Assembly: GCF_000744775.1 (NCBI RefSeq)
Contig: NZ_JQMP01000001.1
Location: forward strand, 248,001 to 312,000
Reading direction: 5' to 3'
From: Thermorudis peleae
GTDB lineage: Bacteria > Chloroflexota > Chloroflexia > Thermomicrobiales > Thermomicrobiaceae
DNA length: 64,000 nucleotides
Shown here: piece after piece, positions 1 to 64,000 of the stretch
How positions within the stretch are numbered: the first letter of the stretch is position 1
Layout: each line of letters begins with the position of its first letter
Position numbers and translations under genes: made by a program
Notes under the pieces: model-generated
What the model was told of the DNA's origin: nothing
What the model saw: the letters and a program-made list of their open reading frames with translations, nothing else
The model's database searches: none

Positions 1-710
1 CGGCCGGGCAAATTGCCAGCGAAGAGGAGCGTTGCGCCAAATTCGGCTGCAGCACGTGTACCGCAGAGCAAGAGACCAGAGAGAATACCGGGGAACGCAA
101 GGGGGAAAGTGATATGACGGTAGGTTTGCCAGGCGCTGGCTCCGTCGATTGCAGCAGCCTCTTCGACTTCACGGGGGACGCTACGAAAGCCAAGTGAAGC
201 GCCGCGGATGTAGAAGGGGATAGCAATGAAGAGTTGCGCCATAACGACAGCGATTGGCGTGAATGGTAACGTAATGCCCACGTGCTCCAGCGTGGGGCCG
301 AAGAGCCCCCGGCGACCAAACGCCATGAGCAACGCAACCCCAGCGATGACCGGCGGAAGTGCAATTGGTAACTCAACAAGTGTTTCCGCCAGCGCTTTGC
401 CGGGAAAGTGCCGTCGAGCCAGCAGATAGGCAAGCGGTGTGCCGCCGACCAGCGCGATGGCGAGCACTGCAGCAGTTGTCAGAGCGGTGAGCCGCAAGGC
501 CGAGAGGACGAATGGGTCAAACAGCGCGTGGAACGTTTCTGCGCGTGCTCCACGCCAGATTAAGGCAACGAGTGGGATAGTGAGATACAACAATAAAAGG
601 ATCCCTGGCGCAATCAGCAACGATGCCTGGCGCGCTGGCCGTCTGCGCCAAGCGGGCTGTTCGGTAACTGCGTGTGGGAAACTCGTTGTCTGCGCGCGCT
701 GACTTGCCAT
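1..710 (-). CDS. modB: Molybdate ABC transporter permease ModB (3' end outside window)
   Basis: This is the membrane-spanning subunit of a molybdate/tungstate importer. Reading left from the ATG at 708-710, the frame stays open to the window edge for about 236 codons. After a polar N-terminus it has hydrophobic helices (one starting near residue 29 with LLIAPGILLLLYLTIPLV) and the conserved permease loop EEAAAIDGASAWQTYRHITFP that contacts the ATPase. A ModB normally has about 220-280 residues, so little is missing. It is third in the minus-strand operon after the regulator and modA. A 228-bp gap holding a strong hairpin separates it from modA. A ModC ATPase would be expected beyond the window. 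The frame is clear and the assignment is firm as a molybdate/sulfate-type permease; molybdate follows from the neighbouring ModA. Confidence 0.88.
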   Translation of the reverse strand, partial: MASQRAQTTSFPHAVTEQPAWRRRPARQASLLIAPGILLLLYLTIPLVALIWRGARAETFHALFDPFVLSALRLTALTTAAVLAIALVGGTPLAYLLARRHFPGKALAETLVELPIALPPVIAGVALLMAFGRRGLFGPTLEHVGITLPFTPIAVVMAQLFIAIPFYIRGASLGFRSVPREVEEAAAIDGASAWQTYRHITFPLAFPGILSGLLLCGTRAAAEFGATLLFAGNLPG

Positions 711-801
711 TCGTTGCCTCTCTGCCCTTGTTGTGGATCCTCCATACCAGCTGATTGTGAGCAAAGCGTGTCGGTTCCGCCTTGGGCTTAGGCCGTGTTG
801 G

Positions 802-831
802 GATGCCGAGGAGGGCACCCTCCTCGGCATC
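802..831 (-). terminator. Perfect 14-bp hairpin between modA and modB
   Basis: The arms GATGCCGAGGAGGG (802-815) and CCCTCCTCGGCATC (818-831) pair perfectly around a two-base centre. No T-run follows on the minus strand, so it is not a textbook intrinsic terminator. Its place directly after the binding-protein gene fits an mRNA-stabilising or partly terminating element that gives more ModA than ModB. The structure is seen directly; the function is inferred. Confidence 0.6.
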
Positions 832-938
832 ATGCCGTTGGCTGCTCAACTTGAGCAATCACACTGCGCCAAAGGCGCCCGAGTGTATTCCCGAATGATG
901 CTGGTCGTAGGGTCGTTCGCTTCATCGTCGGCTTCACC

Positions 939-1907
939 TCACTGCGGTGGTAAGAAGCCCCACTTCTGCAGCACCGCCTGCCCGGCTGGAGAGAGGACGT
1001 AGTCGATGAACGCTTGGCCAGCTTGCGCATTCGGCGCATTCTTGACGAGTGCAATCGGGTACTTGGCAATGACATTGAATTGATCGGGTATATCGATGAT
1101 CTTGACTTTGCTCTTGTAGTCGGGTGTGACATCGGTGCGATAAACAAAACTCGCGTCAGCCTCGCCAAGCGCAACCTTCGAGAGCGCGGACTTGACGTTC
1201 GTCTCTTCCGACACAACATTGGCGAGTACCTTATTTGCAAAGTCACTGCCGTATGACGGGTCCTTGCTGGCATTGTTGAGCACCTGACGCGCATAGTTGC
1301 CTGCTGGTACGTCTTTCTGCTCAATGACTAACTTGATGCCGCTCTTGGCCAGGTCTTTCAGGCTTGTGATCCCAGCTTTGTTATCAGCTGGCACAACAAT
1401 CACGAGGGCATTGCGTGCGAAAATCTTGGGCTGGCCAGCAATCGTGCCATCTTGGATTGCCCCTTGCATGTTGGGTTCGTCAGCAGACGCAAACACATCC
1501 GCCTTTGCGCCTTGCGCAAGCTGCGTGCGTAATGTCGGTGAGCCAGCGAAATTAAAGGTTATCGAGACGCCAGGGTGCTGGCTCTGAAATTGCTGGGCAA
1601 TCTCTTTGAACGCGTCGGTTAGTGAAGCCGCAGCAAAGACTGTTACTTGCCCAGTGATCGTGGCGCTAGCTGACGGTGTTGCCATGGCGGTAGTCGGTGT
1701 TGCCGTCGCAGCGACCGTGGTCGCTGTCGCTTGCGCCGTTGGCGTTGCTGTCGCGGCGGGCCGTGTGGCTGCTGCTGTTGCGGTCACCGCAGCTGCGGGC
1801 TGTGTCGCTGTTGGCGTGGCATTCCCTCCGCAGCCTGTGAGCAAAAGGCCGATCAACATCGGCATGATCGCCCACAGCACGATCTGCGTCGTGGTTCGCC
1901 GTTGCAT
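939..1907 (-). CDS. modA: Molybdate-binding lipoprotein ModA
   Basis: This is the extracytoplasmic molybdate/tungstate receptor of the importer, 322 residues. The start at 1905-1907 puts a signal peptide (MQRRTTTQIVLW...) ahead of the lipobox LLLTGCGG, followed by an Ala/Thr/Pro spacer of roughly 60 residues. The mature domain starts at VTVFAAASLTDAFKEI and continues with FNFAGSPTLRTQLAQGAKADVFASAD, which carries the family's oxyanion-binding Ser residues. AGQAFIDYVLSPAGQAVLQKWGF closes the protein as in other ModA proteins. A longer in-frame start at 1964 is possible but would place the signal peptide internally. It lies 25 bp after the regulator gene on the same strand. Tungstate instead of molybdate cannot be excluded. 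Confidence 0.92.
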   Translation of the reverse strand: MQRRTTTQIVLWAIMPMLIGLLLTGCGGNATPTATQPAAAVTATAAATRPAATATPTAQATATTVAATATPTTAMATPSASATITGQVTVFAAASLTDAFKEIAQQFQSQHPGVSITFNFAGSPTLRTQLAQGAKADVFASADEPNMQGAIQDGTIAGQPKIFARNALVIVVPADNKAGITSLKDLAKSGIKLVIEQKDVPAGNYARQVLNNASKDPSYGSDFANKVLANVVSEETNVKSALSKVALGEADASFVYRTDVTPDYKSKVKIIDIPDQFNVIAKYPIALVKNAPNAQAGQAFIDYVLSPAGQAVLQKWGFLPPQ

Positions 1908-1932
1908 CTCTCTCCCCTTCCCTCTCGTCACA

Positions 1933-3069
1933 CTATCCGCCAATTCGGGCAACAACTGTTCCAAGCGGCTCTACATCGTAGCCACGGGCCGCTTCGAGTT
2001 CGTGCCGAAAGCGTGCTGTTGTCGCGAGGTCAAGAAGCCGCTGCACTGCTGGCGTCTCAAACTGCTCGGCTGGGATCACGAGGTCAAACCGCTCCTCCGA
2101 AAGCGGCAAAAATGCGAGGCCAAACGCCTCAGCAACCGGTTGGATGCCGGGGCCAGCATCGGCCAGACCGTGTGCAATGGCCATCGCTACAGCTTCGTGA
2201 CTGGCGAGGATGCGGTTGTAGCCAGGAATCTGCTCGCCGTTGATGCCAGCTTGCGTCAGCCACTGATCGAAGGCCATGCGACTCCCGGCTCCTGCCTCTC
2301 GATTGACGATGGTGACTGCCGGATTGAGCAGATCCTCCGGCTGGCGAATGTGGAGCGGATTGCCGGGTGGCAGCAAGAGCCCATCGAGCCAGCGGGCAAG
2401 CGTCACCACGATCACCGGCCGTGCTCCGAGCGTCTCCTTGATCATCGGGAGTGTGTCGCCACTCTGCGGATCGCGGAGGTGCGTCCCTGCAAGGTGCACG
2501 TCGCCATTGGCGAGCGCGCGCAAGGCAGTGAGGCTACCAACAGGGATCCAGTGAGCCCGTAGCTCGCGCTCCCAGCGACGCGCGAGCGCCGCAAGCAAAC
2601 CAAGCGCTGGCGCACAGCCGGCGAGCAAGAGCGTCTGATCGAGTGGCTCCTCGGGATCGTGAAGTCGCACCCGTACTCGTTGCGGCGCGACATACTGGAT
2701 GACCGTGCCATCAGCCGGCGATGCCATGCCATCGGCGCCAGCGAGGGGGTGAGCAACCAGGCGATCTCCAACCCGTGCCAGCCGAACGCGCCGCGATTCC
2801 CGTGCATGTGGGAGTACTTGTGGCAGTTCAGCTTCGACATCAACCATTGGCTCGGCAAGGGTGAAGAGATCCTCGACACGGCAGCCAAGCACGTGGGCAA
2901 GCCGCAGCGCGATAGCTGTGCTTGGGATGTTCTGCCCCGTTTCAATCGCGTGAATTGCCTGACGGCTGAGACCAACAGCGCGGGCCAGCGCCTCCTGGCT
3001 CAGCCCACGCCGCAGGCGCCACGTGCGGACAGTGCTGGTCAGCGGCGTTGGTTCACTATAGCGCCCCAT
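1933..3069 (-). CDS. XRE-family regulator fused to a molybdate-binding-like domain
   Basis: This 378-residue protein begins with an XRE helix-turn-helix (about residues 13-70; LRRGLSQEALARAVGLSRQA). The remainder resembles a ligand-binding fold of the periplasmic-binding-protein type (COG1910-like). It includes the stretch NREAGAGSRMAFDQWL and the end region HGLADAGPGIQPVAEAFGLAFLPL, both typical of that family. No signal peptide is present, so it should act in the cytoplasm. It is the first gene of the operon with modA and modB and lies behind a palindrome-covered promoter, so autoregulation by molybdate is the likely role. The domain architecture is read from sequence; the ligand is inferred from the neighbours. 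Confidence 0.85.
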   Translation of the reverse strand: MGRYSEPTPLTSTVRTWRLRRGLSQEALARAVGLSRQAIHAIETGQNIPSTAIALRLAHVLGCRVEDLFTLAEPMVDVEAELPQVLPHARESRRVRLARVGDRLVAHPLAGADGMASPADGTVIQYVAPQRVRVRLHDPEEPLDQTLLLAGCAPALGLLAALARRWERELRAHWIPVGSLTALRALANGDVHLAGTHLRDPQSGDTLPMIKETLGARPVIVVTLARWLDGLLLPPGNPLHIRQPEDLLNPAVTIVNREAGAGSRMAFDQWLTQAGINGEQIPGYNRILASHEAVAMAIAHGLADAGPGIQPVAEAFGLAFLPLSEERFDLVIPAEQFETPAVQRLLDLATTARFRHELEAARGYDVEPLGTVVARIGG

Positions 3070-3094
3070 AGCCCGCTCCCTTTCTTGCCTCGGG

Positions 3095-3123
3095 ATTGTA
3101 AGAAAAATCCAACATCATGTCAA
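3095..3123 (-). promoter_or_regulatory. Promoter of the mod operon
   Basis: On the minus strand TTGACA (3118-3123) is followed after exactly 17 bp by TACAAT (3095-3100). The regulator start codon lies 26 bp beyond the -10 box. This is a near-consensus sigma70-type promoter. Confidence 0.75.
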
Positions 3124-3136
3124 TCAAACTTGACAT
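3117..3136. promoter_or_regulatory. Palindromic operator over the mod -35 box
   Basis: ATGTCAA (3117-3123) and TTGACAT (3130-3136) form a perfect 7-bp inverted repeat with a 6-bp centre. One arm coincides with the -35 box, so a bound dimer would block the promoter. The adjacent XRE-type regulator is the natural candidate; binding is inferred. Confidence 0.6.
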
Positions 3137-3351
3137 CTTCCAATACGCAATCAGAAGATCGCCTGCATGTTGCCGGCTTGAGGCCGCATGCAGCTGATGC
3201 CATCAAACCGCTCGCTCTCGTGCCGTGTGAGTACAGCCTGTTCGCCGACTATCGAGTGCTGTTGCCTGGGGTGCGGGAGTACATCCCACAAGCAGAACGC
3301 TTCAATGCACCAAGTCAGCGGCGTAGAATAGGGGCCGATAGAGGGGCAGGC

Positions 3352-4620
3352 ATGCGCAGACCGAGTTGGCCGAGGCGGCGTATCTACGCTGGATGGGGCA
3401 TCGTTGCTGCATTGTCGTTCACCGAGACGATTTCATGGGGCATTCTCTATTATGGTTTCGGCGTCTTCCTGCCTGCCATGCGCCGCGAGTTTGGCTGGCC
3501 GACGTCGGTGCTTTCTGGCGCGTTCTCAGTGGCGTTGCTCCTCTCGGGCTTGTTTGCGCCAATCGTTGGGCGCTGGCTAGACGAGCACGGGCCACGGCTC
3601 GTCATGACCGCTGGCTCACTTGCGGCGACCGGGCTACTGCTTGCCTGGGCGCATGTCAGCACTGTCGTGCCGTTCTATCTCGTCTGGGCTGGCCTTGGCT
3701 GCTGTATGGCCTGTGTGCTCTATGATCCGGCATTCGCCGTCATCGCCAAATGGTTCTGGCGGCGTCGCCGCGCTGCCCTAACCACGCTTACACTCGTCGC
3801 GGGCCTCGCCAGCGTTATCTTTTCGCCCCTCAATGCATGGCTGATTGCTCAACTGGGCTGGCGTCATGCGCTGGTGGTGCTTGCCCTCGTACTTGGTCTT
3901 GGCACAGTTCCACTTCACGCCCTGATATTGCGTCCCGCTCCATCAGCAGCGGAGATCCTCGCAGCAGAAGGTGGAACTGCTACCGATGATGCCCACGCCA
4001 CTGCGCAGCCGGAGCGGAGTATGGAGCTGGCAAGCGCAGTGCGCACCGCGGCATTCTGGGGATTGACAGGGGCCCTTGTGTTGAGTGCACTCCTGACAGC
4101 AACCGTGAGTGTGTATCTCGTCTCGTACCTGGTGGAGCGAGGCATGAGCGTGCTTGCAGCGAGTTCAGTGGCTGGTTTGGTTGGCCTCGCCCAATTGCCT
4201 GGGCGGTTGCTCTTTGTACCACTGGCTCGCGTGCTCAGCGAACGCTTTGCCACTCCAGTCATGTTCTGGCTACAGGCCGCTGGACTTGCATTGTTGCTGC
4301 TGTTCCCAAGCACAGCTGGGGCGATTCTGGCCGTTGCCCTCTTCGGCATTGGCAATGGCATGATCACTCTCGTTCGAGCGGCACGACCGGCTGAGCTGTT
4401 CGGTAGTGCGCGATATGGCAGCGTTGCCGGCGTGATCGCGTTCTGGGCAACGATCGCTCGAGCGATTGCGCCGACGCTCGTTGGCCTTCTGGTAAGCCAT
4501 TGGAATGGCTTTGCTCTGCCGTTCTGGTTGCTTGTCGGTGCTGGCGGACTGGCTGGCCTCGCGGCCTGGCTCGCTGAGTGGCGAGCAGCGCAGGTGCTGC
4601 GCCTGCGGTTAAGCGCATAG
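3352..4620 (+). CDS. Major facilitator superfamily transporter
   Basis: This 422-residue inner-membrane carrier begins RRPSWPRRRIYAGWG and has about 12 hydrophobic segments. The first contains ETISWGILYYGFGVFLPAM, as in monocarboxylate/oxalate-formate-type MFS proteins. The loop GRWLDEHGPRLVM between helices 2 and 3 corresponds to the MFS signature. The frame is open far upstream, but the membrane fold starts right after the ATG at 3352, which has GAGGGGCAGG upstream, so this start is chosen. The substrate is unknown. It stands alone between the divergent mod operon and the ECF importer, 120 bp before the latter. Confidence 0.85.
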   Translation: MRRPSWPRRRIYAGWGIVAALSFTETISWGILYYGFGVFLPAMRREFGWPTSVLSGAFSVALLLSGLFAPIVGRWLDEHGPRLVMTAGSLAATGLLLAWAHVSTVVPFYLVWAGLGCCMACVLYDPAFAVIAKWFWRRRRAALTTLTLVAGLASVIFSPLNAWLIAQLGWRHALVVLALVLGLGTVPLHALILRPAPSAAEILAAEGGTATDDAHATAQPERSMELASAVRTAAFWGLTGALVLSALLTATVSVYLVSYLVERGMSVLAASSVAGLVGLAQLPGRLLFVPLARVLSERFATPVMFWLQAAGLALLLLFPSTAGAILAVALFGIGNGMITLVRAARPAELFGSARYGSVAGVIAFWATIARAIAPTLVGLLVSHWNGFALPFWLLVGAGGLAGLAAWLAEWRAAQVLRLRLSA

Positions 4621-4740
4621 GGTACGCAGGCAACACCCGTGCATATTGGATGGGGCCAATTGGCTGTTGACTGGGCACGGTCGGTCGGCCATTGTGTCCC
4701 GTTTAGAAACTGGGTGGATTCGGGGAAGGCAGGACCACCA

Positions 4741-5334
4741 ATGCAACGCGTACCTGAGGAGCGGACGACACAAGCGCGCTGGGCGCTGCACCCTCGCCTC
4801 ATTGCTGTTGTCGGAGTCATGACGGCTGTTGTGTTCGTCGCGACTCGACTCATCCAAGTACCAATTCCTGGAGGGTATGTGCATCTTGGTGACAGCATGA
4901 TCTACTTTAGCGCGTTCACCTTTGGCCCCTTGACTGGTGGCATCGCCGGAGCATTTGGCGCGACCCTCGCTGACCTGACATCCGGCTACGCCAACTATGC
5001 GCCCGCGACTTTCATCATCCACGGGGCCGAGGGGGTGCTGGCTGGCCTCATCGCCTGGCGCGCTGGCGTCTGGCGAATGATCGCTGCCGCCATTGTTGGT
5101 GGCCTGGTGATTGTGGGCGGCTACTTCCTCTACGATTTCTTCGTGTTGCGAATTGGCTCCGGTGCGGCCGTGACCGACCTCTGGTTCAACGTTGGGCAAG
5201 CAGTGAGTGGCGGGATTATCGGGACAATCCTTGCGGCTGCTGTGCGATTAGCCTATCCACCGGCAACCATGTGGACCGTACAGCAGCGCTGGCGTGAGCA
5301 GAGTCCGTCTGAGCCACATTCCTCCACGCGCTAG
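4741..5334 (+). CDS. ECF transporter substrate-binding (S) component
   Basis: This integral membrane S protein of an energy-coupling-factor importer has 197 residues and five to six hydrophobic segments. It starts PRLIAVVGVMTAVVFVATRL and carries the motif IPGGYVHLGDSMIYFSAFTFGP, which is typical of the ribofluvin/HMP-like S-component group, then GGIAGAFGATLADL. The ATG at 4741 is preferred to an upstream in-frame ATG at 4639 because the added 34 residues have no membrane or family character. It is followed by two ATPases and a T protein in one operon. The vitamin cannot be deduced, and no recognisable riboswitch precedes it. Confidence 0.87.
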   Translation: MQRVPEERTTQARWALHPRLIAVVGVMTAVVFVATRLIQVPIPGGYVHLGDSMIYFSAFTFGPLTGGIAGAFGATLADLTSGYANYAPATFIIHGAEGVLAGLIAWRAGVWRMIAAAIVGGLVIVGGYFLYDFFVLRIGSGAAVTDLWFNVGQAVSGGIIGTILAAAVRLAYPPATMWTVQQRWREQSPSEPHSSTR

Positions 5335-5346
5335 GAGGGGCGGTGC

Positions 5347-6255
5347 GTGCACGAAACGTCAACCCCTGCCGAGCGTGCTTCACAAGCACCAGCCGTTCAG
5401 ATCGAGGGATTGCGCTACTGGTATCCACCAGTCGAAGCTGGGCAAGCCCCGCCCCTCGCGCTTGATGGCCTGACACTGACGATCACATCCGGGGAGGCAG
5501 TTGGCGTTACTGGACCAGCGGGCAGTGGAAAGAGCACGTTCTGTTTAGCACTTACCGGACTCGTACCCCAAGAAACCGGCGGTATTATTGAAGGCCGTGT
5601 GCTGGTTGCTGGGTATGATACGCGCCGGGTAAGCGTTGCAGCGTTAGCTGCTGCTGTCAGCATTGTCTTACAAGATCCAGAGAGCAACCTTCTGGGCTTG
5701 ACTGTTGAGGACGAGGTTGCCTTCGGACCAGAGAATATGGGTGTGCCACCGGCCGAAATCGCCCGACGCGTCGACTGGGCGCTGACGGTAATGGGGCTAG
5801 CCCACGTGCGAACTCGTCCGTCTTGGGCATTGTCCGGTGGACAAAAGCAACGGTTAGCCATTGCGGCAGCGTTGAGCATGCAACCGAGTGTACTGGTGCT
5901 CGATGAGCCAACGGCACAACTTGATCCGGGCGGGCGCCGTGAGCTCTTGCGGGCGCTGATGCAGCTGCGGAAGGTGCTTGGGCAGCGACTCACGTTGATC
6001 GTTGCTGAACGGAACCTTGATTGGCTTAGCGCGTTGGTAGACCGCATCATCGTGCTTGATCACGGCCAGTGTGTGCTCGATGGCCCCTCACCAGCACTGC
6101 TCGTCTCGGCACGTGCGCACATGCAAGCCCTTGGTCTACCGGTGCCACAGCTGGCTGAACTCGCTGCCTGGTTCGCTGAACGCACCGGCATAGCGGTGGC
6201 CTGGCGCACAGTCGATGAAGCGCAAGAGGCACTCGCGTCGTGGTTGGCGATGTAG
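5347..6255 (+). CDS. ecfA1: ECF transporter ATPase A1
   Basis: This is a cytoplasmic ATPase of the ECF importer, 302 residues, with a GTG start 10 bp after AGGAGGGG. The Walker A is GPAGSGKST (near residue 59), the Q-loop region is VLQDPESNLLGLTVEDEVAFGPEN, the signature is LSGGQKQR and the Walker B is VLVLDEP. The switch position reads VAERNLDW, where related ATPases have His (AEHNLD), so the H-loop His is replaced by Arg (codon CGG near 6010). The coding end overlaps the next ATPase gene by 16 bp, which suggests translational coupling. It should pair with the next product as a heterodimer. Confidence 0.92.
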   Translation: MHETSTPAERASQAPAVQIEGLRYWYPPVEAGQAPPLALDGLTLTITSGEAVGVTGPAGSGKSTFCLALTGLVPQETGGIIEGRVLVAGYDTRRVSVAALAAAVSIVLQDPESNLLGLTVEDEVAFGPENMGVPPAEIARRVDWALTVMGLAHVRTRPSWALSGGQKQRLAIAAALSMQPSVLVLDEPTAQLDPGGRRELLRALMQLRKVLGQRLTLIVAERNLDWLSALVDRIIVLDHGQCVLDGPSPALLVSARAHMQALGLPVPQLAELAAWFAERTGIAVAWRTVDEAQEALASWLAM

Positions 6256-7100
6256 CTCCTGGCACTCCATTGCTACGGTTTGAGCACGTGCAGTATGCCT
6301 ATGGTGATGTGCCAGCGCTGTTGGACGTTTCCCTGGAGATTACGGCTGGGGAACGCGTTGCGGTTATCGGCCCAAATGGCTCGGGAAAGACCACGCTTGC
6401 CAAGCTCAGCAACGGGTTATTACGTCCGCACGCAGGACGTGTTATCGTTGCTGGCCATGACACGAGTGGACGTGCCCCGGGAGAACTTGCCCGTATCGTC
6501 GGCTATGTCTTCCAAAATCCCGATCATCAGCTCTTTCAACCGACTGTCGAGCAGGAAATTGCCTTTGGCCCGCGCACGCTCGGCCTCTCGCCTTCGGCTG
6601 TCGCCAAGCGTGTAGAGGCAATGCTCGCCCTGTTCAGCTTAACACCCTATCGCCGGCAGCATCCGACCCTCTTGCGTCGAGGTCTCCGTCAACTGATCGC
6701 CCTCGCTGCTGTCTATGCACTCGACCCGGCTGTGCTTGTGCTTGATGAAGCGCTCAGTGCGCTCGACGTGCCACAAGCGATGCACGTGCTAGGCATGCTA
6801 GAGCGTGACTGCCACCAAGGGCGGAGCATTGTGCTGATCACCCATGACTTACAGTTGGCCGCCTGGGCCGAGCGTGTTGTGCTCATCGAACACGGGCGCA
6901 TTCTGGCTGATGGCCCAGCCCGTGCGATACTCGGCGATGCTGCTTTGTTGGAACGTGCCGGGCTCGATCCGCTGCCCGCAACGACACTTGCCGATCGACT
7001 CCTCCATCGACGGGGCGTGCTTTCTCCTCATGAACTCATTGCCCTGCTGAGCCAGGCACGGGTTGCGACAAAAACGGACGATGCCAATGGCCCACGCTGA
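6240..7100 (+). CDS. ecfA2: ECF transporter ATPase A2 with degenerate signature motif
   Basis: This is the second ECF ATPase, 286 residues, with a GTG start inside the previous gene. The Walker A GPNGSGKTT, the Q-loop VFQNPDHQLFQPTVEQEIAFGP and the H-loop ITHDLQL are intact. The signature LSGGQ is absent: the region reads LLRRGLRQLIALA before the Walker B VLVLDEALSALD, where Pro after DE is also lost. In an A1-A2 heterodimer the missing signature and the missing A1 switch His belong to the same composite nucleotide site. Identity as an ECF ATPase is firm, and reduced function at that one site is inferred. Confidence 0.92.
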   Translation: MVGDVAPGTPLLRFEHVQYAYGDVPALLDVSLEITAGERVAVIGPNGSGKTTLAKLSNGLLRPHAGRVIVAGHDTSGRAPGELARIVGYVFQNPDHQLFQPTVEQEIAFGPRTLGLSPSAVAKRVEAMLALFSLTPYRRQHPTLLRRGLRQLIALAAVYALDPAVLVLDEALSALDVPQAMHVLGMLERDCHQGRSIVLITHDLQLAAWAERVVLIEHGRILADGPARAILGDAALLERAGLDPLPATTLADRLLHRRGVLSPHELIALLSQARVATKTDDANGPR

Positions 7101-7896
7101 TCTTTTTGTCCCTGGTCGCTCTGCGCTCCATCGTCTTGATCCACGAGTCAAGTTTGTGCTTGCCCTCCTCACGGGTGCACTCGTGTTGAGCTGGGATAGC
7201 GTACTGCTCCTTGCTGCCTTCCTGGTGTTGACGCAGCTTGTCCTCTGGCACATCCGCTATCCACGAGCAACAGTGCTGGCGTTCTGGCGTGCGCTCCGGC
7301 CGTTCCTCCTCCTGATCGTGTTGCTGTGGCCAGTTTTTCATCCTGGTGGCTCGCCAGTGTTGGTGACCGCTGGCCCAGTGCACATCACGCTACCAGCGCT
7401 CTTCGCTGGCGTGAGTGCGGCCCTGCGTGTTGCGTCTACGGCATTCATCGCCCTCCTCTGGCTGGGGACAACTGATCAACGAGCTCTTGTGCGAGGCTTT
7501 GTTCGCCTGGGGATGCCCTTCAGCCTTGGCATTGCCTTAACGATCGGCTTACGCTTTATCCCACTCTTTGCTGCCATTGTCGAGCAGGTTTCTGCCGCCA
7601 TGCAATCGCGGGGACTGATCCTGCCACCACGTGGCTGGCGACGTCTGCGAGCGCTTGTTCCCATTCTCATTGCAGCCCTGATCACGAGCCTCCGATATAG
7701 CGAGCAACTCGGCTGGGCGCTCGCGCTCCGCGGCGTTGGGGCGTCGCGCCAACGAACCGCGCTGCGTGACCTCACGATGCGCTGGCAGGACTGGGTAGCC
7801 TTGCTCGCTGGCGGCTCGCTTCTCGTTGGGCTGCTCCTCGCACGTGTTGTCTGGGGAGTTGGCGGTGCGCTGCTTGCGCCACTCTCGCCACGGTAA
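7081..7896 (+). CDS. ecfT: ECF transporter transmembrane component T
   Basis: This scaffold membrane protein couples the S protein to the ATPases. It has about 271 residues and begins AHADLFVPGRSALHRLDPRVKFVLAL, the usual EcfT start. Several hydrophobic helices follow. Two coupling motifs correspond to the family's paired ARG helices: AMQSRGLILP and LALRGVGASR. The ATG at 7081 overlaps the end of A2; an in-frame TTG at 7063 and an ATG at 7087 are alternatives. It ends the operon: the next gene starts 62 bp later and belongs to another pathway. Confidence 0.9.
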   Translation: MPMAHADLFVPGRSALHRLDPRVKFVLALLTGALVLSWDSVLLLAAFLVLTQLVLWHIRYPRATVLAFWRALRPFLLLIVLLWPVFHPGGSPVLVTAGPVHITLPALFAGVSAALRVASTAFIALLWLGTTDQRALVRGFVRLGMPFSLGIALTIGLRFIPLFAAIVEQVSAAMQSRGLILPPRGWRRLRALVPILIAALITSLRYSEQLGWALALRGVGASRQRTALRDLTMRWQDWVALLAGGSLLVGLLLARVVWGVGGALLAPLSPR

Positions 7897-7958
7897 GCAA
7901 GAAGCGCGAAAATACGCTATGGCATGCGATATACCACTCGCGGCGGGAGGTGGTTGGC

Positions 7959-8798
7959 ATGGAGGCAGCCGGCTGGGTTGATACCCATGTGCACTTTTGG
8001 CAGTATGGACGGTCGGATCTCTACTGGATGACGCCTGAGTTGACGGCACTGCAGCGCAGTTTCACCCCTGACGACCTGCTGCCCTGGCTTGAGCGCGTTG
8101 GCGTTCGCCAGATCGTCATTGTCCAAGCGGCGCGTTCGGCCTGGGATCATGCCTGGTGGTTCTCACTTGCCGAGCAATATCCAATTGTTGCGGGCGTTGT
8201 TGGCTGGGTCGACCTCGCTGCGCCAGCGGTTGACCTCCACCTGGACATGTATGCACGCCATCCAGCGTTTCGTGGCGTGCGGGCGACGGCCGAAAATGAG
8301 CCGGACTCTGCCTGGCTCGCCCGGGAAGACGTCCAACGTGGCATTGCTGCTGTTGCTGAGCGGGGCTTAACGCTCGACCTCCTCGTCCGAACTGAGCACC
8401 TGCCGCATGTCCCAGCTCTGGCCGAGCGATTCCCTACCCTGACCCTGGTGGTCGATCACCTTGCCAAGCCACCAATTGCGACTGGGCAACTTGAGCGCTG
8501 GCGGGAGCAGATTGCGAGATTAGTGCCATATCCCAACGTCTGGTTGAAACTGTCTGGCCTCCTGACAGAGGCTGGGCCACAGCCGACGGTTGAAGTAATT
8601 CGTCCAGTGATCGCGTTCGTCCTCGACCAATTTGGTATCGAGCGAATGCTCTGGGGCAGCGACTGGCCTGTCTGCACACTTGCTGCCGATTACCAGCAAA
8701 CGTATGCAACGCTCCGCGCTGCGCTTGGCCCACTGACCCTGGATGACGAGCAAATGCTGTTCCGTGAGAATGCTCGCCGTGTTTACCGTTTGCCCTAG
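7959..8798 (+). CDS. Amidohydrolase-2 family sugar lactonase (L-fucono/L-rhamnono-lactonase type)
   Basis: This 279-residue TIM-barrel metal hydrolase probably opens an aldonolactone. The metal motif is WVDTHVHFW near the N-terminus. DHLAKPP and LWGSDWPVC supply the other His/Asp ligands found in fuconolactonase-like proteins. The ATG at 7959 sits behind GGGAGGTGG and is preferred to the GTG at 7950. It converges with the aldo/keto reductase gene and shares the CTAG of its stop codon with it. Position beside an aldose dehydrogenase and a deoxysugar mutarotase supports a role in non-phosphorylative L-fucose or L-rhamnose breakdown; the exact substrate is inferred. Confidence 0.82.
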   Translation: MEAAGWVDTHVHFWQYGRSDLYWMTPELTALQRSFTPDDLLPWLERVGVRQIVIVQAARSAWDHAWWFSLAEQYPIVAGVVGWVDLAAPAVDLHLDMYARHPAFRGVRATAENEPDSAWLAREDVQRGIAAVAERGLTLDLLVRTEHLPHVPALAERFPTLTLVVDHLAKPPIATGQLERWREQIARLVPYPNVWLKLSGLLTEAGPQPTVEVIRPVIAFVLDQFGIERMLWGSDWPVCTLAADYQQTYATLRAALGPLTLDDEQMLFRENARRVYRLP

Positions 8799-9790
8799 GA
8801 AGACGGCAGCCGCACCGGCTGGCCAGTCTGCGGGTCTTCGGCGAATGGCGGAACCTGGAGCAGTTCGTCCCAGAGTCCTTCAGGAATGGGCAGTGTCGCC
8901 AATCGCACGGTCTCAGCAATACGCTCGGGCCGACTCATCCCAACAATGGTCGCACTGATGCGAGGGTCGCGCAGGGAGAACTGCAGTGCTGCAGCGGCAA
9001 GCGGGACGTTGTAGCGCGCGCAGATGGCAGCGAGCTGGCGCACACGCTCGAGGAGTGCTGGTGAGGCGTCACGATAGGCGTATCGCGGGTAAGCGTCAGG
9101 GCCCTTGGCCAGGATACCGCTCCCGTAGGGCGCAGCATTGACCACCCCAAGGCCGCGTTCGGCTGCCAATGCAATCAACGGCTCCGCGGTGCGGTTGAGC
9201 AACGTGTAGCGGTTGTGCGTAATGACCACTTCGAAGGCACCTGTTGCAACGTACTGCATCATCATCTCAATGGGACCGGCGGCAATACCAACGTGTTGGA
9301 TGACGCCTTCCGCTTTCAGACGAAGCAATGCCTCCACTGGCCCGCCCGGAGCCATTGCCTCGGCGACAGAAAGCCCAGCATGCTCAGGATCGTGGAAGTA
9401 AACAAGTTGCAGGCGGGCGAGTCCAAGAAGCCGGAGACTCCGTTCGACTGAGCGCTTCACCTGTTCAGCATCGAAGCGTCTCGTCGCGAGATCACGGTCG
9501 GCCTTGGTGGCAAGCACGAATCCGTTGGGGAGCCCGCCGAGTTCGCGGATGACCAGACCGATGCGTCGCTCGCTTTCACCGTCACCATACGCTGCCGCTG
9601 TGTCAAGGAAGTTGATGGGGCTTGCAAAAATGGCCCGGATTGTTGCAATCGCCTGCTCCTCAGGCACAGCATACCCAAAGGTATCTGGCATGCTGCCAAG
9701 CGGTGCCCCGCCAGCGCAGATCGGGGTAACGAGCAATCCCGTCGTTCCCAAAGGCCTGCGCGGCAGCGTCGGCAATGCTGCTTCAGCCAT
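8795..9790 (-). CDS. Aldo/keto reductase, probable L-fucose (aldose) dehydrogenase
   Basis: This 331-residue cytoplasmic NAD(P)-dependent oxidoreductase begins PRRPLGTTGLLVTPICAGGAPLGSM. The catalytic Asp/Tyr lie in FLDTAAAYGDGESERRIG, and the Lys in FVLATKADRD. The C-terminal cofactor loop is TIVGMSRPERIAETV. The resemblance is to D-threo-aldose/L-fucose dehydrogenases, which oxidise C1 of the sugar to a lactone. The ATG at 9788-9790 overlaps the mutarotase stop by 8 bp, so the two are translationally coupled. A longer frame exists upstream but has no family character. With the convergent lactonase it would carry out the first two steps of the pathway. Confidence 0.83.
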   Translation of the reverse strand: MAEAALPTLPRRPLGTTGLLVTPICAGGAPLGSMPDTFGYAVPEEQAIATIRAIFASPINFLDTAAAYGDGESERRIGLVIRELGGLPNGFVLATKADRDLATRRFDAEQVKRSVERSLRLLGLARLQLVYFHDPEHAGLSVAEAMAPGGPVEALLRLKAEGVIQHVGIAAGPIEMMMQYVATGAFEVVITHNRYTLLNRTAEPLIALAAERGLGVVNAAPYGSGILAKGPDAYPRYAYRDASPALLERVRQLAAICARYNVPLAAAALQFSLRDPRISATIVGMSRPERIAETVRLATLPIPEGLWDELLQVPPFAEDPQTGQPVRLPSS

Positions 9791-10178
9791 GGCCTGCTTC
9801 CTCCCCGTCGTGTCCTTCGCTCGCTGGAAGAGTACGGTGTTGGGGCCAGTCAAGGTCGAAGACCAGTTCCATGAGCGCCCACCATTCGTTCGTGTCCGCC
9901 TCTGGCGCGCGTTCCTGGAAAGTTGCCATGAGCGCGTTCCATTCTGCCGACACTGGGTCGTCATTCACACGAGCGAAGTCGCGTCTTGGATCAAACGCAT
10001 CATCTGCCTCAACATACATGAAAAGGCGACGGCCGCGTAGGAAGATCCGCATTGTCTGCACACCCACCTCACGCAGCCGTGCGCAGACCTGTGGCCAGAC
10101 GGCCTGGTGGTAGCGACGATAGGCAGCAATGGCGTCTGGATCATCGCGCAGGCAGAGGGTGAGTCCGTAGGCCTTCAT
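9783..10178 (-). CDS. L-rhamnose/L-fucose mutarotase family protein
   Basis: This 131-residue protein belongs to the RhaM/DUF718 family. Members interconvert alpha and beta anomers of deoxysugars using a small ferredoxin-like fold. Recognisable elements are YGLTLCLRDDPDAIAAYRRYH, the catalytic-region HQAVWP, and EWWALMELVFDLD near the end. The ATG at 10176-10178 has AGAGGG upstream; an ATG 18 bp earlier is possible. It lies 21 bp after the SDR and overlaps the next gene, so it is in the same operon. Anomer supply for the neighbouring dehydrogenase is the likely task. Confidence 0.85.
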   Translation of the reverse strand: MKAYGLTLCLRDDPDAIAAYRRYHQAVWPQVCARLREVGVQTMRIFLRGRRLFMYVEADDAFDPRRDFARVNDDPVSAEWNALMATFQERAPEADTNEWWALMELVFDLDWPQHRTLPASEGHDGEEAGHG

Positions 10179-10199
10179 GACTGCCCTCTTTCCCACTGG

Positions 10200-10955
10200 T
10201 CACTGTGCCAGCCAGCCGCCGTCAACGACCAGGGCGGTGCCGGTCACCGCCGCCGCCTCGTCCGACGCGAGGTACAGTGCAGCAGCGGCGACTTCTTCGG
10301 CTCGAACCAGCCGTCCCATCGGCTGCCGTGCTTCAAGCGCTCGGCGAGCAGCAACCGGATCAGCGTCTTGCGCAACAAGTCGCTCAACCCATGGCGTATC
10401 GACGGTACCAGGACAGATGCAATTGCAGCGAATCCCGTCTTTGACGTAGGCAATCGCGACTTGTTTTGTCAGTGTGACCACCGCTCCCTTGCTTGCGCAG
10501 TACGCTGCGCGTTTAGGGATGCCGATGAGACCGGCGACTGAAGCGATGTTGATGATGATGCCGTGATGCCGCTTGAGCATTTGTGGCAGCACGGCGCGCG
10601 TGCAGAGGAAGACACCACGGACATTGACGGCAAAGACTCGTTCCCACTCCTCCAGAGGCGTCTCTAGCAGGTCCTTTGTTGTGCCGATTCCTGCATTGTT
10701 GACGAGAATGTCGATCTTCCCAAAACGTGACAAGGCTATGTCAGCAAGCTCCTGAACACTTGCCTCGTCCGTCACGTCAACCAAAAGCGGCACGATGTGC
10801 TCGGGCGACGCTTGGGCAGTCGCTTCTGCAGCCTCGAGGTTGATATCAGCGGCGATGACCATTGCCCCTTCAGCAGCAAAGCGCTGCGCAATTGCCCGCC
10901 CAATGCCTGACCCTGCCCCGGTCACGAGTGCAATCTGGTTATCCAGCTTACCCAT
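10200..10955 (-). CDS. SDR oxidoreductase, probable 2-keto-3-deoxy-sugar-acid dehydrogenase
   Basis: This is a classical short-chain dehydrogenase of 251 residues. It has the dinucleotide motif TGAGSGIG (about residues 12-19), NNAG, the catalytic Ser in IASVAG, Tyr/Lys in YCASK and the C-terminal [10 protein letters not shown]. Its place between a sugar ABC importer and a mutarotase/aldose dehydrogenase pair suggests the 2-keto-3-deoxy-L-fuconate (or rhamnonate) dehydrogenase of the non-phosphorylative route. Generic 3-oxoacyl reductase activity is the alternative, and sequence alone does not decide. The ATG at 10953-10955 follows GAGGGG. Confidence 0.8.
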
Positions 10956-11012
10956 GCATTCCCCTCGCGATTCCCTTGGCCCTCGACCCCCGAGTTGAAA
11001 TCTGATGTGGAA

Positions 11013-12047
11013 TTATCCACGGACCGCGCCAATCAGCAGTCCGCGTGCGATGTACCGCTCGAGCACAATTGCCAGCACAATGACTGGCACGATCATAATT
11101 AAGATCAGCACTGACATGTACCACCATTGTGGACCACGAGTTGCATTCTGCGCAGCAACCAGCAGCGGCATGGTCTGGGCGTTGGCGCTACTGAGAAAGA
11201 GCGCAAGCAAATACTCGTTCCAGGCGAGTACGAGAACAAAGAGAAAGGTCGCTACAAGACCTGGAAGCGCGAGCGGCAGTACGATGTGCCAAAGAATTTG
11301 GTAACGTGATGCCCCATCGATTGCAGCACTCTCTTCAAGGTCGAGAGGGATTGTACGAAAGTAGTCGCGCAGCAACCAGACCGCAATCGGCAAGTTCGCG
11401 GCGATATAGGCGATGACGAGGGCCGTCCGTGTGTCGAGCAGATGGAGTCGTTGGAAGAGGATGTAGATCGGGATCACAACCGCCACGGGAGGAAGCATCC
11501 GCTGGGAGATGATCCAGAAGGCAATGTCGTTGTTGCCGAGCGCTGCTTTCGTGCGGCGGCCCAGTGTTAACGCACCGATCACAAAGAGGGCAGTGGCAGC
11601 GGCAATCGCCAGACTGTCTGGCAGGCCAAGGTTCATCCCCAGTAGCGCGAGTAGGCAGCAGAGAAGGAACGTGAGGACAATGCCAAGCGGTACACGATAA
11701 CGAAACCGACTCAGTCCATAGGTCGCGGCCGCTCCGAAGAGAAGTGTTAAGACCGAGCTGGAGAGCCCAACGATAACCGTATTGATATACGGTCGAATCG
11801 TATCGTTGCGCAGATCGACGAAAATATAGCGCCAATTCTCCAGCGTCGGTCGAAAGTCAACAAAAGGTATATAGAGTGGCCCATTGTAGACGTGGACCGG
11901 GAGCTTAAACGCGGTAATTGCCAGCCAGTAGAGTGGGAAGAGGACGATAAGTGTCCAGAGGCCGAGCACGACATAGGAGAAGACAAGTCGCAAGGGTGAA
12001 GGAGCCAGCGGCGAGCGTTGTCGGGCTAACGCAGTACGCGTGGACAT
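11013..12047 (-). CDS. Sugar ABC transporter permease (MalG type)
   Basis: This inner-membrane subunit of a carbohydrate importer has 344 residues. The first helix is VVLGLWTLIVLFPLYWLAITAFK. The ATPase-contact loop is EESAAIDGASRYQILWHIVLPLALPG, and the C-terminus ends in VLERYIARGLLIGAVRG as in MalG-like permeases. It carries an inserted hydrophobic pair (about residues 110-160; LTFLLCCLLALLGMNLGLP) that makes it longer than usual. The ATG at 12047 has AGGAG six bases upstream and is preferred to the one at 12053. No ATPase gene is in the cluster, so a shared MsmK/UgpC-type ATPase elsewhere is expected. Confidence 0.88.
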   Translation of the reverse strand: MSTRTALARQRSPLAPSPLRLVFSYVVLGLWTLIVLFPLYWLAITAFKLPVHVYNGPLYIPFVDFRPTLENWRYIFVDLRNDTIRPYINTVIVGLSSSVLTLLFGAAATYGLSRFRYRVPLGIVLTFLLCCLLALLGMNLGLPDSLAIAAATALFVIGALTLGRRTKAALGNNDIAFWIISQRMLPPVAVVIPIYILFQRLHLLDTRTALVIAYIAANLPIAVWLLRDYFRTIPLDLEESAAIDGASRYQILWHIVLPLALPGLVATFLFVLVLAWNEYLLALFLSSANAQTMPLLVAAQNATRGPQWWYMSVLILIMIVPVIVLAIVLERYIARGLLIGAVRG

Positions 12048-12056
12048 AGCCATCTC

Positions 12057-13244
12057 CTATCCTGCTGCTTCCGTGAGACGGCGGTGGATCAGATTGACGT
12101 AGCTGAGTCCAACGAAGGTGACAATGAAGAGCAGGGTGTAGGCAATTGCTGCCGAGGTTCCGAAGTCAAACGCCCTCCAGGTCACATAGGCGTGGAGAGT
12201 TAACGATTCGGTCGCTGTTCCTGGGCCACCACCGGTCAGCACGTTCGGCATGTCAAAGATCTTGAAGGCTTCGATCAAGCGGATCAAGATAAGCGTGCTG
12301 CTAACGGGGGCAATCTGCGGGAGCGTAATCTTCCAGAAGATCTGCCAAAGATTAGCTCCATCAACGGTCGCTGCCTCAAGGAGTTCTTGTGGTTGCCCCT
12401 CGAGTGCGGCGAGGAGGACGATGAACATGAACGGCGTCCACTGCCAGAGGTCGCCGATCATCACTGCAATCCGTGCCCCCCACGGATCGTTAACCCATGA
12501 GAAGTTTGCGAGCCCAAGGAACTCCCACAATGGTGCCAGCGGGCCCTTTGTGGTGTCGGTCAACATCCGGAACATGTAGGCGATACCGACAGGGGTAATC
12601 ATCATTGGCAGTAGGAATACAACCCGGAAAAACCGCCGTCCAGGAATCTGTTGTGTGCAGAGAAGAGCGAGGCCGAGGCCAACAACATATTGGAGGGCAA
12701 CACCGACGACGACATAGATGAGGGTCACAATAAGTGTCCCTGGTCTTCCCCCTGAGCGAAGGGTTGCTTCAAGCAGCCAGAGCGCTGCCAGGATGCCGGC
12801 AGCGACGATCCCGCGGCCTAGCAGGCCTAGTATCAGTTGTGGTGGACGACTACGGGCATAGCGCAGCAACCAGCCAATCAGGATGATAGCCCCGATGCCC
12901 AAGATGACCCAACTGAGTGGCGTTGATGGGGCGAATGTACCAAGAAAGTGCTCGTGCTCTACGCCGAAGAAGAGTTTTTGGTAATTCAGGAGCCCAACGA
13001 ACTGGATACGGAAGCCGCCACTGACCAGTTGGAACCGTGACAGAGACAGGTAGAGGGAGAAGATCAGTGGAAAGATCGCGAGCAAGAGGATAATCAAGAC
13101 CGCAGGCAGGAGCATCACTGCTCCTGCCTGCTGGTCAGCCCATGCGCTCACCGTGACCCACGAAAGGCGACGCGGCCGTGCTGGAGCGACCGGCGGTGCG
13201 GCTACTTGTCCAGTCATATCTACATGCTCATGGCGCTCTGCCAT
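12057..13244 (-). CDS. Sugar ABC transporter permease (MalF type)
   Basis: This is the partner permease of the carbohydrate importer, 395 residues. The first helix is AVLIILLLAIFPLIFSLYLSL, followed by SRFQLVSGGFRIQFVGLLNYQKLF as in MalF/UgpA-like proteins. The contact loop is LLEAATVDGANLWQIFWKITLPQIAP. Like its partner it has extra hydrophobic segments, here around residues 108-170, which makes it longer than the usual 290-310 residues. The start at 13242-13244 lies 12 bp after the binding-protein stop, and the stop lies 9 bp before the next start. Sugar identity comes only from the neighbouring enzymes. Confidence 0.88.
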   Translation of the reverse strand: MAERHEHVDMTGQVAAPPVAPARPRRLSWVTVSAWADQQAGAVMLLPAVLIILLLAIFPLIFSLYLSLSRFQLVSGGFRIQFVGLLNYQKLFFGVEHEHFLGTFAPSTPLSWVILGIGAIILIGWLLRYARSRPPQLILGLLGRGIVAAGILAALWLLEATLRSGGRPGTLIVTLIYVVVGVALQYVVGLGLALLCTQQIPGRRFFRVVFLLPMMITPVGIAYMFRMLTDTTKGPLAPLWEFLGLANFSWVNDPWGARIAVMIGDLWQWTPFMFIVLLAALEGQPQELLEAATVDGANLWQIFWKITLPQIAPVSSTLILIRLIEAFKIFDMPNVLTGGGPGTATESLTLHAYVTWRAFDFGTSAAIAYTLLFIVTFVGLSYVNLIHRRLTEAAG

Positions 13245-13256
13245 AGCCAGCGTCTC

Positions 13257-14822
13257 CTACTTGGTTGGTAGGCTTAAGCTCGCGCGGTAGGCCGCGAGTT
13301 GCTTGTCACGGCCGAGTTCATTTGTGATCTGGTTCCAGCCGTCGGTCAGTTCTTTCATGGCTTGGTCGCGAGTGATCTCACCAGCCAGGAACCGTGAAAG
13401 CACCGTATCGAGAACGACGCCTTGGTAGCGCTGGGTGCCAGGAATCCGCAGATCCAACACCATGTTCGGACTCTCGAGGCTGGCTTTAATTGCTCCCAGG
13501 TAGTTCTGCGCCGCTTGTTGGCTCATGCCTGCCTTGATCCACTGGTCTAGATTCGTAAATTGCGAGGTGCGATATGGGTTGAAACCCGTCTTGCCAATCG
13601 TTACATCGACATTCGACTGCGCGGGCTGGCTCACATAGGATAGGAAGGCATAGCCAGCATCCTTAACCTTGGCCGGGGCAGCTTTATTGATCGCTCCTGA
13701 CCAGCCACCATAGGCAGCATAGGGCGCATGGTTAATCCCATTGGTTGCGTATGGACACGTGGTCTGGTCGCACGCGACGAGCTTACCACTTTTCCGATCA
13801 AGAATCTGCTTGGTCCCAGGTAAGATGACTGCGCCGACCTTGTCCTTGACCTTGGATTGCTGCGGGTCGATCGCTAGTGTTCCAATATCGCCCCAGTCGA
13901 TGGAGAGTGCGGCGCGACCCGTAATGAACGTTGATCGGGAATCGCCGACATCAAAGTTAAGTTCGTCCGGTGGTCCATATTTTGACGTCTCCTTGTAGAT
14001 GTCGAGGGCCATGGCAAAGGCCTCGTTATTCGTGAGCGGATCCATTGTATCCGTGTCGAAGAATGCCCCTTGCTTCGTCCCCTGACTCTGCAGGAAGGAT
14101 GCCGCAATGGACCAGAACATCCAGTAGGACTGCGCCCCACGCTTCTTGGCGATGACTGAACCAAAGTCAGGAGAGCCGTCGCCGTTGAGGTCTTTGCCGT
14201 GGAAGGTCTTGGCAAGATTCAAGTAGTCTTCCCAGGTCTCGGGCGGTTTCAACCCGGCCTGCTCCAGGAGATCGGTACGGTAGTAGACCATCTGGAAATC
14301 ACCATCGAGTGGCACCGTATAGACCCGGCCGTTGAAGGTTGCACTAAAGTTGCGGAAGAATGGAGCAATGTCATCCCACTGGAGTGCTGGATCGTTCTTG
14401 ACACGATCCGTGAGGTCTTCGAGATAGCCCGGCGTGACGAAATCGGCCATCCATTGTGGATCGAAGACAATCACGTGGTAGTTGTTGGTCCCGGTCGAGA
14501 AGTCAGTAAGAATTTTCTGGTAGAGGTCGCTAAATGGCACCGTGATCACGTTGATCTTCGCGCCAGTGAGCTTTTCGAATTCCGGCGCATGTCGTTGGAG
14601 CGGCTCAGCAATCTGCGGCCCGGTGAAGGTCACTACATTGACTGTTACCCCAGCAAAGGACTGTGCACTGCCGCCTGTTGTAGTTGTAGTAGTCTTGCTC
14701 CCTCCACCGCCTCCTCCACCCCCACAGGCGGCCAGGAGCGCACTACCGACCAGCAAGGTTGCACCTTTAAGCAGAGAACGCCGCGTTATCCGTGTGCCTG
14801 CTTGTGAGTGATATTCAACCAT
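13257..14822 (-). CDS. Extracellular sugar-binding lipoprotein (family 1), Tat-type signal
   Basis: This is the receptor of the sugar importer, 521 residues. The signal TRITRRSLLKGATLLVGSA carries a twin-Arg motif and ends in the lipobox LLAACGG, then runs of Gly and Thr act as a spacer. The mature part has family features such as KILTDFSTGTNNYHVIVFDPQW, TVPLDGDFQMVYYRTDLLEQAGLKPP (split in the binding cleft) and a C-terminal helix rich in repeat initiation of substrate domains. The ATG at 14820-14822 follows GGAGGAG, and a longer frame upstream lacks this signal. It is directly followed by both permeases. Export through the Tat system is inferred from the motif. Confidence 0.87.
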   Translation of the reverse strand: MVEYHSQAGTRITRRSLLKGATLLVGSALLAACGGGGGGGGSKTTTTTTGGSAQSFAGVTVNVVTFTGPQIAEPLQRHAPEFEKLTGAKINVITVPFSDLYQKILTDFSTGTNNYHVIVFDPQWMADFVTPGYLEDLTDRVKNDPALQWDDIAPFFRNFSATFNGRVYTVPLDGDFQMVYYRTDLLEQAGLKPPETWEDYLNLAKTFHGKDLNGDGSPDFGSVIAKKRGAQSYWMFWSIAASFLQSQGTKQGAFFDTDTMDPLTNNEAFAMALDIYKETSKYGPPDELNFDVGDSRSTFITGRAALSIDWGDIGTLAIDPQQSKVKDKVGAVILPGTKQILDRKSGKLVACDQTTCPYATNGINHAPYAAYGGWSGAINKAAPAKVKDAGYAFLSYVSQPAQSNVDVTIGKTGFNPYRTSQFTNLDQWIKAGMSQQAAQNYLGAIKASLESPNMVLDLRIPGTQRYQGVVLDTVLSRFLAGEITRDQAMKELTDGWNQITNELGRDKQLAAYRASLSLPTK

Positions 14823-14870
14823 GGGGCTCCTCCTCCCTCTTTCATTCCGTGGCACTCCTAGCCGCACATG

Positions 14871-15713
14871 CTAGGAAGCGCTGCCTGTTAAAGGCCGTCG
14901 ATACTCTGGTTCTCGATAGCCAAGATGAGCCGAAAGCGTCGCTGCTGCTGCTCTGATTGCTTCGATGAGTTCCTGTTCGCGCTGACCGTCAAACCGTGAA
15001 CTTGGAACTGAAATACTCATTGCCGCCACAACCCGACCTGAAGCGTCATGGATCGGTGCGCCGACGCACCGTACCTCTTCTAATGTCTCCCCACGGTCAA
15101 CTGCGTAACCTCGGGCGCGCACGGTAGCAAGTTCGGTCTTGAGCTGCGCAAGGTCAGTGATCGTATATGGGGTCAGTTGCTCCAGTTTGATGCCGGCAAG
15201 GAGGGCATCGAGCGCTGCCTCGTCGAGCCAGGCAAGGAGACATTTGCCAAGCGAAGTCGCATGGGCGGGGAGGAGCGTGCCGACTTCGGATGCCAGTCGT
15301 ACCCATTGGGTACCCTCCTGTTTGGCAACATACAGCACGAATCGCCCACGTAAGACAGCGAGTTGCACCGTCTCTCCCAACTCTCGGGCAATATCGGGAG
15401 CGAGTGCATAGAACTCACGTAGCAAGCTACTCTGCCGTGCATAGGCAGCGCTGAGCACTAAAAGCTGTGGTCCAAGATGATAGCGTTTTGTCTCAGGATT
15501 ACGACTAACGAATCCCCCATCTTCCAATGTCCGGAGAACGTTCAAGAGACTGCTCTTTGCTTCACCGAGTGTCCGACTGAGTTCGGCAAGTGTCATCCCA
15601 TCCGGCGTGTGAGCAAGGGCCTCGAGTGTGGCCAGCGCTCGCGCGACTGCTGGTGAAGCCTGCTGTCGATTACGGGGTAAGAGTACGCCAATGTTCAAAA
15701 TTCTGAACTCCAT
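14871..15713 (-). CDS. IclR-family transcriptional regulator
   Basis: This 280-residue regulator has an N-terminal winged helix-turn-helix (about residues 22-80; MTLAELSRTLGEAKSSLLNVLRTLEDGGFV is its core, here split across the helices). An effector domain follows with LPAHATSLGKCLLAWL and the late motif ISVPSSRF typical of IclR. It is first in the minus-strand operon leading to the sugar importer and the catabolic enzymes, 48 bp before the binding-protein gene. It most likely controls the whole block in response to a pathway intermediate. The start at 15711-15713 is supported by the promoter 20 bp upstream. Confidence 0.88.
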   Translation of the reverse strand: MEFRILNIGVLLPRNRQQASPAVARALATLEALAHTPDGMTLAELSRTLGEAKSSLLNVLRTLEDGGFVSRNPETKRYHLGPQLLVLSAAYARQSSLLREFYALAPDIARELGETVQLAVLRGRFVLYVAKQEGTQWVRLASEVGTLLPAHATSLGKCLLAWLDEAALDALLAGIKLEQLTPYTITDLAQLKTELATVRARGYAVDRGETLEEVRCVGAPIHDASGRVVAAMSISVPSSRFDGQREQELIEAIRAAAATLSAHLGYREPEYRRPLTGSAS

Positions 15714-15733
15714 TCATGATTCCGACTACTCTC

Positions 15734-15762
15734 ACTGTAATATCGTGTTCAGCCAACGTCAA
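15734..15762 (-). promoter_or_regulatory. Promoter of the IclR/sugar operon
   Basis: On the minus strand TTGACG (15757-15762) and TACAGT (15734-15739) are 17 bp apart, and the start codon of the regulator follows 20 bp after the -10 box. The match to sigma70 consensus is good. No strong palindrome was seen over it. Confidence 0.6.
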
Positions 15763-16674
15763 GACCCGCTGGCAAGTTAAAGAGATATGCGCACGTATTG
15801 CTCTTTTATCGGCTTGCTGCAGGGAGCGAGCTGAGGATGCAAGCGACAGGTTGGGAAACAAAGCCCTCATGGCAACCATCATTGATTGACTGTCTCAGGC
15901 CATCCTGCAAAGCAGCAGGGCACGGCTACTCCATTCCTGCCTGACAGCAGAAAGACGGACAGGCAGGCGCAGCCCTACAGGTTTGGTGGCTAATGGGTTA
16001 TTGCGTCGCAGTCAAACGCTCGACGGACGGAGTGTTATAAGGAGGTAAGCCTCCAGGCTTGACCGCGTTTCCGCTCAGCCTCACTTCAACACTACCGTCA
16101 TCCAGCCCGGCACGAGACTAAGCCGGGTTCTTGCGCAACTGGTCGCGGCTCGGTGTTTGTCCAGCTCACCGAGTGATAGTTAGAACACGAGCTGCTGGAT
16201 CGCGTGCTTGGGCGGGCCGTACCATGCGTGATGGCGATGTTGGCCACCCACAACATCTCCTCACGCGTGTCAACAGCATGGCAGACATACATGGAGGAGC
16301 CTGCGAGCCAAGCAGATCCGCTCTTAGCAACGTGAAAGCAGAACGTTCCTTTAAATGACATATCCCTGTTGCGTTCACTACGCAGCCCCAGGCGCACTGT
16401 ACATCACGTCAGCGGCTGCGTTCAGCTTAAAAACATGGATAATGGCTCAGGCAGTGATGCGCTACGCTTCGGAAAGCTATTGACACCCCCAAGACGTGCT
16501 CGACGGTGCCTTTTGTGCACCGCTCTCCGTTACACGCCAGACTGCTCCGTTAGGCACCAATCCCACTATGGCTACATCAGCTGCAGCGCTTGCCCCTTCC
16601 CTTAAACGCGCTTAACGTCTTCCTTGCCCGTCACGAACTGCGCTGCCGAGCGCACCAAAGCCACAACATCGTAG
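15763..16674. other. Gene-poor region of about 900 bp
   Basis: Short open frames occur on both strands but none carries a recognisable motif, a convincing ribosome site or family-like composition. A small GGAGG-TAAG-CCTCC hairpin lies near 16041-16054 and a CCCGG/CCGGG pair near 16108-16128. The region may hold decayed coding sequence; I cannot identify its origin. Confidence 0.4.
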
Positions 16675-18033
16675 TTAGAAGGAAAGGTCATCGACGTTGC
16701 CAATCGTGTCAATCACAACGTTTCCATAACTGCCGTCTGGTAACTTCTGAACCTTCCGGATGAGCACGGTGATGATCGGTCCTTGCGACTCCGGGTTAAA
16801 GCGAAACTCGCCAGTCGGCCCGGTAAAATGCACCTGTCGCAGGGCTTGCAGGAAGGCTTGCTTATCCTCAACCTTGCCGCCTGTCGCATTCAATGCTTCG
16901 ACAATCACGCGAGCCGCCAGATAGCCTTGATACGCAAACTGGTTCGCCTGAGCGTTGTACTTGGCGCGGAAGGCGTCGACAAAGGCCTTGTTCTCGGGCG
17001 AGTTATAGAGTGGCGAATAGTGGAGCGACGTCACAACGTTGAGAGCGGCATCGCCTTCTTGATTCAAGATGTTCTCGTCGACCGTGTCGCCAGCCCCGGT
17101 CAGCGGGAACTTGTCTTTAAGACCAAAATCGGTATATTGCAAGACAAAGCGCACGGCATCAGCGCCACTGTAGAAGGCCCACACAGCGTCAGCTTGATAC
17201 TGCTGGATGCGCTGCAGGTACGGGCCAAAGTCTTGCGTGTTCATTGGCACGTAGACCTCACCGGCAATCTTGCCGCCCGCTTGCTCAAAGCGCTTGCGGA
17301 AGGCATCGGCTTTCTCATGGCCAGCTGAATAGTCCAGAGCGGTAAGGATCACGCGCTTGTAGCCAAGCTTGTTGTACGCATAATCGCCAAACGGAGCTTC
17401 GTATTGCCCATTGGCGAAGGACACGCGGAAGAGATACGGACTGCGCACTTTGGGATCGCGCGTGAGGGGTTGCCAGCCGGCATTGGCGACAATGAGCGGA
17501 ACCTGCTGCTGTACGACGTAGTCACGGATAGCCGCTGCTTCGTTACTGAGGGTCACGCCAGCCAGAATGTGCACGCGATCCTGTTCGACGAGCTTGCGCG
17601 TCTTGGAAAGCGTCTGGTCTGGACTGCCAGCACAATCTTCGGAATGCAGTTCAATCGGGCGGCCGCCACCCTTGTTCTGGACCTGCTCTAAATAGAGCTG
17701 CATGCCACGGAGCACGTTTTGTCCAAGGGACGAATAGGTTCCGCTGAGGTCACCGAGGACACCAACGAGTACCGGCCCTTGGTTACTTGCTTGCGTCGTC
17801 GCGATGACGGTGGGACTCGCCGCAGCTGTCGCGGTCGTTGTGGCTGGCGTTGCCGTGGCCGCTTGTGCAGGGGTTGGCGTTGCCGCCGCTGTTGGACTTG
17901 CGGCGCTGCTTGGCGCACGGGTCGGTGTCGGCGTCGCATTGCCGCCGCACGCGCTCAGCAGCAGGCCACCGAGCATCCCCCCACCAAGCAATCGTAGAGC
18001 TGCTCGTCGCGTTATTGCACGCTGTCGTTCCAT
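16675..18033 (-). CDS. Branched-chain amino-acid-type (LivK family) binding lipoprotein
   Basis: This 452-residue extracytoplasmic receptor has a twin-Arg signal (ITRRAALRLLGGGMLGG) and the lipobox LLLSACGG. An Ala/Thr/Pro spacer of about 55 residues follows. The mature domain begins VLVGVLGDLSGTYSSLGQN and continues with LHSEDCAGSPDQTLSKTRKLV, hallmarks of the Peripla_BP_6 family, whose members bind amino acids, amides, urea or aromatic acids. The start follows GAGGAGGAG. No permease or ATPase lies beside it, so it is an orphan receptor here: either it serves a transporter elsewhere or it feeds a sensor. Its ligand is unknown. Confidence 0.87.
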   Translation of the reverse strand: MERQRAITRRAALRLLGGGMLGGLLLSACGGNATPTPTRAPSSAASPTAAATPTPAQAATATPATTTATAAASPTVIATTQASNQGPVLVGVLGDLSGTYSSLGQNVLRGMQLYLEQVQNKGGGRPIELHSEDCAGSPDQTLSKTRKLVEQDRVHILAGVTLSNEAAAIRDYVVQQQVPLIVANAGWQPLTRDPKVRSPYLFRVSFANGQYEAPFGDYAYNKLGYKRVILTALDYSAGHEKADAFRKRFEQAGGKIAGEVYVPMNTQDFGPYLQRIQQYQADAVWAFYSGADAVRFVLQYTDFGLKDKFPLTGAGDTVDENILNQEGDAALNVVTSLHYSPLYNSPENKAFVDAFRAKYNAQANQFAYQGYLAARVIVEALNATGGKVEDKQAFLQALRQVHFTGPTGEFRFNPESQGPIITVLIRKVQKLPDGSYGNVVIDTIGNVDDLSF

Positions 18034-18110
18034 GTGCTCCTCCTCGCTCGTTCTGCGGTGTGCTCACTGGTCACACGATAGCGAGGTAGGCGAGGCAGCG
18101 ACAAGTCTGA

Positions 18111-18129
18111 TGTTCAACAATGTTGGACA
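18111..18129. promoter_or_regulatory. Near-perfect palindrome upstream of the orphan receptor gene
   Basis: TGTTCAA (18111-18117) and TTGGACA (18123-18129) form 7-bp arms with one mismatch around CAATG. The position about 80 bp upstream of the receptor start suits a regulator site. The regulator is unknown. Confidence 0.4.
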
Positions 18130-18171
18130 CACAACGCTGGCTGTCGTGGCATGGCGCACTCGGTGAACGAT

Positions 18172-18199
18172 GTCCACCCCCGTTTCAACGGGGGTGGAC
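18172..18199. repeat. Perfect 13-bp inverted repeat
   Basis: GTCCACCCCCGTT (18172-18184) pairs with AACGGGGGTGGAC (18187-18199) around TC. It lies about 120 bp after the chemoreceptor stop and 140 bp before the orphan receptor start, on their shared strand. No T-run follows, so it is a weak terminator candidate or a protein-binding site. Confidence 0.55.
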
Positions 18200-18321
18200 G
18201 AGAAGAGCAGGGGGTTGGTGCTCGTGTGTGATCCCTTTCAGGCCGATCGCGCGTTGGTTTACCGGCATCGTGACACGAGCGTCTGCGCCGGACTGTGTGG
18301 GAGGATGGGTGCAGTACAGGT

Positions 18322-20028
18322 TCAGACCCGCCAGCCAATGGCGGCAGCACCCCAGCGTTGTCCATGAACGTAGAGCGGCACGGCGACAAGTGACATTACC
18401 TCGCCGGTGTCGCGGGCATAGGTTTGGGCAATGAAGCGCTGATCACCGCCGGGTGGTTCGCGGAGGTCACAGCCGGCTTGGACGAACTGCTGGCGCGTCG
18501 CCCGCGGCGGCAGGTGCTCGGCTGCTTCACCGAGCCCGATACGCGCAGCCTTCACCAGCACGGGCTGATCAGAGAAGAAGCGTTTGACGCGATTGCCGGC
18601 AAGGTCGCGTTCAGGAATGCCCGTCCAGTCTTTACAAAAGACTCGATTATGGATCGGCGCGTAGGTGTTGAGGTCGATGACGAGGGCGAAGACGAAGCGG
18701 GAGTCGCGGCGTAGGATTTCGTCCATTTCGGCTTGAAGGGCCAAGTCGACAACGGCGTCATAGGCTGTGCTGTATTTCGGCGGCTGGAAGCCTTCAGGTG
18801 GGACACGGCTGACATCGAACAGGCGGGCGAGCGAACGGATTGCCGGGCCTTTGATCTCGGTATAACGCAAGTCGAGTACATCGTCGAGCCGGAGGCGCCG
18901 CTCGGCAATCGCACGTTCGAAAACCGCACGACAACGGTCAGCGAGTTCGCGGCAGGCGCTGAGCGCACGATGGAAGGGGGTGTCCAGATCGACGCGGGCA
19001 AAGCCCTCATAGGCCTGTTGCGCCAGTTGTGCGAGCGCAAAGGTTTCCTCAGCAATGTGCTGCGTCTCTCGCTCAAGGCCACTGATGCTTTCTGTCGTTT
19101 GTTCGAGTGATCCGGTTGCGGTCTGCAAGGCTCCAGCTTGTTGCTGAACGGCAGCGGCGATCGCATCAATCGCGTGTGCTGCCTGGGTGGCGAGCGTGCT
19201 TGTTTCTCGCAGAACCTGGCTGAGCCGGTCAATCGCCTCGACTGAGGCCCCAACAAGGTCGACACTCCGGGCCAGAGCTTGGCGTGCCGGTGTCAGCTGA
19301 GCAGCAAGGGTGTCAGTCAACGAGCGAATTTCGCGCGTCTGTGCTGCAGTATGTTCGGCTAATTTGCGTACCTCCTCGGCGACAACGGCGAATCCGCGGC
19401 CGTGCTCGCCCGCGCGCGCTGCTTCGATTGCGGCATTGAGGGCCAGCAGGTTGGTCTGTTTGGCGATGCTGGCGATGACGTCGCTGACGCGCATGATGGC
19501 GGAGATTTGGGTGAGGAGTGTCTCGAGCCGGTTCGCTACGTCTTGCATCTGCGCCCGTAACGCCGCGGCGGTCTCCTCTGCCGCGACACTGGCGCGTAAG
19601 CCGTCCGCAGCCCGGGCGTCGACCTGTTGGGCAGCGGTGGCGGCGCTTTCAGCCGACTGCGCGATCTCTTCTACCCCGGCATTCACTTCCCGCAACGCGG
19701 CAGTGATGTGCTCTGCGCCTTGGCGGGCCGTGTCGATCTGGCGAGCGACGTGTTGTAGCCGCACGCTCGTGCGCGCAACGCCGATGGCGGAACGTTGGAC
19801 AACGGTTTCGAGTTCGCCGAGCAAGCCGCGGAGATCGCTCCCGAGCCGTTCGAGCGCACGGCGGATCTCGCGAGCGCGCGGGTCTGCTCCGTCAATGGCC
19901 GGTGGATGGGCGAGCGCGTTGAGGCCATCCGTCAGGATTGTCACCAGCGTGTCGAGCAGCAGCGGCTCAGCTGGCCGGTCATCGTCGTGCGCTACTGGTG
20001 CCGTGGGGTTGAAGCGCAATCCTGTCAC
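18322..20028 (-). CDS. Soluble methyl-accepting chemotaxis-type protein with C-terminal sensor domain
   Basis: This 568-residue cytoplasmic protein has no membrane segment. A coiled-coil signalling domain (about residues 80-370) contains the conserved hairpin [20 protein letters not shown] and [17 protein letters not shown]. The last 170 residues form a separate domain with [30 protein letters not shown] and [19 protein letters not shown]. These features resemble cytoplasmic Cache-like sensor domains. The order is reversed relative to classical receptors, which carry the sensor first. The GTG at 20026-20028 has GAGGAGG eight bases upstream. The open frame continues further upstream but runs into the divergent gene. 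No chemotaxis kinase genes are in the window. Confidence 0.85.
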
Positions 20029-20107
20029 GTCTTGTGCCTCCTCACCAGACTGCAACTCCCACTCACGGTCTTCGGCACAACGAGCCGAAGGCGAAAGAGC
20101 CCCGATG

Positions 20108-20128
20108 GTCTGACATGTTGACAGACCG
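20108..20128. promoter_or_regulatory. Inverted repeat between the chemoreceptor and CARF genes
   Basis: GGTCTG (20108-20113) and CAGACC (20123-20128) flank the -35 box of the CARF gene promoter in the 162-bp divergent gap. A regulator bound here could affect both genes. The function is inferred from position. Confidence 0.4.
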
Positions 20129-20148
20129 CTGTCCCGTTGCCCATACTC
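20119..20148 (+). promoter_or_regulatory. Promoter candidate of the CARF-HEPN gene
   Basis: TTGACA (20119-20124) is followed after 18 bp by CATACT (20143-20148), a fair -10 box. The start codon lies 42 bp further on. Confidence 0.5.
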
Positions 20149-20190
20149 TTGCGACATCATGGTTCGGCCGAAGAGTTGGGACGGTGTGTC

Positions 20191-21405
20191 ATGCTGCTGG
20201 TGACCGTCTTGGGGACTGGCGACTATCAGGAAGCCACGTATCAGCTGCGGGATGGGGACACCTGGCGACGCTGTCGCACCCGCCTCTTCCCTACAGCGCT
20301 GGCCGAATGGTTTGCGCCTGAACGTGTCCTGGTTCTCCTTACCCCCGAAGCGCTCGAGCATGACAACTGGCAGGCGTTACAGGCATTCCTCGGTGAGCGA
20401 GCCGAGCCAGTGCTGATTCCCATCGGCAGGAACGAGCGGGAGCTGTGGGACGTCTTCGACGCGCTCGTCACGCGCGTGCCAGCAAAGGCGCGGTTGCTGT
20501 TCGACGTCACACACGGGTTTCGAGCGCTGCCGCTTTTTGCTGTGTCGGCGGCACTCTTCTTGCATCGCGTGCGCGACGTCACGATCGAGCGCGTGCTCTA
20601 TGGGGCGTATGAGGCGCGTGATGCTGCGGGGAATGCGCCGGTGTTTGACCTGACGCCGCTTGTCGATCTCATTGACTGGCTCAGCGGTATTGAAGCATTG
20701 GTGCAGTCAGGCAACGGCCAGTTGCTTGCCCAGCGGTTGGGCGAGACACAGCGCCGCCAGTGGCGTCGGGGGAACGGGCATGCGAAGCCACGCCAATTGC
20801 AGCGGGTGGGCAAGGCGCTGGGGACGTTTTCGACCGCGGTGCAGCTGAACCGGCCGCACGAGGCGCTCACAGCCGCGAGGACGGTGGTGAATACGATTGC
20901 GGCCGCACAGGAGGAACTTGCACACTGGGTTCGGCCCTTTGCACTGCTGGCGCAGGAGATCGCTGATGAGGTTGCGGCGATTGCGCATCACGAACCAGAT
21001 CGCCTTACCCGCGCGAACCTCCAGGCACAGCTCGCGTTGATTGACTATGCCCTCACAAAGGGACTTGTGCTCCAGGCAGTCACGCTGGCACGCGAGTGGC
21101 TGGTCAGCTGGTACATCCTTGAGCGATTCCCGGAGAACGCTGAGCGGTGGCTGCATCCGGAGATCCGCGACCAGGCGGGACGAGCGCTCAACAACGGAGC
21201 GAGGAAACTCCGTGAGGGTGCGGCGATTGCGTGGCAGGTCCCAGAGCGCCGGGTTTTTCTGCTGTGGGATCAGCTTGGACAACTCCGGAATGACCTCGCC
21301 CACTGTGGCATGCGTCCACAGAGCCAGCGGCCGGAGCCAGAGCAGGTGCGTGCGCATGCAGAAAAGCTGATCAACCAGGTGCGGCAGGTGTTGAGTGCTG
21401 TATGA
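20191..21405 (+). CDS. CARF-HEPN protein of the Csx/TM1812 type (putative cyclic-oligoadenylate-activated RNase)
   Basis: This 404-residue protein begins [19 protein letters not shown], the start of the CRISPR-associated TIGR02221/TM1812-like group. The CARF-domain ligand motif is [19 protein letters not shown] (about residues 110-128). The C-terminal helical half ends with [10 protein letters not shown], whose Arg366-x4-His371 matches the HEPN ribonuclease active site. Family members are type III CRISPR ancillary RNases switched on by cyclic oligoadenylates. No cas10, cmr/csm genes or repeat array occur in the window, so this is either a solitary effector or one serving a remote locus. The ATG at 20191 was chosen because the family's N-terminal strand starts there; the frame extends upstream without family character. 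Confidence 0.83.
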
Positions 21406-21966
21406 GATGTGCCTGTTCGATGTCTTGGGGAGATGGGGCGGCTATTGGGATAGCTGCTGGGATATGTCATTCTCATTGATCCGGCAAGGCCACCCCGGTC
21501 CCACACACCACGCTGCCCGCGAACACGACGCACAGGGCCGTCAGCTGCGCAGTCACCCCATTCAGGGAATCCGGCAGAACCGACAGGCACTGTGCGTGTC
21601 CCCTCTTCAAGGGGCGCTTTGGTGCTGCTCGAACAGCATGTCATTTTTCACTGGTAACATCGTGCGCTCGCGGCGACGCGCCCTTCGCAAGCTCACTGCG
21701 TGCGTCGCCATGGCCTTCGGCTCGCGCAACGCATGAACAGGCGGTGAGCTTCCGGACGCTGGGCACGACGACAGCGCGCGTGCGCGCAGCACCTGCGTAT
21801 CTCGCCGCGACGTGAGCCCTGGTCCTGCAAGCATTGGCGACAAGCACATCGTTCCGGCGGACGTCGCCGCAGCAAGGGTGCGCGCCTTCATTGGCATGTG
21901 CGCATAGACGACGTCCAGCGATAGATTCTGGATACGCTCTGGCAACTTCACCTCGTGAACCGAGGG
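21406..21966. other. Gene-poor region with possible terminator
   Basis: No convincing gene is seen in this stretch of about 560 bp. CCCCT-CTTCA-AGGGG at 21601-21615 lies after the CARF-HEPN gene and is followed by GCGCTTTGGT, a weak terminator candidate. A long minus-strand open frame (21607-22029) has low-complexity, stop-poor composition and no motif; I take it as non-coding or decayed sequence. Confidence 0.4.
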
Positions 21967-21995
21967 TTGACAGCCGTGGAGCTGTCCGCTATGAT
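21967..21995 (+). promoter_or_regulatory. Near-consensus promoter of the LacI/iol-type operon
   Basis: TTGACA (21967-21972) and TATGAT (21990-21995) are separated by exactly 17 bp. The regulator start codon is 80 bp downstream. This is one of the best sigma70-type matches in the window. Confidence 0.8.
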
Positions 21996-22004
21996 AGAGC
22001 CATC

Positions 22005-22031
22005 TGTTAACGTTCACGGGAACGTTCACAG
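22005..22031 (+). promoter_or_regulatory. Tandem LacI-type operators
   Basis: Two adjoining sites, TGTTAACGTTCACG (22005-22018) and GGGAACGTTCACAG (22018-22031), share the core AACGTTCAC. Both match the palindromic TGTGAACGTTCACA-like boxes bound by LacI-family proteins. They start 9 bp after the -10 box and so cover the transcription start. The downstream LacI gene is the likely regulator, acting on its own operon. Confidence 0.7.
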
Positions 22032-22075
22032 TTGCCGGAGTGGCAGCGGATCGTCCTCAGGAAGCGGGCGGGGTG

Positions 22076-23077
22076 ATGGGCCGTAAGAAGGTCACCATTG
22101 TCGATGTCGCGCGTGAGGCTGGTGTGTCCGTGCAGACTGTGTCGCGTGTGTTGAATGCGAAAGGCGAAGTGAGTCCACGTACCCGGGAGATCGTCGTTGC
22201 AGCGATTGAGCGCTTAGGCTATCGCCCCAATGGCGTGGCACGCAGCCTGGTCACGCGTCGAACGCTGACCATTGGCCTGATCGTGCCCGACATCGCCAAC
22301 CCCTTCTTCCCCGAGATCGCGCGTGGAGTCGAAGAGACGGCCCAGGCGGCAGGCTACCAGGTGTTCCTCAGTAATACGAATGAGCAGCCAGAACGTGAAA
22401 TGCAGGCGCTGCACGCCCTGGCTGAGAAACGCGTCGACGGCGTCATCCTTTGCGGCACGCGTCTGGCCGACGAAGCCCTGCTGCCGATGCTCGCCGAGTT
22501 TGCTGCCGTCGTCCTCGTCAACCGGGCGCTCGCAACTGACCAAGCGGATGCCGTCTTGCTGCACGACGAGGCAGCGATGTACCGGCTGGTGCACTGGCTA
22601 GTGGAAAACGGCCGGCGACGGCTTGCGTTCCTGGCCGGACCGCCGCGCTCGTACAGCGGGCAAGGCCGCCGGCGCGGGCTGCTGCGGGCCTTGAACGAAC
22701 TGCAGGGGCATGCCGACCTCGTTGCCATGGTCGATTGCCCGCCATTCATCGACGGGGGCGTCGTGGCCGCACGGCAGATTCTTGAGCAAGGACAGGGTGT
22801 TGACGCCTTTGTCTGCTACAACGACCTGGTCGCACTCGGTGCGCTCCAGGCGTGTCAGCAGGCAGGATGTGCCGTACCCGCTGAGATTGCCGTGACGGGG
22901 TTCGACGATATCACCGTGGCTGGCCTGGTCACACCAGCGCTGACCACGATGCGTGTACCGAAGCACATGCTCGGTGAGCATGCCGCGCGGCTCCTCCTTG
23001 AGCGGCTCGCCGGGCGCCAGGAGCCGCGTCAGGTGGTCGTTGAGCCGGAGCTTGTGGTCCGTGCCAGTGCGCCATAG
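22076..23077 (+). CDS. LacI-family transcriptional regulator
   Basis: This 333-residue repressor has an N-terminal helix-turn-helix (VTIVDVAREAGVSVQTVSRV, residues about 5-24) and hinge helix (NGVARSLVTRRT). A sugar-binding-like effector domain follows (GLIVPDIANPFFPEIARGVE to VTGFDDITVAGLVTPALTT). The ATG at 22076 directly precedes the HTH; an in-frame ATG at 22040 would add 12 residues of no family character. It is the first gene of the operon with iolB and sugar isomerases, and tandem operators lie at its promoter. Control by an inositol- or uronate-derived ligand is plausible. Confidence 0.9.
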   Translation: MGRKKVTIVDVAREAGVSVQTVSRVLNAKGEVSPRTREIVVAAIERLGYRPNGVARSLVTRRTLTIGLIVPDIANPFFPEIARGVEETAQAAGYQVFLSNTNEQPEREMQALHALAEKRVDGVILCGTRLADEALLPMLAEFAAVVLVNRALATDQADAVLLHDEAAMYRLVHWLVENGRRRLAFLAGPPRSYSGQGRRRGLLRALNELQGHADLVAMVDCPPFIDGGVVAARQILEQGQGVDAFVCYNDLVALGALQACQQAGCAVPAEIAVTGFDDITVAGLVTPALTTMRVPKHMLGEHAARLLLERLAGRQEPRQVVVEPELVVRASAP

Positions 23078-23087
23078 GCAGGGAGGG

Positions 23088-23933
23088 ATGATGGTGGAGC
23101 AGTGGAAACGGCCGAGTCGGCTGGGGGAACCGGGTCACCACGTGCTGGTCTCGCCTGATGACGGGACAGTGCGCTGGCTGACGGTTACGCTGCACGTGGT
23201 GCGCGCCGGTGAGCAGCTACGCGGTGAGACAGGCGAGCACGAATACGTACTCGATCTCCTTGCGGGCACGGTCCAGGTGCTGCGCGAGGGGCAGCCATGG
23301 CAGACCGTGACACGGCCTGGCTTCTTCCAACACGGGCCAGTGTTGATCTGCATCCCACCAGCGTCACGCTATGCGGTCATGGCCGAAACGCCTGCTACCC
23401 TGCTTGCCGTCCATGCGCCAGCGCCCACGGGCGGTGACTGGGCGGTCGTGTTGCCTCATGATGCGCCGGCGCGGGACGTTGGACGAGGCAGCTGGCAGCG
23501 GACAGTCTGGCCAGGCACGTCAACGCTGGCGGTGACCCAGCGGCTGCTGGTTGGCGAGACGCTCAATCCGCCTGGCGGGTGGTCGTCCTACCCGCCCCAC
23601 AAGCACGACACGGTCAATCCACCACGCGAACTTCCCTATGAAGAAGTCTATTTCTTCCGTTTCGATCCACCTGGGGGGTTCGGGCTCCAGCGGATTTATG
23701 GCCAGCACCCTGATGGCACGCCCTTCGATGTTGCGTTCACAGTGGAAGACGGGGACGCCATCGTCATCCCCCGCGGCTATCACCCGGTTGTGGCTGCGCC
23801 GGGGTACGCCATGGGCTACGTGTGGGCGCTCTGCGGAGAAGGCAAGCAGTACGGGGCCTGGACCGAGGACCCTGCACACCAGTGGGTTGGCCAGACGACA
23901 CGGGAGACGGAGGCAGCACACCGTGAGCGGTGA
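23088..23933 (+). CDS. iolB: 5-deoxy-glucuronate isomerase IolB-like (KduI/IolB family)
   Basis: This two-cupin isomerase of about 281 residues has the family metal motif SSYPPHKHD, then ELPYEEVYFFRFDPPGGFGLQRIY with the Glu ligand, and the last His in IPRGYHPVVAAPGYAMGYVW. IolB isomerises 5-deoxy-glucuronate in myo-inositol catabolism. The two adjacent ATGs at 23088 and 23091 both follow GGGAGGG; the second is better spaced. The coding end overlaps the SDR start by 11 bp. The inositol genes iolC, iolD and iolA are not in the window, so the substrate may be another uronate-like aldehyde. Confidence 0.87.
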   Translation: MMVEQWKRPSRLGEPGHHVLVSPDDGTVRWLTVTLHVVRAGEQLRGETGEHEYVLDLLAGTVQVLREGQPWQTVTRPGFFQHGPVLICIPPASRYAVMAETPATLLAVHAPAPTGGDWAVVLPHDAPARDVGRGSWQRTVWPGTSTLAVTQRLLVGETLNPPGGWSSYPPHKHDTVNPPRELPYEEVYFFRFDPPGGFGLQRIYGQHPDGTPFDVAFTVEDGDAIVIPRGYHPVVAAPGYAMGYVWALCGEGKQYGAWTEDPAHQWVGQTTRETEAAHRER

Positions 23934-24756
23934 AGCGCGCGGCACTGTTGACCTGCGTGAGACCGTGGCCTGCGTGACCGGCGGGACTGGCGGCTTGGGC
24001 TTGCCGATTGCGTTGGCACTGGCGAAGGCGGGGGCTCGCGTGGCGATTCTTGGCCGGCAGCGCGAGCGGCTCGAGCGCGCCGTGGCGCAGGTGCGTGCCG
24101 TGCAACCGGAGTCTCTGGGTGTTGCGGCGGATGTGAGCGACCCAGTCTCGCTGGTCGAGGCGCACGCCACAATTCGCCGCACGCTCGGGCCAGTGACCGT
24201 GCTGGTCAATGCCGCAGGCGGCAATCGCCCCGACGCGACCACGGGGCCTGAGCAATCGTTCTTTGCGCTAGATCCGGCAGCGCTTGACGCAGTCGTGCGG
24301 GTGAACCTGCTGGGCACGATCTGGGCGTGTCAGGTTTTTGGCCAAGACATGGTGGAGGTGGGACAAGGGAGTATTGTGAACATTGCCTCGGTTGCGGCCA
24401 TCCGGCCACTCACGCGCGTCGTGGCGTACAGCGCGGCGAAGGCTGGCGTGGTGAATTTCACCCAGTGGCTCGCGACGTATCTCGCCCGGGAATACAGCCC
24501 GGCCATTCGGGTGAACGCGGTTGTCCCGGGCTTTTTCCTCACCGAACAGAACCGTTTCCTGCTGACTGACCCGGCTGCACCAGATGGATTGAGCGCGCGG
24601 GGGCGGAGTGTGCTTGCCCATACCCCACAAGGGCGCTTCGGTACGCCAGATGACCTGTGTGGGGCAGTGCTATGGCTGGTGAGCCCGGCAGCGCAGTTCG
24701 TGACGGGGACGGTGGTGACGGTCGACGGCGGGTTCTTGAGTGACGCTGGGGTGTAA
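23923..24756 (+). CDS. SDR-type D-mannonate oxidoreductase (fructuronate reductase)
   Basis: This 277-residue short-chain dehydrogenase has TGGTGGLG at the cofactor site, NAAGGN, and the catalytic YSAAK. It also has the subgroup-specific strings PLTRVVAYSAAKAGVVNFTQW and VPGFFLTEQNRFLL, then GRFGTPDDLCGAVLWL and VTVDGGF at the end. These strings are characteristic of SDR fructuronate reductases/mannonate oxidoreductases, which interconvert D-fructuronate and D-mannonate. The GTG at 23923 follows GGAGG with 9-bp spacing; the open frame continues upstream only as an overlap with iolB. It links this cluster to the mannonate dehydratases at 42952 and 52320. Confidence 0.84.
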   Translation: MSGEARGTVDLRETVACVTGGTGGLGLPIALALAKAGARVAILGRQRERLERAVAQVRAVQPESLGVAADVSDPVSLVEAHATIRRTLGPVTVLVNAAGGNRPDATTGPEQSFFALDPAALDAVVRVNLLGTIWACQVFGQDMVEVGQGSIVNIASVAAIRPLTRVVAYSAAKAGVVNFTQWLATYLAREYSPAIRVNAVVPGFFLTEQNRFLLTDPAAPDGLSARGRSVLAHTPQGRFGTPDDLCGAVLWLVSPAAQFVTGTVVTVDGGFLSDAGV

Positions 24757-24771
24757 GAGCGGGGAGAAAGT

Positions 24772-25517
24772 ATGAGCCAGGTAGTAGGCATACGACAGAC
24801 AACCGACCACGTTCCGGCGTACACGGCGGACGTTGCTACGGCCAGGGCTCGAGACAACACTGGCAGGGAATGTCACTGAGTTCGCAAGCGTCTCCGGATC
24901 GCGCTCGTACTACCAGGTGTGCTTGTTGCGCCTCCGCTTTCTGTCATCGCTGCCGTGGTACAACGGACATTCTACGTGACCCTTATTGGGGGCTCCTTCG
25001 GCGGCTTGCGCGGCTTGGTGGGCGGGTGGTGGTGTTCGGCAGTGGGCAAGCGCGGAGCATCCCGCCATCAATGTCAATTGAACGGGCCAACGAGCGCCTT
25101 GCCCGCATCGTGCGCATGCTGGCCCAGCACGCGCGGGAAGCCGGGTTGCAGCTCGCGCTCGAGCCACTGCGCCGGGCTGAAAGCAATGTCTGGAACACGA
25201 TCAGCGAGGCCGTCGCATTCCTCACGGCCTACGATCTCCATGACGTGGGCGTGGTCGCCGACTTTTACCACATGCTTGCTGAACATGAGCCGCTCAGCGC
25301 GATCGCAACGCACCGCGAGCGGATTGTACACGCACACCTGGCTGATAGCGAACGCAAGCCACCGGGGTTCGGCACGGCTGACGTGCGGGGCTTCCTGGCC
25401 ACCCTGCAGTCCTCGGGATACAGCGGGCTGTGTTCGTTTGAATGCCGCTGGGACGATTTGGCGACGCAGTTGCCAATCAGTGTCCGGATGGTTCGTGCCC
25501 TGTGCGAGCAGGGGTAA
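24772..25517 (+). pseudogene. Decayed sugar-phosphate isomerase/epimerase (TIM barrel) gene
   Basis: From about 25005 the frame reads a normal xylose-isomerase-like half barrel: LARLGGRVVVFGSGQARSIP, EAGLQLALEPLRRAESN (metal Glu), GVVADFYHMLAEHE, HAHLADSERKPPGFG and SFECRW. The first half of the barrel is missing. The sequence upstream is interrupted by stops and frame changes; a start at 24772 reaches a stop after 35 codons, and the later part of the upstream region reads better in another frame (RIALVLPGVLV). I read it as an inactivated copy, next to an intact isomerase gene. A sequencing frameshift is the alternative. Confidence 0.7.
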
Positions 25518-25535
25518 GCAGTGGGGAGAAGCAGC

Positions 25536-26363
25536 ATGCGCGTGGCGTTTTCCAACCTGGCCTGTCCAGGCTGGTCGCTGGACCAGGCTGTTGCCGCAGC
25601 ACGGGAATGGGGATATGAGGGGATTGAGTTACGCCTCCTCAACGGGGAAGTGATCCCGCTCGCGCTTCCCCCGGAGCACCAGGCCATGATCCGGGAGACG
25701 CTTGAGCGTGCCGGGCTTTCGCCCGTGGCATTCGACACCTCGATCCGGCTCGTTGGCGACGAGGACGAGTCAGCAGTCTGCGAGGCGATTCGGGCCGCAC
25801 TGACCCTCGCCAAGACGCTCGGCGCACCGATGATTCGGGTGTTCGGCGGGCCATTTGCGCCCGAGGAGGCATGGGAAGCGGTTCGGGCGCGCGCAGCACG
25901 CATTTTGAACCGTGCAGCGCCATGGGCTGAGGAAACGGGCGTGGCAATTGCCCTCGAAACCCATGACAGCTTTGCCAGCGGCGAGCGCGTCGCTGCCGTA
26001 CTGGACATGGTGCCGAGCCGCGCGGTCGGGGCACTCTGGGACACCTTGCATCCCTTCCGGGTCGGCGAGACGCCAGACGCGACAATGCGCCTGCTCGGCG
26101 ACCGGCTGATGCTTGTCCACATCAAGGATGCGCGGGTTGACGGGCCAGCATGGGAACTCTGCCTGCTTGGCGAAGGCAATGTCCCGGTTCGCGCGATCTT
26201 GGGGCTGCTGGCGCAGCACGGCTACCGCGGCTGGCTCTCCGTCGAGTGGGAGAAGCGCTGGCATCCAGAACTGGCTGATCCAGCCGTTGCGCTGCCGCAG
26301 CACGTGCAGGTGTTGCGGGAATGGCTTGCGGCAATCGGACAAGAACGGAGAGAGGCAGAGTGA
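25536..26363 (+). CDS. Sugar phosphate isomerase/epimerase family protein
   Basis: This 275-residue TIM-barrel protein of the AP-endonuclease-2/xylose-isomerase-like family starts MRVAFSNLACPGWSLDQAV. The metal/catalytic positions lie in VAIALETHDSF (Glu/His), GALWDTLHPF (Asp/His), MLVHIKDAR and LSVEWEKRW (Glu). Members include IolE, IolI and related isomerases or dehydratases of inositol-type sugars. The ATG at 25536 has GGGGAGA upstream with 8-bp spacing. It overlaps the dehydrogenase start by one base. The exact reaction is not deducible. Confidence 0.82.
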   Translation: MRVAFSNLACPGWSLDQAVAAAREWGYEGIELRLLNGEVIPLALPPEHQAMIRETLERAGLSPVAFDTSIRLVGDEDESAVCEAIRAALTLAKTLGAPMIRVFGGPFAPEEAWEAVRARAARILNRAAPWAEETGVAIALETHDSFASGERVAAVLDMVPSRAVGALWDTLHPFRVGETPDATMRLLGDRLMLVHIKDARVDGPAWELCLLGEGNVPVRAILGLLAQHGYRGWLSVEWEKRWHPELADPAVALPQHVQVLREWLAAIGQERREAE

Positions 26364-27406
26364 TGGCAGAGCGACGCTATGGGTTTGCAATCGTTGGCGG
26401 CGGGGTGATTGCGCCAATCCATGCACGGGCGATCCAGGCGCTACCGAACGCGGAGTTGCGTGCCATCGTGGACGTTGTGCCAGAGGTTGCCGAGCACCGA
26501 GCAGCCGAGTTTGGCGTCGAGGCCTACACCGAGCTGGAACCTGTGCTTGCCCGCCCGGATATCGATGTTGTCTGCATCGCGACTCCGAGTGGGTTGCACG
26601 CCACGCTTGGCATGCAAGCAGCTCGCGCAGGCAAGCATGTGATTGTTGAAAAGCCGATCGACGTGACGCTCGAAGCGGCCGACCAGCTGATTGCGACCTG
26701 TCGGCAAACGGGAGTGAAGCTTACCGTCATCTCGCAGCGCCGGTGGGATCCAGGGGTACAGGAACTCAAGCGCGCACTCGAGGCCGGCGCACTCGGGGAC
26801 GTCTTTCTGGCTGATGTCGTCATGAAATGGTACCGGTCAGCGGCGTACTACGAGAGCGCCGCGTGGCGGGGAACCTGGGAACTCGACGGCGGCGGCGCGC
26901 TGATGAACCAGGGCGTCCACTTCGTTGATCTGCTCCTCTGGCTCGTCGGCCCGGTGGAACGCGTTTACGCCACGTGTGCAACCGTCGCCCACACGATCCC
27001 GGTTGAGGATCTGGCAGTGGCGCACCTGCGGTTCCGCAACGGCGCTGTCGGCGTGATCGAGGCAACGACAGCCGCCTACCCTGGCTTTGACGAGCGCCTT
27101 GAGGTGACCGGCACACGGGGAACGGTGCGCGTGGAGAAGGGAGCCCTCACGCTGTGGGGCGTGCCAGACAGTCCGCGGCAGGTGGCTGAGCAGGCCCGCC
27201 CGAGCGCGGCAGCAGATCCGGGCAGCTTGTCCAGCGAGGGCCACCGGCAGCAGATTGCCGATTTTCTGGAGGCGATTGAGCAGGACCGTGAACCGGCGGT
27301 GACGCCAGAACAGGCGCGCGCCGCGTTGGAGTTGATCCTGGCGGTCTATGCCTCGGCACGCCATGGCGAGCCCGTGACGTTGCCGTTGCCAGTGGGCGCA
27401 CGGTGA
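26363..27406 (+). CDS. Gfo/Idh/MocA-family dehydrogenase
   Basis: This 347-residue NAD(P)-dependent sugar or inositol dehydrogenase has the Rossmann motif FAIVGGGVIAPIHARAI, the conserved EKPIDVT (catalytic Lys) and GGGALMNQGVHFVDLLLWLVG with the active-site Asp/His region. The start ATG overlaps the preceding stop as TGATG. In this operon with iolB and TIM-barrel isomerases, oxidation of inositol or a related polyol is the best guess. A family member cannot be assigned a substrate from sequence alone. Confidence 0.85.
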   Translation: MAERRYGFAIVGGGVIAPIHARAIQALPNAELRAIVDVVPEVAEHRAAEFGVEAYTELEPVLARPDIDVVCIATPSGLHATLGMQAARAGKHVIVEKPIDVTLEAADQLIATCRQTGVKLTVISQRRWDPGVQELKRALEAGALGDVFLADVVMKWYRSAAYYESAAWRGTWELDGGGALMNQGVHFVDLLLWLVGPVERVYATCATVAHTIPVEDLAVAHLRFRNGAVGVIEATTAAYPGFDERLEVTGTRGTVRVEKGALTLWGVPDSPRQVAEQARPSAAADPGSLSSEGHRQQIADFLEAIEQDREPAVTPEQARAALELILAVYASARHGEPVTLPLPVGAR

Positions 27407-27420
27407 AGGGAGTCTCACGC

Positions 27421-28263
27421 GTGACAGGTGGGTGGAAGCTTGCCGCGATCGGCGATGAGATTGCTGCTGAGCCAGCCGCCGCGCTAGCCGTGATGCACGA
27501 GGCTGGCGTCCAGGCCCTGGAACTCCGCAGTGCCTGGGGGAAGAACGTGCTTGAGCTGAGCGATGATGAACTGCGCATCGTGCAGCAGGAAGCGGCCGCG
27601 CGCGGGATGCCCATCCCGGTCATCGCCTCGCCGATCGGGAAGACGCCGATTACTGACCCAGTAGATCACGAGCTGGCGCGGCTCGACCGTGCGCTTGCTA
27701 TCGCCGAGCAACTCGGGGCCTGGGGCATCCGGATCTTCTCGTTTTATCTGCCGGCTGGGGCCGTGCCAGAGCAGTATCGTGCAGAGGTGCTCGCGCGCCT
27801 GCAGCAGTTTGTTGAGCGAGCCGCGCGCCGGGGCATTGTGCTGCTGCACGAAAACGAGAAGCTGATCTACGGGGATATCCCCGAGCGGTGCCACGACATC
27901 CTCGCCTCGATCAACTCGCCGTGGCTCCGGGCCGTGTGGGACCCGGCGAACTTTGTCCAGTGTGGCGTGCGGCCGCATACCGAGGGATTCGCGCTGCTCG
28001 CGCCGTACATTGCCCACGTGCACATCAAGGACGCGCAGCTGGCGACCGGCCAGGTGACACCGGCGGGGGAAGGCGACGGCGAGGTCGCCGAGACGCTTGC
28101 TGCGCTGGCCGCCCGCGGCTATGACGGCTATCTCTCCTTTGAACCGCATCTGACACTCGCTGGCGAGCGCGGCGGCTTCAGCGGACCGGAGGCGTTTGCC
28201 CGTGCTGTCGCGGCACTGCAGCGCCTTCTTGCGCAGCTTCCCGCGCCACACGCTTCCAGCTAA
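27421..28263 (+). CDS. Sugar phosphate isomerase/epimerase family protein (second)
   Basis: This protein of about 280 residues is another xylose-isomerase-like TIM barrel. It reads WKLAAIGDEIAAEPAAALAVMHEAGVQALELR, then GIVLLHENEKLIYGD (Glu), LRAVWDPANFVQCG (Asp), HVHIKDAQ and YLSFEPHL (Glu). The GTG at 27421 follows GGGAG with 8-bp spacing; a GTG at 27403 is an alternative start overlapping the previous gene. It ends the LacI-controlled operon. It resembles dehydratases/isomerases of inositol-like rings, but no specific reaction is assigned. Confidence 0.82.
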   Translation: MTGGWKLAAIGDEIAAEPAAALAVMHEAGVQALELRSAWGKNVLELSDDELRIVQQEAAARGMPIPVIASPIGKTPITDPVDHELARLDRALAIAEQLGAWGIRIFSFYLPAGAVPEQYRAEVLARLQQFVERAARRGIVLLHENEKLIYGDIPERCHDILASINSPWLRAVWDPANFVQCGVRPHTEGFALLAPYIAHVHIKDAQLATGQVTPAGEGDGEVAETLAALAARGYDGYLSFEPHLTLAGERGGFSGPEAFARAVAALQRLLAQLPAPHASS

Positions 28264-28482
28264 TACCGGCAAGGGGATGTTCGGCCGCGCGGGCACGGCA
28301 GCGATCACGCCCGACGCGGCCGCATGGGCTAACGTGGGGGCTGGCCACGCGTGCGCCTGTGTGCAGGGCACTGAGGCGACGCGCCGGAGATGAGGCAGGG
28401 GCCAATGCCGCGGCCGTGCCCGACGTCGCGTGACGCTGCCGTTCAGCGATGAGGGCGCAGGGAGTGGTGGATAGCGTGGCAG

Positions 28483-28511
28483 TTGACATCGTGTAGGATT
28501 TCCTGTATGAT
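28483..28511 (+). promoter_or_regulatory. Near-consensus promoter of the hpa operon
   Basis: TTGACA (28483-28488) and TATGAT (28506-28511) are 17 bp apart, and the GntR start lies 34 bp after the -10 box. Confidence 0.8.
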
Positions 28512-28524
28512 CGCTGCAGTACAG
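28503..28524. promoter_or_regulatory. Candidate GntR operator
   Basis: CTGTA (28503-28507) and TACAG (28520-28524) form an inverted repeat with a 12-bp centre that overlaps the -10 box. The adjacent GntR protein is the obvious candidate ligand. The arms are short, so confidence is moderate. Confidence 0.45.
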
Positions 28525-28545
28525 CAGGCCAGACAAGGGATGGCG

Positions 28546-29280
28546 ATGAACAAGCAGGAAGTGGCGTACCAGATTCTTCGGCAGCGGATCGTCAGCGGGG
28601 TCTACGGTCCTGGCTATCGCCTGATCATCGACGAGCTCGCCCGCGAGCTGCAGATGAGCCAGACGCCGCTCCGCGAGGCCGTGCGCCGCCTTGAGGCGGA
28701 GGGGCTGGTGGAGTACGTGCGGAATGCTGGCGCCCGGGTGGTCACCATCGACGAACGGCAGTACCTCGACGTGCTGTCAACCCTGGCCGTACTCGAGGGG
28801 TACGCGACAGCCCTGGCCGCCCCGTGCATGACGCCGCGCGATGTCGCGATCCTGCGCGCGTTTGAAGACGACATGGCAGCGGCCGTGGATGCGGGCGACA
28901 TGTTACGGTACGGCGCGTTGAACCGGGCATACCACGAGGCCATCTACGCCCATTGCCCGAACCGCTATCTCGTGGGGCAGATTGAGCGAGCCTGGACGCA
29001 GCTTGACTCGATGCGGCAGTCGATCTTTGTGTTGCTGCCGACGCGCGCCCGCGCCTCACTCGACGACCACCGGCGGATCACCCAGCTGATCGCCGAGCGC
29101 GCGCCAGCTGAGGAGATCGAGCGTGTCGTCCGCCAGCACAAGCTGGCCACCGCCGACGCCTTCCACGCCTGGACGCTTGCCCAGCGGGCGCCCCGCCGTG
29201 AGGCTGGCCGCGGCGTGGTTGCCGCCGATGGCCATGACCAGCACGCAGACCGTGCGGAGGAAAGGAGGAGGATCGAATGA
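28546..29280 (+). CDS. GntR-family regulator (FCD type)
   Basis: This 244-residue regulator has a winged helix with YQILRQRIVSGVYGPGYRL and LARELQMSQTPLREAVRRLEAEGLV (together about residues 6-65). An all-helical FCD ligand domain follows with the metal-site-like His/Asp positions in NRAYHEAIYAHC and DDHRRITQLI. The ATG at 28546 follows AAGGGA. It opens the 4-hydroxyphenylacetate operon and probably represses it until the aromatic acid or an intermediate is present. This differs from the MarR-type HpaR and AraC-type HpaA known from enteric bacteria. Confidence 0.87.
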   Translation: MNKQEVAYQILRQRIVSGVYGPGYRLIIDELARELQMSQTPLREAVRRLEAEGLVEYVRNAGARVVTIDERQYLDVLSTLAVLEGYATALAAPCMTPRDVAILRAFEDDMAAAVDAGDMLRYGALNRAYHEAIYAHCPNRYLVGQIERAWTQLDSMRQSIFVLLPTRARASLDDHRRITQLIAERAPAEEIERVVRQHKLATADAFHAWTLAQRAPRREAGRGVVAADGHDQHADRAEERRRIE

Positions 29281-29326
29281 CCACACAGCGCAGCGCATGG
29301 CAGTCCAGCGAAAGGGGTGAAGGGTG

Positions 29327-30250
29327 ATGGAGACGTCTGGGTTGCGTGGGTCGCTGGTGCCGCTGGTGACGCCGTTCCGCGATGGGGCGGTCGACCTGGC
29401 GACGCTGCGCGACTTGATCGAGTGGCAGCTGGCCAGCGGAAGCCATGGGATTTCGGTGACGGGCTCGACCGGCGAGCCAGCGTCGCTCTCGCTCGAAGAG
29501 CGTGAGCAGGTGATCGCGACAGCGATTGAGGCCGTGCGTGGCCGCGTGCCGGTCATCGCCGGCACCGGCGCGAACTCGTTCGCCGATACCCTCCGGCTGA
29601 CGCAGTTCGCCGAGCAGGCTGGCGCCGACGCCGCGCTGGTGATTACGCCGCCGTACTGCCGGCCATCCCAGGAGGGGCTCTACCAGTACTTCACGGCACT
29701 GGCGCGCGCGGTGCGCCTGCCACTGATCCTCTACAACATCCCCGGGCGCACGGCAGTCAACCTGGAGCCGGAGACGCTGGCCCGCATCCGACGCGCCTGC
29801 CCGAACGTGGTGGGGGTGAAGGAGGCCAACTACGACTTCACCCAGGTAAGCCGGTTGTTCGACCGCTGCGGCAGCGACCTGCTGGTCTACTCCGGCATCG
29901 AGGCCCTCTGCTTCCCGCTGCTCGCGCTGGGCGGTGCTGGCTACTTCAGCGCCACCGCGAACGTGCTGCCGCGCGAGTGTGCCCAGCTGTACGAACTGAC
30001 CGTCGCCGGACGCTGGGACGAAGCCCGCGCCCTGCACTACCAGCTGCTGGCGATGAACGAGGCGCTGTTCATCGAGACGAATCCGGGGCCGGTGAAGTAC
30101 GTGCTGGGGCTGATGGGCAAAATCCAGCCCGAGCTGCGGCTTCCGCTCGTCCTGCCGTCGCCGGAGAACCAGGCTCGGCTGCGCGCGGTCGCGGCACGCT
30201 ACGGCCTGGTAGCTGAAACAGCGGCAGCGCCGGTGGGGAATGGAGCCTGA
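29327..30250 (+). CDS. DapA-family aldolase/synthase in the hpa operon
   Basis: This class I aldolase of about 307 residues has the dihydrodipicolinate-synthase fold: LVPLVTPFRDGAVDL, the pyruvate-binding GSTGEPASLS, the Tyr in ILYNIPGRTAVN and the Schiff-base Lys in NVVGVKEANYD. Because the operon lacks an HpaI/HpcH gene, it could perform the last retro-aldol step, splitting 4-hydroxy-2-oxoheptanedioate into pyruvate and succinate semialdehyde. This is inferred from context; a lysine-pathway role is less likely here. The ATG at 29327 follows AAGGGTG. Its stop lies 3 bp before the FAH gene. Confidence 0.85.
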   Translation: METSGLRGSLVPLVTPFRDGAVDLATLRDLIEWQLASGSHGISVTGSTGEPASLSLEEREQVIATAIEAVRGRVPVIAGTGANSFADTLRLTQFAEQAGADAALVITPPYCRPSQEGLYQYFTALARAVRLPLILYNIPGRTAVNLEPETLARIRRACPNVVGVKEANYDFTQVSRLFDRCGSDLLVYSGIEALCFPLLALGGAGYFSATANVLPRECAQLYELTVAGRWDEARALHYQLLAMNEALFIETNPGPVKYVLGLMGKIQPELRLPLVLPSPENQARLRAVAARYGLVAETAAAPVGNGA

Positions 30251-30253
30251 CGC

Positions 30254-30997
30254 ATGCGCACCGCACGCTTTCTCGCCGACGGCCGGTTGCACGTGGGGCA
30301 GGTTGAGGACGAGCGACTCATCGACGAGGCTGGGCGCGCCTACGCCTTCGACGCGGTGACGTGGCTGCCGCCGGTTGAGCCGCGCAAGATCATCGGGCTG
30401 GTGCTGAACTACGCCGCACACGCGCGCGAGCTGGGGATGGAAGCCCCGACGGCGCCGGTGCTCTTCTTCAAGCCAACGACGGCGTTGATCGGCCACCGCG
30501 CGCCAATCGTCTATCCCCGTGGGGTCACGCAGCTGCACTACGAAGCCGAGCTTGCCGTCGTGATCGGGCGACGCTGCCGGAAGGTGCCGAAGGAGCGCGC
30601 GCTGGAGGTTGTCCGTGGCTATACGGTGGCCAACGATGTGACGGCCCGCGACTTTATCACCAACTACTTCCGGCCGCCGGTCAAGGCGAAGGGGTTCGAC
30701 ACGTTCTGCCCGCTCGGCCCGTGGCTGGTCGAAGGGGAGGCGATCGATCCGGACAACCTGACGCTGCGGGCGTTCGTCAACGGCGAACTCTGCCAGGAGG
30801 GGCACACGAGCCAGTTGATCCACAAGGTCGCTGACCTCATCGCCTATCTCACCGACTTTCTGACGCTCGAACCCGACGATGTCATCCTGACCGGCACGCC
30901 GGAGGGCATCCGGTTCGTGCAGCCGGGCGACGTCGTGCGGGTAGAGGTTGTCGGCGTGGGGGCACTGGAGAACCCCATCGTCGCCGAACCAGCATGA
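30254..30997 (+). CDS. hpaG: Fumarylacetoacetase-family 2-hydroxyhepta-2,4-diene-1,7-dioate isomerase/decarboxylase
   Basis: This 247-residue FAH-fold enzyme carries KIIGLVLNYAAHARELG, the metal ligands in LHYEAELAVVIG (Glu-x-Glu), then NDVTARD, KGFDTFCPLGPWL and ILTGTPEGI. In homoprotocatechuate degradation the family decarboxylates and isomerises the muconate product. E. coli HpaG has two such domains in one chain; here there is one, so a second copy elsewhere or a homo-oligomer is expected. It sits between the aldolase-like gene and hpaE in one operon. Confidence 0.87.
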   Translation: MRTARFLADGRLHVGQVEDERLIDEAGRAYAFDAVTWLPPVEPRKIIGLVLNYAAHARELGMEAPTAPVLFFKPTTALIGHRAPIVYPRGVTQLHYEAELAVVIGRRCRKVPKERALEVVRGYTVANDVTARDFITNYFRPPVKAKGFDTFCPLGPWLVEGEAIDPDNLTLRAFVNGELCQEGHTSQLIHKVADLIAYLTDFLTLEPDDVILTGTPEGIRFVQPGDVVRVEVVGVGALENPIVAEPA

Positions 30998-31009
30998 GAG
31001 GAGAGCACG

Positions 31010-32548
31010 ATGACAACGACCCAGCAGGCACACTACACGGCGTTGCGCGAGCGCGTCCTGCCACGCGTACAGCAGTTGGCGCACGTTATCGATGGGACGT
31101 TCACCGTTGGCGAGAGCACGGAAACGTTCGTTTCCCTCAACCCGGCAACGAACGAGCCGATTGCCACGGCGCCAGTGGCGAGCCCGGCTGACGTCGAGCG
31201 CGCGGTGCAGGCCGCCCGACGCGCCTTCGACGAGGGGCCATGGCCACGGCTGCCCGCGGCTGAGCGCGCGCGCATCCTGCGCCGCATCGCCGAGGGGATC
31301 CGCGCGCGGGCCGACGAGATCGCTGTGCTGGAGAGCACCGATACCGGCATCCCGATTACCCAGATTCGCGAGGCGCAGGTGTTGCGCGCCGCTGACAACT
31401 TCGACTTCTTTGCCGAGATGGCCACCCGCATTACCGGCGAGAGCTACCCGGTGGACACCACCTTCCTCAACTACACCGTCCGGCGGCCGGTCGGTGTCGC
31501 TGCCTTGATCACGCCGTGGAACACGCCGTTCATGCTCGAGACCTGGAAGGTCGCCCCCTGCCTGGCTGCCGGCAACACCTGCATCCTCAAGCCAGCCAGC
31601 TGGTCGCCGCTCTCGGCCACGCTGCTGGCGGAGATCGTGCAGGAGGCCGGCGTGCCTCCGGGCGCGTTCAACCTCCTCTACGGGCCAGGGGAGCAGGTCG
31701 GCGAAGCCCTCGCCGCCCACCCGGCCGTCAACCTCGTCTCCTTCACCGGCGAGACGACGACGGGCAAGCGCTTGATGCGCGTGGGCGCTGACACGCTGAA
31801 GCGGTTCTCGATGGAGCTCGGCGGCAAGTCGCCAGTGCTGGTCTTCGCCGACGCCGACCTTGACCGCGCGCTCGACGCTGCCATCTTCGGCGTCTTCTCG
31901 CTCAACGGCGAACGCTGTACTGCCGGGTCACGCCTGCTGGTGGAACGCACAATCTACGACACGTTCGTCGACCGGCTGATCCAGCGGGTGCGGAACATCC
32001 GCGTGGGCGACCCGCTCGACCCCGCGACCGAGGTCGGGCCGCTGATCCACCAGCGCCAGCTCGCCCGGGTGCAGGGGTATCTCGCGCTTGGCCAGCAGGA
32101 AGGCGCGCGGCTTGCCGTCGGCGGCGAGCGGCCCAGCGACCCCGCACTTGCCCGCGGCAACTACCTGCGCCCCGCGCTCTTCGTCGACGTGCAGCCGACG
32201 ATGCGGATCGCGCAGGAGGAGATCTTCGGCCCGGTGCTGTGCGTCATCCCCTTCTCCACTGAAGAGGAGGCCCTCCGCATCGCCAACGGCGTGAAGTATG
32301 GGCTGGCGGCCTACCTCTGGACGTCCGACGTCACGCGGGCCATGCGGCTGGCGCCGGCGCTCGAGGCCGGCATGGTGTGGGTCAACTCACAGAATGTCCG
32401 CGACCTGCGCACGCCGTTCGGGGGGATGAAGGAGAGCGGGATCGGCCGCGAGGGCGGCTTCTACTCGTTCGAGTTCTACACCGAGGTCAAGACGATCCAT
32501 GTCGCGCTCGGCACCCACCGGATCCCGCGAATGGGTGTGGGACAATAA
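31010..32548 (+). CDS. hpaE: 5-carboxymethyl-2-hydroxymuconate semialdehyde dehydrogenase
   Basis: This NAD-dependent aldehyde dehydrogenase of 512 residues oxidises the ring-cleavage product of homoprotocatechuate. It has ALITPWNTPFMLETWK (cofactor binding), FTGETTTGKRLM, the general base Glu in MELGGKSPVLVF and the nucleophile Cys303 in NGERCTAGSRLL. Near the C-terminus it reads VWVNSQNVRDLRTPFGGMKESGIGREGG. A full-length HpaE has about 490-510 residues. The start follows GAGGAGAGCACG. The operon context with hpaB, hpaC and hpaD makes the substrate assignment strong. Confidence 0.9.
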   Translation: MTTTQQAHYTALRERVLPRVQQLAHVIDGTFTVGESTETFVSLNPATNEPIATAPVASPADVERAVQAARRAFDEGPWPRLPAAERARILRRIAEGIRARADEIAVLESTDTGIPITQIREAQVLRAADNFDFFAEMATRITGESYPVDTTFLNYTVRRPVGVAALITPWNTPFMLETWKVAPCLAAGNTCILKPASWSPLSATLLAEIVQEAGVPPGAFNLLYGPGEQVGEALAAHPAVNLVSFTGETTTGKRLMRVGADTLKRFSMELGGKSPVLVFADADLDRALDAAIFGVFSLNGERCTAGSRLLVERTIYDTFVDRLIQRVRNIRVGDPLDPATEVGPLIHQRQLARVQGYLALGQQEGARLAVGGERPSDPALARGNYLRPALFVDVQPTMRIAQEEIFGPVLCVIPFSTEEEALRIANGVKYGLAAYLWTSDVTRAMRLAPALEAGMVWVNSQNVRDLRTPFGGMKESGIGREGGFYSFEFYTEVKTIHVALGTHRIPRMGVGQ

Positions 32549-32586
32549 GTGACAGTGGATGCCCAGCAGCACGAAGGAGGAGCACC

Positions 32587-34080
32587 ATGGGAGCACGGAC
32601 TGGCGCCGCATACCTCCAGCGGCTCCGCGAACACCCGCGCGAAGTCTGGATTCACGGGGAGCGGGTGCAGGGCGATATCACCGCCCACCCGGCTTTCCGC
32701 AACATTACCCGCAGCATCGCCGCGCTCTACGACATGCAGCACGACCCCGCCTTGCGCGACGAGCTGACCTACCTCGAGCCCTCGACGGGAGAGCGCACCG
32801 GCCTGTCGTTCATCCAGCCGCGGACGCTCGACGACCTGCAGCGCCGCAGCCGGATGATGAAGCGGTGGGCCGACTACTCGGGCGGCATGCTCGGCCGCAC
32901 GCCCGACTACCTGAACGCCGGGCTGGCGGCGATGGCCGCGGCCGCCGACTACTTCGCCCAGAACGACCCGCGCTTCGGCGAGAATATCCGCCAGTACTAC
33001 GCCTACGTGCGCGACAACGACCTCTGCCTGACGCACACGCTGATCACCCCGCAGGTCAACCGCGCGGTCGGGCCATCCCGGCAAGCCGATCCGTACATCG
33101 TCGCCCGGGTGGTGAAAGAGACGGACGCGGGCATCGTCATCCGCGGGGCGCGGATGCTGGCCACGCTCGGGCCGATCGCCGACGAAATCGAGGTCTTCCC
33201 CTCGACCGTCCTCCGAGGCACTGAAGAAGATGCCCCCTATTCCTTCGCCTTCGCCATCCCGGTCGATACGCCGGGCCTGAAGTTTCTCTGCCGCGAATCG
33301 TTCGACTACGGACGCTCGCCGTTCGACCACCCGCTCGGCTCGCGCTTTGAAGAGATGGACGCGGTCGTCGTCTTCGACGACGTGCTGGTGCCGTGGGAAC
33401 GCGTGTTCCTCTACCAAGACGTCGAGCGCTGCAACGGCGTCTTCGCCGAGACGAACGCTGTGGTGCACATGGCGCACCAGGTCGTAGTCAAGAACGTCGC
33501 CAAGGCAGAGTTCCTCTTCGGCCTGGCCGCCCAGATTGCCGACAAGATCGGCATCGACGGCTTCCAGCACGTGCAGGAGAAGCTGGCCGAGCTGATCATG
33601 TACCTGGAGATGATGCGCGCCTTCCTGCGGGCGGCCGAAGCCGACGCAGCCCGCAGCCGCTGGGGCATCGTCACCCCGGCCTGGGCGCCGCTCAACGCCG
33701 CACGCAACCTCTTCCCACGGCTCTACCCGCGGATGATCGAGATCATCCAGCTGCTGGGCGCGAGCGGGTTGATGGCGATCCCGACCGAGGCCGATGTTCA
33801 GAGTCCAATTGGGCCGCTGATCGACAAGTACCTGCAGGGGCGCAACTGCGAAGCCTACGAGCGGCTCAAGCTGTTCCGGCTGGCCTGGGATGCCACGCTC
33901 AGCGCCTTCGGCTCACGCCAGGTGCTCTACGAACGCTTCTTCTTCGGCGACCCGGTGCGCATGGCCGGCGCGCTCTACACCAGCTACGACAAGGAGCCCT
34001 ACAAGGCCCGGATCGCGGCGTTCCTGGAGCGGGTCGAGCGCGAGCTTGCCGAAGAGCCCGCCCCGGCCAGCGGCATCTAG
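32587..34080 (+). CDS. hpaB: 4-hydroxyphenylacetate 3-monooxygenase, oxygenase component
   Basis: This 497-residue FADH2-using hydroxylase converts 4-hydroxyphenylacetate to homoprotocatechuate. Family features are GAAYLQRLREHPREVWIHGERV at the start, the long helical N-domain, LTHTLITPQVNR, ARMLATLGPIADEIEVFPS, and FDDVLVPWERVFLYQDV in the flavin/substrate region, with length as usual. The ATG at 32587 follows GAAGGAGGAG. An open frame reaches further upstream over hpaE but has no family character. Reduced flavin is supplied by the next gene product. Confidence 0.93.
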   Translation: MGARTGAAYLQRLREHPREVWIHGERVQGDITAHPAFRNITRSIAALYDMQHDPALRDELTYLEPSTGERTGLSFIQPRTLDDLQRRSRMMKRWADYSGGMLGRTPDYLNAGLAAMAAAADYFAQNDPRFGENIRQYYAYVRDNDLCLTHTLITPQVNRAVGPSRQADPYIVARVVKETDAGIVIRGARMLATLGPIADEIEVFPSTVLRGTEEDAPYSFAFAIPVDTPGLKFLCRESFDYGRSPFDHPLGSRFEEMDAVVVFDDVLVPWERVFLYQDVERCNGVFAETNAVVHMAHQVVVKNVAKAEFLFGLAAQIADKIGIDGFQHVQEKLAELIMYLEMMRAFLRAAEADAARSRWGIVTPAWAPLNAARNLFPRLYPRMIEIIQLLGASGLMAIPTEADVQSPIGPLIDKYLQGRNCEAYERLKLFRLAWDATLSAFGSRQVLYERFFFGDPVRMAGALYTSYDKEPYKARIAAFLERVERELAEEPAPASGI

Positions 34081-34095
34081 CGTCAGGAGCGGGTG

Positions 34096-34686
34096 ATGGG
34101 CCTGACCGATGTGGCACGGGATCCGGCAACGTTCCGCCGGGTGATGGGGCAACTGGCCACCGGCGTCACGCTGATTACCGCGCAGGCCGGCACGGTGCAG
34201 CACGGCATGACGGCCAACGCGGTCATCTCGGTGTCGCTCGAGCCGCTGCTGGTGCTGATCAGCGTGCGCCGCGAGGCCCGCATGGTCGCGGTATTGCGTG
34301 AGGCCGGGCACTTCGTCATCAACATCCTCGCGCGCGACCAGGAGCCGATCGCCCGCCACTTCGCCGGGCAGCCAGTGCTGGGGCCACGGCCGGAGTTGCC
34401 GATTGAGCCGTGGGAGGGCGGGCTGCGGCTGGCTGGCTGCCTGGCGGCCATCGCCTGCCGTGTGGTGGGCTGGCTGCCCGGAGGCGACCACTGGCTGGTG
34501 GTGGGCGAAGTGACCGCGCTGGCGCTGGGTGAGCCGGGGACGCCGCTCCTCTACTACGGCGGGCAATACCGCACGCTCGCGCCCGCCGCGCCGGCCCCCG
34601 CGCCCGCGCCCGACCTGCTCGACAGCCTCGGCGCTGCGCTCTACTACGATGAAGGCACGCCGGATCCAGTGCCCTGGGACGAGTAG
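34096..34686 (+). CDS. hpaC: Flavin reductase component of 4-hydroxyphenylacetate monooxygenase
   Basis: This NAD(P)H:flavin oxidoreductase of 196 residues has the flavin-reductase domain FRRVMGQLATGVTLITA, GMTANAVISVSLEPLLVLISVR, and FVINILARDQEPIARHFAG. The tail has an Ala/Pro-rich segment (about residues 156-170) and an acidic end not needed for the fold. It lies 15 bp after hpaB and 18 bp before hpaD. A GTG at 34093 is an alternative start. It gives reduced FAD to HpaB by diffusion. Confidence 0.9.
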   Translation: MGLTDVARDPATFRRVMGQLATGVTLITAQAGTVQHGMTANAVISVSLEPLLVLISVRREARMVAVLREAGHFVINILARDQEPIARHFAGQPVLGPRPELPIEPWEGGLRLAGCLAAIACRVVGWLPGGDHWLVVGEVTALALGEPGTPLLYYGGQYRTLAPAAPAPAPAPDLLDSLGAALYYDEGTPDPVPWDE

Positions 34687-34704
34687 CGGCGAAAGGGGGG
34701 CAGC

Positions 34705-35706
<1,002 letters not shown>

Positions 35707-35763
35707 CGCCGGGAGCGTGATCGTACGCCGCACGGAGCAGGCGCAGGGTTTGAGCCGCCCGGC

Positions 35764-35875
35764 GCTTGCCCGCTGACACTGCTGAACGTCGCTGCGCGGA
35801 TCAGCCGGGAGAGCGCCCCTGGTCACGACGCCCCACGCTTGCCCCTTGACGCCGCTAAGCATCGCCGCCCCGGAC
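35764..35875 (+). repeat. Diverged direct repeat downstream of hpaD
   Basis: Two copies beginning CGCTTGCCC at 35764 and about 35844 each continue with a TGAC-x-C-x-GCT-x-A-x-C-x-TCGC pattern over about 30 bp. They may be duplicated intergenic sequence. Confidence 0.4.
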
Positions 35876-35891
35876 GTCGCCGCCCTCAGCG

Positions 35892-35922
35892 CCTGACCAG
35901 CTCCTGACCAGTTCCTGACCAG
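35892..35922 (+). repeat. Three 11-bp direct repeats
   Basis: CCTGACCAG occurs at 35892, 35903 and 35914, an exact 11-bp period about 700 bp upstream of the primase-helicase gene. The period of about one helical turn is typical of protein-binding iterons. Confidence 0.6.
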
Positions 35923-36371
35923 CCTGCCCCGCCCGAGCGCGGCTGTTCCGGCCTGTTCGTTCAGCTCCGCCCAGGCATACGGCACTCCGTCGCCGTGGCA
36001 TACCTGTTCGGCCGCCATCACAACAGCGGCGGGCAGCCGCCCGGGCGCACGCGCCCCAGCTCCACTCACCCTGGCCGCTCGCTCACGGACACCCCCGCAC
36101 GAGCACCACCGGCCAACGCCGGGGGCATCCCGCACGCCATCGCCCACGGGACGCCTCCAGGTCGCCGCGGCCGGAGCACACACCACACCGCCGTCACACG
36201 CCAGCAGACTGCAGTCGGCTGCAGCGGGCTGCCCCGCCGGTTCGCAGCGACCGCCCCAGCCCCGGGCGCACGCGCCCACGCCCGGCTGTCGCGCCCAGCA
36301 CGCGCCCCCACGCCCCACGCCCGCCCCCACTCCTCGGCTCCGCCGCACCACCCCCTCTCGTTCCATTCAGC

Positions 36372-36421
36372 ATGTTATGTCAAAACATTAGCTTGCATTC
36401 CCCTCGAACACCTGCTACACT
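36372..36421 (+). promoter_or_regulatory. Promoter and imperfect palindrome of the primase-helicase gene
   Basis: TTGCAT (36393-36398) and TACACT (36416-36421) are 17 bp apart. They lie in a short AT-rich island in otherwise C-rich DNA. The inverted repeat ATGTT (36372-36376) / AACAT (36384-36388) sits just upstream of the -35 box and may be an operator. The start codon is 185 bp downstream. The remainder of 35707-36606 holds no gene I can support. Confidence 0.55.
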
Positions 36422-36606
36422 CCGAACAGGAACGGGAAGCCGGTGGGGACACCCGGGGAACAACCTCTCCCTTCCCACGACCACCCCGCAGCCCGCTTCC
36501 CGTCCCCTCCGGCACCATCCCACCCCGCGCCCCGGCCGGAGTCGCCGTGCAGCAGAAGGGGCCGAGCGCGCCCCAGCTCGGCCCCCACCACGAAAGGATC
36601 CCGGGA

Positions 36607-39528
36607 ATGCCCCCCGGTTCCCCTTCAGTATACGCCACCACCGCTCCCCTGGCAGCCCCCCTCCTCGCCGCCCTGACCTGCCCCAACCCCCGCTGCCCCT
36701 GCCACCGCACCGCCCAGCGCGGCTCCGGCCGCACCCACTGCCCCGCCCACGACGACCAGCACCCCAGCCTCAGCCTCTCCCTCCAGGGCGACCACCTGCT
36801 CGTGCACTGCCACGCCGGCTGCCCCCAGACCGCCGTCCTCGCCGCCCTGCGCGCCCGCGGCCTCTGGCCCGCCACCCCCGTCACCCCCACCAGGCCAGGC
36901 AGCCGTGCTGCCAGCGGTGTGGCCAGTGCCCCGGCTGCGCCGGCGGAGGGCAGCCGTGCTGCCCGCACGAGCAGCGCGGCTACCCACACAGGGAGCAGCG
37001 CTCCGGCTGCGCCGGCCGAGCAGGAGGCTGGCGTGGTCACCCGCTACCTGGTGCGTGATGCCACCGGCCAGCTCGTCGCCGTCCACTGCCGCCGCGACAC
37101 TCCCACCGGCAAGCGCCTCTGGTGGGAAACCCCCGACGGCGCCCCCGGCCTCGCCGGCCGCCCCACCACCGCCCTCCCCCTCTACGGCATCGACCAGCTC
37201 GGCCCCAGCCCCATCGCCATCGTCTGCGAGGGCGAAAAGGCCACCGACGCCCTCCGCCAGCACGGCCTGCCCGCCGTCGGCACCGTCACCGGCGCCAGCG
37301 CCACCCCCAGCGACGCCGCCCTCGTCCCCCTCCGCGACCGCACCGTCTACCTCTGGCCCGACCACGACCCCGTCGGCCACGACCACATGGCCCGCATCGC
37401 CGCCCGGCTCCACGCCCTCGGCTGCTCCGCCATCCGGCAGATCCGCTGGCCCGACGCCCCGCCCGGCGGGGATGCCGCCGACTACCTGGCCGCAGGACAC
37501 ACCCGTGCCGACGTGGAACAGCTGCTCGCCACCGCCGCGCCCTGGCCGCTGCCGGATCCCACAGTTGAGCCGAACGAGCAGTCTGTTCCGCCAATCCCAC
37601 CGACCATCACCGCCGACGAGCTCCTCGCCCGCGACTTCCCCGAACCACGCTGGATCGTGCCCGGCCTGCTGCCCGAAGGCCTCACCATCCTGGCCGGACG
37701 CCCCAAGCTCGGCAAAAGCTGGCTCGCGCTCGACCTTGCGCTGGCCGTCGCCACCGGCGGCCGCGCCCTCGGCACCGTGCCCGTCGAGGCCGGCACCGTC
37801 CTCTACCTCGCGCTCGAAGACACGCCACGCCGGCTCAAAGACCGCATGAGCTGGCTCCTGCCCGAATGGCAACCCGGCATGCTCCAGCGCCTCGCCCTCG
37901 AAACCCACTGGCCGCGGCTCGACGACGGCGGACTGGAACTGCTGGCCGCCTGGCTCGCCGTCCACCCCGACTGCCGGCTCGTCGTCATCGACACGCTCAA
38001 ACGGATCCGCCCGCGCGAACGAATGCGCCAGGCGCTCTACGACGTCGATTACGAGGCGCTGCAGCCACTGGCTGAGCTCGCCGCCAGCCGTGGCCTGGCT
38101 GTTCTGGTCGTCCACCACACCCGCAAAGCCGACGCCGACGACCCGCTCGACCTGGTGAGCGGCACAACTGGCCTGACCGGCGCCGCCGATGCCGTACTGG
38201 TGCTCCAGCGTTCGCGCGGCTCAGCCGAGGCGACGCTGATGGCGACCGGCCGCGACCTGGAAGACGGAGAACATGCGTTACAGTTCCGGGCTGGGCACTG
38301 GCAACTCATGAAGTCGGCCAACGAACTCTCGGCGCCAGCCCAGTCGCCCGAACGCCGCGCCGTGCTCGAGTTGCTGCACCAGCACGGGCCGATGACCGCG
38401 AGCGAGCTCGCCCGCGCCCGCGGGACATCGCTCCAGGCTGCGTGGAAGCTCCTGCAGAAGCTCGCCGCGGAAGGCATCGTCCAGGCCGACGCCAACGGAG
38501 CGTACGCCATCCCGAGTTCAACCCCAAAACACGCACATCGTGCACAGGTGGTTGAGTCGGTTGAGTACCGGCAAAAACCGCATGACGACGCGGAAATCCA
38601 CTCAACCACCTTGACCCAGCACCGGTTGAGTGGGTTGAGTGACGCACCACTGTCCCCCTCTCAGCCCGCTGCTCCACACCACTTACACCACTCGCACTCA
38701 ACCAACTCAACCACTCAACCGCACTCAACCACTCAACCGCACTCAACCACTCAACCGCTCAACCAACTCAACCACTGTCAACCACTATCACCGATGTCAG
38801 TTACGTCAACCGACGCACCCGCATCACCCGCGTCAACCGCGTCGAGCACTGCGACGCGCACGCCATCGGTTCCATCACCCGCGCCCGCCCACGCACCCGA
38901 TGCGCCCCACCGCACCAGCGCACTCGCCCGGTCACGGGCAACCGAGCCACCGGCGTCACCCGCATCCCCCACCAGCACGCCGCCTGCTCCGTCACGATCG
39001 CCGGACCACGAGGACGCCCCCGCTCCGCCGGCAACCGCGCAGGCAGCTGACAGTGGTGCAGGACAGACAGGCCAGCCAGCGGCAGGCTGGGCGCGCGAAG
39101 CTGAGGCAGTGGACGAAGCGTGTGCGGCTCAGAGTATCGAGACAAAAGAGAGGAACGATACTGCTCAATCGCATTCTTTAAGCGGAATACAGTACAGCGA
39201 CAGCTTTGCACGAGCCGAACGCTACTTTGTTGACCCACGCGACGACTCGCCCGACGACGCTGCGCTCTGGGAGCAGCTCTTCCGGCTGGCCTACGAGCTG
39301 GACGGGGGCGTCCCCGGCTCCTCCGAGCTGGTCGGCACGCTGCGCGGCATGCGGGCGGTCGGGGCACGGTTGGAGCGGGCCGGGCCAAGCTACCGCATCG
39401 TGCCGGGCCCAGACCTGGATCCAGCGGAGTTCGCCCATTTGCGCCGGCAGTGGCTCGACCCGCGCCGTGCCCGCATCGCCCGGCTGCTCGCCAAGCTGCC
39501 CCTCTCGCCTTCCCCGCCGGCTGCCTGA
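36607..39528 (+). CDS. Large primase-helicase replication protein (zinc finger, TOPRIM, RepA-like ATPase)
   Basis: This 973-residue protein has a primase-type zinc module (Cys25, Cys30, Cys45/His48, HCHAGC 67-72). A TOPRIM-like domain follows (AIVCEGEKATDAL near 204, WPDHD near 250). Next is a RepA/AAA_25-type ATPase (Walker A GRPKLGKS near 362-369, Walker B LVVIDTLKRI, VLVVHHTRK). After it comes a winged-helix-like segment (PMTASELARARGTSLQAAWK, near 595). A long Ser/Thr/Pro/Ala-rich region (about 640-850) and a small charged C-terminal domain end the chain. Such proteins replicate plasmids, phages and integrative elements. No integrase or relaxase is near. The ATG at 36607 directly precedes the zinc module. 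Codon use is extremely rich in C endings. The coding sequence itself carries an iteron-like array. Confidence 0.82.
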   Translation: MPPGSPSVYATTAPLAAPLLAALTCPNPRCPCHRTAQRGSGRTHCPAHDDQHPSLSLSLQGDHLLVHCHAGCPQTAVLAALRARGLWPATPVTPTRPGSRAASGVASAPAAPAEGSRAARTSSAATHTGSSAPAAPAEQEAGVVTRYLVRDATGQLVAVHCRRDTPTGKRLWWETPDGAPGLAGRPTTALPLYGIDQLGPSPIAIVCEGEKATDALRQHGLPAVGTVTGASATPSDAALVPLRDRTVYLWPDHDPVGHDHMARIAARLHALGCSAIRQIRWPDAPPGGDAADYLAAGHTRADVEQLLATAAPWPLPDPTVEPNEQSVPPIPPTITADELLARDFPEPRWIVPGLLPEGLTILAGRPKLGKSWLALDLALAVATGGRALGTVPVEAGTVLYLALEDTPRRLKDRMSWLLPEWQPGMLQRLALETHWPRLDDGGLELLAAWLAVHPDCRLVVIDTLKRIRPRERMRQALYDVDYEALQPLAELAASRGLAVLVVHHTRKADADDPLDLVSGTTGLTGAADAVLVLQRSRGSAEATLMATGRDLEDGEHALQFRAGHWQLMKSANELSAPAQSPERRAVLELLHQHGPMTASELARARGTSLQAAWKLLQKLAAEGIVQADANGAYAIPSSTPKHAHRAQVVESVEYRQKPHDDAEIHSTTLTQHRLSGLSDAPLSPSQPAAPHHLHHSHSTNSTTQPHSTTQPHSTTQPLNQLNHCQPLSPMSVTSTDAPASPASTASSTATRTPSVPSPAPAHAPDAPHRTSALARSRATEPPASPASPTSTPPAPSRSPDHEDAPAPPATAQAADSGAGQTGQPAAGWAREAEAVDEACAAQSIETKERNDTAQSHSLSGIQYSDSFARAERYFVDPRDDSPDDAALWEQLFRLAYELDGGVPGSSELVGTLRGMRAVGARLERAGPSYRIVPGPDLDPAEFAHLRRQWLDPRRARIARLLAKLPLSPSPPAA
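38550..38773. repeat. Iteron-like array of ACTCAACC / GGTTGAGT inside the primase-helicase gene
   Basis: Inverted-orientation copies GGTTGAGT lie at 38550, 38559, 38624 and 38633. The forward ACTCAACC lies at 38600, then eight exact copies at 38696, 38705, 38713, 38723, 38731, 38741, 38749 and 38766, with a one-mismatch copy at 38757. Spacing in the dense block is 8-10 bp. The two orientations encode unrelated peptides (Val-Glu-Ser-Val-Glu, Leu-Ser-Gly-Leu-Ser, and Ser-Thr-Thr-Gln-Pro repeats), so a DNA-level signal is more likely than a protein repeat. The arrangement suggests an origin of replication within the initiator gene. Confidence 0.7.
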
Positions 39529-39659
39529 GGGCGCCGCGGGCGCTCGCCCCAGGCTGCACCCGCCTCACCCCTGGCGACGTGTGCCTGGGGCAGCGGCCAG
39601 CGCGGCCGTCGCGCTCCCCACCGGCTTCCCGGCAACCGAGCGCGAGCAGCGGCAGGGCG

Positions 39660-39794
39660 CTAGCGGCCGAGCAGACGGCGGCGGAGCGTTGCCAGCGCAG
39701 CGCGCACGCGGTGTGGCCCGATGATGATGACGACGAGCACGACGGCCGGCACGCTGAACAGCGCTGTCATGATTGTTCGGATCAGAAGCGACAT
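39660..39794 (-). CDS. Small predicted membrane protein, 44 residues
   Basis: This short minus-strand frame starts at an ATG (39792-39794) five bases after GGAGG. It encodes MSLLIRTIMTALFSVPAVVL followed by a run of Val/Ile, then an Arg/Ala/Leu-rich amphipathic tail ending in RRRLLGR. One transmembrane helix (about residues 8-25) with positive residues after it is predicted. No family is recognised and no neighbour suggests a role. Small size makes chance coding possible, but the ribosome site and hydrophobic pattern are good. Confidence 0.4.
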   Translation of the reverse strand: MSLLIRTIMTALFSVPAVVLVVIIIGPHRVRAALATLRRRLLGR

Positions 39795-39898
39795 CACGTC
39801 CTCCAGTATTCCTGCCGCTGAGCATACGCTATCGGCCCCGCCTTCTCACGGCTGCCACGCGCGACGCCGAACGCCAGGCCATGTTCACCCGTGGTGCG

Positions 39899-40110
39899 GC
39901 TTGCGTGCGGGGCGGCTTGCATGCGGGGCTGCTCACACGCAGTGCCGCGCGCATGCGCTGCTGCTCACGCACACTCGTGCTCCGCGCACGCTGCTGCTTA
40001 CACACGCTGCTGGACGCGCACACTGCCGCGCGCATGCGCTGCTGCTCGCGCGCGATGTTGCTCACCCGCGGGGCTGCACGTATGCGGGGCCGGGCGCGGC
40101 GATGGCGCGG
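39899..40110. repeat. GC-rich imperfect repeat block
   Basis: The segment is built from variants of GCTGCTCACRC with GCGCATGC. The string TGCCGCGCGCATGCGCTGCT occurs at 39943 and again at 40024 (81 bp apart), each followed by GCTC. Open frames on both strands through it are of low complexity and I do not call them genes. The rest of the 39529-40345 gap shows nothing else recognisable besides the small membrane frame. Confidence 0.55.
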
Positions 40111-40345
40111 CACTACCGGCGTGTTGGCTCGTGAACCCGGACAGCCGGGACGTGCACCTACGGGGCTGGTTCGGGCAGCTTCCATGGCTACAGGCGCTGC
40201 CAGCGAACCACGCACGGACCAGCGGCGTTCCGACCGTACGGACTGAACGCCGGGCAGGACGTCGCGGAGGCGAGGTGCGCCACATGACGGCGCCGCGCCA
40301 GGGCATCCCCAGCGCAGCGCCGCAACGGCTGTGGCGGGAGGGGGA

Positions 40346-41173
40346 TTAGGAACTCGTCTGCACGGTCAGTTGCAGGTTCGCGGTGAGCACCAGGTTGTCT
40401 TCGACGCTCAGCACGACCGGCACCTTCGGCGGCTGCATGCCGAAGTCTTCAAAGGTGACCTGGGTCGTCGCGGTGCCCTGCACGGTGTTCTGGTTGAACG
40501 TGGCCGTCACCTGCCAGGTGACCGTCTTGGTCACGCCGTGCACCGTCAGGTCACCGGTCAGCTGGAACTGCGCCTGGCCACTCGTCGGCAGGGGCCAGCT
40601 CAGCCCAGTGATGGACTTCGGCACGAACGTCGCTTGCGGATATTTGCTCGTTTCGAGCGTGTTCTGCTTGATGTAGTTATCGCGACGCGACTCATCGCTC
40701 CGCAGCGTCGTGAGGTCGACGGTGATCTTGGAGGCGCTGGCGACCGGCTGCCCGGTGGCGTCGAGCACGATTTGACCGCTGACGGCCGAGGTCTTGCCGA
40801 CGGCGTCGTTTGGCAAGGTGTGGCCGACCAGTTGTTCGTGGGCGGTGTAGCTCACCTGGCTCTGGCTCGGGTTCACGACGAGCACCACGCGCCCCGCCGT
40901 GCTGCCACTCGTGGCCGTGCTACTGGTGGCCGTGTCACTCGTGGCCGCGCCACTCGTGGCCGCGCCACTGGTGGCGGTGCTCGTAGCCGCGCTACTGGTG
41001 GCGGTGCCACCCGTGGCCGTGCCGCTTGTCGCGGTTGCGGTTGGTGTGGCAGTGCTCGCGCTGCTGGCAGCTGGCGTGGGCGTGGGCGTCGCGGTGCCAC
41101 CGCAGGCGGCGAGGACGAGGGCGAGTGCCAGCGAAACCAGCAGTGGCAGGGCAATCAGGCGGATCCGGGTCAT
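40346..41173 (-). CDS. YceI-family lipoprotein
   Basis: This secreted lipid-binding-type protein of 275 residues starts with a signal peptide MTRIRLIALPLLVSLALALV and the lipobox VLAACGG. A spacer of about 65 residues with repeated Ala-Thr-Ser-Gly follows. The YceI lipocalin-like barrel then begins: VNPSQSQVSYTAHEQLVG, ITVDLTTLRSDESRRDNYIK, ATFVPKSITGL, LTVHGVTKTVTWQVTA and FEDFGMQPP. The family binds isoprenoids or is involved in stress tolerance; the ligand here is unknown. The ATG at 41171-41173 follows GGGAGG. The gene stands alone; the next gene is divergent and 510 bp away. Confidence 0.87.
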   Translation of the reverse strand: MTRIRLIALPLLVSLALALVLAACGGTATPTPTPAASSASTATPTATATSGTATGGTATSSAATSTATSGAATSGAATSDTATSSTATSGSTAGRVVLVVNPSQSQVSYTAHEQLVGHTLPNDAVGKTSAVSGQIVLDATGQPVASASKITVDLTTLRSDESRRDNYIKQNTLETSKYPQATFVPKSITGLSWPLPTSGQAQFQLTGDLTVHGVTKTVTWQVTATFNQNTVQGTATTQVTFEDFGMQPPKVPVVLSVEDNLVLTANLQLTVQTSS

Positions 41174-41506
41174 TGTGCCTCCCTTCGGCTCGCTTATCCG
41201 ATCAGTCACCGTGCCGGGCTCCTGCCCGACAGGGATAAGCATGCCGGAGCGATGTAACCGTCTGGTAACCGCGCCAGTGGCGCCAGCTGCGCTCAGGCGC
41301 GCGTCGTAGCTGGTCAGGGAGCGCCGGATGCGCGCCGCGCTGTTGCCGCAGGCATGCTCCGGCGCACACGGCAGAGCGGCAGGCTTGCGCGGCCCGGCCT
41401 CAGCCCTCGCCGGGCCTGGCGGTGCGTCATCGACCGCAGCGGCGGCACGCGGCAAGCTCCCGCGTCGCCTGTGCTGGACAGGAATGGCGGGCGGGCATGG
41501 TACCGC

Positions 41507-41586
41507 GGGGTCTGGCCGCAGCAGCGCACCCAGGGCAGTCCGCTGGTTAGGGCTCCGGCGTGGGGTCTGGCCGCGGCAGCGCACCC
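41507..41586 (+). repeat. 25-bp direct repeat upstream of the MFS gene
   Basis: Two copies, 41507-41531 and 41562-41586, differ by one base and begin GGGGTCTGGCCGC. They lie 55 bp apart within the 510-bp divergent gap between the YceI and MFS genes. No further gene is seen in that gap. TAGAAT at 41628-41633, preceded by TGG, is a possible extended -10 box for the MFS gene. Confidence 0.55.
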
Positions 41587-41683
41587 CGCCGGCGAGCGAG
41601 GCGGGGCGCGGGGACGTGGGCGTGTGGTAGAATCGTGCGATTGCCGGCTGGCCACGGGCCGGCACTGAGGGAGTGGAGCGACG

Positions 41684-42955
41684 ATGACGATGGCCTCGCC
41701 GCGGCCGGCGTCGACCAGCGCCCGGCCCAGTCCATCCCGCTCGCTGGTCGAGCTGACCGCCTTGCTCGGCTTCATGATGTCGCTGAGCGCCTTCAGCACC
41801 GACGGCATGCTCCCGGCCTTGCACGACCTGGCCGTGTTCTTCGGCGTGAGCGACACGCAAGCCCAGCTGGTCGTCAACCTCTACTTCTTCGGCTTTGCCG
41901 TTGGCCAGCTCTTCTTTGGGCCGCTCAGCGACCGCTTCGGCCGGCGCCGCGTCCTGCTGGTGAGCACCAGCGGCTTCCTGACCTGCGCGCTCGCCCTGGT
42001 CGTCGCGCCGACCTTCACCGTCGTGCTCACCGTGCGCTTCATCCAGGGGCTCTTCGGCGCAGCATTACGCTCGGTTGGCACGGCGCTCGTGCGCGACTTC
42101 TACCGCGGCGAGGCGATGGCCCGCGTGCTGTCCTTCGCGCTGATGGTGCTGCTGATCGCCCCGGTGTTTGCGCCGTCGATCGGCGTCTTTTTGCTGCGCT
42201 GGGGCTGGCGCGCGCCCTTCTCGTTGATCGCCGTCCTGGCCGGGCTGCTGCTGGCCTGGCTGACGGCGCGGCTGCCGGAGAGCCTGCCGCCGGAACGGCG
42301 TCGTCCACTCTCCTTCACGCAGCTTGCGGCGGCTGCCCGCCTCGTGCTCAACACGCCGCCGAGCCTTGCGCTGACGGCGGTGATGGGCTGCAGCTACGGC
42401 ATCCTCTACGCCTACCTGACGAGTGCGGCGCAACTCTACCGCGAGCACTTCCAGTTTTCGAACACGGCCTTCGCGCTGGCCTTTGCTGGCACGGGGCTTG
42501 GGCAGGTCTGCGGCACGTTCCTCAACGGGCTGGCGATCACGCGCCTTGGCCTGCGACGCGTCCTACCGTGGGCCGTCGGCGGGGTTGCGGTGGCGGCGGC
42601 CGGGCTCTTGGTGGCGGGACTGCTCGGTGCGCAGCCGGTGGTCTACTGGTTCCTGCTGACCCTCGTGTTTTTCGGCATCGCGCTCGTGTTCTCCAACGCC
42701 AACAGCGCGGCGCTCGAGCCGCTGGGCGAGATTGCTGGGTTTGCGAGCAGCGTCATTGGCTTCACCAGCACGGTGATGGCCAACCTTTTTGGCCTGGTGA
42801 TCGGCCAGGCAGCGCAGGGCGGGCCCCGCGGTTTTGCGCTGGGCATCATGCTCCTGGCGCTTGGCAGCCTGGCGAGCCTGCTGGTGGCCCAGCGCGCTGG
42901 CTGGGGGCGGGAGCGGACGCATGCCGCAGCGGCGAGTCCGGCCCGCGGCGACTAG
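41684..42955 (+). CDS. MFS multidrug-type exporter (Bcr/CflA family)
   Basis: This 423-residue inner-membrane carrier has 12 predicted helices. It contains MMSLSAFSTDGMLPALHDLAVFF after the N-terminus (the Bcr/CflA start with its helix-1 Asp). GPLSDRFGRRRVLL is the MFS signature loop, and RFIQGLFGAALRSVGTALVRDFY is motif C-like. It probably exports drugs or metabolites by proton antiport. The start follows GAGGGAGTGGAGCG. It converges with the dehydratase gene and shares four bases of stop codons with it. Confidence 0.87.
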   Translation: MTMASPRPASTSARPSPSRSLVELTALLGFMMSLSAFSTDGMLPALHDLAVFFGVSDTQAQLVVNLYFFGFAVGQLFFGPLSDRFGRRRVLLVSTSGFLTCALALVVAPTFTVVLTVRFIQGLFGAALRSVGTALVRDFYRGEAMARVLSFALMVLLIAPVFAPSIGVFLLRWGWRAPFSLIAVLAGLLLAWLTARLPESLPPERRRPLSFTQLAAAARLVLNTPPSLALTAVMGCSYGILYAYLTSAAQLYREHFQFSNTAFALAFAGTGLGQVCGTFLNGLAITRLGLRRVLPWAVGGVAVAAAGLLVAGLLGAQPVVYWFLLTLVFFGIALVFSNANSAALEPLGEIAGFASSVIGFTSTVMANLFGLVIGQAAQGGPRGFALGIMLLALGSLASLLVAQRAGWGRERTHAAAASPARGD

Positions 42956-44199
42956 GGCCGCATGACCGTCCCGTCGCGGCCCCGCACCGGCGGCCAGGCG
43001 CCCCCGAGCGGGTCGTCGGGGAAGGGGAAGCGCGCGGCCAGCGCCTCATCGATCTCGACGCCCAGCCCCGGCCGATCGTTTGGCCAGAGCATGCCGTCGC
43101 GGATTTCGGGCGTGCCGGAGAAGACCGCCCGGGCGGCCTCGCTGAAGACGTGCTGTTCCTGAATGCCGAAGTTCGGGCAGGCGAGATCGAGGTGCAAGTT
43201 GGCGGCATGGCCGACAGGCGAGACATCGCCGGGCCCGTGCCAGGCCGTGCGCACGCCGAAGAACTCGCAGAACGCCGCCAGCTTGCGCGCTGGGGTGATG
43301 CCGCCGATGGCGGAGAGGTGCACGCGCACGAAGTCGATCAGCCGTTCCTGGACGAGCGGGATATACTCCGCTGGGTTGACGAACAGCTCGCCGATCGCGA
43401 TCGGCGTGGCGGTTTGCTGGCGGATGAGCCGCAGGTAGGCGAGATCTTCGGGCGCGACGGGATCTTCGAGGAAGAAGAGGCGGGCCGGTTCGAGCGCCTT
43501 GGCCAGCTGCAGCGCCATGATCGGCGGCACGCGCTCGTGGACGTCGTGGAGCAACTCGACGCTGTCGCCGAACTCGGCACGCAGGGCCTCGAAGAGGCGG
43601 GGGACGAGCCGGCAGTAGGCGGCGGGATCCCAGACCTGGGCGCCGGGCTCGCTTGGGGCGCCGTAGGTAGCCTGGCCGGGCACAGCGACCTGGCAGCGGA
43701 CGTAGCGGTAACCCTGTGCCAGCCACTGGCGGACGTTTGCGATGACCTCGGGGATATCGCGGCCGGTGGCGTGGGCGTAGAGTGCGGCAGCGGTTCGGCA
43801 GCGGCCGCCGAGCAGCTGGTAGAGCGGCATCCCGGCCAGCTTGCCGAGGATATCCCAGAGGGCCATATCGATACCGGAGAGGGCGTTGTTGAGGACGGGG
43901 CCATTGCGCCAGTAGGAACTCAGCGCGAGCGACTGCCAGATATCCTCGATCTCGGTCGGATCGCGGCCGATAACGAGCGGCTTGAGGGCATTGACGGCGG
44001 CGACGACAGCCAGGGGGCGCTGGGTGAAGGTGGCACAGCCGAGGCCGTAGAGGCCGGGCTCGGTGGTCTGGACTTTGACGACCACGAGGCGGATGCCCTC
44101 GGGCGCGGTACAGATCGGCTGGACGTCGGCGATGCGCACCCGGGGCATGCCACGCCCCGCCTCCCAGGGGGGACTCGTGTGGACGAACGGCTCTTTCAT
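42952..44199 (-). CDS. manD: D-mannonate dehydratase (ManD), enolase superfamily
   Basis: This 415-residue acid-sugar dehydratase makes 2-keto-3-deoxy-gluconate from D-mannonate (some members also use D-gluconate). Diagnostic strings are VLNNALSGIDMALWDILGKLAGMPLYQLLGG, LLHDVHERVPP (metal Asp and catalytic His), FFLEDPVAPED (Glu), IAIGELFVNP (Glu) and RTAWHGPGDVSPVGHAANLHLDL. The ATG at 44197-44199 follows AGGAG with 7-bp spacing; an ATG six bases earlier is possible. It is the outer neighbour of the oligopeptide-type importer, and its DNA is clearly more GC-rich than that importer. Confidence 0.87.
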   Translation of the reverse strand: MKEPFVHTSPPWEAGRGMPRVRIADVQPICTAPEGIRLVVVKVQTTEPGLYGLGCATFTQRPLAVVAAVNALKPLVIGRDPTEIEDIWQSLALSSYWRNGPVLNNALSGIDMALWDILGKLAGMPLYQLLGGRCRTAAALYAHATGRDIPEVIANVRQWLAQGYRYVRCQVAVPGQATYGAPSEPGAQVWDPAAYCRLVPRLFEALRAEFGDSVELLHDVHERVPPIMALQLAKALEPARLFFLEDPVAPEDLAYLRLIRQQTATPIAIGELFVNPAEYIPLVQERLIDFVRVHLSAIGGITPARKLAAFCEFFGVRTAWHGPGDVSPVGHAANLHLDLACPNFGIQEQHVFSEAARAVFSGTPEIRDGMLWPNDRPGLGVEIDEALAARFPFPDDPLGGAWPPVRGRDGTVMRP

Positions 44200-44218
44200 C
44201 CTCATTCTCCTACCAGAG

Positions 44219-45316
44219 TCATGCATGAGGCGAATCAGGCTGAGCTTCGCGCTTGAGCGCAGAATAGGATGGTGGAGATACCTCGGTTTTCCCATTCGTA
44301 AATACGCCACCAGCGGCCAGATTCCGGCGATCAATTGTCGGTGAATCACGGTAGAGATAGCAGGCCACGACGCGCCGATCCCCAGTGCGAAACAGTGGAG
44401 GTGTCTGCTCAACGCAGATAGGCATAGCGTAGGGACAGCGGTCATAAAACACACAAAACGCTGTGCCACGTGGCGTTAGGCCACTCACCGGTTGACCAAG
44501 AGCACGCTCCCCCAACCATTGGCGATCTGGATCTGGCAGAGGGACGGAGCTAACGAGTAATCGCGTATAGGGATGCTCAGGTTCACGAATAATGAGGCCA
44601 GCATCCCCTGCTTCAACCACTGTTCCGCGATACAGAACAAGGACATCATTGGCAACCTGATACGCTGTTGCCAGATCATGGGTAATGTACAAGATCGAGA
44701 TCCCGTACTCACGATGAAGTTGCTGTAAACTGCTGAGGATGGTTGCGCGCAGTGAAGCATCAACCATTGAAACCGGCTCATCGGCTATGATCACCTTCGG
44801 GCGAAGCAAGAGTGCACGTGCAACCATGACCCGCTGACGCTGTCCTCCCGAAAGCTGATGAGGATATCGGCCGAGTGTTTCCTCCGGACGCAATCCAACG
44901 GCTATCAACGCTTCTTCGATGCGATTGCGCATCTCTTGGGTAGATTTCGCTAAATGAAACATTCGAATTGGCAACTCAAGGACATGATCGACCTTGTAGA
45001 AAGGATTGTAGACCTCGAAAGGGTCCTGAAAAATTGCTTGAATATCGCGCAAGAAGGCACGGCGCTGCTCGCGGTTTAGCTGTTTCAGGGAGATACCACG
45101 ATACCGTACATCTCCCGTTGTTGGTGTGGTAAGGCCAAGCAGCAGACGAGCGAGTGTGGTTTTACCACTCCCACTTTCCCCAACAATTGCGGTAAAGATT
45201 GGTTGCTCTTCCGGTACAGTAAAGGAGAAATCACGCAGTGCAATAACGCGCTCTCGCTTCAGCAAACCGCCGGAAAATACCTTGGTCACGTCTTGTGCTT
45301 CGAGCAATGCGGCCAT
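44219..45316 (-). CDS. Oligopeptide-family ABC transporter ATPase (DppF/OppF type)
   Basis: This 365-residue ATPase powers an Opp/Dpp-family importer. It has Walker A GESGSGKTT, Q-loop AIFQDPFEVYNPF, signature LSGGQRQR, Walker B VIIADEP and the H-loop ITHDLAT. The C-terminal oligopeptide-transporter domain holds FCVFYDRCPYAMPICVEQTPPLF (Cys cluster, Fe-S type in relatives). The tail after VVACYLYR extends about 45 residues beyond the usual end. The ATG at 45314-45316 follows GAGGAGG. The partner ATPase lies just upstream on the same strand; the permeases and receptor are divergent. Confidence 0.9.
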   Translation of the reverse strand: MAALLEAQDVTKVFSGGLLKRERVIALRDFSFTVPEEQPIFTAIVGESGSGKTTLARLLLGLTTPTTGDVRYRGISLKQLNREQRRAFLRDIQAIFQDPFEVYNPFYKVDHVLELPIRMFHLAKSTQEMRNRIEEALIAVGLRPEETLGRYPHQLSGGQRQRVMVARALLLRPKVIIADEPVSMVDASLRATILSSLQQLHREYGISILYITHDLATAYQVANDVLVLYRGTVVEAGDAGLIIREPEHPYTRLLVSSVPLPDPDRQWLGERALGQPVSGLTPRGTAFCVFYDRCPYAMPICVEQTPPLFRTGDRRVVACYLYRDSPTIDRRNLAAGGVFTNGKTEVSPPSYSALKREAQPDSPHA

Positions 45317-45335
45317 TGCCGTCCTCCTCGCCTTT

Positions 45336-46292
45336 TCACCACAGGTGACAAGCAACGTAATGGTCAGGTCGCACTTCACGCAAGGTGGGTTCTTCGGCTG
45401 AACAACGATCAAACGCTTTGGGGCACCGCGGATGAAAGCGACAACCAGGCGGAGGACTAAGCAGTGAGGGCGGTAAGCCAGGAATACCCTGGAACTCGCC
45501 ACGTTTGTCCAACGAGGGTAAGCTGGCAATCAGTAATTGCGTATAGGGATGCAGGGGGTGGCGCAGGAGTTCCGCGGTTGGAGCAAGCTCGACGAGCTTG
45601 CCAGCGTACATCACGCCAATCCGATCAACCGTCTGGGCCATTAATCCCATATCGTGCCCAATTACGATCACCGCGGCACCCAGCGTCTGTTGGAGTTGTC
45701 GGAGCGTATCCATAATCTGCCACTGGACAACGACATCAAGGGCGCTCGTGGGCTCATCAGCAATAATCACTTTGGGGTTCATTGCGATAGCAATTGCGAT
45801 ACAAACGCGTTGTTTCATGCCACCACTCAACTCGTGCGGATAGAGCTCTGCAACCTGAGAGGGCAACCCAACACGCTGGAGCAGGTCTCTCACCAGACTG
45901 TCAGCTTCAGCTTTCGTAAGTTGTACGCCGTGATCGTGCAATGGGAGCAACAATTGATCACGTACTTTTAATACCGGATTCAGCGCATTCATGGCCCCCT
46001 GCGGAATCAATGCAAGCTGCGAGAGCCGCAAGCGGCGCATCTCCTCTTCGTTCAGGTCAAGGAGATCCACGCTATCGAGATAGACGCGACCGCCAACGAC
46101 CTTCCCTGGCGGCTTAATAAGACGCAACAATGCCAGCGCCACGGTAGATTTCCCACTGCCTGACTCTCCGACAATGCCCAGTCGTTCACCTTCCCTCAGG
46201 TGAAAGGTCACGCCATCCACTGCGTGTACCACCCCTTCAGGAGTCTCGTAGTAGACCCGCAAATCCTCAACGCGTAGGATTGACTTCTCCAT
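45336..46292 (-). CDS. Oligopeptide-family ABC transporter ATPase (DppD/OppD type)
   Basis: This partner ATPase of 318 residues has Walker A GESGSGKST, Q-loop LALIPQGAMNALNPV, signature LSGGMKQR, Walker B VIIADEPTSALD and H-loop VIGHDMGL. The C-terminal Opp/Dpp domain carries CRFHPRCPKAFDRCSAEEPTL with its Cys set. It is transcribed away from the binding-protein gene, with 192 bp between the starts. Opp/Dpp importers of this phylum often carry oligosaccharides or sugar acids rather than peptides. Confidence 0.91.
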   Translation of the reverse strand: MEKSILRVEDLRVYYETPEGVVHAVDGVTFHLREGERLGIVGESGSGKSTVALALLRLIKPPGKVVGGRVYLDSVDLLDLNEEEMRRLRLSQLALIPQGAMNALNPVLKVRDQLLLPLHDHGVQLTKAEADSLVRDLLQRVGLPSQVAELYPHELSGGMKQRVCIAIAIAMNPKVIIADEPTSALDVVVQWQIMDTLRQLQQTLGAAVIVIGHDMGLMAQTVDRIGVMYAGKLVELAPTAELLRHPLHPYTQLLIASLPSLDKRGEFQGIPGLPPSLLSPPPGCRFHPRCPKAFDRCSAEEPTLREVRPDHYVACHLW

Positions 46293-46311
46293 TCAGCCCC
46301 CTCATGCCATT

Positions 46312-46344
46312 CCGCTTGACAAGCGGCTGACGACCGGCTAGACT
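46312..46344 (+). promoter_or_regulatory. Promoter with overlapping perfect palindrome, importer operon
   Basis: TTGACA (46316-46321) and TAGACT (46339-46344) are 17 bp apart. The palindrome CCGCTTGACAAGCGG (46312-46326; arms CCGCTT/AAGCGG) covers the -35 box, so a repressor dimer could block it. The binding-protein start is about 140 bp downstream. Confidence 0.65.
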
Positions 46345-46484
46345 GAAAGCGCAGGGTGACAGCATCATCATACAACAAAGCGTAACGGCAATTCACTTCT
46401 TCGCATCCTTACGGAAGCAGCAATCGGCTGTGAGGCTGAGAGGAGTGTACCAAAGTGGAGAGGACGTGGGAGGAGGATAGCCCT

Positions 46485-48371
46485 ATGGCGCGCGGCGACG
46501 CCAGTCGGTTTACTCGGCGAATCTTTCTGAAAAGAGCAACGACCGCGCTGATGGCTGGTTCAGCGCTCCTTGCTGCGTGTAGCAGCAAACAATCGACACC
46601 CCCGCCAAGCACGAGTAGCACGTCGACAACGCCAGTATCTGGTGCTACCCCAACGAAAGCAGCAGCCGTTGGTGCAGCTTCCCCCACTGTAGCGCCCACC
46701 ATCCCACCGCGACAACTCAAGCAGGTGCCGAGGAATCGAACCCTCATTCTTCGATGGGGCGGCACCGAAGGCCAGCATCAAGACTGGAATCTCTGGAACC
46801 CATATAACCTCGGTGCAAATCATCAAAATGGTCCAGGAATTTTTTATGAACCACTGGCGTACTATAGTGCATTTGCCGATAAGATGATCCCGTGGCTCGC
46901 TACGAGCTGGCAATATACCCCCGACTATAAACAACTTACGATTAAGCTGCGATCTGGAATCAAGTGGAGCGATGGACAGCCGTTTACTGCAGAGGATGTT
47001 GCGTTCACGTTCAACACCCTGCGTGACCTCGGTCCGAAAGTGCGGTGGGGAGTTGACGTTCAGCAGTTCGTCGATGAAGCGAAGGCACTCGATGATACAA
47101 CGGTCCAGATTAACTTCAAAATCCCTGCTCCGCGCTTCTTCTATTTCGTGACCTACAAGTATGATATTGGCGTGTACATTGTCCCCAAGCACATTTTCCA
47201 AGGCCAAGATTGGTCAACCTTCACGGCCTTTGACCTTGACAAGGATTGGCCAGTAACCACCGGTCCATGGAAGGTGGTCTATTCGTCGCCCCAGCAAAAA
47301 GTGATCGACCGACGCGATTCCTGGTGGGCTGTTGACCAAGGACTTGTGAAAGCAATGCCCCAAGTCGAGCGGATTATCTATTTGCCGTTCACAAGCGAGG
47401 AACAAGTAGCCCAACAACTGATCAGCAATGATGTAGACTGTTCCTTGGATCTGCGCCCGCTGACTATCGAGACTGTTCTGCAACAGAACCCGAAGATCAT
47501 CACGCATACGTATAAAGATCCGCCATATGGCTATGAAGACTGGTGGCCAACATCGCTCTATGTCAACTGTGAGCGCGAACCATACAACGATAAAGATGTC
47601 CGATGGGCATTGAGTTATTTCATTGATCGCAAGCAACTGATTGAGGTCGCGCTCGGCGGTGCAGGTGAACCCGCTGTTCTCCCGATGCCAACATACCCAG
47701 GGCTCTTACCCTACTTCGATGCTGTGAAAGATCTCTTACAGCAGTATCCGACGAATGAATTTAACCCCCAGAAGGGAGCTCAACTGTTACAAAGCAAAGG
47801 CTGGCAGAAAAACAAAGACGGCTTTTGGGAAAAGAACGGCAAAGTGCTCGAGGTACCAATGGAAAGCTTCACGGTAATGGCCGACATTGGTCCGGTCATT
47901 GCTGAACAATTGCGACGGCAAGGGGTGCAGTCTTCCTACAATATGCCGCCTGACTTCGATACGCGCTTTAACCAAGGGGACTACAATGCAGCCCTCTACG
48001 GACATGGTGGTAGTATCGGTGTCGACCCGTATTTCACCCTGCGACTGTACCAATCAAAGACGGAGGCTGTCCCCGGTGCACACCAGGTCAACTTCTCTCG
48101 CTGGCATAATGATGAATTCGACAAAATTGTAGACGAGATGGCTGTTACCCCGCCCGAACAGAAAGACAAGATCATGGATCAATGGAAACGGGCGATGCAG
48201 ATCTGGCTTCCTGAACTCCCTGACATTCCGATTCAAAAGTGGTTCCACCGCATTCCTATGAACACGACCTATTGGCAAGGATGGCCAACGCGGGATAATC
48301 CCTACGTGAATGGCGCATTCTGGCACCTTACGTTCCAACTCATTTTGAACGAGCTCAAACCGACACAATAG
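46485..48371 (+). CDS. Family 5 extracellular solute-binding lipoprotein, Tat-type signal
   Basis: This receptor of the Opp/Dpp-type importer has 628 residues. The signal FTRRIFLKRATTALMAGSA has a twin-Arg motif and ends in the lipobox LLAACSS, then a Ser/Thr/Pro spacer. The SBP_bac_5 domain has the typical strings IKWSDGQPFTAEDVAFTFNTL, DDTTVQINFKIPAPRF, and VRWALSYFIDRKQLIEVAL. The ATG at 46485 follows GGAGGAGG by 8 bp; a GTG 30 bp upstream is unlikely. A hairpin and two permease genes follow. The substrate may be an oligosaccharide or uronate oligomer given the flanking dehydratases (inferred). Confidence 0.9.
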   Translation: MARGDASRFTRRIFLKRATTALMAGSALLAACSSKQSTPPPSTSSTSTTPVSGATPTKAAAVGAASPTVAPTIPPRQLKQVPRNRTLILRWGGTEGQHQDWNLWNPYNLGANHQNGPGIFYEPLAYYSAFADKMIPWLATSWQYTPDYKQLTIKLRSGIKWSDGQPFTAEDVAFTFNTLRDLGPKVRWGVDVQQFVDEAKALDDTTVQINFKIPAPRFFYFVTYKYDIGVYIVPKHIFQGQDWSTFTAFDLDKDWPVTTGPWKVVYSSPQQKVIDRRDSWWAVDQGLVKAMPQVERIIYLPFTSEEQVAQQLISNDVDCSLDLRPLTIETVLQQNPKIITHTYKDPPYGYEDWWPTSLYVNCEREPYNDKDVRWALSYFIDRKQLIEVALGGAGEPAVLPMPTYPGLLPYFDAVKDLLQQYPTNEFNPQKGAQLLQSKGWQKNKDGFWEKNGKVLEVPMESFTVMADIGPVIAEQLRRQGVQSSYNMPPDFDTRFNQGDYNAALYGHGGSIGVDPYFTLRLYQSKTEAVPGAHQVNFSRWHNDEFDKIVDEMAVTPPEQKDKIMDQWKRAMQIWLPELPDIPIQKWFHRIPMNTTYWQGWPTRDNPYVNGAFWHLTFQLILNELKPTQ

Positions 48372-48400
48372 AGCAGCGCGGAAGGATGCGAGAGTGTGCA

Positions 48401-48430
48401 GTGCGGCGAGCTCGCTGATGCTCGCCGCAC
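48401..48430 (+). terminator. Perfect 11-bp hairpin between receptor and permease genes
   Basis: GTGCGGCGAGC (48401-48411) pairs with GCTCGCCGCAC (48420-48430) around an 8-base loop, 30 bp after the receptor stop and 26 bp before the permease start. No T-run follows. The position fits an mRNA-stabilising or partly terminating element favouring receptor synthesis. Confidence 0.65.
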
Positions 48431-48455
48431 GATCTAGTTCGCGAGGAGAACACGT

Positions 48456-49460
48456 ATGTGGCGCGACTACCTGCTTCGTCGGATCCTTCTCTTTATTCTC
48501 GTCGTTTGGGCAGCAGCGAGCCTGAATTTCTTCCTGCCGCGCTTATCTGGCCATGACGCCGTTCGCGACCAACTCATGCAACAAGCATCGCGAGGAGGGT
48601 ATGTTCAGGCTGGCATTGAGCAAATGGTTCAAGAATATAATCGACGCTTTGGACTGGATAAGCCACTCTGGGTGCAATATGTAAACTACCTAACCCAAAT
48701 CATTCGCTTAGACTTTGGATATTCTATGGCCAACTATCCACGAACCGTCATGAGTATGATTGCTGATGCACTACCATGGACAATGGGGCTACTGTTTGTG
48801 ACGACCATTCTCGCCTTCATGATTGGCTCCTTGTTAGGAGCGCTCCTTGCCTGGCAAAAAGCTCCGAAATGGACACAAATCTTTTTCCCGCCCCTCCTGA
48901 CGCTTTCGTCAATCCCCTATTTCCTGCTTGGTCTTCTCTTGCTCTATATCTTTGCCTTCCGACTCCGCTGGTTCCCCTTGTTCGGAGGGTACAGCGCCGG
49001 GGCATTTCCGGGCTGGAACCTCAGCTTCGCGCTCGATGTCCTGAAGCATGCGGTACTTCCAGCGTTTTCCATCTTGTTAGCATCGCTCGGCTTCTGGGCA
49101 CTTGGCATGCGGGGGATGATGGTTTCCGTTGAAGGAGAAGACTTTGTCACGTATGGAGAAGCACTCGGACTGCGGGCAAGTACGCTCTTTTTCCGGTACG
49201 CGATCCGCAACGCCCTTTTACCGCAAATAACCGGTCTTGGCCTCTCATTAGGACAGATTCTCTCAGGCGCCTTACTCGTTGAGGTCATCTTCTCATACCC
49301 CGGCATCGGAACAGTCCTCTACCATGCAATTCGGCAATTCGATTATTTCGTCATTCAGGGGATAGTGTTTACCATCGTGCTTGGCGTCACCATTGCTACC
49401 CTCATTCTTGATTTAATCTATCCGCTCGTTGACCCGCGGATTAGCTATCAGCGCCTGTGA
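48456..49460 (+). CDS. Oligopeptide-family ABC permease (DppB type)
   Basis: This 334-residue inner-membrane subunit begins with a typical first helix (LLRRILLFILVVWAAASLNFFLPRL). The long periplasmic loop is of the DppB kind. The ATPase-contact region GEDFVTYGEALGLRASTLFFRYAIRNALLPQI contains the EAL/G motif, followed by GALLVEVIFSYPGIGTVLYHAI. It follows the receptor after 84 bp and overlaps the upstream Shine-Dalgarno area of the next permease by its end. Confidence 0.92.
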   Translation: MWRDYLLRRILLFILVVWAAASLNFFLPRLSGHDAVRDQLMQQASRGGYVQAGIEQMVQEYNRRFGLDKPLWVQYVNYLTQIIRLDFGYSMANYPRTVMSMIADALPWTMGLLFVTTILAFMIGSLLGALLAWQKAPKWTQIFFPPLLTLSSIPYFLLGLLLLYIFAFRLRWFPLFGGYSAGAFPGWNLSFALDVLKHAVLPAFSILLASLGFWALGMRGMMVSVEGEDFVTYGEALGLRASTLFFRYAIRNALLPQITGLGLSLGQILSGALLVEVIFSYPGIGTVLYHAIRQFDYFVIQGIVFTIVLGVTIATLILDLIYPLVDPRISYQRL

Positions 49461-49468
49461 GGTGCGCT

Positions 49469-50308
49469 ATGCTGGCATACATCCGCCGTAATCGCAGCCT
49501 GTTGGTTGGGCTTATCCTGATCGGACTGGTGCTCCTGTTTGCCGGAGCAGGGCGGCTCTTCTGGGATGTGCATCAGGCACATCCCCTCTCTGCTCCTCCC
49601 AATCGCCCACCGTCCTTCCAACACCCCTTGGGCACTGACCGGCAAGGCCGGGATATCCTCGCTGTGATGATCGTCGGCACCCCCTTAACGTTTTACATTG
49701 GCTTGCTTGCTGGATTCATCGGGCTCGTCATCGGTACGCTCTTAGCACTGATTAGCGCGTATTATGGAGGCATCGTTGATGCAGTGATTCGAGCTATCGT
49801 TGATGTCGGGCTGACAATACCGCCTCTCCTTATTCTCATTCTGTTAGCAGTATCGATCAAATCGAATTTAACGATAAGCCAAATGGCGCTCGTTGTTGCG
49901 TCACTCGCCTGGCTGCATCCGACCCGAACAATTCGGTCACAAGTCCTGACACTGAAAGAACGAGCGTTTATCCAAGTCGCAAGACTATCCGGCGCAGGCA
50001 GCTTGCGCATCATTTTCCTCGAGCTCATGCCCAATCTCCTACCGTATCTCATGGCCACCTTTGTCGGCGCAGTTGCATCAGCAATTTTGGCCTCGATTGG
50101 ATTAGAGGTCATTGGCTTAGGAGAGATTGAAGCGAATACCTTGGGGATGACCATCTATTGGGTGAACTACTACGCCGCTATTCTCCATGGTCTGTGGTGG
50201 TGGTTCCTCCCACCAATCCTGATTATTGTCCTTATCTTTGTTGGATTATTCGCTATTTCGGCTGGCCTTGACGAACTGGTCAACCCACGGAAACGGCGAG
50301 CTGTCTAA
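49469..50308 (+). CDS. Oligopeptide-family ABC permease (DppC type)
   Basis: This second permease has 279 residues. It begins LAYIRRNRSLLVGLILIGLVLL and has the family's HPLGTDRQGRDILAVMIVG after helix 1 and the contact loop KERAFIQVARLSGAGSLRIIFLELMPNLLPYL. The ATG at 49469 follows GAGGTG; the frame is open from a GTG at 49457 that overlaps the previous stop. It ends the low-GC importer block; the next gene, 35 bp later, has clearly higher GC and C-ending codons. Confidence 0.91.
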   Translation: MLAYIRRNRSLLVGLILIGLVLLFAGAGRLFWDVHQAHPLSAPPNRPPSFQHPLGTDRQGRDILAVMIVGTPLTFYIGLLAGFIGLVIGTLLALISAYYGGIVDAVIRAIVDVGLTIPPLLILILLAVSIKSNLTISQMALVVASLAWLHPTRTIRSQVLTLKERAFIQVARLSGAGSLRIIFLELMPNLLPYLMATFVGAVASAILASIGLEVIGLGEIEANTLGMTIYWVNYYAAILHGLWWWFLPPILIIVLIFVGLFAISAGLDELVNPRKRRAV

Positions 50309-50343
50309 TCTCTGGAATTTCTCGAAACAAGAAAGGAGGGGCG

Positions 50344-51531
50344 ATGCGCATTACTGATGTGCGGACGGCGGTGATCGCTGGCAACTTCGACTGGGTGCTG
50401 GTGCGGGTCGATACCGATGAGGGGCTCAGCGGCCTCGGCGAGGCCTACTGGGGCGCCGGCGTCGCCGAACTCGTCCACGCCATCAAGCCGATTATCATCG
50501 GCGAACACCCCTTCAATATCGCCAAGCTCGTCGCGAAAATGCTCCGTGGCATGTCCGGCGCTGGCTCGCTCGCCGGTGCAACCGTCACCGCCATCAGCGG
50601 CATCGAGCTCGCACTCTGGGATCTCCTCGGCCGCGCCCTCAACGTCCCAATCTCCACCCTCCTCGGCGGCCGCTTCCGCGACCGTGTCCTCGTCTACGCC
50701 GACTGCCACGGCGGTCGCGGCCATACCTACACCCCTGAAGCCTACGCCGAACGGGCGCGTGAGGTGCGCGCAGCCGGCTTCACCGCGCTCAAGTTCGACA
50801 TCGACGTCCCCAACCCCTACCAGCTCGATGTCTCCGATTCCCCCGAGCCACGCCGCAGCTGGTACGAGCCCTACAGCCGCATCATCTCCCCGGCCGAGCG
50901 CGACTTCATCGTCTCACTCGTCGCCGCCGTCCGCGAGGCGATCGGCCCGCACACCATGCTCGCCATCGACTGCCACTGGAAGTTCAACGTCATCGACGCC
51001 ACGCTGCTAGCCCAGGCCCTCGAGCCCTACAACCTGCTCTGGCTCGAAGACCCCATCCCGCCGGAAAATGTCGATGCCCTGGCTAAAGTCGCCGCCAGCA
51101 CCTGCACGCCAATCTGCACTGGCGAGAACGTCTACCGCACCCACGGCTATCGCGAGCTGATCGAGAAGCAGGCAGCTGATATCCTTTCCCCTGACATCCC
51201 CAAGATGGGCGGACTGCTCGAGGCACGCAAGGTCGCCGACCACGCCGACCAGTACTACATCCCCATCGCCCCGCACAACGTGTGCAGCCCAATCGGCACG
51301 GTCGCCGCGGCCCACCTCTGCGCCGCTATCCCCAACTTCCTGGCACTCGAGTTCCACGCCTTCGATGTCCCCTGGTGGGGCGACCTGGTCGAGGGCGGCC
51401 CGATCATCCGCGACGGCTACATCACGCTCACCGATGCCCCCGGCCACGGTCTGACGCTCAACGAAGACGTCGCGCGTGCCCACCTCAAGGAAGGCAGTTC
51501 GTTCTTCGGCCCAACGCCCTACGCCGACTAA
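50344..51531 (+). CDS. Mandelate racemase/muconate lactonizing family acid-sugar dehydratase
   Basis: This 395-residue enolase-superfamily enzyme reads ISGIELALWDLLGRALNVPISTLLGG, FTALKFDIDV, LAIDCHWKFN (metal Asp), LLWLEDPIPPENVD (Glu), CTGENVYR (Glu) and IPIAPHNVCSPIGT (catalytic His). The pattern is close to archaeal gluconate/galactonate dehydratases. It probably dehydrates an aldonate or aldarate to a 2-keto-3-deoxy acid. It starts a high-GC operon with the RraA-like protein and UxuA; the ATG follows AAAGGAGGGG. Which acid is used cannot be read from the sequence. Confidence 0.85.
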   Translation: MRITDVRTAVIAGNFDWVLVRVDTDEGLSGLGEAYWGAGVAELVHAIKPIIIGEHPFNIAKLVAKMLRGMSGAGSLAGATVTAISGIELALWDLLGRALNVPISTLLGGRFRDRVLVYADCHGGRGHTYTPEAYAERAREVRAAGFTALKFDIDVPNPYQLDVSDSPEPRRSWYEPYSRIISPAERDFIVSLVAAVREAIGPHTMLAIDCHWKFNVIDATLLAQALEPYNLLWLEDPIPPENVDALAKVAASTCTPICTGENVYRTHGYRELIEKQAADILSPDIPKMGGLLEARKVADHADQYYIPIAPHNVCSPIGTVAAAHLCAAIPNFLALEFHAFDVPWWGDLVEGGPIIRDGYITLTDAPGHGLTLNEDVARAHLKEGSSFFGPTPYAD

Positions 51532-51550
51532 CCCACGGAGAGGAGACGGC

Positions 51551-52288
51551 ATGATCACCGTGCCTGATATCGAACGGCCACCCCGCGAGTTGATCGAGCA
51601 ACTGCGCCACGTCAGCAGCGCCACTGCGACCGGCGCGCTCTACCGCCTCGGCTTCCGCGACTCCCACCTGCGCGGCCTGACCGCCTGGACACCCGGCGCC
51701 CATATCGTCGGCCCGGCACTCACGCTCCAGTTCATGCCGAAACGCGAGGATGTCTACACGCTCGAAGAGTACGGCGATCCCGAGCGGCAGCTCCACCGCC
51801 ACGTGCTCTACGTCGCGCAGCCCGGCGATGTCGTCGTCGTCGACGCACGCGGCCACCTGGGCAGTGGCGTCTTCGGCGAGATGATGCTCACCTACTTCAA
51901 AGCCAAGGGCGGTATCGGCGTCGTCGTCGATGGCTGCATCCGCGACTATCCCCGCGTCAAGCAGCTGGGGCTGGGGCTGTGGCTGCGCGGCGTCACCCCC
52001 AACTTCCACACGCAGACCGATATCTTCCCCTTCGCCGTCAACGTCCCGATCGCCTGTGGCGAACGGCTCATCTTTCCCGGCGACATCATCATCGCTGACG
52101 ATGACGGCGCCGTTGTCGTCCCCCGCCAGCACGCCGAGGCCGTGCTCCAGGACGCGCGTGAACACGCCGAGTGGGAGGAGTTCTCGCGCGAGCGGCTGGC
52201 CCAGGGCGGCGATCTGCGGAAGTACTATCCCTTGACCGAGGAAGCGCAAGCAGAATATGCCGAGTGGCGGCGCACCCGTGGACACTAG
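51551..52288 (+). CDS. RraA-family protein (possible aldolase or oxaloacetate decarboxylase-like enzyme)
   Basis: This 245-residue RraA/HMG-aldolase fold protein has the family loop VVVVDARGHLGSGVFGEMM and the cation-binding GVVVDGCIRDYPRV, then IFPGDIIIADDDGAVVVPR. Many non-proteobacterial members with this Arg-Asp motif are 4-hydroxy-2-oxo-acid aldolases or decarboxylases rather than RNase E inhibitors. The extra C-terminal 35 residues are helical and charged. In an operon between two sugar-acid dehydratases, cleavage or decarboxylation of a keto-deoxy acid is a reasonable guess. The ATG at 51551 follows GGAGAGGAGACGGC. Confidence 0.82.
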   Translation: MITVPDIERPPRELIEQLRHVSSATATGALYRLGFRDSHLRGLTAWTPGAHIVGPALTLQFMPKREDVYTLEEYGDPERQLHRHVLYVAQPGDVVVVDARGHLGSGVFGEMMLTYFKAKGGIGVVVDGCIRDYPRVKQLGLGLWLRGVTPNFHTQTDIFPFAVNVPIACGERLIFPGDIIIADDDGAVVVPRQHAEAVLQDAREHAEWEEFSRERLAQGGDLRKYYPLTEEAQAEYAEWRRTRGH

Positions 52289-52319
52289 CCGCCATGACGC
52301 GGTGAGAGGAGAGAACAGG

Positions 52320-53390
52320 ATGGCACTCGAGTTCGCGCTCTTTCTACCGGCCGAGCCCAGTGAACGCTGGCAATTAGCCCGCCAGCTCGGCGTGAGCCAC
52401 GTCGTCGCCCCCTTGCCGTTCACGATCCGCGGCGGGCACGTCGCCGCTAACCAGCCCGGCGTCCCCCAGCCAATCGTCCCGCCCGAAGTCCCGCCGCCCG
52501 ACCATCGCCCCTGGGACTTTATGCCCCTGCTGCTGATGAAGCAGCGCTTCAACGAGGCCGGGTTCACCGTCAGCGTCATTGAGGCCTCGCCGCCGATGCA
52601 CCGGGCGCGCCTCGGCCTGCCAGGCCGGGACGAGGAGATCGAGTGGGTCATCACGCTCATCCGCAACATGGGCAAGCTCGAGATTCCGGTGTGGTGCTGG
52701 AACTGGATGGCGGTGATCAACTGGGCCCGCACCTCGATCACGACGCCAACCCGCGGCGGCGCGCTCGTCACCAGCTACGACCACGAGCTGATGGAACGCG
52801 CCGGGCCAACGGAGGTCGGCACCGTCACGGAGCAGCAACTCTGGGACTCGCTCGCCTACTTTCTCAAGGCCGTGGTGCCGGTCGCTGAAGAGGCTGGAGT
52901 CAAGCTCGCGCTCCACCCCGACGACCCGCCGGTACCGTCGTTGCGCGGCATCGCCCGCATTCTGATCACGCCGGAGGCGATGGAACGCGCCATCTCCCTC
53001 GTACCCAGCCCGGTCAACGGCATCACGTTCTGTCAGGGCGTCTTCTCGACGATGGGCGTCCACGTGCCGACCTGGATTCGCCACTTCGGCGCCCGCCGCG
53101 CCATCCACTTTGTCCACTTCCGTGACGTGCGCGGTGGCCCCACCAAGTTCGTCGAGACGTTCCACGACGACGGCCAGACCGACATGTTCGAGGCGATGCG
53201 CACGTATTATGAGATCGGCTTCGATGGGGTCATGCGCCCTGACCACACGCCGACGATGGCCGGTGAGCCGAACGACCAGCCCGGCTACATGATGCTCGGC
53301 CGGCTTTTCGCCATCGGCTACATGAAAGGGCTGCTCGAAGGCGTCCAAAAGACAAGCCAGTATCCAGTCACTGCCCCCGCTCACGCCTAG
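52320..53390 (+). CDS. uxuA: Mannonate dehydratase UxuA family
   Basis: This 356-residue TIM-barrel dehydratase converts D-mannonate to 2-keto-3-deoxy-gluconate with iron or manganese. Recognisable are IPVWCWNWMAVINWARTS, GVKLALHPDDPPVPS (metal His), NGITFCQGVFSTMG (Cys ligand), AIHFVHFRDVRG (His), FDGVMRPDHTPTM (Asp-His) and the end PGYMMLGRLFAIGYMKGLLEG. It is unrelated in fold detail to the enolase-type ManD at 42952, so the window encodes two different mannonate dehydratases. The start follows GAGAGGAGAGAACAGG. Confidence 0.88.
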   Translation: MALEFALFLPAEPSERWQLARQLGVSHVVAPLPFTIRGGHVAANQPGVPQPIVPPEVPPPDHRPWDFMPLLLMKQRFNEAGFTVSVIEASPPMHRARLGLPGRDEEIEWVITLIRNMGKLEIPVWCWNWMAVINWARTSITTPTRGGALVTSYDHELMERAGPTEVGTVTEQQLWDSLAYFLKAVVPVAEEAGVKLALHPDDPPVPSLRGIARILITPEAMERAISLVPSPVNGITFCQGVFSTMGVHVPTWIRHFGARRAIHFVHFRDVRGGPTKFVETFHDDGQTDMFEAMRTYYEIGFDGVMRPDHTPTMAGEPNDQPGYMMLGRLFAIGYMKGLLEGVQKTSQYPVTAPAHA

Positions 53391-53471
53391 CACGCACGCC
53401 GTGCGCGCCCCGCGCCGCTCCGACAGCACCAGGCCTGTTCCCCTGGCTACAGTCAGCGGCGGCGGGGCTGT

Positions 53472-55541
53472 TCAGGAGTTCGCCGCGCCGTGCCCCTCGT
53501 GGGCATGGTGATGCCCAACGCGCAGGGTAAGGGCGTTGAGTGCCACGATGATGGTGCTCAGCGACATGAGCAGGGCTCCAACTGCCGGCGGGAGCACGAC
53601 GCCAACCGGCGCAAGGACACCAGCGGCCAAGGGGATGGCAACGACGTTGTAGGCCAACGCCCAGCCGAGGTTTTCGACCATCTTGCGATAGGTTCGGCGG
53701 CTCAGTTCGAACAGGCTGACAACATCGCGTGGGTCATCCCGCACCAGCACGATGTCGGCACTCTCAACCGCGACATCGGTGCCGGCGCCGATGGCCACGC
53801 CAAGGTCAGCGGCAATGAGCGCTGGCGCGTCGTTGATGCCGTCACCGACCATAGCCACGACATGCCCGTCACGTTGCAGCTGCCGGATGATCTCGTGCTT
53901 CTCCTGCGGCATCACTTCGGCATAAACCTGCGTTATCCCGAGCGCCGTCGCGACCGTTCGGGCAACGGCCCAGCTGTCGCCAGTGAGCATGACGACCTGC
54001 AACCCCATCGCCTGCAGCCGCTCAACGGCCTCGCGCGACTCCGGTCGGATCTCATCCGCCAGAGCAAAGGCAGCTGCCGGTTGCGCATCGACGACGAGAA
54101 CCGCGACCGTCATGCCGCGCTCAGCCCAGGTCGCGAGTGCAGATTCGAGCCAGGCTGGCACCTGCGCGAGCAACGTCGGCCGGCCAACGACGACCTGATG
54201 GCCGTTGACGCGCGCAGCAACGCCACGTCCAGGCAGCGCCGTCACGCCCTCCGCCGAGGGAAGCTGGATGCCACGTTCAGCTGCACGACGGACAATCGCC
54301 TGGGCAATCGGATGCTCCGACCCCGCTTCAACGGCAGCGGCGAGCGCAATGGCCTGCTCCTCGCTCCAGCCAGGCGCAAGGGCACGCTCGGCAACGGCAA
54401 ATTGGCCACGTGTCAAGGTACCGGTCTTGTCAAACACGACGGTATCAACGAGCCGTGCGCGCTCGAACGCCTGGCGACTACGGATCAGCACGCCCTGTCG
54501 AGCAGCAAGTCCACTCGACAGTGCGACCACGAGCGGGATGGCAAGCCCAAGCGCATGCGGACATGCAATCACCAGCACCGTGACAGCCCGGCTCACTGCA
54601 GTGACAAGAGGACTCACCGCCAGCCATACCGCGAACGTGCCACCACTGGCGATGACCGCGATTAGGGTCAACCAGAAGGCCACCCGATCTGCCAGCGCTT
54701 GCAACTGTGTCCGCTCTTGTTGGGCTTGGGCCACGAGCTGCATGACCTGCCCAAGGAACGACGCTTGCCCAACCCGCGTCACCCGGATGCGAAGCAGCCC
54801 GCTCCCATTGATCGTCCCGCCGATCACCGGACTCGCTGGATGCTTGGGAACCGGCCGCGACTCGCCAGTCACGGCCGCTTCGTTGACTTCTGACTCCCCA
54901 TCAACCACAATGCCGTCAGCCGGGATCCGGCCGCCAGGACGAACCAGCACAATGTCGCCGGGTTGGAGTGACGTCACCGGCACCTCGTGCACACTGCCAT
55001 CCGGCTCGACGCGTTCAGCCGTCGCCGGGAGCAGGCTGGCGAGCGCGGTCACAGCCTGTTGCGCACGCCCAACGGCCCGCATCTCCAACCAGTGCCCAAG
55101 GAGCATGACGACGACAAGGGTGGTCAGTTCCCAGTAGAACGGCTCACCCGGCAGACCAAGCGTCGTCGCAAGGCTGTAGAGCAACGCCACGGTGATCGCG
55201 AGCGCGACCAGCGTCATCATCCCTGGCCGATGCGCCCGCAGCTCGTCACGTGCTCCTTCAAGAAAGATCGTGCCCCCGTAGCCATAGACAAACGCCGAGA
55301 GCACGACAACGATGATCGTCTCGCCCGGCACTGCGCCAAGGCGGAGCACGTGACGGAGCGGGCTCGCGAGCAGCACAACCGGGAGCGTGGCCACCAGTGA
55401 GAGCCAGAAGCGGCGGCGCAAGAGCGCTGGCGCATGTCCAGCGTGTGCAGCTGCTGGCCCAGCCGCCGCGTGCGCTGTCGCATGGGTATGCACCATACGG
55501 TGCGCTTGATGCTGGTGATGATTGTGCGGGTGAGGATGCAT
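53472..55541 (-). CDS. copB: Copper/heavy-metal-exporting P1B-type ATPase (CopB type)
   Basis: This 689-residue membrane pump has a His-rich N-terminus (HPHPHNHHQHQAHRMVH). The metal-translocation motif CPH sits in VIACPHALGLAIPL, as in CopB-type (P1B-3) ATPases rather than the CPC of CopA. The phosphorylation site is VFDKTGTLTRG, the ATP site SEHPIAQAI and the hinge GDGINDAPAL. The C-terminus is again His-rich (GHHHAHEGHG). The ATG at 55539-55541 follows GGAGG by five bases and is preferred to one 12 bp upstream. It exports copper or a related ion; no metallochaperone or regulator gene is adjacent. Confidence 0.92.
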   Translation of the reverse strand: MHPHPHNHHQHQAHRMVHTHATAHAAAGPAAAHAGHAPALLRRRFWLSLVATLPVVLLASPLRHVLRLGAVPGETIIVVVLSAFVYGYGGTIFLEGARDELRAHRPGMMTLVALAITVALLYSLATTLGLPGEPFYWELTTLVVVMLLGHWLEMRAVGRAQQAVTALASLLPATAERVEPDGSVHEVPVTSLQPGDIVLVRPGGRIPADGIVVDGESEVNEAAVTGESRPVPKHPASPVIGGTINGSGLLRIRVTRVGQASFLGQVMQLVAQAQQERTQLQALADRVAFWLTLIAVIASGGTFAVWLAVSPLVTAVSRAVTVLVIACPHALGLAIPLVVALSSGLAARQGVLIRSRQAFERARLVDTVVFDKTGTLTRGQFAVAERALAPGWSEEQAIALAAAVEAGSEHPIAQAIVRRAAERGIQLPSAEGVTALPGRGVAARVNGHQVVVGRPTLLAQVPAWLESALATWAERGMTVAVLVVDAQPAAAFALADEIRPESREAVERLQAMGLQVVMLTGDSWAVARTVATALGITQVYAEVMPQEKHEIIRQLQRDGHVVAMVGDGINDAPALIAADLGVAIGAGTDVAVESADIVLVRDDPRDVVSLFELSRRTYRKMVENLGWALAYNVVAIPLAAGVLAPVGVVLPPAVGALLMSLSTIIVALNALTLRVGHHHAHEGHGAANS

Positions 55542-55563
55542 CGCGTCCTCCATTCTATCTCTA

Positions 55564-55594
55564 ACTATACGATACAGGGGTATCCTATACGGAA
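55564..55594 (-). promoter_or_regulatory. MerR-type promoter with operator in a 19-bp spacer, copB gene
   Basis: On the minus strand TTCCGT (55589-55594) and TATAGT (55564-55569) are 19 bp apart. The palindrome GATAC-AGGG-GTATC (55571-55584) fills the spacer. Long spacers with central palindromes are the hallmark of promoters twisted open by MerR/CueR-type metal sensors. A CsoR-type repressor site is the alternative. The copB start is 23 bp downstream. The rest of the 55595-55912 gap shows no gene. Confidence 0.55.
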
Positions 55595-55912
55595 CGTTCT
55601 CCGCACGGGTGTGCGCTCCGGCAAGGCATGCGACGCGCGTCAGAACGGACGCATGACGCAGCCGATGCCATCACCCCTGGTGTGCACAGAATCAGCAGTT
55701 TCGCACGCGCAGCGCGCAGCGCGACGCTGGACACATGCGCCGCGGGACAACCCGATACGCCCACCATCGATAGAGCAGCGAGACGCAGCATCCCGTGACG
55801 AAAGGCCAGATCTCCGGTGATCTGCTCAGCTGATCGTCTGTTATGCTTACAGTGCGCCGTAGTGCGCCAACGGCAGTGCTGCCAGGAGAGTGTGGCAGAA
55901 AGGACGGCGTCG

Positions 55913-56146
55913 ATGGCTGAACCGGTGCTCTATCATCTTGATCAGCAGACAGCGCCGGGACTGCTGCGCCCGGTTGCCTATGATCTGCAGCGGCTCGAGC
56001 AGCGCCTCGCACACTACCTCGTCCACCTGCGCCTCAGCGAGGATGACCGCGCAACGGTCGCTGAAGCCCACCGTGTGCTCGCTGAAGCGGCCGACGCACT
56101 CGCCCGCCTCTGGCAGGGCCACGGCCACACCGAGGAGGGCGCATGA
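55913..56146 (+). CDS. Hypothetical helical protein, 77 residues
   Basis: This small soluble protein begins MAEPVLYHLDQQTAPGLLRP and continues with two amphipathic helices rich in Leu, Arg and Glu (YDLQRLEQRLAHYLVHLRLSED, split as helix turns, then EAHRVLAEAADALARLWQ). No family is recognised. Its stop overlaps the start of the uronate dehydrogenase gene as ATGA, so the two are translationally coupled, which supports real coding. It may be a small accessory or coiled-coil protein of the uronate operon; no function is claimed. Confidence 0.6.
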   Translation: MAEPVLYHLDQQTAPGLLRPVAYDLQRLEQRLAHYLVHLRLSEDDRATVAEAHRVLAEAADALARLWQGHGHTEEGA

Positions 56147-56889
56147 GCCAGCAGCGCATGCGCGTGTTAATCACCGGCGCCGGTGGACGCATCGGCACCA
56201 CGCTCGCCCTCCACCTGCGCGATCGCTATGCCCTGCGCCTCCACTACCATCACGCCCCACCCAACCCACCGGTCGACGACGTCGTCACCGGCGATGTCAG
56301 CGACTTCGCCGCAATGCAGCGTGCTGTCACCGGCGTCGATGCGGTCGTGCACCTGGCCGCGGACCCACGCACCACGGCACCGTGGGACAGTGTCCTGCCC
56401 AACAATATCATCGGCACCTACAACGTCTTTGAAGCAGCACGACAGGCCGGCGTGCGCAAGATCGTCTTCGCCTCCACCAACCACGTCATGGGGATGTACG
56501 ATCGCGACCACCAGTGGCCGGTCTACTCGCACCTGCCGGTGCGCCCCGACTCGCTCTACGGCGTCTCGAAAGCCTTCGGCGAAGCCCTCGGCCGCTACTA
56601 TGCCGACCGCTACGGCATCTCCGTCATCTGCCTGCGGATCGGCTGGTTCTTGTCCGAGCCGCACGATGAAATCAGTCGATGGATGTGGCTGAGCCCGCGC
56701 GATTGCGTGCAGATCGTCTGGCGCGCACTTGAAAGCCCGTTACCCTTCGGTATCTTCTACGCCATCTCCAACAACAGCGGGCGCCATTGGGATATCACCG
56801 ACGCGATGGAGTTGCTCGGCTACCGCCCCGAGGACGACGCCGAACGGTTCTTTACCGACACGGCCGAGCCTGCGCCCGATGCATCCTGA
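56143..56889 (+). CDS. udh: Uronate dehydrogenase
   Basis: This extended SDR of 248 residues oxidises D-glucuronate or D-galacturonate at C1 to the aldarolactone. It has VLITGAGGRIGTTLALHL (NAD site) and VDAVVHLAADPRTTAPWDSVLPNNIIGTYNVFEAARQ. Next are KIVFASTNHVMGMYD and the catalytic YGVSKAFGEALG; IGWFLSEP and WMWLSPRDCVQIVWRAL match known uronate dehydrogenases. The lactonase gene follows after 18 bp, giving the next step. It is coupled to the small gene upstream. Confidence 0.86.
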   Translation: MSQQRMRVLITGAGGRIGTTLALHLRDRYALRLHYHHAPPNPPVDDVVTGDVSDFAAMQRAVTGVDAVVHLAADPRTTAPWDSVLPNNIIGTYNVFEAARQAGVRKIVFASTNHVMGMYDRDHQWPVYSHLPVRPDSLYGVSKAFGEALGRYYADRYGISVICLRIGWFLSEPHDEISRWMWLSPRDCVQIVWRALESPLPFGIFYAISNNSGRHWDITDAMELLGYRPEDDAERFFTDTAEPAPDAS

Positions 56890-56907
56890 CCCGGTGAGGA
56901 GCGAACG

Positions 56908-57816
56908 ATGACTGATCGAACACCGCGCCTCGTCGCTGATACCCGTTGCGCCGTTGGCGAAGGCCCGCTCTGGCACCCACAGGAGCAGTGCCTCTACTGG
57001 ATCGACATCCCAACCGGCCAGCTTTTCCGCTACGACCCCGCCACCGGCACGCACGCGCTCGTCTTCCATGCCCCAGCGGCCATCGGCGGCTTCACCATCC
57101 AGGCCGACGGCGCGCTCTTGCTCTTCATGGCACGCGGCATGATCGCCATCTGGCGCCGCGACGGTTCCTTCACGCCCATCGTCCCCGAAATCCCGGACGA
57201 GCGCCACACCCGCTTCAACGACGTCGTCGCTGACCCGCACGGCCGTGTTTTCGCCGGCACCATGGCCACGCCTGAGCGGCCCGGCCGGCTCTACCGGATC
57301 GACCCCGATGGCCAGCGCACTACGCTGCTCGATGACGCACTCATCCCGAACGGCATGGACTTCTCCCCAGACCTCCGCCACTTCTACTACACCGATTCTG
57401 ATCGGCGCAGCATCCTGCGTTTCGACTACGACGCCGCCACTGGCGCGCTCACCAATCCCCAGGTCTTCGTGACGGTACCCGAGGGCGAAGGCGTGCCTGA
57501 CGGCCTGACTGTCGACGCTGAAGGCTACGTCTGGTCAGCCCGCTGGGACGGCAGCGCGCTCTACCGCTACACCCCAGACGGCCAGGTCGACCAGGTGATC
57601 CACTTCCCGGCCCGCAAGGTGTCGAGCGTCATCTTCGGCGGGCCAGACTACACCGACCTGTACGTGACAACCGCTGGTGGCGACAACCGCGCGCACGAAG
57701 GCCCGGGGGCCGGCGCGCTCTTCCACCTCCGCCCTGGCGTACGTGGGCGTCCGCCCTTCTTCAGCCGTCTCGGCTTGGAGCCCTCTCCAGCCGAGCATGG
57801 TCCGCAACGCAGGTGA
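56908..57816 (+). CDS. SMP-30/gluconolactonase-family lactonase
   Basis: This six-bladed beta-propeller hydrolase of 302 residues starts with the family's metal Glu in CAVGEGPLWHPQEQCLYWIDI. Asn and Asp ligands follow in TRFNDVVADPHGRVFAGTM, LIPNGMDFSPDLRHFYYTDS and GVPDGLTVDAEGYVWSARWDG. It probably opens the aldarolactone made by the uronate dehydrogenase. The start follows GAGGAGCGAACG. The C-terminal 35 residues after LYVTTAGGDN are unusually long and Arg/Pro-rich. Confidence 0.88.
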   Translation: MTDRTPRLVADTRCAVGEGPLWHPQEQCLYWIDIPTGQLFRYDPATGTHALVFHAPAAIGGFTIQADGALLLFMARGMIAIWRRDGSFTPIVPEIPDERHTRFNDVVADPHGRVFAGTMATPERPGRLYRIDPDGQRTTLLDDALIPNGMDFSPDLRHFYYTDSDRRSILRFDYDAATGALTNPQVFVTVPEGEGVPDGLTVDAEGYVWSARWDGSALYRYTPDGQVDQVIHFPARKVSSVIFGGPDYTDLYVTTAGGDNRAHEGPGAGALFHLRPGVRGRPPFFSRLGLEPSPAEHGPQRR

Positions 57817-57883
57817 TGAGGGTCACGACGAGCGCCGTCATGGGCAGGAGTATCCTTAAGACAGGAGAGATGAGGAGCATGCC

Positions 57884-59167
57884 GTGCCGAGACGACCGCG
57901 CCGTGTTGCCCTCCTGACGACACCGACAAGCTATCGCACCGCGGCGTTCCTCAGCGCTGCGGAGCGGGCCGGGCTTGAGACGCTCGTGTTCACCGACACA
58001 CCCACGCCGCTGGCCCAGCAGTGGCACTCGCCCTTCGCCGTTGATTTCAGCCGGCCGGAGGAAGCTGCTGACGCGATCTGCGCCGTCCTGGCTGAACGCC
58101 CGGTCGCTGCTGTCCTGCCGGTTGACGATAGCGGCACCCTCCTGGCCGCGCTGGTCGCCACGCGGCTCGGCCTGCCGCAGAACGACCCTGAGGCTGCACT
58201 CGCAGCCCGCGACAAGCTGATCATGCGCCAGCGGCTTCACGCCGGCGGCCTGCCAATCCCGTCCTTCACGCCCTACCCGGCAGCGCTCGACCCGGCGACC
58301 ATCGCTGACCAGCAGCCCTATCCCTGTGTCGTCAAGCCGACCCGGCTTTCGGGGAGCCGCGGGGTGATCCGTGCCGATACGCCGGCGGATTTCGTCGCCG
58401 CGTTCCAGCGCCTGCAACGCATCCTGCTTGCCGACGGCGTTGCCCTGGACCAGGCGGTCGTGCTGGTCGAAACGTTCATCCCCGGCGTCGAGGTCGCGCT
58501 CGAAGGCCTGCTCACTGACGGTCAGTTGCACGTCCTTGCACTTTTCGATAAGCCCGATCCGCTCGATGGCCCGTTTTTTGAAGAGACGATCTACGTCACG
58601 CCGTCACGCCTGCCACCCGCAACCCAGCAGGCGATCGCCGCCTGCACTGAACGGGCTGCGCGCAGCCTGGGGCTCCGCACAGGGCCGGTCCACGCCGAAC
58701 TGCGTGTGAACGAGCAGGGGCCATGGGTGATTGAGCTGGCCGGCCGATCAATTGGCGGCCTGTGCTCGACCATTTTAGAATTCGGCACTGGCATGACGCT
58801 CGAGGAACTGATTCTGCGCCACGCCGTCGGCGACCCGATCACGTCGCTCGATCGGCGGCCGGATGCGGTCGGCGTCATGATGATCCCGATTCCGCGTGCG
58901 GGCATTCTGCGCCGGGTCGAGGGCATCCCGGAGGCATGCGCCGTACCGGGCATCACGGGTGTGGAGATCACGGCCAAGCGCAACGCTCCCCTCGTGCCGT
59001 TGCCGGAAGGCGCGAGCTACTTAGGCTTCATCTTCGCGCGTGCTGACACGCCAGACGCGGTCGAGGCCGCGCTGCGCGAGGCCCATCGCCGTCTCCGCTT
59101 CCACATCAGTCCGGAAATCCCGCTGCTGGTCGCGCCAACGCCGGCCGGCGCAGCCCGCCCTGCATGA
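57884..59167 (+). CDS. ATP-grasp family ligase
   Basis: This 427-residue enzyme has a Rossmann-like N-domain (RVALLTTPTSYRTAAFLSAA) and the ATP-grasp core: LAARDKLIMRQRLHAGGLPIPSF, YPCVVKPTRLSGSRGVIRA, VLVETFIPGVEVALEGLL, and the metal site VHAELRVNEQGPWVIELAGRSIGG. This is the layout of carboxylate-amine ligases such as amino-acid ligases (DUF4343-free, PurK/BacD-like). It would join a carboxylate to an amine through an acyl phosphate. The substrate is unknown. The GTG at 57884 follows GAGGAG by seven bases. It is convergent with the YggX gene; a formyltransferase gene lies beyond. Confidence 0.84.
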   Translation: MPRRPRRVALLTTPTSYRTAAFLSAAERAGLETLVFTDTPTPLAQQWHSPFAVDFSRPEEAADAICAVLAERPVAAVLPVDDSGTLLAALVATRLGLPQNDPEAALAARDKLIMRQRLHAGGLPIPSFTPYPAALDPATIADQQPYPCVVKPTRLSGSRGVIRADTPADFVAAFQRLQRILLADGVALDQAVVLVETFIPGVEVALEGLLTDGQLHVLALFDKPDPLDGPFFEETIYVTPSRLPPATQQAIAACTERAARSLGLRTGPVHAELRVNEQGPWVIELAGRSIGGLCSTILEFGTGMTLEELILRHAVGDPITSLDRRPDAVGVMMIPIPRAGILRRVEGIPEACAVPGITGVEITAKRNAPLVPLPEGASYLGFIFARADTPDAVEAALREAHRRLRFHISPEIPLLVAPTPAGAARPA

Positions 59168-59231
59168 CGACGCACAGTGACTCGCGATCACGCCCCATGC
59201 TGGTCATGCCCTGCTTGGATACCCCTGGTTG

Positions 59232-59246
59232 GACACCTGAGGTGTC
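59232..59246. repeat. Short perfect palindrome in a convergent gap
   Basis: GACACCT-G-AGGTGTC lies between the convergent ATP-grasp and YggX genes, where a bidirectional terminator would be expected. It lacks a T-run. Confidence 0.35.
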
Positions 59247-59298
59247 GCGGCACCCAGGCAGCCGCGCGGGTGGCGCCGGCCCGCAGGAGGGCGGTTTC

Positions 59299-59610
59299 CT
59301 ACTTCTTGCGCGCGGGGGCGCCTTTCTTGGCGCTGCTCCCAGCCCCGGGTGGCGTCCAGCCCTCGGGCATCTCCTCTTCTTCGCCGAAGAAGAACCGCTC
59401 CATCTCCTGGCGCAGGACGGCACGGTCGTCGGGGTCAGCGGGGTTAAGGCCATAATGGTTGATCACGATCGTCTGGTATTCGCGCCACATGTCCCAGGCC
59501 TGCTGGGAGATCTCGTTATAGATCCGCTCACCGAGCGGGCCAGGAAACGGTGGCTTTTCCAATCCAGGCAACTCTTTGCGCAGCTTTGCGCAGAAGACCA
59601 TTCGTGGCAT
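59299..59610 (-). CDS. yggX: Fe(2+)-trafficking/oxidative-damage protection protein (YggX family)
   Basis: This 103-residue protein matches YggX along its length. It has MPRMVFCAKLRKELPGLEKPP with the conserved Cys7, PFPGPLGERIYNEISQQAWDMW (the core identity block), QTIVINHYGLN and MERFFFGEE, then PEGWTPP. YggX protects Fe-S enzymes from oxidative damage and helps supply iron. A Lys-rich tail (KKGAPARKK) extends it slightly. The ATG at 59608-59610 is chosen because the family motif starts there. The family is best known from proteobacteria, so its occurrence here deserves attention. It is divergent from the formyltransferase gene. Confidence 0.87.
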   Translation of the reverse strand: MPRMVFCAKLRKELPGLEKPPFPGPLGERIYNEISQQAWDMWREYQTIVINHYGLNPADPDDRAVLRQEMERFFFGEEEEMPEGWTPPGAGSSAKKGAPARKK

Positions 59611-59670
59611 CGTGTTGCGCGTCCTCTCGCAGCATCGTTTCTGGGCCAAGGCTAGCTGAGGGGCACGCTG

Positions 59671-60588
59671 ATGTCAAACTGCACCGCGCCACGCCGCATC
59701 CTGTTCTTCGGCACGCCGTGCGCGCTGAGCGTCTGGCCACTGGCGCGCCTACTCGCCGACCGTCAGCCGGTCTGCGCCGTCGTGACGCCAGCCGCCCCGG
59801 GACAAGGTGAGCCAGTGCACGTAGTGCCGCCGCCGCGCCGCCCGCTGCTGCGCACGCCCACGGCAAGCCTGCCGCACCTTTGCCAGCAGGCGGGCATCCC
59901 GCTGCTGCGGGTACGCGGGTTGCGCCACCGAGCAGTGCAGGAGGCGCTTGCTGCCTTCGCAGCCGAGCTGTTCGTCGTCTCCTGCTTCCCCTGGCGTGTG
60001 CCGGCCGCGTTGCTCGCAACCGCCCGGTATGGCGGGCTGAATCTGCACCCGGCGTTGCTGCCTGACGGGCGTGGCCCTGATCCGCTCTTCTGGCTTTACC
60101 GCCGCGGCGCGTTACGCACCGGCCTCACCCTACACCAGCTAACCGACGAGCTCGATGCCGGCCCAATCGTCGCCCAGCAGGCTGTCGATGTTCCCCTCGG
60201 ACTCCCTGGCGACCAGCTCGAGCGCCTGCTCGGGCAGCTCGGCGGCTGGCTGCTGGCCCGCGCACTCGCCGACCTCCCAGCCGCGCTCGCTGCAGCTCGC
60301 CCACAAGACGAGCAGCGAGCCCGCTTCGATCCCTTCCCCAGCCCAGCCGACTGGACGGTCACGCCGGACTTGCCAGCCTGGCGGGCCGTCCACTTCCTGC
60401 GCGGCGTTATACCGCTCGGCTACCGGCCGGTGCTCGCGTGGCCTGGCGCTGCCCCGGTACCAGTCGCCCGGCTGATTGCGTGGGCAGCCAGCCCTACGCA
60501 TGCCCGAGCGTATGCCGTCGCCGGCGCGCAGTTCTTTGCCTGTCACGACGGTGTGCTCGTGGTTCAGGCTGCAGAGACGCCTAACTAG
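59671..60588 (+). CDS. Formyltransferase-family protein (FMT/ArnA-like)
   Basis: This 305-residue protein has the formyl-transferase N-domain: RILFFGTPCALSVWPLARLL, FVVSCFPWRVPAALLATARYG, the catalytic Asn124/His126 in GLNLHPALLPDGRGPDPLFW, and Asp162 in LTDELDAGPIVAQQ. These are the three residues needed to move a formyl group from 10-formyl-tetrahydrofolate. The variant DGRGPDP differs from the RGAAP of Met-tRNA formyltransferase, so another acceptor is likely. The C-terminal half is Ala-rich and divergent. It is near the ATP-grasp gene but not in the same operon. Confidence 0.82.
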   Translation: MSNCTAPRRILFFGTPCALSVWPLARLLADRQPVCAVVTPAAPGQGEPVHVVPPPRRPLLRTPTASLPHLCQQAGIPLLRVRGLRHRAVQEALAAFAAELFVVSCFPWRVPAALLATARYGGLNLHPALLPDGRGPDPLFWLYRRGALRTGLTLHQLTDELDAGPIVAQQAVDVPLGLPGDQLERLLGQLGGWLLARALADLPAALAAARPQDEQRARFDPFPSPADWTVTPDLPAWRAVHFLRGVIPLGYRPVLAWPGAAPVPVARLIAWAASPTHARAYAVAGAQFFACHDGVLVVQAAETPN

Positions 60589-61553
60589 ACAGTGGATGCG
60601 CCGCGCTGGCCGCGCACGACCTGCCGCCAGTAGTCGAGGATGTCGCGCAACGTCTGCGCAAAGGGAATCGTCGGTGCCCAGCCGGTTGCCGCACGCAGCG
60701 CCGTCGCATCGCCGCGCAACACCGGCACGTCGATCGGGCGCAGGCGCGCGGGATCGTCCCGCACTGTCATCGGCACCGTCGCCATCGCGAGCAACTGGTC
60801 GACGACCTCACGCAGGCTCCACGATTCGCCACGGGCGATATTGTAGACCTCGCCAGCGTAGCGGACGTCCGCGACCAGCCGATAGGCGCGGACGACGTCA
60901 CGCACGTCCAGCAGGTCGCGTTCGACGTCCAGATTACCGACGAGCAACACCGGCGGTGCTTGCCCGGCCTCGGCTTGAGCAATCTGCCGGGCGAAGTTGG
61001 CAATCGCGAACCGCTCGCTCTGACCCGGGCCGATGTGGGTAAACGGGCGCACCCGTACGACCGGCAGGTGGTAGCTCAAGTAGTACTGCAGGCCGATCAT
61101 GTCCTGGGCGATCTTGCTGACGCCGTAGGGGCTGATCGGCCGGAAGGGCTGCTGCTCAGTGATCGGCAGTTCTTCCGGATGGACGAGTCCGTAGACATCG
61201 GAGGAGCTGACGATCAGCACAACGGGCGGCGGCTCGAGGTGCCGCGCCGCTTCGAGGATGTTGATCTCGCCGACAGCGTTGTTGACGAGCGTGCCTGCTG
61301 GGTCAGCATAGGAATGCGGCACGTAGCTGACGGCGGCTAAGTGGAAGATGACGTCCGGCTTCCACTGGGTAAGCGTGCGTCGCGTCAACTCAGCGTTCAA
61401 CAGGTCGCAGACCAGGTGATGGTGCAACTCTGGGCCAACTGGATGTGGGCGCGCCGACAAGCCGATAATCTCCCAGTTCCCTTCCGCGGCCAGCGTCCGG
61501 GCCAGGTGACGACCGGCAAAGCCTGACGCGCCGGTGATCAGGGCGCGCGGCAT
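60585..61553 (-). CDS. NAD-dependent epimerase/dehydratase, GDP-6-deoxy-mannose reductase-like
   Basis: This 322-residue extended SDR starts PRALITGASGFAGRHLARTL. It has FHLAAVSYVPHSYADPAGTLVNNAVGEINILEAARH, the Ser/Tyr/Lys site SSDVYG and SPYGVSKIAQDMIG, and PFTHIGPGQSERFAIANFARQI. These strings resemble GDP-4-keto-6-deoxy-D-mannose reductases (RMD) that make GDP-D-rhamnose. The ATG at 61551-61553 directly precedes the Rossmann motif; the frame extends upstream over metK without support. It converges with the formyltransferase gene, sharing four bases at the ends. Confidence 0.85.
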   Translation of the reverse strand: MPRALITGASGFAGRHLARTLAAEGNWEIIGLSARPHPVGPELHHHLVCDLLNAELTRRTLTQWKPDVIFHLAAVSYVPHSYADPAGTLVNNAVGEINILEAARHLEPPPVVLIVSSSDVYGLVHPEELPITEQQPFRPISPYGVSKIAQDMIGLQYYLSYHLPVVRVRPFTHIGPGQSERFAIANFARQIAQAEAGQAPPVLLVGNLDVERDLLDVRDVVRAYRLVADVRYAGEVYNIARGESWSLREVVDQLLAMATVPMTVRDDPARLRPIDVPVLRGDATALRAATGWAPTIPFAQTLRDILDYWRQVVRGQRGASTV

Positions 61554-61564
61554 GGGCACCGCTC

Positions 61565-62794
61565 CTAGCGCGACGAGACGACGGATGAGAGCTTGGCCTC
61601 TTCGCGCAGCACCTCGACCTTGTCCAGGCGCTCCCACGGCAGGTCGAGGTCGGGCCGGCCAAAGTGGCCATACGCGGCGACTTGCCGGTAGATTGGCCGG
61701 TTGAGCCCGAGGTGGTGGATAATGGCCGCGGGACGCAAGTCGAAGTGCCGCTCGATCAGCGCACGGATGACCGACTCGTCCACGCGCGCGGTGCCGAACG
61801 TCTCGATGTGGATGGCCAAGGGGCGAGCGACGCCGATCGCATAGGAGAGCTGGATCTCGAAGCGATCAGCGAGCCCGGCTGCGACGATATTCTTGGCCAC
61901 GTAGCGTGCCGCATAGGCTGCTGAGCGGTCGACCTTGGTTGGATCCTTGCCGGAGAAGGCACCGCCACCGTGCCGTGCCATCCCACCGTACGTGTCGACC
62001 ATGATCTTGCGCCCGGTCAGCCCGGCGTCAGCCATTGGGCCCCCGACGCTGAAGCTGCCGCTCGGGTTGATGAAGCAGCGGGTCTGGCTGTCCATCAACT
62101 CCGTCGGGATCGCCTCAGCAATCACGGCCTCGATCAGCTCAGCGCGCATGCGGGCCGGGTCGACGTCAGGGTCGTGCTGGGCCGAGAGCACGACCGTGTC
62201 GACGCGCACGGGCTTGCCTGCGCGATACTCGACGGTGACCTGGCTCTTGCCGTCGGGGCGCAAGTACGGCAGCTGGCCGGTCTTGCGCACCTCAGCCAGG
62301 CGCCGGGTCAGCCGGTGGGCCAGCGCGATCGGCAGCGGCATCAACTCGGGCGTTTCCGTGCAGGCGAAGCCGATCATCATTCCCTGGTCGCCAGCGCCAA
62401 TGGCATCGAACGGGTCACCCGTGTCGCGCTCACGGACTTCGTAGGCACGCGAGACCCCGGCGCTGATTTCCGGCGCTTGCTCCTTGATGGAGGTGATCAC
62501 TGCCATCGTGCGCCCGTCGAGGCCATAGTCGGAACGGGTATAGCCGATCTCCGTGACGACTTGGCGCGCGACCTTCTCATAGTCAATGCGGGCGCTCGTG
62601 GTAATTTCCCCGAAGATGAAGAGCAACCCGGTCGTCGTCGCGACCTCGCATGCTACGCGGCCCGCCGGGTCTTGTGCGAGCACAGCGTCGAGCACGGCAT
62701 CGGAGACCTGGTCGCAGATCTTGTCAGGATGCCCCTCGGTGACAGATTCTGATGTGAAGAACGTGCGCGGAGCGCGCATCATGCTGATCGTCAC
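61565..62794 (-). CDS. metK: S-adenosylmethionine synthetase
   Basis: This 409-residue enzyme makes S-adenosylmethionine from methionine and ATP. Signatures are [23 protein letters not shown], the catalytic loop [17 protein letters not shown], and [31 protein letters not shown] with [27 protein letters not shown] at 62792-62794 has GAGAGGG seven bases upstream and gives a full N-terminus; ATGs 12 and 15 bp later are alternatives. It lies 38 bp after ahcY in a methyl-cycle operon. No SAM riboswitch is seen in the gap. Confidence 0.96.
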
Positions 62795-62832
62795 GGCTCT
62801 GCCCTCTCACCTTTCCCAGGAGCAGCACGCAA

Positions 62833-64000
<1,168 letters not shown>

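What the first reader, a model, noticed from the sequence alone, without database searches (positions are those of the whole stretch)
38550..38773. Dense iteron-like array inside a primase-helicase gene
Thirteen exact copies of the octamer ACTCAACC or its complement (four GGTTGAGT, nine ACTCAACC), plus one single-mismatch copy, occur within about 225 bp of the gene. Eight exact forward copies and the variant are packed at 8-10 bp spacing. The complementary orientations encode different peptides, so protein-level selection does not explain them. The array lies just after a winged-helix-like segment of the same protein. Phage lambda O is the known case of an origin placed inside an initiator gene; a similar arrangement here, in a primase-helicase, would be new for this lineage.
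Basis: partly seen in the sequence, partly recalled or inferred. Interest (0 to 1): 0.75.

Follow-up and report, generated by a model that had tools for sequence, protein, structure and literature searches.

The report
Replication-origin repeats inside a primase-helicase gene
A dense cluster of an 8-letter DNA word sits inside the gene of a primase-helicase, and relatives of this gene in many bacteria, plasmids and viruses carry a cluster of a different word at the same place, so it is most likely the landing site (replication origin) of the protein that the gene encodes; this is a widespread variant of a known arrangement rather than something wholly new.

Summary
All 13 exact ACTCAACC/GGTTGAGT copies of the 64-kb window lie at 38550-38773 (1.2 expected by chance), in both orientations and all three reading frames, inside an intact TOPRIM primase / RepA-type (AAA_25) helicase / winged-helix gene (ATG 36607-39528).

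Orthologues and paralogues keep the architecture but change the word: CGTCTACC (18 copies) in the closest relative, HR27; CTCCACC in two genomes of another genus; TCTGACGC and GCGGACGG in two paralogues of the same genome. Across 160 AAA_25-winged-helix loci from many phyla and viral contigs, 79 have a 7-mer repeated at least 5 times just after the winged helix, against 6/160 and 7/144 in control stretches; arrays lie inside the ORF, across its stop codon or after it. A true plasmid, pATHE01 of Caldicellulosiruptor bescii, shows the same.

Best reading: an iteron-type, initiator-binding replication origin carried in the 3' part of its own initiator gene (works like P4 alpha, SaPI Rep, SCCmec Cch2, lambda O). 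Binding and origin activity are inferred, not shown, and no mobile element surrounds the gene today.

Odd extra: solitary arrays with no rep gene elsewhere in the chromosome.

The parts
36607..39528 (+). primase-helicase gene (ORF open from 35995; ATG 36607, preceded by a GAAAGGA ribosome-binding-like site, chosen as likely start)
   Evidence: 91% DNA identity to the C4 paralogue over window 36218-37618
36679..36840 (+). putative zinc-finger (CHC2-like) part of the primase
   Evidence: Cys/His pattern in the translation; phrog_6088 and phrog_239 DNA primase(/helicase) matches begin at aa 241-242
37219..37491 (+). TOPRIM domain
   Evidence: Toprim_3 at aa 409-499, E 0.012, below curated cut-off; phrog_239 DNA primase/helicase aa 242-741, E 9.8e-30
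37609..38133 (+). RecA-type helicase domain (AAA_25, RSF1010 RepA-like)
   Evidence: Pfam E 3.8e-34; best sequence match among solved structures is RSF1010 RepA 1g8y, E 3.4e-15
38347..38496 (+). winged helix-turn-helix, presumed array-binding domain
   Evidence: HTH_24 E 5.4e-6; well predicted helices in the model
38550..38566 (.). two GGTTGAGT iterons upstream of the core
38574..38597 (.). conserved core AAAACCGCATGACGACGCGGAAAT, shared by arrays with different iterons
38600..38607 (.). single ACTCAACC iteron after the core
38624..38640 (.). second pair of GGTTGAGT iterons
38696..38773 (.). tight array of eight ACTCAACC iterons plus the GCTCAACC variant (38757-38764)

Best explanation
The array is an initiator-binding (iteron) module, most likely the replication origin of a mobile-element-derived replicon, lying in the 3' linker of the gene for its own initiator. 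Proposed working: the C-terminal winged helix (perhaps with the rest of the helicase) binds the GGTTGAGT/ACTCAACC iterons; this loads hexamers of the RepA/DnaB-like helicase on both sides of the core; the lower-GC core region is opened, and the fused TOPRIM primase starts primers on the exposed strands. Shown here: the array, its DNA-level constraint, and its recurrence at the same position with other words. Inferred: protein binding, origin opening, priming at the core, and any present-day activity.
For: (1) Octamer copies in both orientations and all three frames; inside the core CAT is used in 13/13 His codons and GCG in 16/16 Ala codons, against 5/41 and 33/154 in the gene. (2) The closest orthologue (61% identical; L016/L060, HR27) has 18 copies of CGTCTAC with the same order: forward group, core (diverged), reverse group, forward pair, long reverse run. 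(3) The core with yet other iterons lies in primase-helicase genes of G002, G007 and G001 and of two paralogues here. (4) 79/160 AAA_25-winged-helix loci have at least 5 copies of one 7-mer right after the winged helix, controls 6/160 and 7/144; with the window and pATHE01 added, 44 arrays lie in the ORF, 18 straddle the stop and 19 follow it. (5) Plasmid pATHE01, 8.3 kb, has 11 TTCACTC copies in its AAA_25 rep gene. (6) The window and C4 genes share 91% identical primase DNA, then differ in both helicase and iteron: helicase and array change together. (7) Precedents: SaPI Rep and Cch2 origins directly downstream of the helicase gene, bound by the C-terminal domain (PMC7581432).
Against: No binding or replication data. 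No integrase within 100 kb on the contig, and the flanking genes examined are metabolic or transport genes, so the element may be a relic. Iteron similarity follows helicase-domain similarity at least as well as winged-helix similarity, so the winged helix is not singled out. Arrays also occur with no rep gene. 81 of 160 relatives show no array at this threshold, and the 160 are not independent.
Confidence: 0.8

Rival explanations
1. Low-complexity protein linker: a Ser/Thr/Gln/Pro-rich tail grown by repeat slippage, with no DNA function.
For: The 8-copy tandem part (TRF period 8/18) encodes a repetitive STTQPH peptide, and the orthologue also has an ST-rich linker.
Against: Copies in all three frames and both strands; arrays wholly after the stop codon in 19 of 81 relatives; conserved core with rare codons; the word is replaced in concert in relatives.
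Confidence: 0.06
2. Interspersed mobile repeat (REP/MITE-like) that inserted into linkers of these genes by chance.
For: Array modules without a rep gene at C3:951k, C4:232k and C3:1328-1331k; a 103-bp module 93% identical between the window and C3:951k.
Against: The iteron word differs from gene to gene while the position just after the winged helix is kept across phyla; no mobility genes were recognised beside the window array.
Confidence: 0.06
3. Control element: the array binds the protein for autorepression or copy control (titration), while the true origin lies elsewhere.
For: RA3 uses distant repeats to titrate its initiator (PMC9455977).
Against: In characterised neighbours (SaPI Rep, Cch2) the repeats next to the helicase gene are the origin; the array lies about 2 kb from the promoter end of the gene; the octamer has no second cluster in the window.
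Confidence: 0.08

Closest known systems
Phage P4 alpha protein and ori (summarised in PMC4234260)
   Same: TOPRIM primase, helicase and C-terminal DNA-binding domain in one protein that binds repeats at the origin and then unwinds and primes
   Different: helicase here is RecA/RepA-type (AAA_25), and the array lies inside the coding sequence
SaPI Rep and SCCmec Cch2 (PMC7581432)
   Same: initiator helicase whose C-terminal domain binds iterons placed at the 3' end of its own gene
   Different: their arrays are downstream of the stop codon; the primase is a separate protein
RSF1010 RepA/RepB'/RepC (PMC4234260, PMC4538821)
   Same: closest solved helicase by sequence (1g8y); iterons, helicase and a primase that starts at specific origin sites
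   Different: three separate proteins and an AEP-type primase; origin not inside the gene (recalled)
Lambda O, RepA_N plasmids (pSK41), repABC repC, RA3 repB
   Same: origin inside the initiator gene; in pSK41 the protein stretch encoded by the ori is a dispensable linker (PMC5703833); also PMC3155836, PMC9455977, PMC6022878
   Different: unrelated initiator proteins, no fused helicase or primase
Caldicellulosiruptor bescii plasmid pATHE01 rep gene
   Same: AAA_25-winged-helix gene with an in-frame iteron array (TTCACTC) just after the winged helix
   Different: other N-terminal domain, other iteron and core

Membership tests
Iteron-type replication origin | cluster of short repeated words, far above chance | tested here: met
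Iteron-type replication origin | next to or inside the gene of a replication initiator | tested here: met
   gene has primase, helicase and winged-helix domains; initiator role itself is inferred
Iteron-type replication origin | A+T-rich or easily opened stretch nearby | tested here: inconclusive
   local GC dip to 0.56-0.61 in a 0.70 gene; no truly AT-rich stretch
Iteron-type replication origin | bound by the initiator and drives autonomous replication | not testable with these tools
   needs gel shift and mini-replicon tests
RepA (RSF1010)-like helicase | RecA-type helicase fold with RepA as closest solved relative | tested here: met
   by fold RepA 1nlf has TM 0.57/0.71, but DnaB and RadA chains rank above it by Foldseek E-value
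P4 alpha-type primase-helicase | TOPRIM primase + SF3-type helicase + winged helix in one protein | tested here: not met
   helicase is AAA_25/RecA-type, not SF3
IncQ-type ssi hairpin at the core | stem-loop conserved by compensatory changes | tested here: not met
   core is conserved in sequence; covariation no better than shuffles (415/500), one stem pair mismatched in 12/16
Integrative mobile element (ICE, PICI, prophage) | integrase or transfer genes and attachment sites around the rep gene | tested here: not met
   no PF00589 hit within 100 kb; flanking genes examined are metabolic or transport; no clear flanking direct repeats

The most novel reading that the evidence does not exclude
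The solitary arrays in the chromosome (one of about 1 kb at C3:951k mixes three octamer types, GGTTGAGT, GGTTGAAA and GGTTGACA, each with a core) are kept as ectopic origins: either decoys that titrate the initiators of incoming replicons, as artificial lambda-origin copies do to lambda (PMC4488673), or satellite origins fired in trans by the primase-helicases.
Probability: 0.12. Interest if true: 0.8.

Novelty: new variant of a known kind. Interest (0 to 1): 0.5.

Why it matters
It gives a simple sequence rule (look just after the winged helix of AAA_25 replication helicases) that finds candidate origins of many uncharacterised plasmids, phages and integrated elements across bacterial phyla, and a natural series of helicase-iteron pairs for studying how origin specificity changes. 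The gene overlaps its origin, so protein and DNA constraints meet in one stretch.

Tried and rejected
Rfam scan of the gene region: no hits. Hairpin covariation of the core: not supported. Core linked to the TOPRIM primase, as an ssi site would be: rejected, since distant TOPRIM loci lack it and a PrimPol-type gene here (L233) has a core-like sequence. Winged-helix-specific co-variation with iterons: weak and not separable from overall relatedness. Generic hairpin pattern in viral contigs: 5 hits, one with direct repeats, not clearly related; a class-wide search found one unrelated hit. RepAM of pMEA300 was considered as kin, but RepAM is DUF3631, not AAA_25. DNA similarity to phage records: none. 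A first script for the co-variation test failed on a frame error and was rerun.

Full report
Observation. The octamer ACTCAACC/GGTTGAGT occurs 13 times in the window, all at 38550-38773; shuffles give 1.24 on average and never more than 6. Its order is two forward, core, one reverse, two forward, eight reverse plus one variant. Genome-wide it is not enriched (93 against 92 for the reversed word) except for a second cluster at C3:951.7-952.6k. The carrier ORF (35995-39528, likely start ATG 36607) encodes a zinc-finger/TOPRIM primase, an AAA_25 helicase and a winged helix; the array begins about 50 bp after the winged helix. The AlphaFold model of the helicase-winged-helix part is confident (pLDDT 91); the closest solved relative by sequence is RSF1010 RepA, and by fold DnaB, RadA and RepA chains.

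DNA or protein feature? Copies occur in all three frames and both strands. The core motif CCGCATGACGACGCGGA recurs in 16 aligned places in this and related genomes, with a rare His codon and a minority Ala codon used without exception, and also outside genes. In 19 of 81 relatives the array lies wholly after the stop codon. A pure protein-repeat reading does not fit.

Relatives. In the family and order of the source genome the same layout is found with other words: CGTCTACC in HR27 (L016/L060; 61% identical helicase, core diverged), CTCCACC in G002 and G007, GTGTGACG in G001, TGTAACC at a helicase/polA junction in G016. The genome itself has paralogues with TCTGACGC (C4:225-229k), GCGGACGG (C1:100k) and AAAACCGGACA (C4:414k, 4 kb from an integrase). 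The window gene and the C4 gene share 91% identical primase DNA including about 390 bp upstream of the ATG, and then diverge in both helicase and array, so helicase and array appear to have been exchanged as a unit.

Breadth. A search with the helicase-winged-helix alignment gave 80 loci from named genomes (Actinomycetota, Bacillota, Pseudomonadota, Acidobacteriota and others) and 80 from IMG/VR. In the 630 bp from the winged-helix end 79/160 have a 7-mer present at least five times, against 6/160 upstream and 7/144 farther downstream. Many show a forward block facing a reverse block. The 8.3-kb plasmid pATHE01 is a clear case. The loci are phylogenetically clumped (many Streptomyces and Nonomuraea), so the counts are not independent events.

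Mechanism. SaPI Rep and SCCmec Cch2 bind iterons at the 3' end of their own genes with their C-terminal domains (PMC7581432). P4 alpha and RSF1010 combine repeat binding, unwinding and priming (PMC4234260). Origins inside initiator genes are known in pSK41/RepA_N and pT181 plasmids (PMC5703833), repABC repC (PMC3155836), RA3 repB (PMC9455977) and lambda O (PMC6022878). The present case fits as an initiator-origin overlap in an RSF1010-RepA-type primase-helicase. Shown: array, constraint, recurrence. Inferred: binding, opening, priming. Activity in the present host is doubtful because no mobile-element genes were recognised around the gene.

Limits. Winged-helix identity does not predict the iteron better than helicase identity does. 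The core is conserved as sequence, not demonstrably as a hairpin. Solitary arrays without a rep gene are unexplained: relics, titration sites or decoys.

Noticed in passing
L001:6650-7640 (G000 C3:951.65-952.64k): About 1 kb intergenic array of roughly 70 GGTTGA/TCAACC copies with three octamer variants and several cores, between an MFS-transporter-like and an AMP-ligase-like ORF, with no rep gene.
   Followed up: partly
L009:16536-17266 and L226:3661-4497, 6383-7266: Solitary TCTGACGC arrays; the two on C3 are inverted to each other and flank a predicted secreted-protein ORF.
   Followed up: partly
L045/L227 (G009:C9) and L048 (G000 C3:1331k): A solitary array near the same ABC substrate-binding gene in two genera, about 82% identical DNA but rearranged, so solitary arrays may persist for long.
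   Followed up: partly
L232 (G000 C3:199-202k): A PrimPol-AAA_25-winged-helix gene has a palindromic TTCCCG/CGGGAA array in the linker before the helicase instead of after the winged helix.
   Followed up: partly
L233 (G000 C4:413.5-416k): A PrimPol-AAA_25-winged-helix gene 4 kb from an integrase, with five AAAACCGGACA repeats and core-like sequences.
   Followed up: partly
L051, L054, L055 (IMG/VR), L230 (G051:C389): Short palindrome CCGCATAAC[CT]A[CT]GCGG recurs in unrelated contigs; in L054 it lies among GACCCCA direct repeats near what looks like the 3' end of an integrase gene.
   Followed up: no
window:40903-41023: 15-bp tandem repeat (TGCCACTCGTGGCCG, about 8 copies) about 1.4 kb downstream of the gene, in a GC-rich stretch without recognisable domains.
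   Followed up: no
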